Shown: one piece after another, positions 1 through 33,460 of the stretch
Position numbering within the stretch: position 1 is the stretch's first letter
Layout of the letters: every line of letters begins with the position of its first letter
NCBI GenBank assembly: GCA_001799795.1
Contig: MGUD01000001.1
Location: 12,558-46,017 of the forward strand
DNA: 33,460 bases
Reading direction: 5' to 3'
Source: Elusimicrobia bacterium GWC2_61_19
GTDB lineage: Bacteria > Elusimicrobiota > Elusimicrobia > Elusimicrobiales > UBA9959
The notes under the pieces: generated by a model
Seen by the model: only the letters and a program-made list of their open reading frames with translations
Told to the model about the DNA's origin: nothing
The model's database searches: none
Made by a program: the position numbers and the translations under genes

Positions 1-609
1 AGCGCCGGTATCTACATCATCCAGAACTACATCAGGCAGTACCTCGCCAGGAACCCCGGCACCAAGATCAGCGTGGAATACCGCCAGTTCTCCCAGATCT
101 ACTCCGACATCACCAGCGGCCGTTCGGATTTCGGTTTCATGGCCTGCCCTTACCGCAAATCCTCCGGGCTGTCCATGCTGCCGGTGGCCAAGGACGAGAT
201 GGTCCTTATCGCCGGCTCCTCCTCGCCGTTGGCCGGCCGCAAGACCGTGACCGTCAAGGAACTCGACGGTATGGAATTCATATTCTTCGACAGGGTCTTT
301 CCGTCCCGGCGCTATATCGACTCCTTCCTGCGCAAGCACGGCATAAGACCCCGCGTCAAGATGGAACTGGATAATATAGAGACCATCAAGACCGCGGTGG
401 CTTCCGGCGCCGGGGTGTCCATCCTGCCGCGCTCGGCCGTGCGCGAGGACGAGAACGGCATCAGCCTGCACGTGCTGAGGATCGGCGACGCGCAGTTCCT
501 GCGCCCTATTTACCTTATCTACAACCGGGGCAAAAAGCTCAGCCCGGCCGCCAGGAATTTCATGGGGATCTTCGACGGGGTTAAAAAGGTCCCGGCGGGG
601 AGGGCCTGA
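1..609 (+). CDS. LysR-type transcriptional regulator, substrate-binding domain (5' truncated)
   Basis: The reading frame is open from base 1 to a TGA at 607-609, giving 202 residues; the start and the DNA-binding helix-turn-helix lie to the left of the window. The visible part reads as the effector-binding domain of LysR family regulators: an early YLARNPG segment, then ITSGRSDFGFM (the usual 'l..g.lDfgi' strand), a PLAGRKTVTVKEL stretch, and a VASGAGVSILP segment near the C-terminus, which is the family's 'v.aGlGiallP' motif. Only 2 bases separate its stop from hypE, whose ribosome binding site (GGGGAGGG near 597-604) lies inside this gene, so the two are cotranscribed. Context suggests control of hydrogenase maturation or a related anaerobic pathway, but the ligand cannot be read from sequence. 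LysR genes usually run divergent to their targets, so being first in line with hypE is slightly unusual. Confidence 0.85.
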   Translation, partial: SAGIYIIQNYIRQYLARNPGTKISVEYRQFSQIYSDITSGRSDFGFMACPYRKSSGLSMLPVAKDEMVLIAGSSSPLAGRKTVTVKELDGMEFIFFDRVFPSRRYIDSFLRKHGIRPRVKMELDNIETIKTAVASGAGVSILPRSAVREDENGISLHVLRIGDAQFLRPIYLIYNRGKKLSPAARNFMGIFDGVKKVPAGRA

Positions 610-611
610 TC

Positions 612-1622
612 ATGGTTGACTTCAAGAAAGTACTGCTCGGCCACGGCAGCGGCGGCCGCCTGAGCCGCGAACTGGTGGAGCAGGTGTTCCTTAAGAGTTT
701 CTCCAACCCGGCCCTGGCGCCCCTTGAGGACGCCGCGGAAGTTACCCTGGGCGGGGCGCGCCTCGCTTTTACCACCGACTCCTATGTGGTTACACCGGTG
801 GAATTCCCCGGCGCCGACATAGGCCGCGTGGCGGTCTGCGGCACTGTCAACGACTTGGCGGTCAAAGGCGCCAGGCCCGCGGCGCTTTCTGCCGGTTTCA
901 TACTTGAAGAGGGTTTCCCGGCCGATGTCCTGAAGCGCATTACGGCGTCCATGAAGCGCGCCGCCGACGAAGCCGGCGTGTCCATCGTGACCGGCGACAC
1001 TAAAGTGGTCGAAAAAGGCCACGCCGACGGGATCTTCATAAATACGTCGGGCATAGGCCTTATTCCCAAAGGCCGCCGCCTTACTTCGTCCGTCGTCAGG
1101 CACGGGGACGTTATAATTGTGAGCGGCAACCTGGCGGACCACGGCGTGGCCGTTATGAACGCCCGCAGCAAGCTCGGGCTGGAGGGGGGCATTAAGAGCG
1201 ACGCCGCCCCGCTTAACCGCATGATAGAGGGCGCGCTGCGCCATTGCGGCGTGCGCGCCATGCGCGATATAACGCGCGGCGGCCTGGCCACTGTGCTTAA
1301 CGAGGTGGCCGGCGCCTGCGGCCTTACCGCCGAAGTCGAAGAGGACTTGGTGCCGGTCTCGCCCGCCGCGCGCAACGCCTGCGCGCTTTTAGGCCTGGAC
1401 CCCATGTATGTGGCCAACGAGGGCAAGATAGCCCTGTTCGCCGCGCCTGAGGCCGCCGGCAAGGTGCTGAAGGCCCTGCGCGCCGATAAGTACGGCAGGA
1501 ATGCCGTTGTCGTCGGCCGCATGGTCAGGGAGAAGAAGCCCCAGGTGCGGCTGAAAACCTCCATTGGCGGCGCCCGCATAATGCTGATGCTGGAAGGGGA
1601 ACAACTCCCGCGCATCTGCTGA
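612..1622 (+). CDS. hypE: HypE, carbamoyl dehydratase of [NiFe]-hydrogenase maturation
   Basis: 336 residues, the usual HypE length. HypE receives a carbamoyl group from HypF on its C-terminal cysteine and dehydrates it with ATP to a thiocyanate, the source of the CN ligands on the hydrogenase iron. The sequence shows the N-terminal LLGHGSGGRLSRELVE motif, the AIR-synthase-like ATP-binding core (FTTDSYVVTPVEFPG, GTVNDLAVKGARP, SIVTGDTKVVEKG, RDITRGGLATVLNE) and the diagnostic C-terminal PRIC ending exactly at the stop codon, so the modified Cys336 is present. ATG at 612 follows a GGGGAGGG ribosome binding site. It is followed one base later by the unknown membrane gene and then by hypF, its direct partner. 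No hypA, hypB, hypC or hypD is in the window; they may lie to the left or elsewhere. Confidence 0.97.
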   Translation: MVDFKKVLLGHGSGGRLSRELVEQVFLKSFSNPALAPLEDAAEVTLGGARLAFTTDSYVVTPVEFPGADIGRVAVCGTVNDLAVKGARPAALSAGFILEEGFPADVLKRITASMKRAADEAGVSIVTGDTKVVEKGHADGIFINTSGIGLIPKGRRLTSSVVRHGDVIIVSGNLADHGVAVMNARSKLGLEGGIKSDAAPLNRMIEGALRHCGVRAMRDITRGGLATVLNEVAGACGLTAEVEEDLVPVSPAARNACALLGLDPMYVANEGKIALFAAPEAAGKVLKALRADKYGRNAVVVGRMVREKKPQVRLKTSIGGARIMLMLEGEQLPRIC

Positions 1623-1623
1623 C

Positions 1624-2436
1624 ATGAATAAAAAGCTCCTGTGGCTGTTCAGTTTCCTCATCACGGTCTTCTTCGCGCTGTTTCAGCGCATGACCGGCCC
1701 GACGTACCCGGTGAAAGGCGGGGCGGTGGACGGCACCGGCATCTATTACTATTATCTTCCGCGCAGCTGCACAACGGAGCCCAACGACTGCCTGATAACC
1801 GTGAGCTACAAGGGCCCGCTGGAGGGCCGTATCGAGTGGCAGCGCTACAATACCGGCGAATCTTTCCGGAGCGAGCCGCTGCAGTCCAGTAACGGGCGGC
1901 TCTTCTACTGGCTGCCTTCCCAGCCGCCCGCGGGCAAGGTGCAATACCGGGTGTACGTAAAGCACCCGTCCGGGGAGTATGAGCTCTCGCGAGGGCCGCT
2001 GGTGCTGCGCTTCAAGGGCGCGGTGCCGGCGTGGATACTGGGGCCGCACATACTGCTGATGTTCCTGTTCATGCTTTTCTCCGTGCGTATCTTCCTGTCG
2101 GCGGCTTTCGCTCTGGAGCCGGTAAAACATTCGGTGCCCGCCACCGTGGTTTTTTTGCTGCTGGGCGGTTTTGTTTTCGGCCCGCTCACCCAGTATTACG
2201 CCTTTGGCCAGGCCTGGACCGGTTTCCCTTACGGGCGGGACCTTACCGATAATAAAACTCTTTTGATGCTGGTCTTCTGGCTTATCGCCCTGTGGGCCGT
2301 GCTCAAGGGCAGGGCGGCCCGCTTCTGGCTGATAGCCGCCTTCGCCGTGACGGCCGCCGTCTATTTTGTTCCGCACAGCCTGTTCGGCAGCGAACTGGAC
2401 TATTCCAAGAACCAGGTCGTGACAGGCGGCAAATAG
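1624..2436 (+). CDS. Unrecognised five-TM membrane protein with an extracytoplasmic beta-rich domain
   Basis: 270 residues that I cannot assign to a named family. Hydrophobicity suggests a membrane anchor at about residues 4-21, an extracytoplasmic segment of about 30-130 rich in beta-type sequence (SYKGPLEGRIEWQRYNTGE and VQYRVYVKHPSGEY look like an immunoglobulin-like fold), then four more membrane spans near 135-158, 170-190, 211-227 and 232-250. The loop at about 191-211 (YYAFGQAWTGFPYGRDLTDN) is rich in aromatic and polar residues and looks like a conserved functional patch. Two cysteines, C49 and C56, sit on the predicted outer face and could form a disulfide. The start is 1 base after the hypE stop with no clear ribosome binding site, so translation is probably coupled; hypF starts 5 bases after its stop. 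It is therefore locked between two hydrogenase maturation genes, but nothing in it resembles a known Hyp protein. Confidence 0.8.
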   Translation: MNKKLLWLFSFLITVFFALFQRMTGPTYPVKGGAVDGTGIYYYYLPRSCTTEPNDCLITVSYKGPLEGRIEWQRYNTGESFRSEPLQSSNGRLFYWLPSQPPAGKVQYRVYVKHPSGEYELSRGPLVLRFKGAVPAWILGPHILLMFLFMLFSVRIFLSAAFALEPVKHSVPATVVFLLLGGFVFGPLTQYYAFGQAWTGFPYGRDLTDNKTLLMLVFWLIALWAVLKGRAARFWLIAAFAVTAAVYFVPHSLFGSELDYSKNQVVTGGK

Positions 2437-2441
2437 CTCAC

Positions 2442-4730
2442 ATGGCTCCCATCGTAAGAAAAAAAATACTGGTTAAAGGCGTGGTGCAGGGCGTCGGTTT
2501 CAGGCCCCATATCTACAAACTAGCCGCCGCGCACGCCCTGGCCGGCTGGGTCAAGAACGACGCGGCCGGCGTCACCATAGAGGCCGAAGGAAGTTCCTCC
2601 GGAGTTGAACGATTCATCCGCGAGATCACCCTTAAAAAACCGGCGGCCGCGCGGGTGGATTCCGTCCTGGTCAGCGCCTTGGCGCCCGCCGGAGAAAAGA
2701 CCTTCCTTATTTCCAAAAGCGGGGGGAAGGCGGCCGCCGCCGCCATTATCCCGGCGGACCTGGCGCTGTGCCGGGATTGCCTGCGGGACATGACCGATCC
2801 GGCCGACAGGCGTTACCTTTACCCGTTCACCAATTGCACCAATTGCGGCCCGCGTTTTACCATCGTTAAAAGCGTGCCTTATGACCGCCCCGCCACCACT
2901 ATGGCCGCCTTTAAAATGTGCCCGGCCTGCCGCGGCGAGTACGCCGACCCGCTGGACCGGCGTTTTCACGCCCAGCCCAACGCTTGCCCTGTCTGCGGGC
3001 CCGCCGTAAGGCTTGAGGCGGGGGGCCGCTCTTTCTCGGGCCTGCCGGCGCTCGAGAGAACCGCGCAGCTCCTTATTGCCGGCGGGATAGGCGCGCTGCA
3101 GAGTCTGGGCGGCTTCCACCTGGCCTGCCGGGCGGACAGCCCCGCTGCGCTCAGGAAGCTCCGGGCCGCAAAGCGGCGGCCTCACAAACCCTTTGCCGTC
3201 ATGGTGCCAACGCTGGCCGCCGCGCGCCGCCTCTGCCGCGTTTCGGCCATAGAGGCCGCCGCGCTCACTTCCTCCGAAGCCCCGGTGGTCATGCTGCGCA
3301 AGCGTGTGCCGGGTTCTTTCTCCGGCGCGGCCCCGGCCCTGGCCAAACTGGGCGTTATGCTGCCCTACACGCCCCTGCACGCCGCGCTCTTCCGCCTCCT
3401 GGAAGAAAAAGGTTTCACCGGGGCGCTGGTGATGACTTCGGGCAATTTCCGCGACGAGCCCATCTGCAAATCCCCGCAGGAGGTGCGCATAGCTCTGGGC
3501 GGGACGGCCTCCTTTACGCTCTGGCACGACAGGCCCATCCATAACAGGGTGGACGATTCCGTGGCCTTCGAGGCCGCCGGTGAACTGCGGCTTGCCCGTA
3601 GGGCGCGGGGCTACGTGCCGTCCGCGGTCAAGCTCTCCGCCTCCGGCGCAAGTGTGCTCGCCTGCGGCGCGGACCTTAAGAACACCTTCTGTCTTACCCG
3701 CGGCGCCGAGGCTTTCCTGTCGCAGCATATAGGGGACCTGTCCGAGCCGCTCAATCAGGAATATTTCAGGGAGACGCTGGTTAATTTCCGCCGCCTGCTC
3801 AAAGTCTCCCCCGGCGCGGTCGTCCATGACCTGCATCCGGATTACGCCTCTTCCGCTATCGCCCGCTCCCTGCCTGGCCGTAAGACCGCGGTGCAGCACC
3901 ATGCCGCGCACGCGCTCTCCGTGGCGGCGGAACACGGCCTGGAAGGCCCTTTTATCGGCCTGGCTTTCGACGGCACCGGTTACGGGACCGACGGGAAGAT
4001 CTGGGGTTCGGAATTCCTGGTCTTCAGGGATAGGACCTGGCGCCGGGGCGCGCACCTGAAATATTTTCGACTGCCGGGCGGCGACGCCGGCGCCTTCGAG
4101 ACCTGGCGCCCGGCCCTGGCCCTGGTCAGGGCGGCTTTCGGGGGGGGGTGGCGCGGCGCGGCCGTCCGGCTTTTCTCCGGCGTGCCCGCGGCTAAAACGC
4201 GCACAGCGGAACGTATGCTGGAGGCCGGGCTAAACTGCCCCGAGACCTCCAGCCTGGGCCGCCTGTTCGACGCTTTCAGTTTTATCTCCGGTGTCCGCGG
4301 AGAAAATACCTATGAAGCCCAGGGGCCGATGGAGCTCGAGTCACTTTATACGGGGCGAGGCGCCGCCTATCGTTTTGAAATATCCGAAGAAGGCGGCGGT
4401 TATATAATAGACCCCGCGCCGGCGCTGCGGGCCGCGGCGCGCGACAGGTTGTCCGGCAAACCGGCGGCGCGGATAGCCGACGGAGTCCATAAGGGCGCGG
4501 CGGCCATGGCCGTGGAAACGGCCGCCCGGCTTTCCGGGGATAACGGCATAAAGACTTTCTGTTTGTCAGGCGGCGTGTTCCAGAACCGGACGCTGCTGGA
4601 ACTTATCACGGCCGGGCTCGAACGCCGCGGTTTTAAGGTTTATGCCAACCGGCTGGTTCCCGCCAACGACGGCGGCCTGGCCCTGGGCCAGGCCTGGTAC
4701 GCGCTTAAAGGCTATAACCAAATGATGTGA
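2442..4730 (+). CDS. hypF: HypF, carbamoyltransferase of [NiFe]-hydrogenase maturation
   Basis: 762 residues from the ATG at 2442, close to the about 750 of E. coli HypF. It converts carbamoyl phosphate to carbamoyl-adenylate and passes the group to the C-terminal cysteine of HypE. Domains in order: acylphosphatase (about 5-90, VQGVGFRPH at 15-23); two zinc fingers with exact family spacing (C110/C113, C132/C135, C160/C163, C182/C185, that is CX2C-X18-CX2C-X24-CX2C-X18-CX2C); YrdC-like adenylation domain (about 200-390, with KRRPHKPFAVM and VMTSGNFRDEP); and the C-terminal Kae1-like domain with metal-binding HHAAH and AFDGTGYG. An in-frame start 150 bases upstream is possible but would run through the preceding gene and lacks the family N-terminus, so I chose 2442. 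A run of nine G at 4140-4148 encodes three glycines and leaves the frame intact. Last gene of the operon, ended by the hairpin at 4749-4774. Confidence 0.97.
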   Translation: MAPIVRKKILVKGVVQGVGFRPHIYKLAAAHALAGWVKNDAAGVTIEAEGSSSGVERFIREITLKKPAAARVDSVLVSALAPAGEKTFLISKSGGKAAAAAIIPADLALCRDCLRDMTDPADRRYLYPFTNCTNCGPRFTIVKSVPYDRPATTMAAFKMCPACRGEYADPLDRRFHAQPNACPVCGPAVRLEAGGRSFSGLPALERTAQLLIAGGIGALQSLGGFHLACRADSPAALRKLRAAKRRPHKPFAVMVPTLAAARRLCRVSAIEAAALTSSEAPVVMLRKRVPGSFSGAAPALAKLGVMLPYTPLHAALFRLLEEKGFTGALVMTSGNFRDEPICKSPQEVRIALGGTASFTLWHDRPIHNRVDDSVAFEAAGELRLARRARGYVPSAVKLSASGASVLACGADLKNTFCLTRGAEAFLSQHIGDLSEPLNQEYFRETLVNFRRLLKVSPGAVVHDLHPDYASSAIARSLPGRKTAVQHHAAHALSVAAEHGLEGPFIGLAFDGTGYGTDGKIWGSEFLVFRDRTWRRGAHLKYFRLPGGDAGAFETWRPALALVRAAFGGGWRGAAVRLFSGVPAAKTRTAERMLEAGLNCPETSSLGRLFDAFSFISGVRGENTYEAQGPMELESLYTGRGAAYRFEISEEGGGYIIDPAPALRAAARDRLSGKPAARIADGVHKGAAAMAVETAARLSGDNGIKTFCLSGGVFQNRTLLELITAGLERRGFKVYANRLVPANDGGLALGQAWYALKGYNQMM

Positions 4731-4742
4731 GCGGCGGCGCGC

Positions 4743-4780
4743 AAAAAAACCGGCCCCTGTACAGAGGGGCCGGTTTTTTT
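4743..4780. terminator. Bidirectional rho-independent terminator between hypF and the C11 protease gene
   Basis: A perfect 10-bp stem (4749-4758 pairing with 4765-4774, arm ACCGGCCCCT) with a 6-base loop is flanked by an A run at 4743-4748 and a T run at 4775-4780. The A run becomes the U tract on the minus strand, so the element can stop both the hypF transcript and the convergent C11 protease transcript, whose stop codons lie 12 and 15 bases away from its edges. Confidence 0.93.
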
Positions 4781-4794
4781 TATTTAACCGCCGC

Positions 4795-6195
4795 TTATTT
4801 CGCCGTCAGCCATTTGGCGAAATCGTCCCATCTGCCTTCCCCGGCCCAGGCGAGCTCGTCGTAATCCGCTTCGTATCTGTAGGTAGGCAGATAGACGGCC
4901 AGGCCGTAGGCGTTCTTGAACTTGTCGCCGGTGGCGCCGTTGTCGAAGATCACTTTCTTGTAGAGATGGTCCATGACTTCCGCGGTCTTGGCTTTAAGGG
5001 CGTCGGACTTGGTTTTGCCGTGAACGTTCCGCAGGAAGTGTATCAGGTCGCGCGACTCGGCCCCGCCGAAAGCGGTGGCGTCGGCTAGCGCCGCGTTGAC
5101 CATGACCTTGTCCTCTTTCATCGCCAGCCCGGCCCACTGGTCGAGCAGGGTGCGGAAAGTGTTCAGGCCGGCGGTGTGTACCGCCGACTGGGTGGCGTTG
5201 GCGCCTTTCTCGCCGTAGAAGGCCTTATAGCCCTGCACGGCGGCGGCCGCCATTACGTCCGGGGTCAGGTTGCCCTTGTTGGAATGCACGCGGGCCAGGA
5301 AGTAGTCGTAGGCCCAGCCGTCGCCGGGCTCGTTCTCTTCGGAACCCACGGTGATCCTGGCGGCGTCTTTCAGCTCGTAGGCCACTTCCGCCATCTGCAT
5401 CAGGCAGGCGTCGGAGGCGTAGATGTCCACGCCGCCCATTTCGCGTACGGCGCGCCCCAGGTCGACGGTGCTGATGCCGTGGCCGGTCTCGTCGTCGTAG
5501 GAAATGCCCTTGAGCACGGGCCGGCCGAAGGCCTTGTTCTTCCAGCCGTCGCCGTGGTTCCACACTATCAGCATGTATCTTTTGGCGGGGTAATTCTGTT
5601 TGGCCCACTTGCCGAACTCAGCGAGCTGCTTGTAATCGCCCATGTCCACGGCGCCAAGGTCCGCGAGCATCGTCGAACTTAACGCGGCGTTGTCGCCGTC
5701 GGCGGTCACCAGGTAGCGGCGTACGCCGATCCAGTTAGTGGAGGCGTCGCCGGCTGCCGCGGTTTTCGCCAGCATAGGGGGCATATCCCAGGCGGGGTTA
5801 GGCCAGCCGGGATGGGGCACTACGGGGCCGTAGGGATAGCCGTCATAAGGCCCGTTGCTGGGCGGCGGGTAGTGCGGGTTCTGCTCCTCCGCCATGCGCG
5901 CGGCTTGCGCAACTATGTTGATGTTCCCGGTGGGGCCGTACTTCTCCATTTCGTTCATGTCCTCTATGACATAGGGGGCAAGATCGTTCTTGCCGTTCAT
6001 GAACACCATGATGGTCCATTCTTTGGGGGCCCGGCTGTTGTCGCGGAGGGCGGGCTGCGGTACCGGGACTTGGGAGGCCCTGGCCTGTGCCACGATGTCT
6101 TTTACGGAAGGCAGGGAATTGAAATTCTGCGCGGCGGCCGGGGCGGCCAGAAAGGCCGAGGTCAGCAGCAGTTTGCTTATGGCGAATATATTCAT
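4795..6195 (-). CDS. Secreted clostripain-family (C11) cysteine peptidase
   Basis: 466 residues. Clostripain-family enzymes are secreted or surface cysteine peptidases, usually cutting after Arg or Lys. The N-terminus is a signal peptide (hydrophobic 4-18, likely cleavage after AAA at 22). Core features: WTIMVFMNGKNDLAPY at about 60-75, the catalytic histidine in VWNHGDGW (H214), and the catalytic cysteine in YASDACLMQMAE (C264), followed by GSEENEPGDGW, the usual substrate-pocket segment. A proline/glycine/tyrosine-rich insertion at about 107-140 replaces the compact loop of many homologues and may be an exposed linker or self-processing site. ATG at 6195 is preceded on the minus strand by AGGAGA. 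It is the only minus-strand gene seen and stands alone between a terminator and a non-coding region, with no obvious partner, inhibitor or transporter next to it. The target protein is unknown. Confidence 0.92.
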   Translation of the reverse strand: MNIFAISKLLLTSAFLAAPAAAQNFNSLPSVKDIVAQARASQVPVPQPALRDNSRAPKEWTIMVFMNGKNDLAPYVIEDMNEMEKYGPTGNINIVAQAARMAEEQNPHYPPPSNGPYDGYPYGPVVPHPGWPNPAWDMPPMLAKTAAAGDASTNWIGVRRYLVTADGDNAALSSTMLADLGAVDMGDYKQLAEFGKWAKQNYPAKRYMLIVWNHGDGWKNKAFGRPVLKGISYDDETGHGISTVDLGRAVREMGGVDIYASDACLMQMAEVAYELKDAARITVGSEENEPGDGWAYDYFLARVHSNKGNLTPDVMAAAAVQGYKAFYGEKGANATQSAVHTAGLNTFRTLLDQWAGLAMKEDKVMVNAALADATAFGGAESRDLIHFLRNVHGKTKSDALKAKTAEVMDHLYKKVIFDNGATGDKFKNAYGLAVYLPTYRYEADYDELAWAGEGRWDDFAKWLTAK

Positions 6196-6276
6196 TCAGG
6201 GACTCTCCTAAAATATTCAAGATAGCACGGCAACTATAATAATATTCCATTTGGAGCGGGGCGCTATGGGTTCATG

Positions 6277-6323
6277 GGCCTACCGGGCGTAAGTTATTCG
6301 GCTTACGTCCGACGGGGCCTAAA
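6277..6323. other. Long imperfect hairpin upstream of the cobalamin riboswitch, function unknown
   Basis: Within the 366-base non-coding stretch 6196-6561, CGGGCGTAAG at 6284-6293 pairs with CTTACGTCCG at 6302-6311 (10 bp with one G-T wobble, 8-base loop). Beyond a 2-base mismatch the pairing resumes through a T-G pair and GGCC blocks out to about 6277 and 6323. There is no T run on either side, so it does not look like a standard terminator. It sits between the divergent starts of the C11 protease and the riboswitch transcript and could be a protein-binding site, a small structured RNA or a dispersed palindromic repeat. I saw no second copy in the window. The remainder of 6196-6276 holds the protease ribosome binding site and AT-rich sequence with no clear element. 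Confidence 0.5.
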
Positions 6324-6364
6324 GTCCCACGACAAAAGTCAAACGGAGGGCCCGCGGTCTTTTG

Positions 6365-6370
6365 TATAAT
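6365..6370 (+). promoter_or_regulatory. Candidate -10 element of the riboswitch/btuB transcript
   Basis: A perfect TATAAT lies 8 bases before the riboswitch P1 stem, which is the position expected if transcription begins at about 6377. No convincing -35 box is present at 17 bases; the T/G-rich bases just upstream (TTTTG) may help. The placement relative to the riboswitch is the main support. Confidence 0.6.
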
Positions 6371-6377
6371 TAAAATG

Positions 6378-6475
6378 TTCTGGCGGAGGAATCCGGTTAA
6401 ATTCCGGAGCTGCCCCGCAACGGTGAAGTTCCCGCGCTATCATGCGCGTGGGCTAAGCCCGGTCTACCGCCGGAA
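6378..6475 (+). promoter_or_regulatory. Cobalamin riboswitch (compact form)
   Basis: The B12-box core GAGCTGCCCCGCAACGGTGA lies at 6407-6426 and is preceded by the TCCGG/CCGGA hairpin (6392-6396 with 6404-6408). A closing P1 stem pairs TTCTGGCGG (6378-6386) with CCGCCGGAA (6467-6475), and a GC-rich hairpin around 6431-6451 (CCC..GCGC/GCGCGTGGG) takes the place of P5. The 3' side CTAAGCCCGGTCTACCGCC resembles the conserved 'AGYCCGGAGACCTGCC' region. At about 98 bases it is shorter than classic class I elements, resembling compact class II forms. A second hairpin at about 6497-6522 lies between it and the gene and may be part of the expression platform. It precedes a BtuB-like receptor by 86 bases, the expected arrangement: when cobalamin is plentiful, receptor synthesis falls. 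Confidence 0.92.
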
Positions 6476-6561
6476 CTGTCGCAGCCTGCGAGGGACGGCC
6501 TTTTTCCAACGGTGGAGAAGCCGCTTTCTGTTATGGCGCGGCAATTCTCTCGGGAGGAAAA

Positions 6562-8403
6562 ATGAAATCAGTCTCTTCAGCGTTCCTTGCGGTCCTGCTC
6601 GCCCTTTGCGTTACGGGGGCCCATTCACAACAAAACAGCGAAGTATATCTCTCCGTCAGTAAATCCGTATTAAAAGGGCTGCCTAAACCAGCCGATGCCG
6701 TAGACCTTTACGTTCCGCCCGCTCAACGCGCGGCGGCGTCATCGGCCGGGGATCTTCTTGAGACGGCCTTGCCGGTAATGTTAAGGCGGGCCAACGGCTC
6801 CGCCGGGCTTGCCACCGCAGGGCTGCGCGGCTTCTCCTCCAAACAGACGGCGGTCTTTTACGACGGCATGCGTGTGCCCGCGGACCTGACCGGCACGGTG
6901 GATATTTCGGCCCTGCCCGCGGCCGACATAGAAAGGGTGGAAATACTGCCGGGCGCCTGGTCTTCGGTGCAGGGCGCCAACGCGGAGGGCGGAGTTATAA
7001 ACTTCGTCAGCCGCACCCCCGGCGCGGGAGCCCGCGCCGCACTTGGCACGACCCTGTCCTCCTACGGAGGCAACGCCAATACGGTGTCGTTCATGAGCGG
7101 CAATGGCCGGCTTAAAACCTCGGCGCTGGCTTCAAGGGAGGCCTCGGACGGCTTCCAGCGCAACGGCGCCGCGCGTAAAGAGTTCTTCACGGGCAAAGCT
7201 GTGCTGGCGGTGGGGGAGGGCGGCACGCTTTCTTTCAGCGCCTTACGGAACAATTCAGAGAACGGGGTGCCCGGCGGTACCCCGGTAGCCGTCGCCGATT
7301 GGAACGGCAGCAGGGAGCGGGCGGCAAATTCGCTGACCGACCTGCAGCGTTCCAGCCTCGGGCTCGCCCGCGCCGCTCTCGAAATGCCTTTAACGGAGAA
7401 TGTCAGCTATACCCTGACGGCGCAGTCCGGCGTGAATCGGCTATTCTCGCATACCGCCTGGAGTGACGAGCTGACCCGCACCCTCAGCAACAGAGGGCTG
7501 CTCAGTCTTTCGTTCTTCAATAAGGGCGAGGCCGGGATAGAATACGAAAAGGACCTCCTCAAGTCGGACACGTACGGCGATCACTATAAGCAGAATACCG
7601 GCATTTTCTCTCAATGGACCCTGGAGCCGCTTAAGGGTTTAAGCTTTACCCCTTCGCTGCGCTACGACAGGAACGTCGGGTACGCCGACCAGACCAGCCC
7701 CAGGCTCGCCGTTGTCTATGCGCCTGATGCCGTCTGGAAGTTTTCGGCGCAGACCGGGCGCGCCTGGCAGGCCCCGACTTTCGCCGACCTCTACAACCCG
7801 TGGGTGCCGGCGGCCGACCGTTCGCCGAACCTGAAACCTGAATATTCCTGGCAGACCCAGGCCGGGTTGTCGGCCGCTTTTGCGGCCGGTTTCCGGGTTT
7901 CAGTCGGCGCTTATTACTCCGACGTGAGGGACCGCATCGCCCTGGACCCGGCCAAGAGCTGGGCGGCTTACAATCTGGATTCGGCCTTCAACGAGGGGCT
8001 TGAGGCCGGCCTGGACTACAAGAGTTCCGCGTTCAGCGCGGGTCTGGGCTACGTTCACAATATAAGCAAGGGCCGGACTTCAGGCGGTTATAAAGAACTG
8101 TCTTTCAGCCCGCGGCACCGGTTCACCCTGAACGCCGCGGTTAAGACCCCCTGGGCGGATGTCCGCTCAAAGAGCTATTACAGCGCGCGGCAGTACACCG
8201 CGGCGGATCACGGCGGGCTTAAGCTGCCCTCGTATTTCACGGCGGACCTGTATCTGTCGAAAACGCTGGAAAGGTTCGAGATCTTCGCGGGGGCGGATAA
8301 TATCCTGGACGCCCATTACGCCCAGACGGCCGATACCATAAACGGCTATTATCCCCTGCCGGGCAGGGTGCTTAAATGCGGGCTGAGCGTCAGGTTCATC
8401 TGA
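6562..8403 (+). CDS. btuB: TonB-dependent outer-membrane receptor, BtuB-like (cobalamin uptake)
   Basis: 613 residues, essentially the length of E. coli BtuB. It has a signal peptide (about 1-22, hydrophobic core then AHSQ), a possible TonB-interacting segment near 45-51 (DAVDLYV), a plug domain of about 60-165 (TAGLRGFSSKQTAVFYDGMRVP, ADIERVEILPGAWSSVQGANAEGGVINFVSR) and a 22-strand-type barrel with many alternating strands, for example ALRNNSENGVPGGTP and PSLRYDRNVGYADQTSPR. The barrel ends VLKCGLSVRFI, close to the usual terminal aromatic. ATG at 6562 follows GGGAGGAAA. The cobalamin riboswitch directly upstream is strong evidence that the substrate is a cobalamin or related corrinoid. No btuC, btuD or btuF is next to it. 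The adjacent nickel operon raises the lesser possibility of a metal-chelate substrate, but riboswitch control argues against that. Confidence 0.9.
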   Translation: MKSVSSAFLAVLLALCVTGAHSQQNSEVYLSVSKSVLKGLPKPADAVDLYVPPAQRAAASSAGDLLETALPVMLRRANGSAGLATAGLRGFSSKQTAVFYDGMRVPADLTGTVDISALPAADIERVEILPGAWSSVQGANAEGGVINFVSRTPGAGARAALGTTLSSYGGNANTVSFMSGNGRLKTSALASREASDGFQRNGAARKEFFTGKAVLAVGEGGTLSFSALRNNSENGVPGGTPVAVADWNGSRERAANSLTDLQRSSLGLARAALEMPLTENVSYTLTAQSGVNRLFSHTAWSDELTRTLSNRGLLSLSFFNKGEAGIEYEKDLLKSDTYGDHYKQNTGIFSQWTLEPLKGLSFTPSLRYDRNVGYADQTSPRLAVVYAPDAVWKFSAQTGRAWQAPTFADLYNPWVPAADRSPNLKPEYSWQTQAGLSAAFAAGFRVSVGAYYSDVRDRIALDPAKSWAAYNLDSAFNEGLEAGLDYKSSAFSAGLGYVHNISKGRTSGGYKELSFSPRHRFTLNAAVKTPWADVRSKSYYSARQYTAADHGGLKLPSYFTADLYLSKTLERFEIFAGADNILDAHYAQTADTINGYYPLPGRVLKCGLSVRFI

Positions 8404-8455
8404 CGGCTCCCGCCGGCGGACGCCTGAACCTGAGGGCTCGCGCGGGTACGGAAAG

Positions 8456-8484
8456 TTGACCGGTCCCGCGCATTGTGCTACTAT
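8456..8484 (+). promoter_or_regulatory. nikR operon promoter
   Basis: TTGACC (8456-8461) and TACTAT (8479-8484) are separated by exactly 17 bases, and TGC just before the -10 makes it an extended -10 promoter. Transcription would start at about 8490, leaving a leader of about 12 bases with an AAAGG ribosome binding site before the nikR start codon at 8502. Confidence 0.8.
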
Positions 8485-8501
8485 TTAACTAAAGGTAACA
8501 C
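8475..8501. promoter_or_regulatory. NikR operator (palindrome)
   Basis: GTGCTAC at 8475-8481 and GTAACAC at 8495-8501 form an inverted repeat with a 13-base spacer and a single mismatch. As I recall from comparative genomics of nickel regulons, NikR sites in several non-enteric lineages have the form GTGTTAC-N13/14-GTAACAC, which this fits at 13 of 14 positions. It covers the -10 element, the start point and the ribosome binding site of nikR, so bound Ni-NikR would block transcription of the whole operon. No second copy was seen before the other genes of the window, including btuB and hypE. Confidence 0.82.
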
Positions 8502-8912
8502 ATGAACAACAAGCTCGTCAGGTTCGGCGTCTCGCTGGAGGGGGAACTCCTCCGGAAGTTCGACGCCTTCATCGCGGCGGAAGGCTACGACAACCGCTCC
8601 AAGGCCATTGCCGACCTGATCCGCCGGGACTTCGTTACCGATATTTTCGCCAAAGGCGGCGCGGTGGCGGGCGCCGTCACCATAGTGTACGACCATCACA
8701 AGCGCGAAGTCGTCAATAAACTGCTGGATATTCAGCACGACCACGGGGCGATAATCATATCCGCCCAGCATGTGCACCTGGACCACGACAACTGCCTGGA
8801 GATCATAGCCGTAAAGGGGCCCGGCGCCAAAGTGAAAGCCCTGGCCGATTCCCTTAAGGCCGTAAAAGGCGTTAAGCACGCCACACTCAGCGTGACCAGC
8901 GCGGGTAAATAA
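8502..8912 (+). CDS. nikR: NikR, nickel-responsive ribbon-helix-helix repressor
   Basis: 136 residues, the normal NikR length. The N-terminus is a ribbon-helix-helix DNA-binding domain (about 1-45; LVRFGVSLEGELLRKFD then YDNRSKAIADLIRR) and the C-terminus an ACT-like nickel-sensing domain. The four nickel ligands of the family are in place: H79 (DIQHDHG), H90 and H92 (SAQHVHLDH) and C98 (DNCLEII). Nickel-loaded NikR represses nickel uptake genes. It is the first gene of an operon whose later genes encode an ECF nickel importer, and its own promoter carries a matching palindrome, so it should be autoregulated. This gene is also the best evidence that the transporter downstream handles nickel rather than cobalt. 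Confidence 0.97.
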   Translation: MNNKLVRFGVSLEGELLRKFDAFIAAEGYDNRSKAIADLIRRDFVTDIFAKGGAVAGAVTIVYDHHKREVVNKLLDIQHDHGAIIISAQHVHLDHDNCLEIIAVKGPGAKVKALADSLKAVKGVKHATLSVTSAGK

Positions 8913-8967
8913 TTTTTTACCCAGGCGTAGCACGAAACGCAGAAAGGTAGCAATAAGGAGGAGTACT

Positions 8968-9621
8968 ATGAAGTTGAAGGCCGTATTGTTTTCTGCCGTT
9001 CTTATCTGCGCCGGCGCCGCCCGGGCGCAGGCGGCTTATCCGCTGGCCACTGACGACGCCGGCACGGTAAGCCAGGGCGGCTATGAACTTGAAGCGGGTT
9101 ATGACAGCGCGAAGGACGCTGAAAACCTGTCTAACCAGTCCAGCGCCTTCTCCTTTAAGCACGGGGTCACGGAAAAGATGGACCTGGGGCTGGCGCTGCC
9201 GTACCAGATACATCCCGCCGACGCGGAGAAACTCGGAGCGGCCTCGCTGGCGCTTAAGTTCTCGCTGGTCAAGGACATCGTCGCCGTTGCTTTATCGAAC
9301 GAGCTCGGCGAAAAGGATTACTTCCTTAACGCCATCTTCAGTAAAGCGTTCTCCGCCGTTAAACTCCATGTCAATGCCGGCTACCTTTCTACCGGCGATG
9401 AAACCGCAAAGGGGGCGGGCTCTTACGGCCTGGCGCTGGAATACCCGCTGGGTAAATTCGAGGCGGTGGGCGAGGTGCAGGGGCAGGAGGGCGGAGAAGG
9501 CGACGCTCTGGCCGGCCTGCGGTACAGGATAAGAGAGACGCTGTTCGTGGCCGGCGGCCTGGCCAGGGATTTCAAGTCCGGCCATGCCCGGCTGACCGCG
9601 GGGCTGCACTTTGAATTTTAA
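8968..9621 (+). CDS. Small outer-membrane beta-barrel protein in the nickel operon
   Basis: 217 residues. It begins with a signal peptide (about 1-22, ARAQA cleavage site), continues as alternating beta strands throughout (GGYELEAGYDSAKD, KMDLGLALPYQIHP, LHVNAGYLSTGDE, GLRYRIRETLFVAGGLARDF) and ends in LTAGLHFEF, a C-terminal strand closing with phenylalanine as outer-membrane barrels do. The general look is that of the 'MetA-pathway of phenol degradation'-like transporter or porin families (Pfam Phenol_MetA_deg type), but I cannot name it. ATG at 8968 has a strong AAGGAGGAG site 4 bases upstream. It lies between nikR and nikMN with short gaps, so it should be repressed by nickel together with the importer. 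An attractive inference is that it lets nickel or a nickel complex through the outer membrane; that is unproven, and no metal-binding motif is obvious. Confidence 0.8.
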   Translation: MKLKAVLFSAVLICAGAARAQAAYPLATDDAGTVSQGGYELEAGYDSAKDAENLSNQSSAFSFKHGVTEKMDLGLALPYQIHPADAEKLGAASLALKFSLVKDIVAVALSNELGEKDYFLNAIFSKAFSAVKLHVNAGYLSTGDETAKGAGSYGLALEYPLGKFEAVGEVQGQEGGEGDALAGLRYRIRETLFVAGGLARDFKSGHARLTAGLHFEF

Positions 9622-9651
9622 GACGGAGACGAACTTACAGGAGGGCCTACT

Positions 9652-10692
9652 ATGCATATGGCAGACGCTTTGATCTCCCCGGCGGTAGGGGGCACTATGT
9701 GGGCGGTTTCGGGCGGACTTATCGCCTATAGCGCTAAAAAGGTCCGGGAAGAAGCGGACGACAGGAAGATCCCGCTGATGGGCGTGCTGGGCGCGTTCAT
9801 CTTCGCGGCGCAGATGATAAACTTCACCATCCCCGGCACCGGGTCCAGCGGCCATCTGGGCGGCGGCATGATCCTGGCTATTCTGCTCGGGCCTTGGTCG
9901 GCGTTCCTGGCGCTGGCTTCGGTGCTTACAGTGCAGGCGCTGTTCTTCGCCGACGGAGGGCTGCTGGCACTGGGCTGTAATATCCTCAACATGGGCTTTT
10001 TTACCTGCTTCTTCGCTTACCCGCTCGTCTACAAGAAGATAACCGGGGGGAGCCTGGATAAGAAACGGGTAATGATCGGCGCCGTGACGGCCGCCGTCAT
10101 AGGCCTGCAGCTCGGGGCTTTCGGCGTGGTAGTGGAAACGCTGGCTTCCGGCATTTCCGAACTGCCCTTTAAGACCTTTGTGCTGCTGATGCAGCCCATA
10201 CACCTGGGCATAGGCGTGGTGGAAGGCCTGGTGACGGCGGGCGTAGTGTCCTTCATGCTGAAGGCCCGCCCGGAGATCCTGGCCGCCGCGGCGCAGCGCC
10301 AGCCCATCGGCGTGAGCGTTAAGGGCGCGCTGGCGGGCCTAGCCGCGGCCGCGGTGCTTACCGGCGCCGCGCTCAGCTGGTTCGCCTCCGCCAACCCCGA
10401 CGGGCTGGAATGGGCCATGCTGCGGACCTCCGGCAGGGAAGAACTGGAAAGCTCCGGCAAACTGCACGGCTTGCTGGGCGCGCTGCAGGCTAAAACCGCT
10501 TTCCTGCCCGATTACGGTTTCCGTAAGCCCGAAGAGGCCCCCGCGGCGCCCGACGGGGAGGGGGCCCCCGCTCCCGCCTGGCCGGCCGTTGACGCCGGCA
10601 CGTCGGTGGCTGGGCTAGTGGGCGGTATTTCTACTCTGTTGATGACGGGCCTCATAGGATTTGCCTTAAGGCGCGGGAAAGCAGCGGCTTGA
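9652..10692 (+). CDS. nikMN: NikMN, fused substrate-binding components of an ECF nickel transporter
   Basis: 346 residues, longer than a lone CbiM/NikM (about 220-240) because a CbiN/NikN-like part is fused at the C-terminus. The NikM part has the N-terminal MHMADALISP; in this family Met1 and His2 coordinate the metal, so no upstream extension is possible and the start at 9652 is secure. A further ligand, H68, lies in GTGSSGHLGGG. About six membrane spans follow up to about 245. The C-terminal part has a PDGLE motif (249-253), a conserved LPDYGF loop around 285-290 and a final membrane span (about 315-340), the arrangement of NikN/PDGLE domains. It imports Ni2+ together with NikQ and NikO. 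The nikR context supports nickel over cobalt. Confidence 0.94.
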   Translation: MHMADALISPAVGGTMWAVSGGLIAYSAKKVREEADDRKIPLMGVLGAFIFAAQMINFTIPGTGSSGHLGGGMILAILLGPWSAFLALASVLTVQALFFADGGLLALGCNILNMGFFTCFFAYPLVYKKITGGSLDKKRVMIGAVTAAVIGLQLGAFGVVVETLASGISELPFKTFVLLMQPIHLGIGVVEGLVTAGVVSFMLKARPEILAAAAQRQPIGVSVKGALAGLAAAAVLTGAALSWFASANPDGLEWAMLRTSGREELESSGKLHGLLGALQAKTAFLPDYGFRKPEEAPAAPDGEGAPAPAWPAVDAGTSVAGLVGGISTLLMTGLIGFALRRGKAAA

Positions 10693-10698
10693 AAACTA

Positions 10699-11511
10699 AT
10701 GAGCGAACTCGGCGCTAGTCTTGTCGATATCGGCTATATGGATACGCTGGCGGCCGGCTCCACCCCGCTGCACAGGCTGGACCCGCGCGCGAAACTCCTG
10801 ACCACCGCCCTCTTCATCGTCGCCGTGGTCTCCTTCGGCAAGTACGAGGTTTCCGCGCTCCTCCCGTTCCTGCTTTACCCGGTGTATCTCGCCGCGGAGG
10901 GGCGGCTGCCCGCGCGCTACCTGTTCAAAAAGGTGCTGCTGGTCTCGCCGTTCGCGGTCATGGTGGGCATCTTCAACCCTTTCTTCGACGGCGGCGTGCT
11001 GCTGCGCGTGGGGCACCTCGGCGTATCAGGCGGCTGGGTTTCCTTCGCTTCGATACTGCTGCGTTTCCTGCTCACCGTCTCGGCCGCGCTGGCCCTGCTG
11101 GCCCTGACCGGGATAAATTCCATATGCGAGGGGCTCTTGCGGCTCGGCGCGCCAAGGGCTTTTGTGGTGCAGCTCCTGTTCCTTAACCGGTATCTATTCT
11201 CGCTCGCGGCTGAAACTGAAAATATGACCCGTGCCCGCGCACTGCGTTCCGCCGGGAAGCGCGGCATGCGGTTCGGGGTGTTTATCCAGATATTAGGCCA
11301 CCTGCTGCTGAAGACCCTGGACCGCGCCGAACGGGTCTACCGCGCCATGCTAGCCCGCGGTTTCGACGGGCATATCCGGGTGACCCGGGGCTATAAGATC
11401 GGCCGCCGCGAGCTGCTTTTCTTTTTCTGCTGGACGGCGCTGTTCGCGCTTTTCAGGTTCGTAAATCTCCCGGTAATGCTGGGGCAGGCGGTTACAGGAC
11501 TATTAAAATGA
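10699..11511 (+). CDS. nikQ: NikQ/CbiQ, transmembrane T component of the ECF nickel transporter
   Basis: 270 residues with several membrane spans. The N-terminal LHRLDPRAKLL is the standard opening of CbiQ-family T components, and the C-terminal RAERVYRAMLARGFDG is the family signature containing the Ala-Arg-Gly motif whose helix couples to the ATPase. It links the NikMN substrate unit to the NikO ATPase. It starts 6 bases after the nikMN stop and its own stop overlaps the start of nikO by 4 bases (ATGA at 11508-11511), so the three components are made together. Confidence 0.94.
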   Translation: MSELGASLVDIGYMDTLAAGSTPLHRLDPRAKLLTTALFIVAVVSFGKYEVSALLPFLLYPVYLAAEGRLPARYLFKKVLLVSPFAVMVGIFNPFFDGGVLLRVGHLGVSGGWVSFASILLRFLLTVSAALALLALTGINSICEGLLRLGAPRAFVVQLLFLNRYLFSLAAETENMTRARALRSAGKRGMRFGVFIQILGHLLLKTLDRAERVYRAMLARGFDGHIRVTRGYKIGRRELLFFFCWTALFALFRFVNLPVMLGQAVTGLLK

Positions 11512-12266
11512 GCCATCATATCGTTGAAGCCGCTAATATACATTACTCCTATCCCGACAGCACGGCCGCGCTGGACGGGGTTTCCTTCCGGATAGGGCAC
11601 GGGGAGTCCGTGGCGCTGGTCGGGGAGAACGGCGCCGGCAAGTCCACCCTGCTCCGCCATTTTACGGGCTGCCTGTTCCCGTCTTCAGGGATGCTGAAGA
11701 TAGATGGCGGGGTGGTGGAGAAAAAAAATCTGCCTGCGGTCCGCCGGGCGGTCGGGATGGTCTTTCAGAACCCGGACGACCAGCTTTTCATGCCGACGGT
11801 CTTCGAGGACGTGGCCTTCGGACTGCTGAACATGGGCGTGCCCGCGGCGGAGCTCGACGGCAGGGTCATGGCCGCGCTGCAAACCGTGGGGGCGGCCCAC
11901 CTGCGCTCGCGGCCGCCCTACCGGCTTTCGCAGGGCGAAAAGAGGGCCGCGGCTATCGCGGGCGTGCTGGCCATGGCCCCGGATATCCTGGTCATGGATG
12001 AGCCCACCTCTAACTTGGACCCAATGTCCCGCCGGCGGCTGATAACGCTGCTTAAAACATTCGGGCATACGAAGATCATCGCCACGCACGACCTGGACTT
12101 CGCCCTGGAAACGTGCGAAAGGACTATCGTCATCCATAAAGGCCGCGTGACCGCCGACGGGCCCACCGTGGAGATCTTTAATGACGAAAGGTTATTGACG
12201 GCCAGCAGCCTGGAAAAACCGATGTCCGCGCGGGCCTGGCCCCAGAACAGATTAAAAACTTCCTGA
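11508..12266 (+). CDS. nikO: NikO/CbiO, ATPase of the ECF nickel transporter
   Basis: 252 residues, a typical single ABC ATPase domain. Visible motifs: Walker A GENGAGKST (about residues 43-51), Q-loop in VGMVFQNPDDQLF, ABC signature LSQGEKRAAAIAG, Walker B ILVMDEPTSNLD and the switch histidine in IIATHDLDFAL. FQNPDDQLFMPTVFEDVAFG is characteristic of ECF-type (CbiO/EcfA) ATPases. A single ATPase gene implies a homodimer, as usual for dedicated nickel and cobalt systems. It is the last gene of the nik operon; no obvious terminator follows, and the next promoter begins about 20 bases downstream. Confidence 0.95.
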   Translation: MSHHIVEAANIHYSYPDSTAALDGVSFRIGHGESVALVGENGAGKSTLLRHFTGCLFPSSGMLKIDGGVVEKKNLPAVRRAVGMVFQNPDDQLFMPTVFEDVAFGLLNMGVPAAELDGRVMAALQTVGAAHLRSRPPYRLSQGEKRAAAIAGVLAMAPDILVMDEPTSNLDPMSRRRLITLLKTFGHTKIIATHDLDFALETCERTIVIHKGRVTADGPTVEIFNDERLLTASSLEKPMSARAWPQNRLKTS

Positions 12267-12284
12267 CCTGATAACGCGTCATTT

Positions 12285-12293
12285 TGGTAAAAT
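12285..12293 (+). promoter_or_regulatory. Extended -10 promoter, nearly leaderless M15 peptidase gene
   Basis: TGGTAAAAT at 12285-12293 matches an extended -10 element (TGn plus TAAAAT). Transcription would begin near 12300, only about 4 bases before the ATG at 12304, and there is no ribosome binding site in the bases upstream. A -35 box is poor (CTGACC at 12263-12268, spacer 19). Confidence 0.5.
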
Positions 12294-12303
12294 ATACGTC
12301 TTG

Positions 12304-13200
12304 ATGCGCCTGACGGAAATCAATAAACAAAGCGGCTTTGTCCGCAAGCTTTTAGCCTTGGCGGCGGCGCTAGCCCTGCCTTGCGCGGCGGCGGCCCAGG
12401 GGCTCGGCCCCGTGACGGAAGACGCCATAGAATTAAGTTCCTCCACGCTGCTGGCGCAGCTGGCCTCCATCCCCGATTACGCGGTAACCCCCGATACCGC
12501 GCCGGTGACCGAAGCCGACGTGCAGGAACTGGAAGAAGGCGAGGACGCGGACACTTATATTTTTATCAGCAGCGCCATGGCCCAGACCCCGGAGCCCGTG
12601 AACCTGGGCGGCAACGGCAGGCTTACGCTGATACGCAGCGATAACGGCGAGAAACTTACCGTGCGCTACCGCCTGGCCGACGGGACCTATGACGCCGCGG
12701 CGCTGGCCAAACTGGACCATCACATGCGCTGCAGCCTAACCGGGCGCGAGACGCGGATGTCCGTAAAGCTGATAGAGCTCCTCGACGCGGTCGAGGATAA
12801 GTTCGGCAAGAAAGGTCTCACACTTTTAAGCGGCTACCGCACGCCCAAGAACAACGGTCATACCGCCGGCGCGGCCAGGCACAGCCTGCATATGCTGGGC
12901 TGGGCCGCGGATATAAAGATCCCCGGCTACAGCTCGACCAAGGTCAAAAAATACGGCCAGAGGCTGTGGGTCGGCGGCGTGGGCTATTATCCGTACAAGG
13001 GTTTTACGCACCTGGACGTGGGTAAACCCCGCTACTGGGCCGTTGGCCGCCCGCCGCGCAGGCGCCGTTTCCGCCGCGCGCCAAGGCATGCCCCGGCGCG
13101 CCGGACGGCGGCAAAGAGGCCGGCCACCCCGGCGCATAAAAAAGCGGCCGCGCCCGTGAAAACCTCTTTAAAACAGAAGTCCTACAAAAGTAAATCATAA
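12304..13200 (+). CDS. Secreted YcbK-like (DUF882, M15 fold) peptidoglycan peptidase with basic tail
   Basis: 298 residues from the ATG at 12304; a TTG one codon earlier is also in frame but is not needed. After a signal peptide (about 13-32, hydrophobic run then AAAQG) comes an acidic stretch, and then the catalytic domain of about 100-240. This opens with LTLIRSDNGEKLTVRYR and contains LSGYRTPKNN, the zinc-binding SLHMLGWAADI (H196, D203) and FTHLDVG (H236). These are the features of the YcbK/MepK group of peptidoglycan-crosslink endopeptidases. Residues about 243-298 form a tail dominated by Arg, Lys, Pro and Ala (for example RPPRRRRFRRAPRHAPARR), likely disordered and strongly cationic, which could bind the anionic wall or outer-membrane inner leaflet. 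It stands alone after the nik operon with its own extended -10 promoter. Confidence 0.88.
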   Translation: MRLTEINKQSGFVRKLLALAAALALPCAAAAQGLGPVTEDAIELSSSTLLAQLASIPDYAVTPDTAPVTEADVQELEEGEDADTYIFISSAMAQTPEPVNLGGNGRLTLIRSDNGEKLTVRYRLADGTYDAAALAKLDHHMRCSLTGRETRMSVKLIELLDAVEDKFGKKGLTLLSGYRTPKNNGHTAGAARHSLHMLGWAADIKIPGYSSTKVKKYGQRLWVGGVGYYPYKGFTHLDVGKPRYWAVGRPPRRRRFRRAPRHAPARRTAAKRPATPAHKKAAAPVKTSLKQKSYKSKS

Positions 13201-13216
13201 GCGCGTCCCGCTGTTA

Positions 13217-13246
13217 TTGTAAATCACTTCGGCATTTGGTAAAAAT
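13217..13246 (+). promoter_or_regulatory. Promoter of the hybrid histidine kinase gene
   Basis: TTGTAA (13217-13222) and TAAAAA (13240-13245) are separated by 17 bases, with TGG just before the -10 (extended -10). Transcription from about 13252 would give a leader of about 90 bases before the kinase ATG at 13345. Confidence 0.6.
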
Positions 13247-13269
13247 AGGGGCAGCGGAGAATCGTTCCG

Positions 13270-13315
13270 GCCGGCGGGTTCCGGCGCAGCATGGGTAACC
13301 GGCGGCTTTTAATTT
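13270..13315 (+). terminator. Terminator-like hairpin between the M15 peptidase and the hybrid kinase
   Basis: GCCGGCGGGTT (13270-13280) pairs with AACCGGCGGC (13297-13306) with one bulge and one G-G mismatch, followed by TTTTAATTT (13307-13315). It may simply end the peptidase transcript (stop at 13200), but it lies downstream of the probable kinase promoter and so would sit in the kinase leader as an attenuator. Confidence 0.45.
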
Positions 13316-13344
13316 AGCACGCGCCGAAGGCAGAGGGGAATATA

Positions 13345-16341
13345 ATGGGGACTGAACTTTTTATAAGTCTGATCTATAATACCAGCCTGTTGCTGGTCCT
13401 GGTCGCTTTATATTCCAGCGTTACGTTCGGTTCGTCCCTGCCCCCGCGCTGGAAAGACATTATTGCCGGAGTCCTGATAGGCCTTATCGGCGTGGCGGTT
13501 ATGGCGAACCCCTGGACGCTGCATCCCGGTATAGTTTTTGACGTGCGCTCCATACTTCTGTCCGTTACCGGCCTGTTCTTCGGCGTAATCCCTACGGCGC
13601 TGGCCGTGGCGCTGATCGGCGCGTTCCGGCTATCCGCCGGCGGCGCGGGAGTGTGGACCGGGTTGAGCGTCATAATCACTTCCGCGGGACTCGGCCTGAT
13701 ATGGCAGCACTTTCGCCCTGCCCTCAAACAGAAAGGCGGGCTGCCGGAACTGTATCTGTTCGGTCTGTCGGTACACCTGCTTATGCTGGCCTGCATGCTG
13801 ATCATGCCACGGCCGGTCGCATTCGAAGTCCTCCGTTATATCAGCGCGCCAGTCCTGTTCGTCTATCCCATCGGGACGGTGCTGCTCAGCATTCTGCTTA
13901 TACACCAGCGCGCGAACAGGCGGCTGGATGAAACTATGAGAGAGGCCAAGGACCTGCTGGAGAGCGTGGTGGAGAACGTTCCGCTGATGATCTTCCTTAA
14001 GGACGCGGCGGACCTGCGCTTTGTCCTGTTCAACCGCGCCGGCGAGGAACTGCTGGGCCGCGGGCGCAAAGACCTTATCGGGAAGAACGACCTGGACTTT
14101 TTCCCTCCTGACCAGGCGGAGCACTTCATCGCCAAGGACCGCGAAGTGCTCAGTGGCGGCGGGATACTGGACATTCCGGAAGAAACTATAGATACGGAAA
14201 ACAAAGGGCAGCGGCTGCTGCATACCAGGAAGGTGTGCGTGAACGGGCCGGACGGGGCCCCGAAATACCTGCTGGGGATTTCCGAGGATATCACCGGCCA
14301 TAAGCAGGCCGCGGCGGCGCTGCGCGACAGCGAAACCGGGTACCGTATCCTCTTCGGGCAGGCCCGGGATTCTATCCTGGTGCTTGAAATCGTTCCCGCC
14401 GGGGACCCGGTCATCAGCGACCTGAACGAAGCGGCCTTGCAGGAACTTGGCTATTCCCGGGGAGAACTTGTCGGCAAGCCCGTATCGATATTGCATGAGA
14501 ACGACGATGACGCCGTTTCAAGGCTGAAGAGCAGCTTTGGGCCGCGGTGGGAAAAGGGGGTCGTCTTCGAGGTCAGGCATAAACGCAAAGACGGCTCTGT
14601 CTTTACCGCCGAAGTCTCCGGGCGTGAAATAATTCTAGGCGGTAAGCGGCTCATAATTTCGGTCGAGCGAAATATCACCGAAAAGAAAAAAAGCGCGGAG
14701 AGGCTGGAAAAAATAAATTCCGTGCTGCTCTCGCTGGGGCCGGATTCCGGCAAGAACCTGGAGGCGCTGGTGCGGCTTTTCGGCAGCCTGCTGGGCGCCG
14801 ACTGCGCCATGTACAACCGCCTCGAGGGGGAGAATTTCAGCGTACGGGCTTTCTGGGGCGATTGTCTGGAAAGAACCGAATTTAAAGCCGAAGGCAGTCC
14901 CTGCTTTAAGGTCCTTTGTGATCCGGAGGCCGCGTGTGGGCTTGTTTTTAACGAGCTGTCGGAGTTTGCGGACGCCGCCTGCCTGGCCGGCAAGGGGTTC
15001 AGATCATATTTCGGGCACCCGGTGAAGTTCGAGTCGGGCAAAGGCGTGATTTCCGTTCTTTACAGACGGGCCTGCGAACCCAATGAGGAGGATAAGAAAC
15101 TGCTGGGGATAATCGCCTCCGCCATAGGCATGGAGGAAGGGCGCAGCGCGGGTGCGGTGGCGGCGCGTGAAAGCGAGGCCAGGCTGCGCCAGTCACAGAA
15201 AATGGAGGCGGTAGGGCTCCTGGCCGGCGGCATCGCTCACGACTTCAATAATATTCTTACCGCCATAAAGGGGTACTGCTCCCTGGTGGACAACACCATG
15301 GTCCAGGAGGATCCTGCCCGCGAGGACATGCGCGAGATAATGAACGCGGCCGACCGCGCCACCACCCTTACGCGCCAGCTCCTCGCCTTTAGCCGGCGGC
15401 AGATAATGGCGCCCAAAGTGGTGGACCTTAATAAGACGCTGGGCGATATGCAGAAGATGCTCCGGCGCATCATAGGCGAAGATATCCGGCTGTCGGTAAA
15501 ACTCTTTTCGGCGCCCTGCCTTGCCAAGGTGGACCCGGGGCAGATAGAACAGGTGGTGGTCAACCTGGTGCTGAACGCCAGGGACGCCGTGGTGAAGGGC
15601 GGGGAAATAACCATGGAGACGGAGGTCTTCCTTCCGCCGGCCGAGTTCTTTTCGGCGCGGCCCGACCTGGCGCGCGGCCGCCTGGCCTGCGTTAAGGTGC
15701 GCGATAACGGCTGCGGGATCACTCCCGAGGTCAGGAAGCACATGTTCGAGCCGTTCTTCACCACAAAAGAACAGGGCAAAGGCACCGGGCTGGGGCTTTC
15801 CATGGTCTATGGTACCGTAAAGCAAAGCGGCGGCGATATAGAAGTGGAAAGCGAGCCGGGCAAAGGCAGCGTTTTTAAACTGTATTTCCCGCTGGTAGAG
15901 GAGGTGCCGTCTCAAAAGCCCTCCGGCACGACGGAAGGAAGTTTTAAGGGCGGCACTGAAACGGTGCTGCTGGTAGAAGACGAGGAGAGCCTGCGCCGCC
16001 TTGGCGAGCGCGTGCTGCGCGCCGGCGGTTACACGGTGATCAGCGCCGTGGACGGCAAGGCGGCCCTGGCCGCGGCCGACGGCCTCGGCAAGCCGGTGGA
16101 CCTGCTGCTGACCGACCTGGTGATGCCCGGGATGAGCGGCCGGGAACTGGCGCAGGAATTGGCGCGCAGGAACCTGGCGCGGCGGACATTATACATGTCC
16201 GGTTATACGGATGAGGCCATCCTGAAGCACGGCGTGCTGGAACCCGGCATCGCCTTCATCTATAAACCGTTCACGGTGGATACGCTGGCGGTCAAGGTGC
16301 GCGAGGTGCTGGACGGCCCCGCCGACCAGGCCAGGGCCTGA
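13345..16341 (+). CDS. Hybrid sensor histidine kinase: 5TM-LYT, PAS, PAS, GAF-like, HisKA, HATPase, receiver
   Basis: 998 residues. Residues 1-190 form a multi-span membrane sensor of the LytS-type 5TMR family; IVFDVRSILLSVTGLFFGVIPT and the GGAGVWTG segment are typical. Two PAS domains follow (about 205-325 and 333-450), then a GAF-like region (about 452-605). The HisKA helix carries LLAGGIAHDFNNILTAIKGY with the phospho-accepting H632. The ATPase domain (about 725-850) shows NLVLNARDAV, VRDNGCGI and EQGKGTGLGLSMVYG. The C-terminal receiver (about 872-990) has LLVEDEESLRRLG, phospho-acceptor D924 in LLTDLVMPGMSG and a conserved lysine in IYKPF. No separate response regulator or output gene is adjacent, so it is an orphan kinase and the signal is unknown. 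A ribosome binding site (AGAGGGGAA) precedes the ATG. Confidence 0.95.
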   Translation: MGTELFISLIYNTSLLLVLVALYSSVTFGSSLPPRWKDIIAGVLIGLIGVAVMANPWTLHPGIVFDVRSILLSVTGLFFGVIPTALAVALIGAFRLSAGGAGVWTGLSVIITSAGLGLIWQHFRPALKQKGGLPELYLFGLSVHLLMLACMLIMPRPVAFEVLRYISAPVLFVYPIGTVLLSILLIHQRANRRLDETMREAKDLLESVVENVPLMIFLKDAADLRFVLFNRAGEELLGRGRKDLIGKNDLDFFPPDQAEHFIAKDREVLSGGGILDIPEETIDTENKGQRLLHTRKVCVNGPDGAPKYLLGISEDITGHKQAAAALRDSETGYRILFGQARDSILVLEIVPAGDPVISDLNEAALQELGYSRGELVGKPVSILHENDDDAVSRLKSSFGPRWEKGVVFEVRHKRKDGSVFTAEVSGREIILGGKRLIISVERNITEKKKSAERLEKINSVLLSLGPDSGKNLEALVRLFGSLLGADCAMYNRLEGENFSVRAFWGDCLERTEFKAEGSPCFKVLCDPEAACGLVFNELSEFADAACLAGKGFRSYFGHPVKFESGKGVISVLYRRACEPNEEDKKLLGIIASAIGMEEGRSAGAVAARESEARLRQSQKMEAVGLLAGGIAHDFNNILTAIKGYCSLVDNTMVQEDPAREDMREIMNAADRATTLTRQLLAFSRRQIMAPKVVDLNKTLGDMQKMLRRIIGEDIRLSVKLFSAPCLAKVDPGQIEQVVVNLVLNARDAVVKGGEITMETEVFLPPAEFFSARPDLARGRLACVKVRDNGCGITPEVRKHMFEPFFTTKEQGKGTGLGLSMVYGTVKQSGGDIEVESEPGKGSVFKLYFPLVEEVPSQKPSGTTEGSFKGGTETVLLVEDEESLRRLGERVLRAGGYTVISAVDGKAALAAADGLGKPVDLLLTDLVMPGMSGRELAQELARRNLARRTLYMSGYTDEAILKHGVLEPGIAFIYKPFTVDTLAVKVREVLDGPADQARA

Positions 16342-16387
16342 TGTAATCTGTCCGTACTGGATAAATGTTTCCTGTAAAGCAAAAGAG

Positions 16388-16393
16388 TATAAT
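16388..16393 (+). promoter_or_regulatory. Candidate -10 element for the ornithine carbamoyltransferase gene
   Basis: A perfect TATAAT lies 55 bases before the ATG at 16449 in an otherwise non-coding gap (16342-16448). No good -35 box is present at 17 bases. A short GC hairpin (GCGCG/CGCGC around 16408-16425) and a strong AAAAGGAG ribosome binding site lie between it and the gene. Confidence 0.5.
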
Positions 16394-16448
16394 ATGGATA
16401 TTCCGGCGCGATCCTTAGCGCGCGAGCAAATGGAAAAGGAGAATTAAA

Positions 16449-17453
16449 ATGGGCTTCAATCTTAGAAATAGGCATTTCCTTAAAGAACTCGACTTTACCA
16501 AACAGGAACTCGGCTTCCTGCTGAATTTATCCAAAGACCTTAAAGCCGCAAAATACGCCGGCACCGAACAGCAGCGCCTCGCCGGTAAGAACATCGCCCT
16601 GATCTTCGAGAAGACTTCCACCCGCACGCGCTGCGCCTTTGAAGTGGCTGCGCACGACCAGGGCGCGCACGTAACCTACCTGGAGCCGAGCGGCAGCCAG
16701 ATGGGCCACAAGGAAACCGTCAAGGACACCGCCCGCGTGCTCGGTCGGATGTACGACGGCATAGAATACCGCGGTTTCGGCCAGGCGATAGTGGAGGAAC
16801 TGGGCAAGTACGCCGGCGTGCCCGTGTGGAACGGTCTCACCAACGAATGGCACCCCACCCAGATGCTGGCCGACGTGCTGACCATGACCGAGCACTGCGC
16901 GAAGCCCCTCGAAAAGATCTCCTACGCCTATGTCGGCGACGCCCGCTTTAACATGGGCCGCTCGCTGCTGGTGATAGGTTCCATCCTGGGCATGGACGTG
17001 CGCATCTGCGCCCCCAAGGCCCTGCAGCCCGACGCCGAACTGGTGGCCAAGTGCAGGGAAATAGCCAAAGGTTCCGGTGCCCGCGTCACCATCACCGACA
17101 AGCCCGCCGCCGCCGTAAAGGGTGCGGACTTCATCCACACCGACGTGTGGGTCTCGATGGGCGAGGCCAAGGAAGTCTGGGCGGAGCGCATAAAGCTGCT
17201 CAAGCCCTACCAGGTAAACGCGGCGCTGATGAAGAAGTCCGGCAACAGGAACGTGAAATTCATGCACTGCCTGCCGGCCTTCCATAACGCCGACACCAAG
17301 GTGGGCAAACAGGTCTCCGAGCAGTTCGGCCTGCACAACGGCATCGAGGTCACCGAAGACGTGTTCGAATCGCCGGCCTGCATCGCCTTCGACCAGGCGG
17401 AGAACCGCATGCATACGATAAAAGCCGTAATGGTGGCGACGCTCGGGAACTGA
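16449..17453 (+). CDS. argF: Ornithine carbamoyltransferase
   Basis: 334 residues, the length of the E. coli ArgF/ArgI enzymes, and similar to them along most of its length (for example [20 protein letters not shown] and [12 protein letters not shown]). It makes citrulline from ornithine and carbamoyl phosphate in arginine synthesis, or runs the reverse reaction in the arginine deiminase route. Carbamoyl phosphate binding: STRTR at 57-61 and HPTQ; ornithine binding and catalysis: DVWVSMGE and HCLPAFH with C274. The gene stands alone with its own promoter; no other arg or arc gene is next to it, so anabolic and catabolic roles (argF or arcB) cannot be told apart here. Carbamoyl phosphate is also the HypF substrate, but the hyp genes are 12 kb away and a functional link is only a possibility. 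Confidence 0.96.
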
Positions 17454-17497
17454 CCAGATAGCGTTAGGCGCGCATTTGCGCTGAATGGGGGCAGGCT

Positions 17498-18202
17498 ATG
17501 GGGGCTGAAAAACTGGTATTGATTTCCGACGTGCATTCCAACCTGCACGCCCTTGAGGCCGTGGTCTCGGACATCTCACGCCGGGGCCTGGGCGCCGCGC
17601 CCCTGTGCTTCCTGGGCGACGCCGTTAACATGGGGCCGTTCCCCGGCGAGGTCACCCGCCTGCTCGCCTCCCTTAAGCCCGCTTTCAGGGTGAAGGGCAA
17701 CCATGACCGCTATGCCTCGTCCGGGCCGGGCCGCGCCGACCTGGAGCGCTATTTCCGCTGCCCGGAAGGGGCCGACCATGCCGTCTGGACCGCCGCGGCG
17801 CTGGACGCCCGGGATAAGGCCTGGCTGGCCGATGCCCCGGTGCAACTCTCGTTCGAACTGGGCGGGGCGCCTTTCCTCTGTTTTCACGCCTCCCCGGATA
17901 ACGACGAGCGGTCCTTCAAGCCCGGCGCGGAGGACGTCAATATCCTGTGCGGGCATATCCACGCCCCTTACGCGGCGCCTTTGCCCGGCGGCGGCCTGGC
18001 CGTCAATCCAGGCAGCGTCGGCAGCTCCCTGGACGGCGACCCTTCGGCCTCCTACGCCGTGGTCACCGTGAACGGCGGCGTCACCGCCGAGATAATCAGG
18101 GTAAAATATGACGTGGACGCCTTCTGCGAGGCCCTGGCGGCCCGCGGTGCGCCCTGGGCCGCCGGCATCTCCGCCGTGGTCCGCCGGGCCAGTCTTTCCT
18201 GA
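17498..18202 (+). CDS. Calcineurin-like metallophosphoesterase
   Basis: 234 residues with the full set of metallophosphoesterase motifs: ISDVHSNLHAL (D11, H13), FLGDAVNMGPFPGE, VKGNHDRY, FHASP and CGHIHAP, followed by AVNPGSVG. This pattern fits the YfcE/MJ0936-like group of small soluble phosphodiesterases or phosphatases with a two-metal centre. No signal peptide or membrane segment is present, so it acts in the cytoplasm. ATG at 17498 follows a GGGGGCAGG site; it lies 44 bases after the carbamoyltransferase stop and may be cotranscribed. The natural substrate cannot be told from sequence. Confidence 0.9.
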   Translation: MGAEKLVLISDVHSNLHALEAVVSDISRRGLGAAPLCFLGDAVNMGPFPGEVTRLLASLKPAFRVKGNHDRYASSGPGRADLERYFRCPEGADHAVWTAAALDARDKAWLADAPVQLSFELGGAPFLCFHASPDNDERSFKPGAEDVNILCGHIHAPYAAPLPGGGLAVNPGSVGSSLDGDPSASYAVVTVNGGVTAEIIRVKYDVDAFCEALAARGAPWAAGISAVVRRASLS

Positions 18203-18291
18203 ACGGGATCTTTCGCGGGAGACAAAAAACGACCGGATCCAAACTTAACGTGTGCGGTCGCCCAAATTAAAGTAAAATCTATAAACAAGGG

Positions 18292-18368
18292 TCCGGAAAC
18301 AGCTCCGGAGGTTTGGAATGGTCGGGCCGCCATTCCGGTTTAAAATACCGGACGGCGGCTTTTTCTTT
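18292..18368 (+). terminator. Structured leader with intrinsic terminator before the cation exchanger gene
   Basis: In the 215-base gap 18203-18417, a small hairpin (TCCGGA 18292-18297 with TCCGGA 18304-18309) is followed by a clear rho-independent terminator. Its outer stem is GCCGCC (18326-18331) with GGCGGC (18354-18359), its inner stem CCGG (18335-18338) with CCGG (18348-18351), and a T-rich run covers 18360-18368. The terminator is 49 bases before the exchanger start codon. The 3' arm GGCGGC could instead pair with a downstream GCCGCC at 18393-18398, giving a possible antiterminator. A TAAAAT at 18273-18278 might be the -10 of a leader transcript. It may equally be the plain terminator of the metallophosphoesterase gene. 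I do not recognise a known riboswitch class. Confidence 0.7.
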
Positions 18369-18417
18369 TATACGCTTGTTGCGCAGCTGTCCGCCGCCAA
18401 TTCCTTGACGGAGTTCA

Positions 18418-19359
18418 ATGAACGAGTATTGCGCTTTGGTCCTTGGGGTCGTATGTGCCGGCGTCGGAGGGGAGCTTTTTGTCCGCGGCGCGGTGGGCCT
18501 TGCGTCCTGGGCCCGGGTTTCTCCGGGGATCATCGGCGTAACCGTCGCCGCTTTCGCCACCTCGAGCCCCGAATTGTCCGTCGCGGTAAACGCGGCTCTG
18601 GCCGGGAAACCGCAGATAACCCTGGGCGACGCCCTGGGCAGCAATGTCGTGAATATCGCCCTGATCCTGGCCCTCGCTCTTGTGATCTCCGGGATCAAGA
18701 GCCCGCGTGACAGTATAAAACGGGATTTCCCCGTGGCCTTGCTGATCCCGCTGATCACGGGCGTTCTCTGCCTGGATGGCGAACTTTCCCGGTTCGACGG
18801 GGTAATGATGCTGGGGATGTTTTTCATCTGGCTCGCGGCGGTGATCATTGAGGTGCGAAGCCAGCGAAGCACTGTCGTGAAGGTTCTTGGCGCGCAGCGC
18901 GGGTGGCTGACCGTCCTTTCATGCGTGGCCGGCCTTGCCGCACTTGCCGCCGCCGGGAATCTTATCGTGGCGGGGGCAAGAGGTATCGCCATTTCCTTCG
19001 GCTTAGACGAATTCGTTATCGGGGCGACCATTGTGGCGGTGGGCACGTCCATGCCCGAACTCGCGACAACGCTTATCGCCAAGTTCCGGGGACACGATGA
19101 TGTGGGCCTGGGTACTATTTTAGGCAGCAATATTTACAACGGCATTTTCATCATCGCGGTCGCGGCCATTATCACTCCGATCCCGGTCGTTTGGCGCGAG
19201 GTGGCTACGGCGTTGGCGTTCGGTTTTGCGGCATTGGCGCTCACCTACCCCGCGCGCGACGGCTTTATCGGGCGCAGGCGCGGCGTATCGCTGCTGGCGC
19301 TATATGCGGTGTATCTGACCTTCATCTTAAAACACCGGGCAGGGTCCGGTTTAGGATAA
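18418..19359 (+). CDS. Na+/Ca2+-type cation exchanger (CaCA family, YrbG/CaxA-like)
   Basis: 313 residues and about ten hydrophobic spans in two inverted halves. Each half carries the alpha-repeat of the CaCA superfamily: first repeat at about 47-80 (ATSSPELSVAV, then GDALGSNVVNI), second at about 209-243 (GTSMPELATT, then GTILGSNIYNG). The glutamates in SPEL and MPEL and the GSN motifs are the ion-binding residues. It exchanges Ca2+ or another cation for Na+ or H+ across the inner membrane. ATG at 18418 is preceded by a close CGGAG site. Calcium specificity is the family default and not proven. The gene lies behind a terminator-bearing leader and 32 bases ahead of the trehalose operon. Confidence 0.9.
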   Translation: MNEYCALVLGVVCAGVGGELFVRGAVGLASWARVSPGIIGVTVAAFATSSPELSVAVNAALAGKPQITLGDALGSNVVNIALILALALVISGIKSPRDSIKRDFPVALLIPLITGVLCLDGELSRFDGVMMLGMFFIWLAAVIIEVRSQRSTVVKVLGAQRGWLTVLSCVAGLAALAAAGNLIVAGARGIAISFGLDEFVIGATIVAVGTSMPELATTLIAKFRGHDDVGLGTILGSNIYNGIFIIAVAAIITPIPVVWREVATALAFGFAALALTYPARDGFIGRRRGVSLLALYAVYLTFILKHRAGSGLG

Positions 19360-19391
19360 AACAAGGCCGTATTTAAAAGGGGCAAGTCTTT

Positions 19392-21647
19392 ATGCGTATA
19401 ACCTTCAAGCTTATAGTTTCGCTCATCGTGGTGGTGGTGTTCGTGGCCCTGGTTTCCGCCTGGTTCAACGTCAGGCAGGAAAAAGAAAAACTTTACGACG
19501 AGGTCCGCTCCCATTCCGCCCTGCTGGCTGAAAGCTTCAAGGAAAGCGTAAGGCATAACCTTGAAACAAAGAACCATGCCGGCCTGCAGAAACTGGCCGA
19601 TAAATTCCAGAACCAGAAGCAGCTGGAGGGCGTGGCGGTCTACGACGCGGACGGCGGCCTTGTCTCCGGTTCTTCCGCCCTGGCCCCGGACCTGCTCGCC
19701 CGCGCTACCGACATAAACGCGCTTATCGCGGCCGGGGACGGCGACGACCGGGTGTACGCGGTCGGGGGAAAAAAGATCTTCCTGTACCCGCTCACGCTGA
19801 CTTTCAACGAGAATGAAAAAGCGCGCATAGTCCTGTTCACCAATATTTCCTACATAGATTACGACCTCTTCAAGATCTGGAAGCGTACTCTTATCAGGCT
19901 GCTCGCGCAGATGGTCCTTATCTCGCTGGTGACGCTGCTGATAGTAAGGTGGAACCTGGTGGACCCCATAATCCAGATGGCCGAGTGGATGAAGAACCTC
20001 CGCATAGGCGACGCCCACGGCCACGCCCCGCCGGTAAAAGGCGACATCTTCGCGCCGCTGGCCAGGGAGGCGACCACGCTGGCCACCAACCTGCAGTCGG
20101 CCAGGCGCGCCGCGCAGAACGAAGCCCGCCTGCGCCAGAAAGGCGAATCCCTTTGGACCCCGGAAAGGCTGAAAGAGCATATTAAAATGAAACTGGGCGG
20201 GCGGCCGCTCTTCGTGGTCTCCAACCGCGAGCCCTACATGCATATTAAAGAGGGCAAAGACATCCGGGCCATCGTTCCCGCCGGCGGCCTGGTGACCGCG
20301 CTGGACCCCATTATGAAGGCCGCGGGCGGCACCTGGGTGGCGCACGGCAGCGGCGAAGCGGACTTCGAGGTTACCGACGCGGCTAACCGCATAAAAGTGC
20401 CGCCGGAAGAACCCGCCTACAACCTGCGCCGCGTCGCGCTCAGCAAAGAGGAGGAGGACGGCTACTACTACGGCTTCTCCAACGAAGGGATCTGGCCGCT
20501 CTGCCATATCGCCCATATCCGCCCCATCTTCAGGAAAGAGGACTGGAAGTACTACCGCGACGTGAACGAGAAGTTCGCCAAGGCCGTGCTGGAAGAGATA
20601 GCCGACGTCAAGGAACCCTGCGTGCTGATACAGGATTACCATTTTACGCTGCTGCCCAGCATGATAAAAGCCGCGCGCCCCGACGCCAGGGTGGCGGTAT
20701 TCTGGCATATTCCCTGGCCCAACCCGGAAACCTTCGGCATCTGCCCCTGGCAGAAAGAACTAGTGATGGGGCTGCTGGGCGCGGACCTCATCGGCTTCCA
20801 GACGCAGTTCTACTGCAATAATTTCCTGGATACCGTGGACCGCACCATAGAATCCCGCATCGACTGGGAGCATTTTTCCGTGCAGAAAGAAGGCCATATT
20901 ACCATGGTCAAGCCTTTCCCGATCAGCGTGGACTTCCAGCAGCCGGACCGGGACGCCAAGGCGCTGACGCAGAAGCCCGACCCCGCGGCCGTGCTGAAGG
21001 AACTGGGTATAAAGGCGGAAAAAATAGGCGTAGGGGTGGACCGCATCGATTATACCAAGGGCATGCTGGAAAGGGTGAAGGCCGTGGAGCGGTTCCTGGA
21101 GAAATACCCGGAGTACGTCAGGAAGTTCACCTTCATCCAGATCGGCGCGCCCAGCCGGACGCATATCCCGCAGTATCACAGGTTCCTGGCCGAGCTGCAC
21201 GCTGAGGTGGACCGGATAAACTGGAGGTTCAAGGCCAAGGACTGGAAAGCGATAGTCTTCCTGGAAAAACACCACGATCACAGGGAAATAACCAAGTATT
21301 ACAAGATCGCGGACGTCTGCCTGGTGACCTCGCTGCACGACGGCATGAACCTGGTGGCCAAGGAATTCGTGGCCGCCAGCGACGACCACCGGGGGGTGCT
21401 GGTCCTCAGCCGCTTCGCCGGGGCTTCGCGCGAGCTTAAAGACGCGCTGATAGTGAACCCCTACGACATAGAGCAGATGGCCGACGCCATCTACTATTCT
21501 CTCACCATGCCCAAAACGGAAGTGGAGGACCGGATGACACGCATGCGGCAGGACCTGCATGAGAATAACATCTACAAGTGGGCCGCCAACCTTACGGAAG
21601 AACTGATAAAACTCAGGATGGACGATTTTAAGCTTAACGGAGTATAG
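19392..21647 (+). CDS. otsA: Trehalose-6-phosphate synthase fused to an N-terminal membrane sensor/HAMP module
   Basis: 751 residues, against about 470 for E. coli OtsA. Residues 271-745 are a GT20 synthase that joins UDP- (or ADP-) glucose and glucose-6-phosphate. Motifs include [70 protein letters not shown] (sugar-phosphate binding Arg and Lys) and [16 protein letters not shown], so it looks catalytically intact. The first 270 residues are not part of any normal synthase: a membrane span (5-24), an extracytoplasmic domain of about 140 residues (30-165), a second span (166-187), a HAMP-like linker starting with [20 protein letters not shown] (187-240) and a short helical connector. This is the layout of sensor kinases and chemoreceptors. 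The start at 19392 follows AAAGGGG. The otsB gene begins at the very next base after its stop. Confidence 0.93.
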
Positions 21648-22508
21648 ATGAAGCCCTTTTGGAAGAACTCGGCCGCGGTCTCCGCCAGGCTGGCCGCCGC
21701 GCCCGGTCTGCTGGTAACGCTGGACTTCGACGGCACGCTGGCCGCGCTGGCGGAAACACCCGGGCAGGCCCGGCTCGAGCCGGAGTTCCGCGCCGCCCTG
21801 AAGGAACTGGCGGCGGCGCCCGGGGTTTGCGTTTTCATTCTCAGCGGGCGCGCTCTGCCCGGCGTGCGCCACCTGGTCGGCCTGCGCGGCCTTTACTACG
21901 GCGGCAACCACGGGATAGAGATAAAAGGCCCCGGCTTCGCCTGGTGCGACGCCGGCGCGCTGAAAACGCGCGGCCGGGTGGCAGGGATCGTCGCCGACAT
22001 GCAGGAAAGATTCCCGCCGGGCACGGGGGTGCTGGTGGAGAATAAGTTGTTTTCGGCCAGCGTCCATTACCGCAACCTTAAACCGGCCTTTAAGCACGGC
22101 TTTTTCAACCGGATGAGGAGTCTGATGGCCACCCGCGGCGCAGGCCTGCATTGGCGCGGCGGCCATAAGGTCTTCGAACTGCTGCCCCGGGGGGCCGCCC
22201 ACAAAGGTGACGCGGTAGGCCTGCTGGCAAAGCACCTGGGGGCCCCTTTGGGGATCGCCGTCGGGGACGACCTTACCGACGAGGATATGTTCAAGGCGCT
22301 CGCAGGGCGCGGGCTAACGGTCAGGGTGGGCCGGAAAGCCGGCTCAAAAGCCGGGTATTTCCTGTCCGGCCAGGGAGAAGTGCTGCGCCTGCTGCGCTTT
22401 ATCGCGGCGGCAAGGGACCGGGGGGGGAATGAGACCGACAGTTGTGGAGCCATTCAGATTCTGCACGCGCCTCACGCTCACGGAAGTAACCGGGCGCAAG
22501 GCGTTTAA
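21648..22508 (+). CDS. otsB: Trehalose-6-phosphate phosphatase, with an aberrant C-terminal end
   Basis: 286 residues. It removes phosphate from trehalose-6-phosphate, completing the OtsA/OtsB route. HAD phosphatase motifs: LDFDGTLAAL (nucleophile D26, acid D28), FILSGRALP, GNHGIEIKGPG, the cap domain, HKGDAVGLL and GDDLTDEDMF. The recognisable family sequence ends at about LRLLRFIAAARD near residue 257. A run of eight G (22420-22427) follows, and the last 26 or so residues are an unrelated tail read out of frame over the next gene, overlapping it by 80 bases. With nine G the gene would stop at TGA 22430-22432, making a standard ATGA overlap with the next start. The given sequence may therefore carry an indel, or the tract may vary. 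The essential domain is complete in either form. Confidence 0.92.
   Translation: MKPFWKNSAAVSARLAAAPGLLVTLDFDGTLAALAETPGQARLEPEFRAALKELAAAPGVCVFILSGRALPGVRHLVGLRGLYYGGNHGIEIKGPGFAWCDAGALKTRGRVAGIVADMQERFPPGTGVLVENKLFSASVHYRNLKPAFKHGFFNRMRSLMATRGAGLHWRGGHKVFELLPRGAAHKGDAVGLLAKHLGAPLGIAVGDDLTDEDMFKALAGRGLTVRVGRKAGSKAGYFLSGQGEVLRLLRFIAAARDRGGNETDSCGAIQILHAPHAHGSNRAQGV
22420..22427 (+). repeat. G8 homopolymer at the otsB/DUF5752 junction
   Basis: Eight consecutive G sit at the end of the conserved otsB region, one base before the next gene's ATG at 22429. One more G would put otsB in frame with a TGA overlapping that ATG. Tracts of this kind are prone to sequencing indels, replication slippage and transcriptional slippage. 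Confidence 0.9.
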
Positions 22509-23103
22509 CATAACCGAACTGCTTGACGGTATCAAGACGGCCGACGACGCCGTTATCTACCACCATACGCACCGGTTTATCAAGCAATCGCATCACCTGG
22601 TGCCGGAAGGCGCCAACGACTTCGCCTACTGGGTGACCAACACGGTGCAGGCGGACCGTCTGGGCGAGGAGCTCACCTCGATAGATATCGTGCGGTATAA
22701 TTCCCTGGCGGATATCCGCAGCGCCTTCGTGGAAATGCTGGAGCGCCACCTCTCCGAAAATCCCGGGCCGCAGCGCACCGTGGCCCCGGGCCGGGAATTC
22801 CATTTTATGCGCGCCATAAGGTTCTCGCTCCCCACCGACTGCGCGGCCGCGGATTACGCCTCCTTCATAGAGTGCCTGAAGAATGTAAGCGTCTCCAGTC
22901 TTTACCTGCACGTCTTCGAGGCCCGGCTCCGGCCTCCCTACGGCGTGGACGACTTTTCGCATTGGTTCAAGACCAATTTTGACGACGACAAGGTAGGCCG
23001 GGAGATCTCCCGCCTGGACCCTTATTCCTACACGCTCGAAAGCCTGAGGCAGAGAATAATCCGCGTTATAGAGCGCCGCCTCGCGGAGGTTAAGAATGCC
23101 TAA
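22429..23103 (+). CDS. DUF5752-like protein of the trehalose operon, function unknown
   Basis: 224 residues, soluble, no signal peptide. It looks like the DUF5752 family: an N-terminal EPFRFCTRLTL strand, GRKAFNITELLDGIK, the histidine-rich YHHTHRFIKQSHHL, DFAYWVTNTV and LTSIDIVRYNSLADIRSAF. The second half repeats similar themes (HFMRAIRF, SLYLHVFEARLRPP, DDFSHWFKTNF, EISRLDPYSYTLESLR), which suggests two related halves: a 'd(F)s.W' plus 'l..ldpy.y.leslR' pattern occurs in both. The family has, to my knowledge, no proven role but tends to be found beside trehalose and other glycosyltransferase genes. It begins inside the long-tail form of otsB and ends 8 bases into treT, with the treT ribosome binding site (GCGGAGG) inside it, so it is tightly coupled to both. 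Confidence 0.82.
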   Translation: MRPTVVEPFRFCTRLTLTEVTGRKAFNITELLDGIKTADDAVIYHHTHRFIKQSHHLVPEGANDFAYWVTNTVQADRLGEELTSIDIVRYNSLADIRSAFVEMLERHLSENPGPQRTVAPGREFHFMRAIRFSLPTDCAAADYASFIECLKNVSVSSLYLHVFEARLRPPYGVDDFSHWFKTNFDDDKVGREISRLDPYSYTLESLRQRIIRVIERRLAEVKNA

Positions 23104-24316
23104 GATAGAAGAATACGCGCCCGCGGCGGGCCGCAGCGCCATAGAAGAGCTGAAGATTATAGCCGCCCGGCTTAAAGGCAAGACCATCCTCAACGTCAAC
23201 TCCACGGCGGTAGGGGGCGGCGTGGCGGAGATACTCAGCCGCATGCTGCCCATGATGACGGAACTGGGCATAAAGCCGCGCTGGGAGCTTATCAAGGGCG
23301 GCGAGGATTTCTACGCCGTCACCAAGAAGTTCCATAACGCGCTGCACGGCACGCGCCAGGAACTGACCCCGGCCGATTTCCAGCTTTACCGCGACACGCT
23401 GAAGGCGAACATGGAGACCATCGACCTGGACGCGGACATAGCGCTGATCCACGACCCGCAGCCGGCCGGGCTGATAGATAAGAAACCGGCCGGGGCCAGG
23501 TGGGTCTGGCGCTGTCATATCGACCTTTCCAACCGCCAGTCCGACGTCTGGGACTTCCTGCACGGCTACGTGTCCCGCTACGACGCCGCGGTAATTTCAG
23601 CTCCGTCCTTCTCGCAGACGCTGCCTATAAAACAGTTCCAGGTACCGCCGTCCATCGACCCGCTGGCCGACAAGAACAAAGAGTTGTCCGACGCCGAGGT
23701 CTCTGATATAATGCGGCGGCTTGAGATCCCCCTGGATAAGCCGCTGATAACGCAGGTATCGCGTTTCGACAGGCTGAAAGACCCGCTGGGCGTGATAGAG
23801 GCGTTCAAAAAGATACAGCCTTACGTTACCGCCAGGCTGCTGCTGGTGGGCGGCAGCGCCGACGACGACCCCGAAGGTTCCCAAGTGCTGGCGGAAGTCC
23901 GCACGGCGGCCGAAGGCAACCCGGACATAATGGTGCTCTGCCTGCCCCCGACCAGCAATATCGAAATAAACGCCATACAGCGCGCCTCCACGATAATATT
24001 ACAGAAGTCGCTTAAGGAAGGTTTTGGTCTGACGGTTTCGGAAGCGCTGTGGAAAGGCAAGCCGGTGATAGCCGGCGCGGTGGGGGGCATCCCGTTACAG
24101 ATAACCCACAAATATTCGGGGATACTGACGCGCACTGTCGACGGTACCGCTTACTGGATGAAACGGCTGCTGCACGAACCGGCCTTTGCCGGGAAACTCG
24201 GCGAGAACGGCCGCGAGCACGTGCGCGAGAATTTCCTGCTGACCCGCCACCTGCGCGACTACCTGCTGCTCGCGCTCTACCTGGAAAGCGGCAAGCGGGA
24301 CTTTATCCACCTGTAA
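23096..24316 (+). CDS. treT: TreT-type trehalose synthase (GT4 glycosyltransferase)
   Basis: 406 residues, the size of TreT enzymes, which make trehalose directly from NDP-glucose and free glucose, reversibly in some organisms. The N-terminal part has ILNVNSTAVGGGVAEILSRM and the following LPMMTELGIKPRWELIKGGEDF, typical of TreT and related trehalose phosphorylases. The C-terminal Rossmann half has ITQVSRFDRLKDPLGVIEAF, LLLVGGSADDDPEG, and the EX7E-type LKEGFGLTVSEALWKGKPVI (retaining GT4 donor site). ATG at 23096 overlaps the previous gene by 8 bases. With otsA and otsB in the same operon the cell has two distinct trehalose routes. A trehalose phosphorylase activity is the main alternative. 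Confidence 0.9.
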   Translation: MPKIEEYAPAAGRSAIEELKIIAARLKGKTILNVNSTAVGGGVAEILSRMLPMMTELGIKPRWELIKGGEDFYAVTKKFHNALHGTRQELTPADFQLYRDTLKANMETIDLDADIALIHDPQPAGLIDKKPAGARWVWRCHIDLSNRQSDVWDFLHGYVSRYDAAVISAPSFSQTLPIKQFQVPPSIDPLADKNKELSDAEVSDIMRRLEIPLDKPLITQVSRFDRLKDPLGVIEAFKKIQPYVTARLLLVGGSADDDPEGSQVLAEVRTAAEGNPDIMVLCLPPTSNIEINAIQRASTIILQKSLKEGFGLTVSEALWKGKPVIAGAVGGIPLQITHKYSGILTRTVDGTAYWMKRLLHEPAFAGKLGENGREHVRENFLLTRHLRDYLLLALYLESGKRDFIHL

Positions 24317-24363
24317 ACATCCCGCGCCCTTTGCCCGGCGGATCGAGCCCTGTTCCTCCGTTA

Positions 24364-24383
24364 ACTCTATGGTAGAATAGAGT
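24364..24383 (+). promoter_or_regulatory. ndvB promoter -10 region with an overlapping inverted repeat
   Basis: TGGTAGAAT (24370-24378) fits an extended -10 element. It lies inside a perfect inverted repeat, ACTCTAT (24364-24370) and ATAGAGT (24377-24383), with a 6-base spacer, which could be an operator. The -35 region is poor. The ndvB start codon is 37 bases downstream, behind a CCGGAG ribosome binding site. Confidence 0.5.
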
Positions 24384-24419
24384 AGTTCATGGCCCCCCCG
24401 CGCAGCCGGAGATTACTCG

Positions 24420-27400
24420 ATGTTTCTGCGATTTATTAAACACGGCCTTCCGGCCTTAAAGAAGCGTCTGGCCCGGCTCCTTCCGGCCGCCGAAATAGCC
24501 GACGAACAGCCCCTCAGGGCCGAGCTTTTCAATATCGACCAGTTCAAGCTGCACGCCGCCGGCATGGCCGCCAGGCACAGCGTAAGCTTTAAAAGGGGCA
24601 GGGAAAAGCTGCTGTCCCGCCTCAGGGAGAACGAGGGGATAATCCTCAGGGCTTATAAACTGCTCAACCAGTCCGGCAGCGACAAGAGAAGGATCTCTCC
24701 CGCCGGCGACTGGCTGCTGGATAATTACTATCTTATCGAGGAGCAGATACGCCTGGCGCAGAAATTCCTGCCGAAAGGCTACAGCAGGGAATTGCCGAAT
24801 CTGACCGGGGGCCCGCTGGCCGGCTATCCCAGGGTTTACGACATCGCCATGGAAATAGTTTCCCACGGCGACGGACGGCTGGATATAAAAGGCCTTGCCG
24901 GTTTCGTGTCCGCTTATCAGGAGATAAAACACCTGAAATTGGGTGAATTGTGGGCCGTCCCCATAATGATACGCCTGGCCCTGATAGAAAATCTCAGGCG
25001 CATCGCTTCCCGCCTTATCGTGGCACAACTCGACCGCGACGCCGCCGATTACCGCGCCAACAGGATCCTGGAGGTGCTGGCCAAGGACACCAGCGGCGTG
25101 ATCCTGGAGATAGCGTCGATGGCGAAGCTCGATCTGCCGATGTCGGATTCTTTCGTGGCCGAGTTCGTAAGACAGCTGCACGGGCAAAGCCCCGCTTTCA
25201 ACCTCCCTATCGTCTGGCTGGAAAAGAAACTGGCCGAGAACGGCAAGACCATCGAGCGGCTCATCCAGTCGGCCACCCGCAAACAGGCGGCAAGCCAGGT
25301 CTCGATCTCAAATACCATAGAGAGTCTGCGCTTCCTGGAAGTTACAGATTGGCACGACTTCGTGGAAAACCTGAGCGTCGCGGAAAAGGAACTGCGGAGG
25401 GACCCCTCCGGTCATTACGTCCGGATGTCTTTCGCCACGCGCGACAGCTACCGTCACGCGGTGGAAGACCTGGCGCTGCGCAGCCGGCAGGAGGAAGAGG
25501 TGGTGGCGGCGCGGGTGGTGCGGGCGGCTCAGGCTAAAGCCTCCGAAGGCCGCGGCGCGGCGGCGCACATCGGTTACTACCTCGTCGACAAGGGGTTGCC
25601 GGAGTTCTGCCGCTCCCTCGGGCTCCGGCTGCGGTTCGGGGATTATCTGGCGGCAAAAAGGACTTCGCCGGTCCTTATCGCCTACACGGGTTCCATTTTC
25701 ATTTTCACGCTCGCCGCCGCGGCGGGCGTCCTCCTGCTGGCCTGGGAACACGGGCTCAGGGGCTGGCCGTGGTTCGCCGCGTTCGGGGTCCCGCTCCTTT
25801 TTCTCACCAGCCAGGCGGCTATCAGCTTGGTTAACTGGTTCTTCACGCGCAGCGTGGAGCCCAAAAAACTGCCCAGGATGGATTTTTCGGAGGGGATCCC
25901 CGCGCACGCGCATACACTTACGGCGATCCCGACCATGCTGACCGGGAGCGGGGCCGTAGAAGCCCTTATCGAGGGCATCGAGGTCTGCTACCTGGGCAAT
26001 ATCGACGCCAATGTGGAGTTCGCGCTGCTGACGGATTTTTGCGACGCCGACCGGGAGACCATGCCCGGCGACGCGCAACTGCTGGCGCAGGCCTGCGAGG
26101 GCATAGAGAGGCTGAATAATAAATACCGCGCGCATAAAGAAAATACCTTTTATCTGTTCCACAGGCCGCGCCGGTGGAATGACAGGGAAAAGATCTGGAT
26201 GGGCTACGAGCGCAAGAGGGGGAAGCTTTCAGACCTGAACGCCCTGCTCCGCGGGAGGGGGCAAGACCGGTTCAGCACTATCGTCGGTGACCCGGAGCGG
26301 CTGCGGGACGTGAAATACGTGATAACCCTGGATACGGACACCCGGATGCCCAGGGACGCGGCGAGGGACCTGGCGGGGATAATAGACCACCCTCTGAACC
26401 GGCCGGTATACGACGAGAAGAAGCGCCGCGTCGTCTCCGGGTACGGTATCCTGCAGCCCAGGGTGGACCTCGGCTACCCCGGCGACAATCCCTCCCTGTT
26501 CATTAGGATCTTCGGGGGCGAGGCCGGCATAGACCCGTATACGAAGACGGTGTCGGACATCTACCAGGACCTTTTTCACGAAGGCTCGTTCATCGGCAAG
26601 GGGCTTTATGACGTGGACGCCTTTGAAAGGTGCCTCGGCGGGCGCTGGCCGGAGAACCTGGTGCTGAGCCACGACCTGCTGGAAGGCTGCTACGCCCGGT
26701 CCGCCCTGGTCACCGACGTGCAGCTGTACGAAAAATATCCCTCCGGCTACCTTGCGGACGCCAACCGCCGGCACCGCTGGATCCGCGGCGACTGGCAGAT
26801 CTCCGGCTGGCTGCTGCCTTTCGTCCCCGGGCCCGGGCGGCGGGAAAAAAACCCGCTCTCCTTTCTGTCCAAATGGAAGATCTTGGACAACCTGCGGCGC
26901 AGCGCGGTTCCAGCCGCCGCCGCGCTGCTGCTGTTCTCCGGCCTGGTCTATTTCGAACACCAGTGGTTCTGGCCCGCGGTAGTCATGGTTATATACGGGT
27001 TCCCCTCGCTGTTCTTCTCGTTCGTGGAGACGGCGGCTAAAAGCCGGGATATCACGCCGAAGGCCCACTTTACTTCGGCGGTTTATTCGCTGGGCCTGCG
27101 CGGCGTTCAGTTCGGCCTCTCGCTCGCGTTCCTGGTGCACGAGGCCTTCTACGGCCTTCACGCCATCGCCGTAACGTTCTGGCGCATGCTGCTTTCGCGC
27201 CGCCGCCTGCTGGAATGGCGGACCTCGGGAGAAGCGGAGCAGCAGTCAGCCAGGAGCGTGCCGGAGTATGCCAAAGGCATGCCCTCCGGTCCCCTGGCCG
27301 CGCTTTCTTTTGTGGCCTTGCTGAGCGCCGCGGGCAGGCGGCCGGACGCCCTGACCGCGGTATTCTGCGGGCTGTGGCTGCTGTCCCCGGCCATCGCCTA

Positions 27401-30400
27401 CTTCATAAGCCGGCCGCTTTTCTCCCGTAAGGCCGCCCTGTCCGGCGCCCGGACCATGTTTCTCCGGAGCCTGGCGCGCAAGACCTGGGGCTTTTTCGAG
27501 ACCTTCGTGACCGAGCGGGATAACTGGCTGCCGCCGGATAATTTTCAGGAGGAGTTCCTCGGCGTAGTGGCCCACAGGACTTCCCCCACGAATATGGGCC
27601 TCTCGCTGCTGTCCAACCTGGCGGCTTACGATTTCGGTTACGTCTCCATGGGGGCGCTGTTCAACAGGACCGAGAAAACGCTTAAAACTATGAGCGGTAT
27701 GGAAAAATACCGGGGCCATTTTTACAACTGGTACGATACGGAATCCCTGAGGCCCCTGAAGCCGCTTTATATCTCTTCGGTAGACAGCGGGAACATGGCC
27801 GGGCACCTGCTGGTATTGCGCTCTGGCCTGCTGGAGATGGCTGGCGGCAAGGTAGTCTCGCCAAAAGTATTCGACGGCCTGGCGGATACCCTGTCCGTGC
27901 TGCAGGAATGCGCCGCCGAGCTGGAGAGAAGCAAAATAAGCGGCGCGGGGGCGGCCGCGCGGAAATTAGCGGATCAGGCGGCGCAGCTCGGGAAAAAATT
28001 AAAGCCCGCTCCGGATTCGGCCGCGGAAATGCACGCGCTGCTGCGCCGGCTGTCGGCGGAAAGTTCCCGGACGCTTTCCGGGCTCGAAGGAAAGCACTTC
28101 GACCGGACCAGGAAGTGGCTGGGCGCTTTTGAGCGGCAGTGCTATGACTGGCTCGAGGACATGGCGTTTATCGCGCCGTGGCTGCTGCTGCCACCGGAGA
28201 TCCCCGGCATGTGGGACAGGGGGGACGAGGGACAGCGGTCCCGGCTCTCCGGGCTGCGCCGGGAATTGCAGCGCCTGGACACCATCCCCTCCCTCTCCCA
28301 GGCGGCCAGGCTTGAACAGAAGCTTTTTCCGCTGATCGACGGGATAACCGCCAATTTAGGTTCTTCAGGCCCCGACGCCGCCAGGGAAAGGGACTGGCTC
28401 GCCCGGCTGAGGGCCGCGGTAAAAGAGACGGGGGACAGGGCGAGCGAAAGGATAGCCGCCATAGAGTCCATGGCGCTGCGCTGCGGCGAGCTGTCCGCGG
28501 TGGAATTCGAATTCCTGTACGACAAGGGCGCGCACCTCCTTTCTATAGGTTATAACGTCTCCGAGCGCAGGGTGGACCCGGGCTGCTACGACCTCCTGGC
28601 GTCCGAATCCCGGCTCTGCAGTTTCGTGGCCATCGCCCAGGGAAAGCTTCCTCAGAAACACTGGTTCATGCTCGGCCGTCTGCTTTCCAAGTACGGCGGC
28701 GACCCGGTGCTGGTGTCGTGGGGCGGGTCGATGTTCGAATACCTCATGCCCCTGCTGGTAATGCCGGTCTATGAAGGCACCCTGCTGGAGCTGACCTACA
28801 AAGCGATGATCGCGTGCCAGATAAAATACGCTTCCGATAATAATATCCCGTGGGGCATGTCCGAATCCGGCTATAACAAGCTGGACGCCGCACTGGCGTA
28901 CCAGTACCGCTCTTTCGGCGTCCCGGACATCGGCTTTAAACGGGGGCTTTCCGAAGACCTGGTCGTGGCGCCTTACGCCGCCGCCCTGGCCCTCATGGTG
29001 GAGCCGGCCAAGGCCTGCGCCAATCTGGAGCGCCTCGGCGCGGAAGGTTTCCAGGGGGAATACGGGTTTTACGAGGCGGTGGATTATACCCCCTCGCGGG
29101 CGGACCACGACGGCCTCCGCGCCGTGGTCAGGTCCTACATGGCGCATCACCAGGGCATGAGCCTGCTGTCCCTGGCTTATGTGCTGCAGGACAGGCCCAT
29201 GCAGAGGCGCTTCCTGGCCGACCCGATGTTCAAGGCCACGGAACTGCTGCTGCAGGAAAGGGTCCCGAAGGCCGTGCCGTTCCTTTACGATACCGAGGTC
29301 ACCGGGCTGCTCAGGAAGACCGAGGAGAGCGACGCCCTTTCGCGCGTTTTCACCACGCCCGACACCCCGGCGCCCGAAACGCACCTTCTCTCCAACGGCA
29401 GCTATAACCTGATGGTGACCAATTCCGGGGCGGGCTACACCCGCTGGAAGGATGTTGCGGTAACGCGGTGGCATGAGGACGCCGTGCTCGAGGGCGAGGG
29501 CACTTTCATCTACCTGCGCGATACCGTGAGCGGGGAGTTCTGGTCTTCGACGTACCAGCCGACCCTGAAAAGATCCGCTAAGTACGAAGCCATCTTCTCG
29601 CGGTCCCGGGCCGAGTACCGGCGCAGGGACCACAAGATCGACGTGCATACCGAGATAGCGGTTTCGCCCGAGGACAACATCGACCTGCGCAGGATAAATA
29701 TCCGGAACCTTTCGCGCGAGACCAGGGTCATAGAGCTGACCAGTTACGCCGAAGTGGTCCTGAACGCGCCGGCGGCGGACCTGTTCCACCGGGCTTTCAG
29801 CAATCTTTTCGTGCAGACGGAAATAGTCAGGTCCCACCAGGCGATAATCTGCAGCAGGCGGCCGCGGTCCGAAAAGGAGAAATTCCCTTTCCTGGCGCAT
29901 TTCATGGCCGTGCACGGCAACGCCGTAGTCGGCGCCGCCTACGAGACCGACCGCGACAAATTCATCGGCCGGGGCAACACCCTCGCCGCCCCCGCCGCCA
30001 TGCATGGCGGGAGTCTTTCCGACAGCGAAGGCCCGGTGCTCGATCCCATAGTTTCCATCCGCTGCACGATCAGGCTCCAGCCCGGCGAAGAGGCGGTGAT
30101 CGATTATGTCACCGGCGTAAGCGACAGCCGGGCCGCCGCCATGACGCTTATAGAAAAGTACCGGGACCGCAACCTGGCCGACAGGGTTTTCGACCTGGCC
30201 TGGACGCACGGCCAGGTGGCGCTGCAGCAGATCAACGCCACGGAATCCGACGCCCAGGTGTACGGCCGCCTGGCCAGCGCCATCATTTACGCCAACCCCG
30301 AGTGGCGGGCGCACGCCAGCGTTCTGCGGCAGAACCGGAGGGGCCAGACCGACCTGTGGGGCTACGGCATTTCGGGTGACCTGCCTATAGTGCTTGTCCG

Positions 30401-33194
30401 CATTGAGGACCAGGAGAATATAGGGTTGATAGCGCGGATGGTGCAGGCCCACTCTTACTGGCGCATGAAAGGCCTGCCGGTGGACCTGGTCATCTGGAAC
30501 GAGAACAGCTCCGTTTACCGCGACGAGCTGAGTGAAAAGATAAACGACCTGGTGTCGGCTAACGCCAAGCTGCTGTCGGACCGCGGCGGCAGGATCTTTT
30601 CGCGGCGCGCGGACCAGATGTCCGAAGAAGACAAGATCCTCATGCTGACCGTGGCCAGGATAGTGATTACCGACAGGGGCGGCACGTTAAGCGAACACCT
30701 GGACCGCATAGCGCGGCTGGCGGCGCCACGCCTGCTCTCCGCTGCGGCCAGGCTGGCCGTGCCGGATGTGGCGGCGCGGGCGCCCGCGCGGCGCCCCGAC
30801 CTGGTATACTTTAACGGCCTGGGCGGCTTCACTAGCGATGGGCGTGAATACGTGATCTCGACCGGACCGGCGAAGTTTACGCCCGCCCCCTGGGTGAACG
30901 TGATCGCCAACCGGCATTTCGGCACCATCATTTCCGAGAGCGGCAGCGCCTATACGTGGAGCGAGAACGCGCAGCAGTTCCGCCTTACCCCGTGGAAGAA
31001 CGACCCGGTCACGGACGCCTCCGGTGAGGCTCTGTACGTGCGCGACGAAGAGACGGGCCGCTTCTGGTCGCCGACGCCGCTGCCGGCGGGACGGGGCGGT
31101 TATGTTTCGCGCCATGGTTTCGGCTACACCGTCTTCGAGCATGAGGAGGACGGCGTCGCTACGGAGTTAACGGTCTTCGTTCCGCTGGACCACCCGGTAA
31201 AATTCGCCGTTTTAAAGATCCGCAACGCTTCCGGGCGCAAAAGAAGCCTGTCGGCCACTTCGTACAACGAGCTGGCGATGGGCACGCTCAGGGACAGCGC
31301 CCACATGCATATCCTCACTGAGGTGGACCCTAAGAGCGGCGCACTGACCGCCTATAACCATTACAACAAGGAGTTCCCGGGCAGAGTTGTTTTTCTCGAC
31401 GTAAGCGAAACGGCGCGTCTCGTAAGCGGCGACAGGCGGGAATTCATAGGCCGCAACGGCACCCTGGCCGCCCCCGCCGCGATGCGCGGCGAAGCGCTCT
31501 CGGGCAAAACGGGGGCCGGCTTCGACCCGTGCGCCGCCATGCAGGTGAAATTCGAACTGGAAGACAACGAGGAAAAAGAAATAGTCTTCACCCTGGGCGC
31601 CGCAAAAAGCGCCGACGAAGCGCGCGGGATACTGCAGCGGTTCAGCGGGGCCGCCTCGGTGCGCGACGAGCTTAAAAACGTCTGGGAATACTGGAAGCGC
31701 GCGCTAGGCGTGGTCTACGTGGAAACCCCGGACAACTCGGTCAATTTCCTGGTCAACGGCTGGCTGCAGTACCAGGTGCTCAGCTGCCGCCTGTGGGGAC
31801 GCAGCGGCTATTACCAGTCCGGCGGCGCGTACGGCTTCCGGGACCAGCTGCAGGACGTTATGTCGCTGACGCATTCCCACCCCGGGATCATAAGGGAACA
31901 ACTGCTGGCTTTCGCCGCGCGCCAGTTCCCCGAAGGGGACGTGCAGCACTGGTGGCATCCGCCCTCGGGCCGCGGGACCCGCAGCCACTGCTCCGACGAT
32001 TACCTCTGGCTGCCCCTCGTCGCGTGCCTTTACGTGGAGGAGATCGGCGACACCGGCGTGCTCGATGAGCCGGTGGGTTTCCTGGACGGCCCTCCAGTAA
32101 AGCCGGAAGAGGAATCCTATTATGACCTGCCGAAGCAGGCGGGTAAGTCCGGGACCCTGTACGAGCATTGCGTCCTGGCCGTGAAGCACGCGCTCAAGTT
32201 CGGCGTCCATGGCCTCCCCCTGATGGGCAGCGGCGACTGGAACGACGGCATGAACCTGGTGGGGCGCGAGGGCAAGGGCGAAAGCGTCTGGCTGGCGTTC
32301 TTCCTGTGCCATGTCCTCAGGTCCATGGCCGTCCTGGCCGCCGGCCGCGGCGACAAGGACTTTTCGGAACTGTGCCTGGAAGAAGCCGGCAAATTGTCGC
32401 GCAATATAGAAATCTCGTCGTGGGATGGCCAGTGGTATAAGAGGGCCTACTTCGACAGCGGGGAAGCCCTCGGCTCCGCGTCCAATACGGAATGCCGTAT
32501 AGATTTGCTGCCGCAGTCCTGGGCTGTTATCTCCGGCGCGGCCGACAAAGGGCGGGCCGCGGCGGCCATGGAGCAGGTGGACCGGCGGCTCGTGGACAGG
32601 AAGGAATCGCTGATAAAGCTCTTCGAGCCCCCGTTCGATAAATGCGCCAGCGATCCGGGCTACATAAAGGGCTACCTTCCGGGGGTAAGGGAGAACGGCG
32701 GGCAGTATACCCACGCCGCCGTCTGGTCGGTTATCGCTTTCGCGATGCTGAAGGACAGCAAGCGCGCGTGGGAACTGCTGGGCCTTATCAACCCGGTCCG
32801 CCACGCCGCTACGCCCGAAAAATGCGCCGTTTATAAGGTGGAGCCTTTCGTCATGCCCGGCGACGTCTACGCCGGCGGTCCTAATGCCGGGCGCGGCGGC
32901 TGGACCTGGTACAGCGGCTCCGCTTCGTGGATGTACCAGCTCATAGTCAGGCATTTGCTCGGCATCAGGCTGAGGGTAGACAGACTTTACTTCGAACCGT
33001 GCCTGCCCCAAGAGTGGCGGTCGTTCAAGGTCCATTACCGGTACAGGGAGACTTTTTACCACATAAATATAGAACGGTCCGGGCCGGCGGATAAAGTGGT
33101 TTCGGTCGTAGTGGACGGGACGGAGCGTGAGGACAGGACCATCCCTCTCGCCGACGACAGGGCGGAGCACAGCGCGGAAGTCAGGATCGGATAA
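24420..33194 (+). CDS. ndvB: Cyclic beta-1,2-glucan synthase (NdvB/Cgs; GT84 plus GH94)
   Basis: 2924 residues, close to the about 2830-2870 of the Rhizobium and Brucella enzymes. It makes periplasmic cyclic glucans from UDP-glucose, which act in osmotic adaptation and host interaction. Order: cytoplasmic N-terminus with the typical WLLDNYYLIEEQIRLAQ (about 98-114); membrane spans at about 417-440 and 446-470; GT84 glucosyltransferase with VITLDTDTRMP (D638, D640) and HRWIRGDWQ (785-793); several more spans at about 825-1000; a glycoamylase-like domain of about 1050-1575 (HRTSPTNMGLSLLS, MSESGYN, HHQGMSLLSL); then two GH94 N-terminal-like beta domains, each with a FIGR..TLAAPAAM motif (near 1848 and 2342), and the GH94 phosphorylase-type domain with GDWNDGMN (catalytic D2609) that sets ring length. 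The ATG at 24420 has a CCGGAG site. It stands alone; no ndvA-type exporter follows. Confidence 0.96.
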   Translation: MFLRFIKHGLPALKKRLARLLPAAEIADEQPLRAELFNIDQFKLHAAGMAARHSVSFKRGREKLLSRLRENEGIILRAYKLLNQSGSDKRRISPAGDWLLDNYYLIEEQIRLAQKFLPKGYSRELPNLTGGPLAGYPRVYDIAMEIVSHGDGRLDIKGLAGFVSAYQEIKHLKLGELWAVPIMIRLALIENLRRIASRLIVAQLDRDAADYRANRILEVLAKDTSGVILEIASMAKLDLPMSDSFVAEFVRQLHGQSPAFNLPIVWLEKKLAENGKTIERLIQSATRKQAASQVSISNTIESLRFLEVTDWHDFVENLSVAEKELRRDPSGHYVRMSFATRDSYRHAVEDLALRSRQEEEVVAARVVRAAQAKASEGRGAAAHIGYYLVDKGLPEFCRSLGLRLRFGDYLAAKRTSPVLIAYTGSIFIFTLAAAAGVLLLAWEHGLRGWPWFAAFGVPLLFLTSQAAISLVNWFFTRSVEPKKLPRMDFSEGIPAHAHTLTAIPTMLTGSGAVEALIEGIEVCYLGNIDANVEFALLTDFCDADRETMPGDAQLLAQACEGIERLNNKYRAHKENTFYLFHRPRRWNDREKIWMGYERKRGKLSDLNALLRGRGQDRFSTIVGDPERLRDVKYVITLDTDTRMPRDAARDLAGIIDHPLNRPVYDEKKRRVVSGYGILQPRVDLGYPGDNPSLFIRIFGGEAGIDPYTKTVSDIYQDLFHEGSFIGKGLYDVDAFERCLGGRWPENLVLSHDLLEGCYARSALVTDVQLYEKYPSGYLADANRRHRWIRGDWQISGWLLPFVPGPGRREKNPLSFLSKWKILDNLRRSAVPAAAALLLFSGLVYFEHQWFWPAVVMVIYGFPSLFFSFVETAAKSRDITPKAHFTSAVYSLGLRGVQFGLSLAFLVHEAFYGLHAIAVTFWRMLLSRRRLLEWRTSGEAEQQSARSVPEYAKGMPSGPLAALSFVALLSAAGRRPDALTAVFCGLWLLSPAIAYFISRPLFSRKAALSGARTMFLRSLARKTWGFFETFVTERDNWLPPDNFQEEFLGVVAHRTSPTNMGLSLLSNLAAYDFGYVSMGALFNRTEKTLKTMSGMEKYRGHFYNWYDTESLRPLKPLYISSVDSGNMAGHLLVLRSGLLEMAGGKVVSPKVFDGLADTLSVLQECAAELERSKISGAGAAARKLADQAAQLGKKLKPAPDSAAEMHALLRRLSAESSRTLSGLEGKHFDRTRKWLGAFERQCYDWLEDMAFIAPWLLLPPEIPGMWDRGDEGQRSRLSGLRRELQRLDTIPSLSQAARLEQKLFPLIDGITANLGSSGPDAARERDWLARLRAAVKETGDRASERIAAIESMALRCGELSAVEFEFLYDKGAHLLSIGYNVSERRVDPGCYDLLASESRLCSFVAIAQGKLPQKHWFMLGRLLSKYGGDPVLVSWGGSMFEYLMPLLVMPVYEGTLLELTYKAMIACQIKYASDNNIPWGMSESGYNKLDAALAYQYRSFGVPDIGFKRGLSEDLVVAPYAAALALMVEPAKACANLERLGAEGFQGEYGFYEAVDYTPSRADHDGLRAVVRSYMAHHQGMSLLSLAYVLQDRPMQRRFLADPMFKATELLLQERVPKAVPFLYDTEVTGLLRKTEESDALSRVFTTPDTPAPETHLLSNGSYNLMVTNSGAGYTRWKDVAVTRWHEDAVLEGEGTFIYLRDTVSGEFWSSTYQPTLKRSAKYEAIFSRSRAEYRRRDHKIDVHTEIAVSPEDNIDLRRINIRNLSRETRVIELTSYAEVVLNAPAADLFHRAFSNLFVQTEIVRSHQAIICSRRPRSEKEKFPFLAHFMAVHGNAVVGAAYETDRDKFIGRGNTLAAPAAMHGGSLSDSEGPVLDPIVSIRCTIRLQPGEEAVIDYVTGVSDSRAAAMTLIEKYRDRNLADRVFDLAWTHGQVALQQINATESDAQVYGRLASAIIYANPEWRAHASVLRQNRRGQTDLWGYGISGDLPIVLVRIEDQENIGLIARMVQAHSYWRMKGLPVDLVIWNENSSVYRDELSEKINDLVSANAKLLSDRGGRIFSRRADQMSEEDKILMLTVARIVITDRGGTLSEHLDRIARLAAPRLLSAAARLAVPDVAARAPARRPDLVYFNGLGGFTSDGREYVISTGPAKFTPAPWVNVIANRHFGTIISESGSAYTWSENAQQFRLTPWKNDPVTDASGEALYVRDEETGRFWSPTPLPAGRGGYVSRHGFGYTVFEHEEDGVATELTVFVPLDHPVKFAVLKIRNASGRKRSLSATSYNELAMGTLRDSAHMHILTEVDPKSGALTAYNHYNKEFPGRVVFLDVSETARLVSGDRREFIGRNGTLAAPAAMRGEALSGKTGAGFDPCAAMQVKFELEDNEEKEIVFTLGAAKSADEARGILQRFSGAASVRDELKNVWEYWKRALGVVYVETPDNSVNFLVNGWLQYQVLSCRLWGRSGYYQSGGAYGFRDQLQDVMSLTHSHPGIIREQLLAFAARQFPEGDVQHWWHPPSGRGTRSHCSDDYLWLPLVACLYVEEIGDTGVLDEPVGFLDGPPVKPEEESYYDLPKQAGKSGTLYEHCVLAVKHALKFGVHGLPLMGSGDWNDGMNLVGREGKGESVWLAFFLCHVLRSMAVLAAGRGDKDFSELCLEEAGKLSRNIEISSWDGQWYKRAYFDSGEALGSASNTECRIDLLPQSWAVISGAADKGRAAAAMEQVDRRLVDRKESLIKLFEPPFDKCASDPGYIKGYLPGVRENGGQYTHAAVWSVIAFAMLKDSKRAWELLGLINPVRHAATPEKCAVYKVEPFVMPGDVYAGGPNAGRGGWTWYSGSASWMYQLIVRHLLGIRLRVDRLYFEPCLPQEWRSFKVHYRYRETFYHINIERSGPADKVVSVVVDGTEREDRTIPLADDRAEHSAEVRIG

Positions 33195-33254
33195 GGCCCC
33201 GGGACCCGGCCCCCTGCCTTTGATACTGGACAACTGGATTCCCGTTTTTGCCCC

Positions 33255-33283
33255 TTGCCAAAGCGTGTTTTGTAATACATAAT
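33255..33283 (+). promoter_or_regulatory. Promoter of the AbiEi-like gene
   Basis: TTGCCA (33255-33260) and CATAAT (33278-33283), each one base from consensus, are 17 bases apart. Transcription would start near 33290, about 20 bases before the ATG at 33310. The gap 33195-33254 shows no convincing terminator for ndvB, although it is very GC-rich at first. Confidence 0.75.
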
Positions 33284-33311
33284 ATACCTAGTAACTCGGT
33301 ATATCATGTAT
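33275..33311. promoter_or_regulatory. Inverted-repeat operator over the AbiEi-like promoter
   Basis: ATACATAATATACC (33275-33288) and GGTATATCATGTAT (33298-33311) are inverted repeats with 13 of 14 positions matching and a 9-base spacer. The repeat spans the -10 element, the start point and the first bases of the start codon. AbiEi antitoxins are known to repress their own promoters by binding inverted repeats, so this is the expected self-regulation site. Confidence 0.75.
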
Positions 33312-33460
33312 GTCTAAGAATAGAACAGCTTCAGAAAAACTATTTGAAATAGCCGAAAGTCAGCAGGGCTATTTCACTTGTAAACAAGCGCTATCCGCCG
33401 GCTATTACCGGGATGCCGCCTATTTTTATACCAAGTCCGGAGAATGGCTGCGTGAACAGC
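33310..33460 (+). CDS. AbiEi-type antitoxin/transcriptional regulator, N-terminal part (3' truncated)
   Basis: The first 50 codons of a gene cut by the window edge, starting at ATG 33310; the ATG at 33306 reads to a stop after three codons and is not the start. The protein begins MSKNRTASEKLFEIAESQQG, then YFTCKQALSAGYYRDAAYFY and KSGEWLRE. This is the N-terminal winged helix of AbiEi family antitoxins ('l..la..q.G.fTa.qA..aGys...l.y...sG.w.R'). AbiEi partners the nucleotidyltransferase toxin AbiEii in a type IV toxin-antitoxin or phage-abortive system and represses the operon. The toxin gene, if present, would lie beyond the window. Base composition is visibly AT-richer here than in the upstream 33 kb, consistent with recent acquisition. 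It could also be a solitary AbiEi-domain regulator without a toxin. Confidence 0.85.
   Translation, partial: MSKNRTASEKLFEIAESQQGYFTCKQALSAGYYRDAAYFYTKSGEWLREQ

Follow-up and report, generated by a model that had tools for sequence, protein, structure and literature searches.

A small predicted outer-membrane barrel encoded between nikR and nikMN in Elusimicrobiota is a candidate TonB-independent channel for nickel

The window analysed here, a stretch of 33,460 nucleotides from Elusimicrobia bacterium GWC2_61_19 (contig MGUD01000001.1, positions 12,558 to 46,017), carries on its forward strand, in this order, genes for a TonB-dependent receptor, the repressor NikR, a small barrel protein, NikMN, CbiQ and CbiO (Table 1). 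The receptor gene adjoins nikR directly on its upstream side and was absent from the account of the locus given in an earlier note, which had proposed the barrel as a new type of nickel entry protein. The genome containing the window (1.36 Mb, 66% complete) also encodes a hydrogenase large subunit in which both CxxC pairs are present. Scanning genome contigs with the window protein found one relative, in Elusimicrobia bacterium UBA5214 (locus L002), where [NiFe] hydrogenase small and large subunit genes follow soon after cbiO, just downstream of the operon. Elsewhere in the window, a single open frame on the forward strand (24420-33194) encodes a giant protein of 2924 residues.

Table 1. Features of the nickel operon in the window, and His-rich proteins found before nikK at two other loci
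Feature	Coordinates	Strand	Description and basis
TonB-dependent receptor gene	6562..8403	+	613 aa, Plug and barrel, BtuB/siderophore-receptor-like; PF00593 5.5e-35, PF07715 9.2e-14
Predicted nikR promoter	8456..8484	+	sigma-70-like, TTGACC-N17-TACTAT; consensus match
Predicted NikR operator 1	8475..8501	+	GTGCTAC-N13-GTAACAC; exact to IUPAC pattern
nikR	8502..8912	+	nickel-responsive repressor, 136 aa; NikR_C 8e-33, NCBIfam NikR above cut-off
Predicted NikR-type site 2	8927..8953	+	GTAGCAC-N13-GTAGCAA, between nikR and barrel; one mismatch to degenerate pattern
Ribosome binding site of barrel gene	8955..8961	+	AAGGAGG, six bases 5' of ATG; read directly
Small outer-membrane barrel gene	8968..9621	+	217 aa, ATG start
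nikMN	9652..10692	+	ECF substrate component, CbiM domain and PDGLE domain; HMM
cbiQ/nikQ	10699..11511	+	ECF transmembrane component; HMM
cbiO/nikO	11508..12266	+	ECF ATPase; HMM
His-rich secreted protein before nikK-nikL-nikMQO	L179:2551-3345	-	260-264 aa
His-rich secreted protein before nikK-nikL-nikMQO	L180:4509-5291	+	260-264 aa

The open reading frame that the earlier note had described, with its signal-peptide-like start and strong ribosome binding site, proved to be a real gene: a chance frame is ruled out because it is conserved as protein in four relatives (73, 55, 51 and 42% identity). The N-terminus, MKLKAVLFSAVLICAGAARAQA, resembles a signal peptide by eye (residues ~1-22), and is followed by a conserved segment, PLxTDDxGTV (25-34), 12 predicted strands (38-216) and a C-terminal Phe; the mature protein has ~195 residues. 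No match was found in Pfam or NCBIfam at E≤1, and PHROGs assigned the protein to no family. A TonB-dependent receptor was ruled out by the length of the protein and the lack of a PF07715 or PF00593 match.

AlphaFold2, run on the window protein together with the L002 protein, predicted 12 antiparallel strands (mean pLDDT 52.6, pTM 0.49), as did the reverse job on the L002 protein (mean pLDDT 55.0, pTM 0.49); the confidence of both models is modest because the alignments held two sequences only. Along the predicted strands of 15 aligned short barrels, hydrophobicity alternated with a mean difference of 3.08, against 1.36 (s.d. 0.28) in within-strand shuffles, a value reached by 0 of 5000 shuffles; this is a check and not a blind proof, since the strand limits were taken from the AlphaFold2 model. 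The top Foldseek matches of the model were porins, with the COG4313 channel 4rl8 among them, and VIA-align gave Z 14.7 for OmpG and Z 11.0 for 4rl8 (rmsd 4.4, 180 residues; VIA-align 2). The score for 4rl8 is not distinctive, other barrels scoring equally well or better, and because many barrels were listed (OmpG, CymA, FadL, COG4313) these comparisons indicate a fold class only. Searching the sequences of solved structures returned one match at 0.025, a designed barrel, with alignment A1, and none with alignment A3. Taken together, the protein is predicted to be a 12-stranded outer-membrane barrel, as the earlier note had proposed; the alternative it had named, a periplasmic non-barrel protein, is ruled out by the 12 strands, the in/out alternation and the C-terminal Phe.

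Conserved acidic and His residues fall on the predicted lumen side, where the earlier note had suggested looking for pore-lining His/Asp: in the 15 short barrels E42, D72, E158 and E169 are each present in all 15, as are N121 and N136, and H214 in 14. D29 and D30 of the N-terminal segment are kept in 14 and 15 of the 15, respectively; this segment precedes strand 1 and lies in the low-confidence part of both AlphaFold2 models. The wider alignment A1 likewise shows no variation at P25, E42, G66 and K97; these residues are shared with relatives from non-metal contexts, and their role may be structural.

Using the window barrel as query against the 235 genomes of its class gave matches in 27 genomes, of which four were strong (the window protein itself and the relatives of 73, 55 and 51% identity) and the rest weak, with lengths of ~245-260 residues. 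A profile of five short barrels was then compared with 340 Elusimicrobiota genomes, with matches in 33 of these genomes at E≤1e-5; the 16 genomes with matches above 80 bits define what we call the short-barrel family (L157, being the same place as L002, was counted once, and the barrels of G338 and G339 are identical, hence not independent). In a tree of 46 barrels, 14 short ones formed one clade (100/98), which the barrel of G235 joined at 99/83. PF13557 (Phenol_MetA_deg) gave no match to the window barrel at E≤1 and none to the other short barrels scanned at E≤0.01-1; it scored above cut-off in five of the seven longer or wider relatives scanned (L036 twice, L050, L040, L048, L051 and L176), L040 giving no match. 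From this clade, and from the PF13557 matches of the longer relatives, the short barrel is, by sequence, a distinct, shortened and diverged lineage beside the PF13557 (COG4313-like) barrels. Spread beyond Elusimicrobiota was assessed in plasmid and phage records, where the window protein had no match.

The association with nikR and nikMN that had been proposed from a single locus recurs across the phylum. In 13 of the 16 short-barrel genomes the next gene is cbiM/nikM (G000, G113, G132, G145, G330, G337, G325, G339, G338, G326, G238, G241 and G239), and nikR lies directly upstream of the barrel in 11 of the 16, the exceptions among the 13 being G326 and G241. No NikR match was found in the genome of G326, so the association of the short barrel concerns the importer no less than the regulator. 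Two further short barrels, those of G322 and G235, adjoin FeoB (NCBIfam score above cut-off), and in G235 the opposite neighbour is a Fur-family gene. The barrel gene of G242 runs off the contig end; a NikR-type site immediately precedes it, and nikR lies 4.9 kb upstream of it. A metal importer thus adjoins the short barrel wherever the neighbours are readable (15/16), and the link of the short barrel to nickel is strong.

Viewed from the regulator and importer, the phylum contains 25 pairs of nikR and cbiM within 2.5 kb on one strand, counted from 87 NikR matches above 60 bits and 42 of 76 CbiM matches; the rows left out were mostly family f21 and weak matches, and no NikR match was seen on their contigs. 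A barrel (scoring over 100 bits within the class, or among 13 matches added from the phylum profile search) lies between the two genes in 14 of the 25, 11 of these being short and three longer (G120, G148, G329). Ten pairs have no barrel between them, the matched domains being separated by 27-127 bases, too little for a gene. The remaining pair, in G334, encloses a 264-aa barrel-like protein together with nikK- and nikL-like genes, a combination found also in G243. The G334 protein is 65% identical to the one in the same place in G243, is His-rich and ends in Phe, and its match to the barrel profile is weak (hhalign, single-comparison E 9e-6 and 0.001); it may represent a third type of barrel in this slot.

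At six loci of family f1 (L044, L046, L049, L051, L128, L129) a UreH-like permease replaces the ECF importer, and the longer barrel stays between the permease and nikR. The permease was named from a weak nickel/cobalt-efflux-family match, one PF13386 match, the place of the gene and the description of the family. Because barrels of the wider family are kept when the importer is exchanged, the barrel goes with nickel uptake and not with one pump.

Several further arrangements were seen around nikR. Twelve loci (L036, L038, L044, L046, L049, L051, L115, L116, L118, L122, L128, L129) share a frame made up of a C11 peptidase, in many cases a TonB-dependent receptor, nikR, the barrel and an M15 peptidase, while the importer swaps between CbiMQO and the UreH-like permease. 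A longer-type barrel lies 5' of nikR at L033 (~5384-6124), L038 (~7812-8546) and L118 (6587-7384), with a second barrel on the 3' side of nikR at L033 and L038. At L036:11463-13901 (+) a NikR paralog (135 aa, 33% identity) stands beside a TonB-dependent receptor, and low-scoring NikR-like proteins with weak NikR_C matches occur in many genomes of the class. At L182:765-5676 and L183:5133-9999, the gene next to nikR encodes a TonB-dependent receptor and is accompanied by genes for a ZnuA-like binding protein, an ATPase and a permease, which may together form a metal or metallophore system controlled by NikR; in L182 nikR is flanked by two NikR-type sites.

The predicted regulatory sites of the window support the placement of the barrel inside a NikR-controlled operon that the earlier note had proposed. 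Operator 1 overlaps the -10 element of the predicted promoter and its end meets the ATG of nikR; allowing up to one mismatch, its pattern occurs at this place alone in the 1.36 Mb of sequence available for this genome. In site 2 the spacing is identical, and the two halves point the same way. For comparison, the consensus described for delta-proteobacterial NikR is GTGTTAC-N13/14-GTAACAC, with half-sites also seen reversed (excerpts of PMC545781). A degenerate pattern, GTRNYAC-N13-GTRNYAC with up to one mismatch, was tested on 32 nikR loci and found at nikR in 28 of them and between nikR and the next gene in 19, in most of the latter 15-19 bases past the nikR stop; at the short-barrel loci the figures were 9/11 for each site. 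Shuffled stretches contained such a site in 1 of 1280 cases, a figure that bounds chance and not choice, because the pattern was derived from these same loci once they had been inspected. The first gene downstream of the second site varies (barrel, cbiM, UreH-like or TonB-dependent receptor), and all of these are uptake genes. Their placement over promoters would agree with repression by Ni-NikR, and the barrel is a predicted member of the NikR regulon. No NikR-type site was found 5' of the TonB-dependent receptor gene within the window; at L119, L120 and L125 such sites do precede receptors. One further NikR-type site, which may be due to chance, was found in the genome containing the window (G000, contig C22:54157-54183; L173:6658), at the 3' end of a ParB-like gene and before a frame for a secreted protein.

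Within the class, 38 barrels, longer or short, matched above 150 bits. For 20 of them a NikR match is found within 5 kb, and for the other 18 it is not (in one of these, that of G121, the distance is 5064 bases). Among 51 strong NikR matches, a barrel stands within 5 kb of 17 and is absent from that range in the remaining 34. Among the barrels away from NikR, those at L042 and L050 stand beside znuA/znuB-type genes and that at L035 adjoins FeoB; CusA/CzcA-type pumps adjoin the barrels at L039 and L040, and a cation-efflux gene that at L043. No recognisable metal gene was found around the barrels of L110, L112, L113, L037, L045 and L047, nor, by BLAST alone, a match to the metal-gene query set near those of L111 and L114. 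In three Burkholderia replicons (L175, L176, L177) a PF13557-type, longer barrel directly follows mgtA, encoding a magnesium-importing P-type ATPase (NCBIfam TIGR01524 above cut-off in L175; the L176 and L177 genes 87 and 93% identical), and a longer-type barrel of Paraburkholderia (L178) follows generic, non-metal ABC genes. The earlier note had held that homologues in contexts unrelated to metals would speak against a nickel role: the short family provides none where its neighbours can be read, but some distant PF13557-type relatives stand beside heavy-metal efflux pumps and others at sites without any recognisable metal gene.

The reading we favour, with a probability of roughly 0.6, is that the barrel, repressed by NikR, is an outer-membrane channel through which nickel reaches the ECF importer without the help of TonB. 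The gene, the order of the operon and the conservation of its neighbourhood across the phylum are observed directly. Under nickel scarcity the barrel would be derepressed together with the importer and would admit free Ni2+ or a small complex into the periplasm by diffusion. NikMN-QO would take up this periplasmic nickel and keep its level low, and therefore drive diffusion through the barrel. Once nickel sufficed, Ni-NikR would occupy the sites before nikR and before the barrel and shut both off. This scheme builds on a predicted fold, predicted NikR sites and predicted repression, and on the inference of a barrel open to Ni2+, of conserved lumen-side acids and His favouring cations, and of passage without TonB. 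The analogy with COG4313 channels cautions that the N-terminus may plug the barrel and that hydrophobic molecules may be preferred. Nor need it be the main nickel route, because a TonB-dependent receptor adjoins nikR here and in several relatives, and NikR-type sites precede receptors elsewhere; barrel and neighbouring receptor may work side by side.

That receptor also raises a distinctly less probable reading, in which the barrel passes a nickel ligand or complex, a counter-ion or a buffer, or is a general small-solute pore induced at low nickel, and the selective step lies elsewhere, for example in the receptor itself. A receptor is likewise present in several relatives (L033, L038, L044, L051, L116, L118, L122 and L129), COG4313 relatives bind amphipathic molecules (excerpts of PMC4493636), and members of the wider family occur beside the ABC genes of L178 and in non-metal neighbourhoods. 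However, at many short-barrel loci (L002, L158, L160-L163, L166) the stretch read contained no TonB-dependent receptor, and the short family is paired with a metal importer wherever its neighbours are readable. Rather improbable is a metal-binding or structural protein with no through-pore, which would buffer or sense nickel or protect the envelope from nickel stress. The PLxTDD segment, which almost every member retains, could block a narrow barrel in the manner of Pput2725, and models of low confidence cannot show a pore; yet the NikR sites overlap the promoter, as in nickel-repressed uptake genes (excerpts of PMC545781), which favours uptake over stress defence, and the barrel is paired with importers (NikM, UreH-like, FeoB) rather than with enzymes. 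An outer-membrane part of a metal export route, suggested by the distant relatives beside CusA/CzcA pumps and a cation-efflux gene, is very improbable, as those CusA/CzcA pumps already have a TolC-like gene beside them and the short family occurs with importers only, under a repressor that stops uptake at high nickel.

If the NikR-repressed nickel channel is real, this small, phylum-conserved barrel would be a cheap, TonB-free route for nickel, and some members of a very large barrel family, whose sole annotation is 'MetA-pathway of phenol degradation', would gain a testable function. The neighbourhoods link barrels of the PF13557-type family to FeoB, Znu-type and MgtA importers. It is possible, though less likely than not, that the window barrel belongs to a large unrecognised group of small TonB-independent channels, each paired with an importer of one divalent metal (NikMNQO or UreH-like permeases for nickel, FeoB for ferrous iron, ZnuAB-type importers for zinc, MgtA for magnesium), with selectivity residing in lumen-facing acidic and His residues and barrel types being swapped in the same operon slot.

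To our knowledge, the only outer-membrane route established for nickel is through TonB-dependent receptors, in a small number of bacteria; elsewhere the task is assigned to general porins. The reported entry proteins named in excerpts of PMC11247825 (FrpB4, FecA3, CntO, NikH and others) are TonB-dependent, FecA3 and FrpB4 being under NikR, and porins are held there to be poor for cations. Whereas these transporters are large, plugged and TonB-driven, the window barrel has 217 residues and no Plug domain. NikK and NikL, secreted accessory proteins of NikMQO systems that are encoded with nikM under NikR (excerpts of PMC545781), are DUF4198-type periplasmic proteins and not barrels.

The COG4313/PF13557 channels (Pput2725, TcpY, SphA) resemble the window barrel in having 12 predicted strands, a signal peptide, a segment before strand 1 and a C-terminal barrel strand. 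They differ in their mature length of 270-320 residues (excerpts of PMC4493636), in the PF13557 match that the window barrel lacks and in their operons, which concern hydrophobic compounds rather than nickel. According to the same excerpts, Pput2725 (PDB 4rl8), the one COG4313 channel with a solved structure, has its N-terminus blocking the lumen and conducts only above 150 mV; it is thought to carry hydrophobic molecules, and it has a strongly electronegative outer cavity and conducts ions in vitro.

By function, the window barrel is likened to MnoP, the manganese channel of Bradyrhizobium, a non-TonB channel; the window barrel is likewise co-regulated, in silico, with an inner-membrane importer of its metal, and the two differ in that metal, manganese in one case and nickel in the other. 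The source paper for MnoP is reportedly Hohle et al. 2011. Excerpts of PMC9334652, PMC3449104 and PMC6011978 describe MnoP as induced by manganese scarcity, needed for manganese uptake and selective in proteoliposomes, and RopAe, the copper porin of Rhizobium etli, as up-regulated when copper is scarce. RopAe is an outer-membrane barrel, as is predicted for the window protein, but larger, with 338 aa and 16 strands, and of the PF02530 family. Because TonB-independent, metal-specific channels have thus already been reported for manganese and copper, the 'new type' of entry protein claimed in the earlier note stands for nickel and for this protein lineage, and not for the principle.

What the first reader, a model, noticed from the sequence alone, without database searches (positions are those of the whole stretch)
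19392..21647. Trehalose-6-phosphate synthase wired to a membrane sensor and HAMP-like linker
The synthase domain occupies residues 271-745. Before it lie a membrane span, an extracytoplasmic domain of about 140 residues, a second span and a HAMP-like linker with a helical connector, which is the input half of a sensor kinase or chemoreceptor. The enzyme looks catalytically complete. The simplest reading is a one-protein osmosensor or envelope sensor whose output is trehalose synthesis rather than phosphorylation. HAMP-GT20 fusions may exist in databases as annotations, but I know of no experimental description.
Basis: partly seen in the sequence, partly recalled or inferred. Interest (0 to 1): 0.72.

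Follow-up and report, generated by a model that had tools for sequence, protein, structure and literature searches.

The report
Trehalose synthase with built-in membrane sensor
Here an enzyme that starts making the stress sugar trehalose is fused in one protein to the receptor half of a bacterial environment sensor, and this fusion is kept across many species of three bacterial groups, so the cell may set the enzyme directly from outside without the usual relay of kinases and gene switches.

Summary
Window 19392-21647 (+), from an Elusimicrobiota genome, encodes one 751-residue protein. It reads: membrane span, single-Cache (WalK-type) sensor domain, second span, divergent HAMP, short coil, complete GT20 trehalose-6-phosphate synthase. 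Single-sequence Pfam finds no HAMP. However, profile-profile comparison (94%, P 1e-7; shuffled controls at most 0.3%), fold comparison (residues 1-270 on WalK, Z 15.4) and family profiles (WalK and KinD sensors, sCache_3) agree. All catalytic residues checked against E. coli OtsA are kept, except Trp40, whose match is ambiguous. The sensor part is under purifying selection, and the ribosome site lies at the upstream ATG.

The fusion is not private. Full-length copies occur in 57 of 295 Elusimicrobiota genomes and in two further 'Deltaproteobacteria' phyla. All fall in one clade (support 100/98). Inside it some copies have lost the Cache domain but kept a membrane anchor. The synthase heads a conserved TPS-TPP-DUF5752-TreT operon. 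In related genomes that operon also carries a histidine kinase with a homologous input half, or an MscS or ClC channel.

Best reading: a one-protein transmembrane receptor whose output is trehalose-6-phosphate synthesis. The signal, and whether it changes activity, are untested. No paper in the held library describes it.

The parts
19377..19382 (+). Shine-Dalgarno-like AAGGGG, 9 nt before the ATG
   Evidence: sequence around the start; purine-rich sites precede the homologous ATG in most relatives
19392..21647 (+). sensor-fused trehalose-6-phosphate synthase, 751 aa
19398..19472 (+). membrane span 1 (residues 3-27)
   Evidence: hydropathy; helix 2-58 in AF2
19476..19871 (+). extracytoplasmic single Cache domain, WalK type (about residues 29-160)
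   Evidence: profile hits to 5is1/4ywz/4jgq, sCache_3_2, Foldseek and VIA matches
19884..19961 (+). membrane span 2 (about residues 165-190)
   Evidence: hydropathy; helix 153-204 in AF2
19938..20099 (+). divergent HAMP domain (residues 183-236); invariant W199 and E226
   Evidence: hhalign 94.3%, P 1e-7, shuffled controls at most 0.3%; helix-connector-helix 153-204/221-254; invariant columns
20100..20153 (+). coiled connector (residues 237-254)
   Evidence: AF2 helix 221-254 with lower confidence near 244-256
20154..20177 (+). W-TPERLKE junction helix (residues 255-262), shared with the soluble sister synthases
   Evidence: W255 and L260 invariant in 59 sequences; soluble relatives begin at this motif
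20202..21626 (+). GT20 trehalose-6-phosphate synthase domain (residues 271-745)
   Evidence: Pfam E 1.5e-118; VIA Z about 35 to solved TPS; substrate residues R279 G299 Y359 W368 D415 H439 R551 K556 R589 D650 L654 E658
21648..22508 (+). trehalose-6-phosphate phosphatase (OtsB type)
   Evidence: PF02358 E 9.2e-31; TIGR00685 over cut-off
22429..23103 (+). DUF5752 protein, conserved operon member of unknown function
   Evidence: PF19027 E 3e-59; TPS-TPP-DUF5752-TreT order conserved
23096..24316 (+). TreT-type trehalose synthase (GT4)
   Evidence: PF21269 E 1.6e-52; NF041139 E 1.5e-106, below its cut-off

Best explanation
The protein is a single-polypeptide transmembrane receptor whose output is a metabolic enzyme. 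A WalK-type single Cache domain outside the membrane and/or the spans themselves detect a change at the envelope, most likely osmotic or cell-wall stress. The change passes through span 2, a divergent HAMP and a short coil into the invariant W255 helix that abuts the N-terminal beta strand of the GT20 domain, and this raises or lowers trehalose-6-phosphate synthesis. The neighbouring phosphatase then yields trehalose. Shown: the domain order, its single translation, its conservation, the intact active-site residues, the common origin of the fusion, and the operon. Inferred: that it works as a dimer, that the signal alters activity, the direction of the effect, and the nature of the signal.
For: Cache plus HAMP identity by several routes. 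Catalytic residues kept in 64-65 of 65 homologues (residue list from PMC1769515). N-terminal half under purifying selection. Fusion kept in one clade across Elusimicrobiota and two further groups, support 100/98. Operon with TPP, DUF5752 and TreT. In genus g13 the synthase is soluble and, in two genomes (L075, L076), the next gene is a histidine kinase whose span-Cache-span-HAMP half aligns to the synthase's input half over residues 1-253. Homologues of that kinase also lie in trehalose loci of the window's own genus: L041 (directly after TPP), L042, L044, L051, L056, L061. Operons with an MscS (L088) or ClC channel (L090) between TPS and TPP point to osmotic physiology; T. tenax has an experimentally studied msc-gt-tpsp operon (PMC3634074).
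Against: No biochemical data. The Cache domain is the fastest-changing part (mean entropy 2.45 against 1.21 for GT20) and has no strongly conserved pocket residue. Five sampled paralogues inside the clade (L081, L083-L086) keep a membrane anchor but have lost the Cache domain. Single-sequence Pfam does not see the HAMP. The full-length model has low confidence at the coil-to-enzyme junction, residues 244-256, and no dimer could be modelled.
Confidence: 0.58

Rival explanations
1. Membrane tether and scaffold: the N-terminal half only holds the synthase (and perhaps a TPS-TPP-TreT complex) at the membrane as a dimer; the Cache domain is a borrowed dimerisation or anchoring module without signalling.
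For: Paralogues in the same clade have lost the Cache domain but keep two spans plus HAMP (L081, L084), one span plus HAMP (L083, L085), or one span plus coil (L086). The Cache domain evolves fast without a conserved pocket.
Against: The Cache fold and HAMP are kept over three phyla under purifying selection. The sampled sensorless copies are all in Elusimicrobiota and at least two are second paralogues beside a full-length copy in the same genome (G217, G236). In sister genera the same type of input half drives a histidine kinase in the same operon.
Confidence: 0.27
2. The sensor receives a chemical ligand (for example a wall fragment, ion or small acid, as WalK, PhoQ and CitA relatives do) and trehalose answers something other than osmolarity, such as desiccation, wall damage or carbon supply.
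For: The nearest folds are ligand-binding Cache domains of WalK, KinD, DctB, CitA and chemoreceptors.
Against: No conserved pocket residue over the family. Neighbouring osmotic genes (MscS, ClC) in some relatives favour osmotic roles.
Confidence: 0.1
3. The sensor part is not joined to the enzyme in the cell: translation starts near codon 265 or a protease separates the halves.
For: An ATG exists at codon 266; soluble relatives of the family exist.
Against: Ribosome site at codon 1, none comparable at codon 266. Codons 1-264 under purifying selection in frame. A start at 266 would remove the invariant W255..L260 helix, at which soluble relatives begin.
Confidence: 0.04

Closest known systems
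E. coli OtsA and other GT20 trehalose-6-phosphate synthases (1GZ5, 1UQU, 5JIJ, 5HUT)
   Same: GT20 fold (VIA Z about 33-35, about 31% identity to OtsA) and UDP-glucose and glucose-6-phosphate residues
   Different: OtsA is a 474-residue protein without membrane or sensor part; this protein carries 270 extra N-terminal residues and belongs to a distant clade
WalK (YycG) histidine kinase input half
   Same: span-Cache-span-HAMP topology; residues 1-270 superpose on WalK 8-299 (Z 15.4); Cache on S. aureus WalK crystal 4ywz (Z 13.6)
   Different: WalK continues into a histidine kinase; here the output is a sugar synthase and there is no kinase
Thermoproteus tenax msc-gt-tpsp trehalose complex (PMC3634074)
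   Same: trehalose synthase regulated at protein level and linked genetically to a mechanosensitive channel and a second glycosyltransferase
   Different: regulation there is by a partner glycosyltransferase; TPSP is described as a TPS-TPP fusion, with no Cache or HAMP input mentioned in the passages read
Cache receptors surveyed by Upadhyay et al. 2016 (PMC4822843)
   Same: extracytoplasmic Cache between two spans
   Different: their outputs are chemotaxis, kinase, cyclic-di-GMP, phosphatase, cyclase, Ser/Thr kinase, transcription or ion-channel modules; no biosynthetic enzyme is listed
Geobacter sulfurreducens GSU2337 trehalose-6-phosphate synthase (PMC2700814)
   Same: described only as 'containing a domain' like the mycobacterial enzyme, next to the phosphatase GSU2336; possibly the same architecture
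   Different: its domain structure was not tested here and the passages found give no sensor region

Membership tests
GT20 trehalose-6-phosphate synthase | GT20 domain over its full length | tested here: met
   PF00982 positions 4-471/473, E 1.5e-118
GT20 trehalose-6-phosphate synthase | OtsA substrate residues Arg9, Gly22, Tyr76, Trp85, Asp130, His154, Arg262, Lys267, Arg300, Asp361, Glu369 | tested here: met
   all identical at the aligned positions, 64-65 of 65 homologues; lists from PMC1769515 and PMC3441724
GT20 trehalose-6-phosphate synthase | OtsA Trp40 | tested here: inconclusive
   numbering of this loop is ambiguous: OtsA has W at 38 and 41 by this count; W315 pairs with W38
GT20 trehalose-6-phosphate synthase | makes trehalose-6-phosphate from UDP-glucose and glucose-6-phosphate | not testable with these tools
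   enzyme assay needed; the TPP gene lies directly downstream
GT20 trehalose-6-phosphate synthase | NCBIfam OtsA equivalog cut-off | tested here: not met
   448.5 bits against 564.85: a divergent GT20 clade, not an OtsA orthologue by that rule
HAMP domain | Pfam HAMP gathering score | tested here: not met
   no hit in the protein or in 21 members; 3/59 members, best E 0.0066
HAMP domain | homology to genuine HAMPs directly after a membrane span, helix-connector-helix | tested here: met
   hhalign 94.3%, P 1e-7, controls at most 0.3%; AF2 helices 153-204 and 221-254
single Cache (sCache) sensor domain | Cache fold between two spans | tested here: met
   sCache_3_2 in 11/59 members, best 1.8e-5
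single Cache (sCache) sensor domain | Pfam match in the protein itself | tested here: not met
   only SMP_2 at E 0.0051, below cut-off; SMP_2 is counted among Cache families in PMC4822843
signal-transducing transmembrane receptor | input changes output activity | not testable with these tools

The most novel reading that the evidence does not exclude
A widespread, undescribed class of receptor enzymes in which a Cache-HAMP transmembrane receptor switches a compatible-solute synthase directly, bypassing phosphorylation, second messengers and transcription.
Probability: 0.5. Interest if true: 0.85.

Novelty: new variant of a known kind. Interest (0 to 1): 0.66.

Why it matters
The Cache survey checked here reports only signalling modules as outputs: kinases, cyclases, chemotaxis units and the like (PMC4822843). 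A Cache-HAMP receptor joined to a biosynthetic glycosyltransferase, kept over long evolution, would mean that bacteria can control osmolyte synthesis directly from outside the membrane. It gives a compact system for testing how HAMP signals move into an unrelated enzyme. Part of the group may lie in culturable Geobacter (GSU2337, not checked here), so the idea could be tested in living cells.

Tried and rejected
Pfam HAMP on the protein and on relatives: negative or very weak, which alone would have refuted the HAMP claim, so profile-profile and fold tests with controls were used. The VIA search with the full-length model was filled by the GT20 domain, so residues 1-270 were folded and searched alone. 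The 1284-residue ORF L093 (1397-residue open frame) is a read-through of upstream sequence in a GC-rich genome, with the true start at MKITLRL. Copies whose BLAST match began at residue 143-226 in one Desulfobacterota-like group first looked like sensor swaps; reading them showed the same span-sensor-span-HAMP layout with a divergent sensor. Similarity of the input half to many histidine kinases in the genome search (E 1e-4 to 1e-9) is generic and was not used as evidence on its own. A calcium/sodium exchanger lies just upstream in the window but is found in only 4 of the compared loci and was not used. No paper on Cache- or HAMP-linked trehalose synthases was found; the library lacks most subscription journals.

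Full report
WHAT IS THERE. The window lies in an Elusimicrobiota genome; named relatives at 85-92% identity are Elusimicrobia MAGs. ORF 19392-21647 (+) encodes 751 residues. Residues 274-738 match GT20 over almost the whole model (E 1.5e-118) and superpose on solved trehalose-6-phosphate synthases with Z about 33-35. Against E. coli OtsA (fetched), R9, G22, Y76, W85, D130, H154, R262, K267, R300, D361, L365 and E369 are identical at the aligned positions and kept in 64-65 of 65 homologues. The residue lists come from PMC1769515 and PMC3441724; W40 is ambiguous in numbering.

THE INPUT HALF. Two hydrophobic spans (3-27 and about 165-190) enclose about 140 residues. The AF2 model of residues 1-270, built on 59 diverse relatives, has pLDDT 78. 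It shows a long helix, a small mixed alpha/beta domain, a second long helix running through the membrane to residue 204, a connector, and a helix 221-254. Foldseek's best PDB matches are the WalK integrative model (E 1.3e-9) and the S. aureus WalK extracellular domain (E 6.6e-6). VIA gives Z 15.4 over 262 residues to WalK and 13.6 (2.8 A, 134 residues) to 4ywz, and nearly all further rows are sensor domains of kinases and chemoreceptors. By sequence, the family profile finds WalK 5is1 (E 1.3e-3) and KinD (4e-3) among solved structures, and 11 of 59 members match sCache_3_2 (best 1.8e-5).

HAMP. Pfam HAMP misses this protein and reaches only E 0.0066 in 3 of 59 relatives. A profile-profile comparison with 28 genuine HAMPs from related genomes aligns residues 183-236 at 94.3%, P 1e-7. 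Twenty column-shuffled controls gave at most 0.3%, and other parts of the protein at most 0.2%. I therefore call it a divergent HAMP. W199 and E226 in it, and W255 and L260 in the junction helix, are invariant in 59 sequences.

ONE POLYPEPTIDE. AAGGGG precedes the ATG at 19392 by 9 nt; the internal ATG at codon 266 has no comparable site and would cut the conserved junction helix. dN/dS is 0.07-0.23 for the sensor, 0.05-0.08 for span 2 plus HAMP and 0.03-0.06 for GT20 in four pairs.

DISTRIBUTION AND ORIGIN. Full-length matches (query start <=11, end >=735, counted by hand) occur in 57 of 295 Elusimicrobiota genomes, 17 of 345 genomes of the phylum of the MAG SURF_52 (plus 12 more with a divergent sensor but the same layout) and 10 of 46 genomes of the phylum of RIFCSPHIGHO2_02_FULL_40_28. 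These last two carry the NCBI label 'Deltaproteobacteria'; GTDB names were not available, and Desulfobacterota and UBA10199 are my guesses. In a careful tree of 77 GT20 domains all 46 sensor-fused and five anchor-only proteins, plus one soluble protein that keeps half a HAMP (L139), form one clade with support 100/98; the neighbouring branches are soluble synthases (quick tree). So the fusion most likely arose once. Some copies later lost the Cache domain while keeping two spans plus HAMP (L081, L084), one span plus HAMP (L083, L085) or one span plus coil (L086).

NEIGHBOURHOOD. The order TPS-TPP-DUF5752-TreT is kept across the loci, including soluble sister synthases and an Omnitrophota genome (L060). 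In genus g13 the synthase is soluble, and in two genomes the next gene is a histidine kinase (HisKA, HATPase). Its span-sensor-span-HAMP half aligns with the synthase's input half over residues 1-253 at 80% and 63%; of nine control HAMP kinases one reaches 53% and the rest stay under 5%. Homologues of this kinase (28-33% in the input half, 45-48% in the kinase half) also lie in the trehalose loci of six relatives of the window: L041, L042, L044, L051, L056 and L061; in L041 it directly follows TPP. In G113 an MscS channel and in G062 a ClC channel sits between TPS and TPP. Thermoproteus tenax has an msc-gt-tpsp operon in which the synthase needs a partner for activity, with a proposed osmotic role (PMC3634074).

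INTERPRETATION. The input halves of two different outputs (a kinase and a synthase) being homologous and co-located in one operon type, together with long conservation of the fusion, favours real signalling. The loss of the Cache domain in some paralogues, the lack of a conserved pocket and the absence of any assay keep the tether reading open. I give the receptor reading 0.58 and the tether 0.27. The signal is unknown: osmotic or envelope stress is suggested by the product and by the neighbours, not shown.

NOVELTY. Both halves are known kinds; their union is, as far as the held open-access library shows, undescribed. The 2016 Cache survey lists only signalling outputs (PMC4822843), though it began from proteins with such outputs, so it could not have found this one. 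Database entries with this architecture may exist under a plain 'trehalose-6-phosphate synthase' label; GSU2337 of Geobacter is a candidate (PMC2700814) that I could not check.

Noticed in passing
24420-33194 (+): 2924-residue protein with Glycoamylase and GH94 domains, laid out like cyclic beta-1,2-glucan synthases, 103 bp after TreT; among the compared loci only L048 also has it next to the trehalose operon.
   Followed up: partly
22429-23103 (+): DUF5752 is a constant member of the trehalose operon in three or more phyla, nearly always beside TreT; a functional partner of TreT or TPP is likely.
   Followed up: partly
L078:2352-2912, L079 about 2590-3132, L080:3106-3684: Stand-alone two-span proteins of 186-192 aa made only of a close relative of the synthase's Cache domain, without HAMP or enzyme, in varied neighbourhoods (next to a histidine kinase in L078).
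   Followed up: partly
L041:11034-12416 and homologues in L042, L044, L051, L056, L061, L075, L076: Sensor histidine kinase with a WalK-like input half inside the trehalose locus of related genomes, absent from the window's own operon.
   Followed up: yes
18418-19359 (+): Calcium/sodium exchanger ends 32 bp before the synthase; a homologue also lies upstream of the synthase in L034, L038, L041 and L209.
   Followed up: partly
L083, L086: The sensorless but anchored synthase paralogues lie just downstream of genes that look like TreS (maltose/trehalose glucosyl mutase).
   Followed up: no
L087-L089: The sensor-fused synthases of Elusimicrobiota families f16, f21 and f26 branch near the base of the fused clade.
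   Followed up: no
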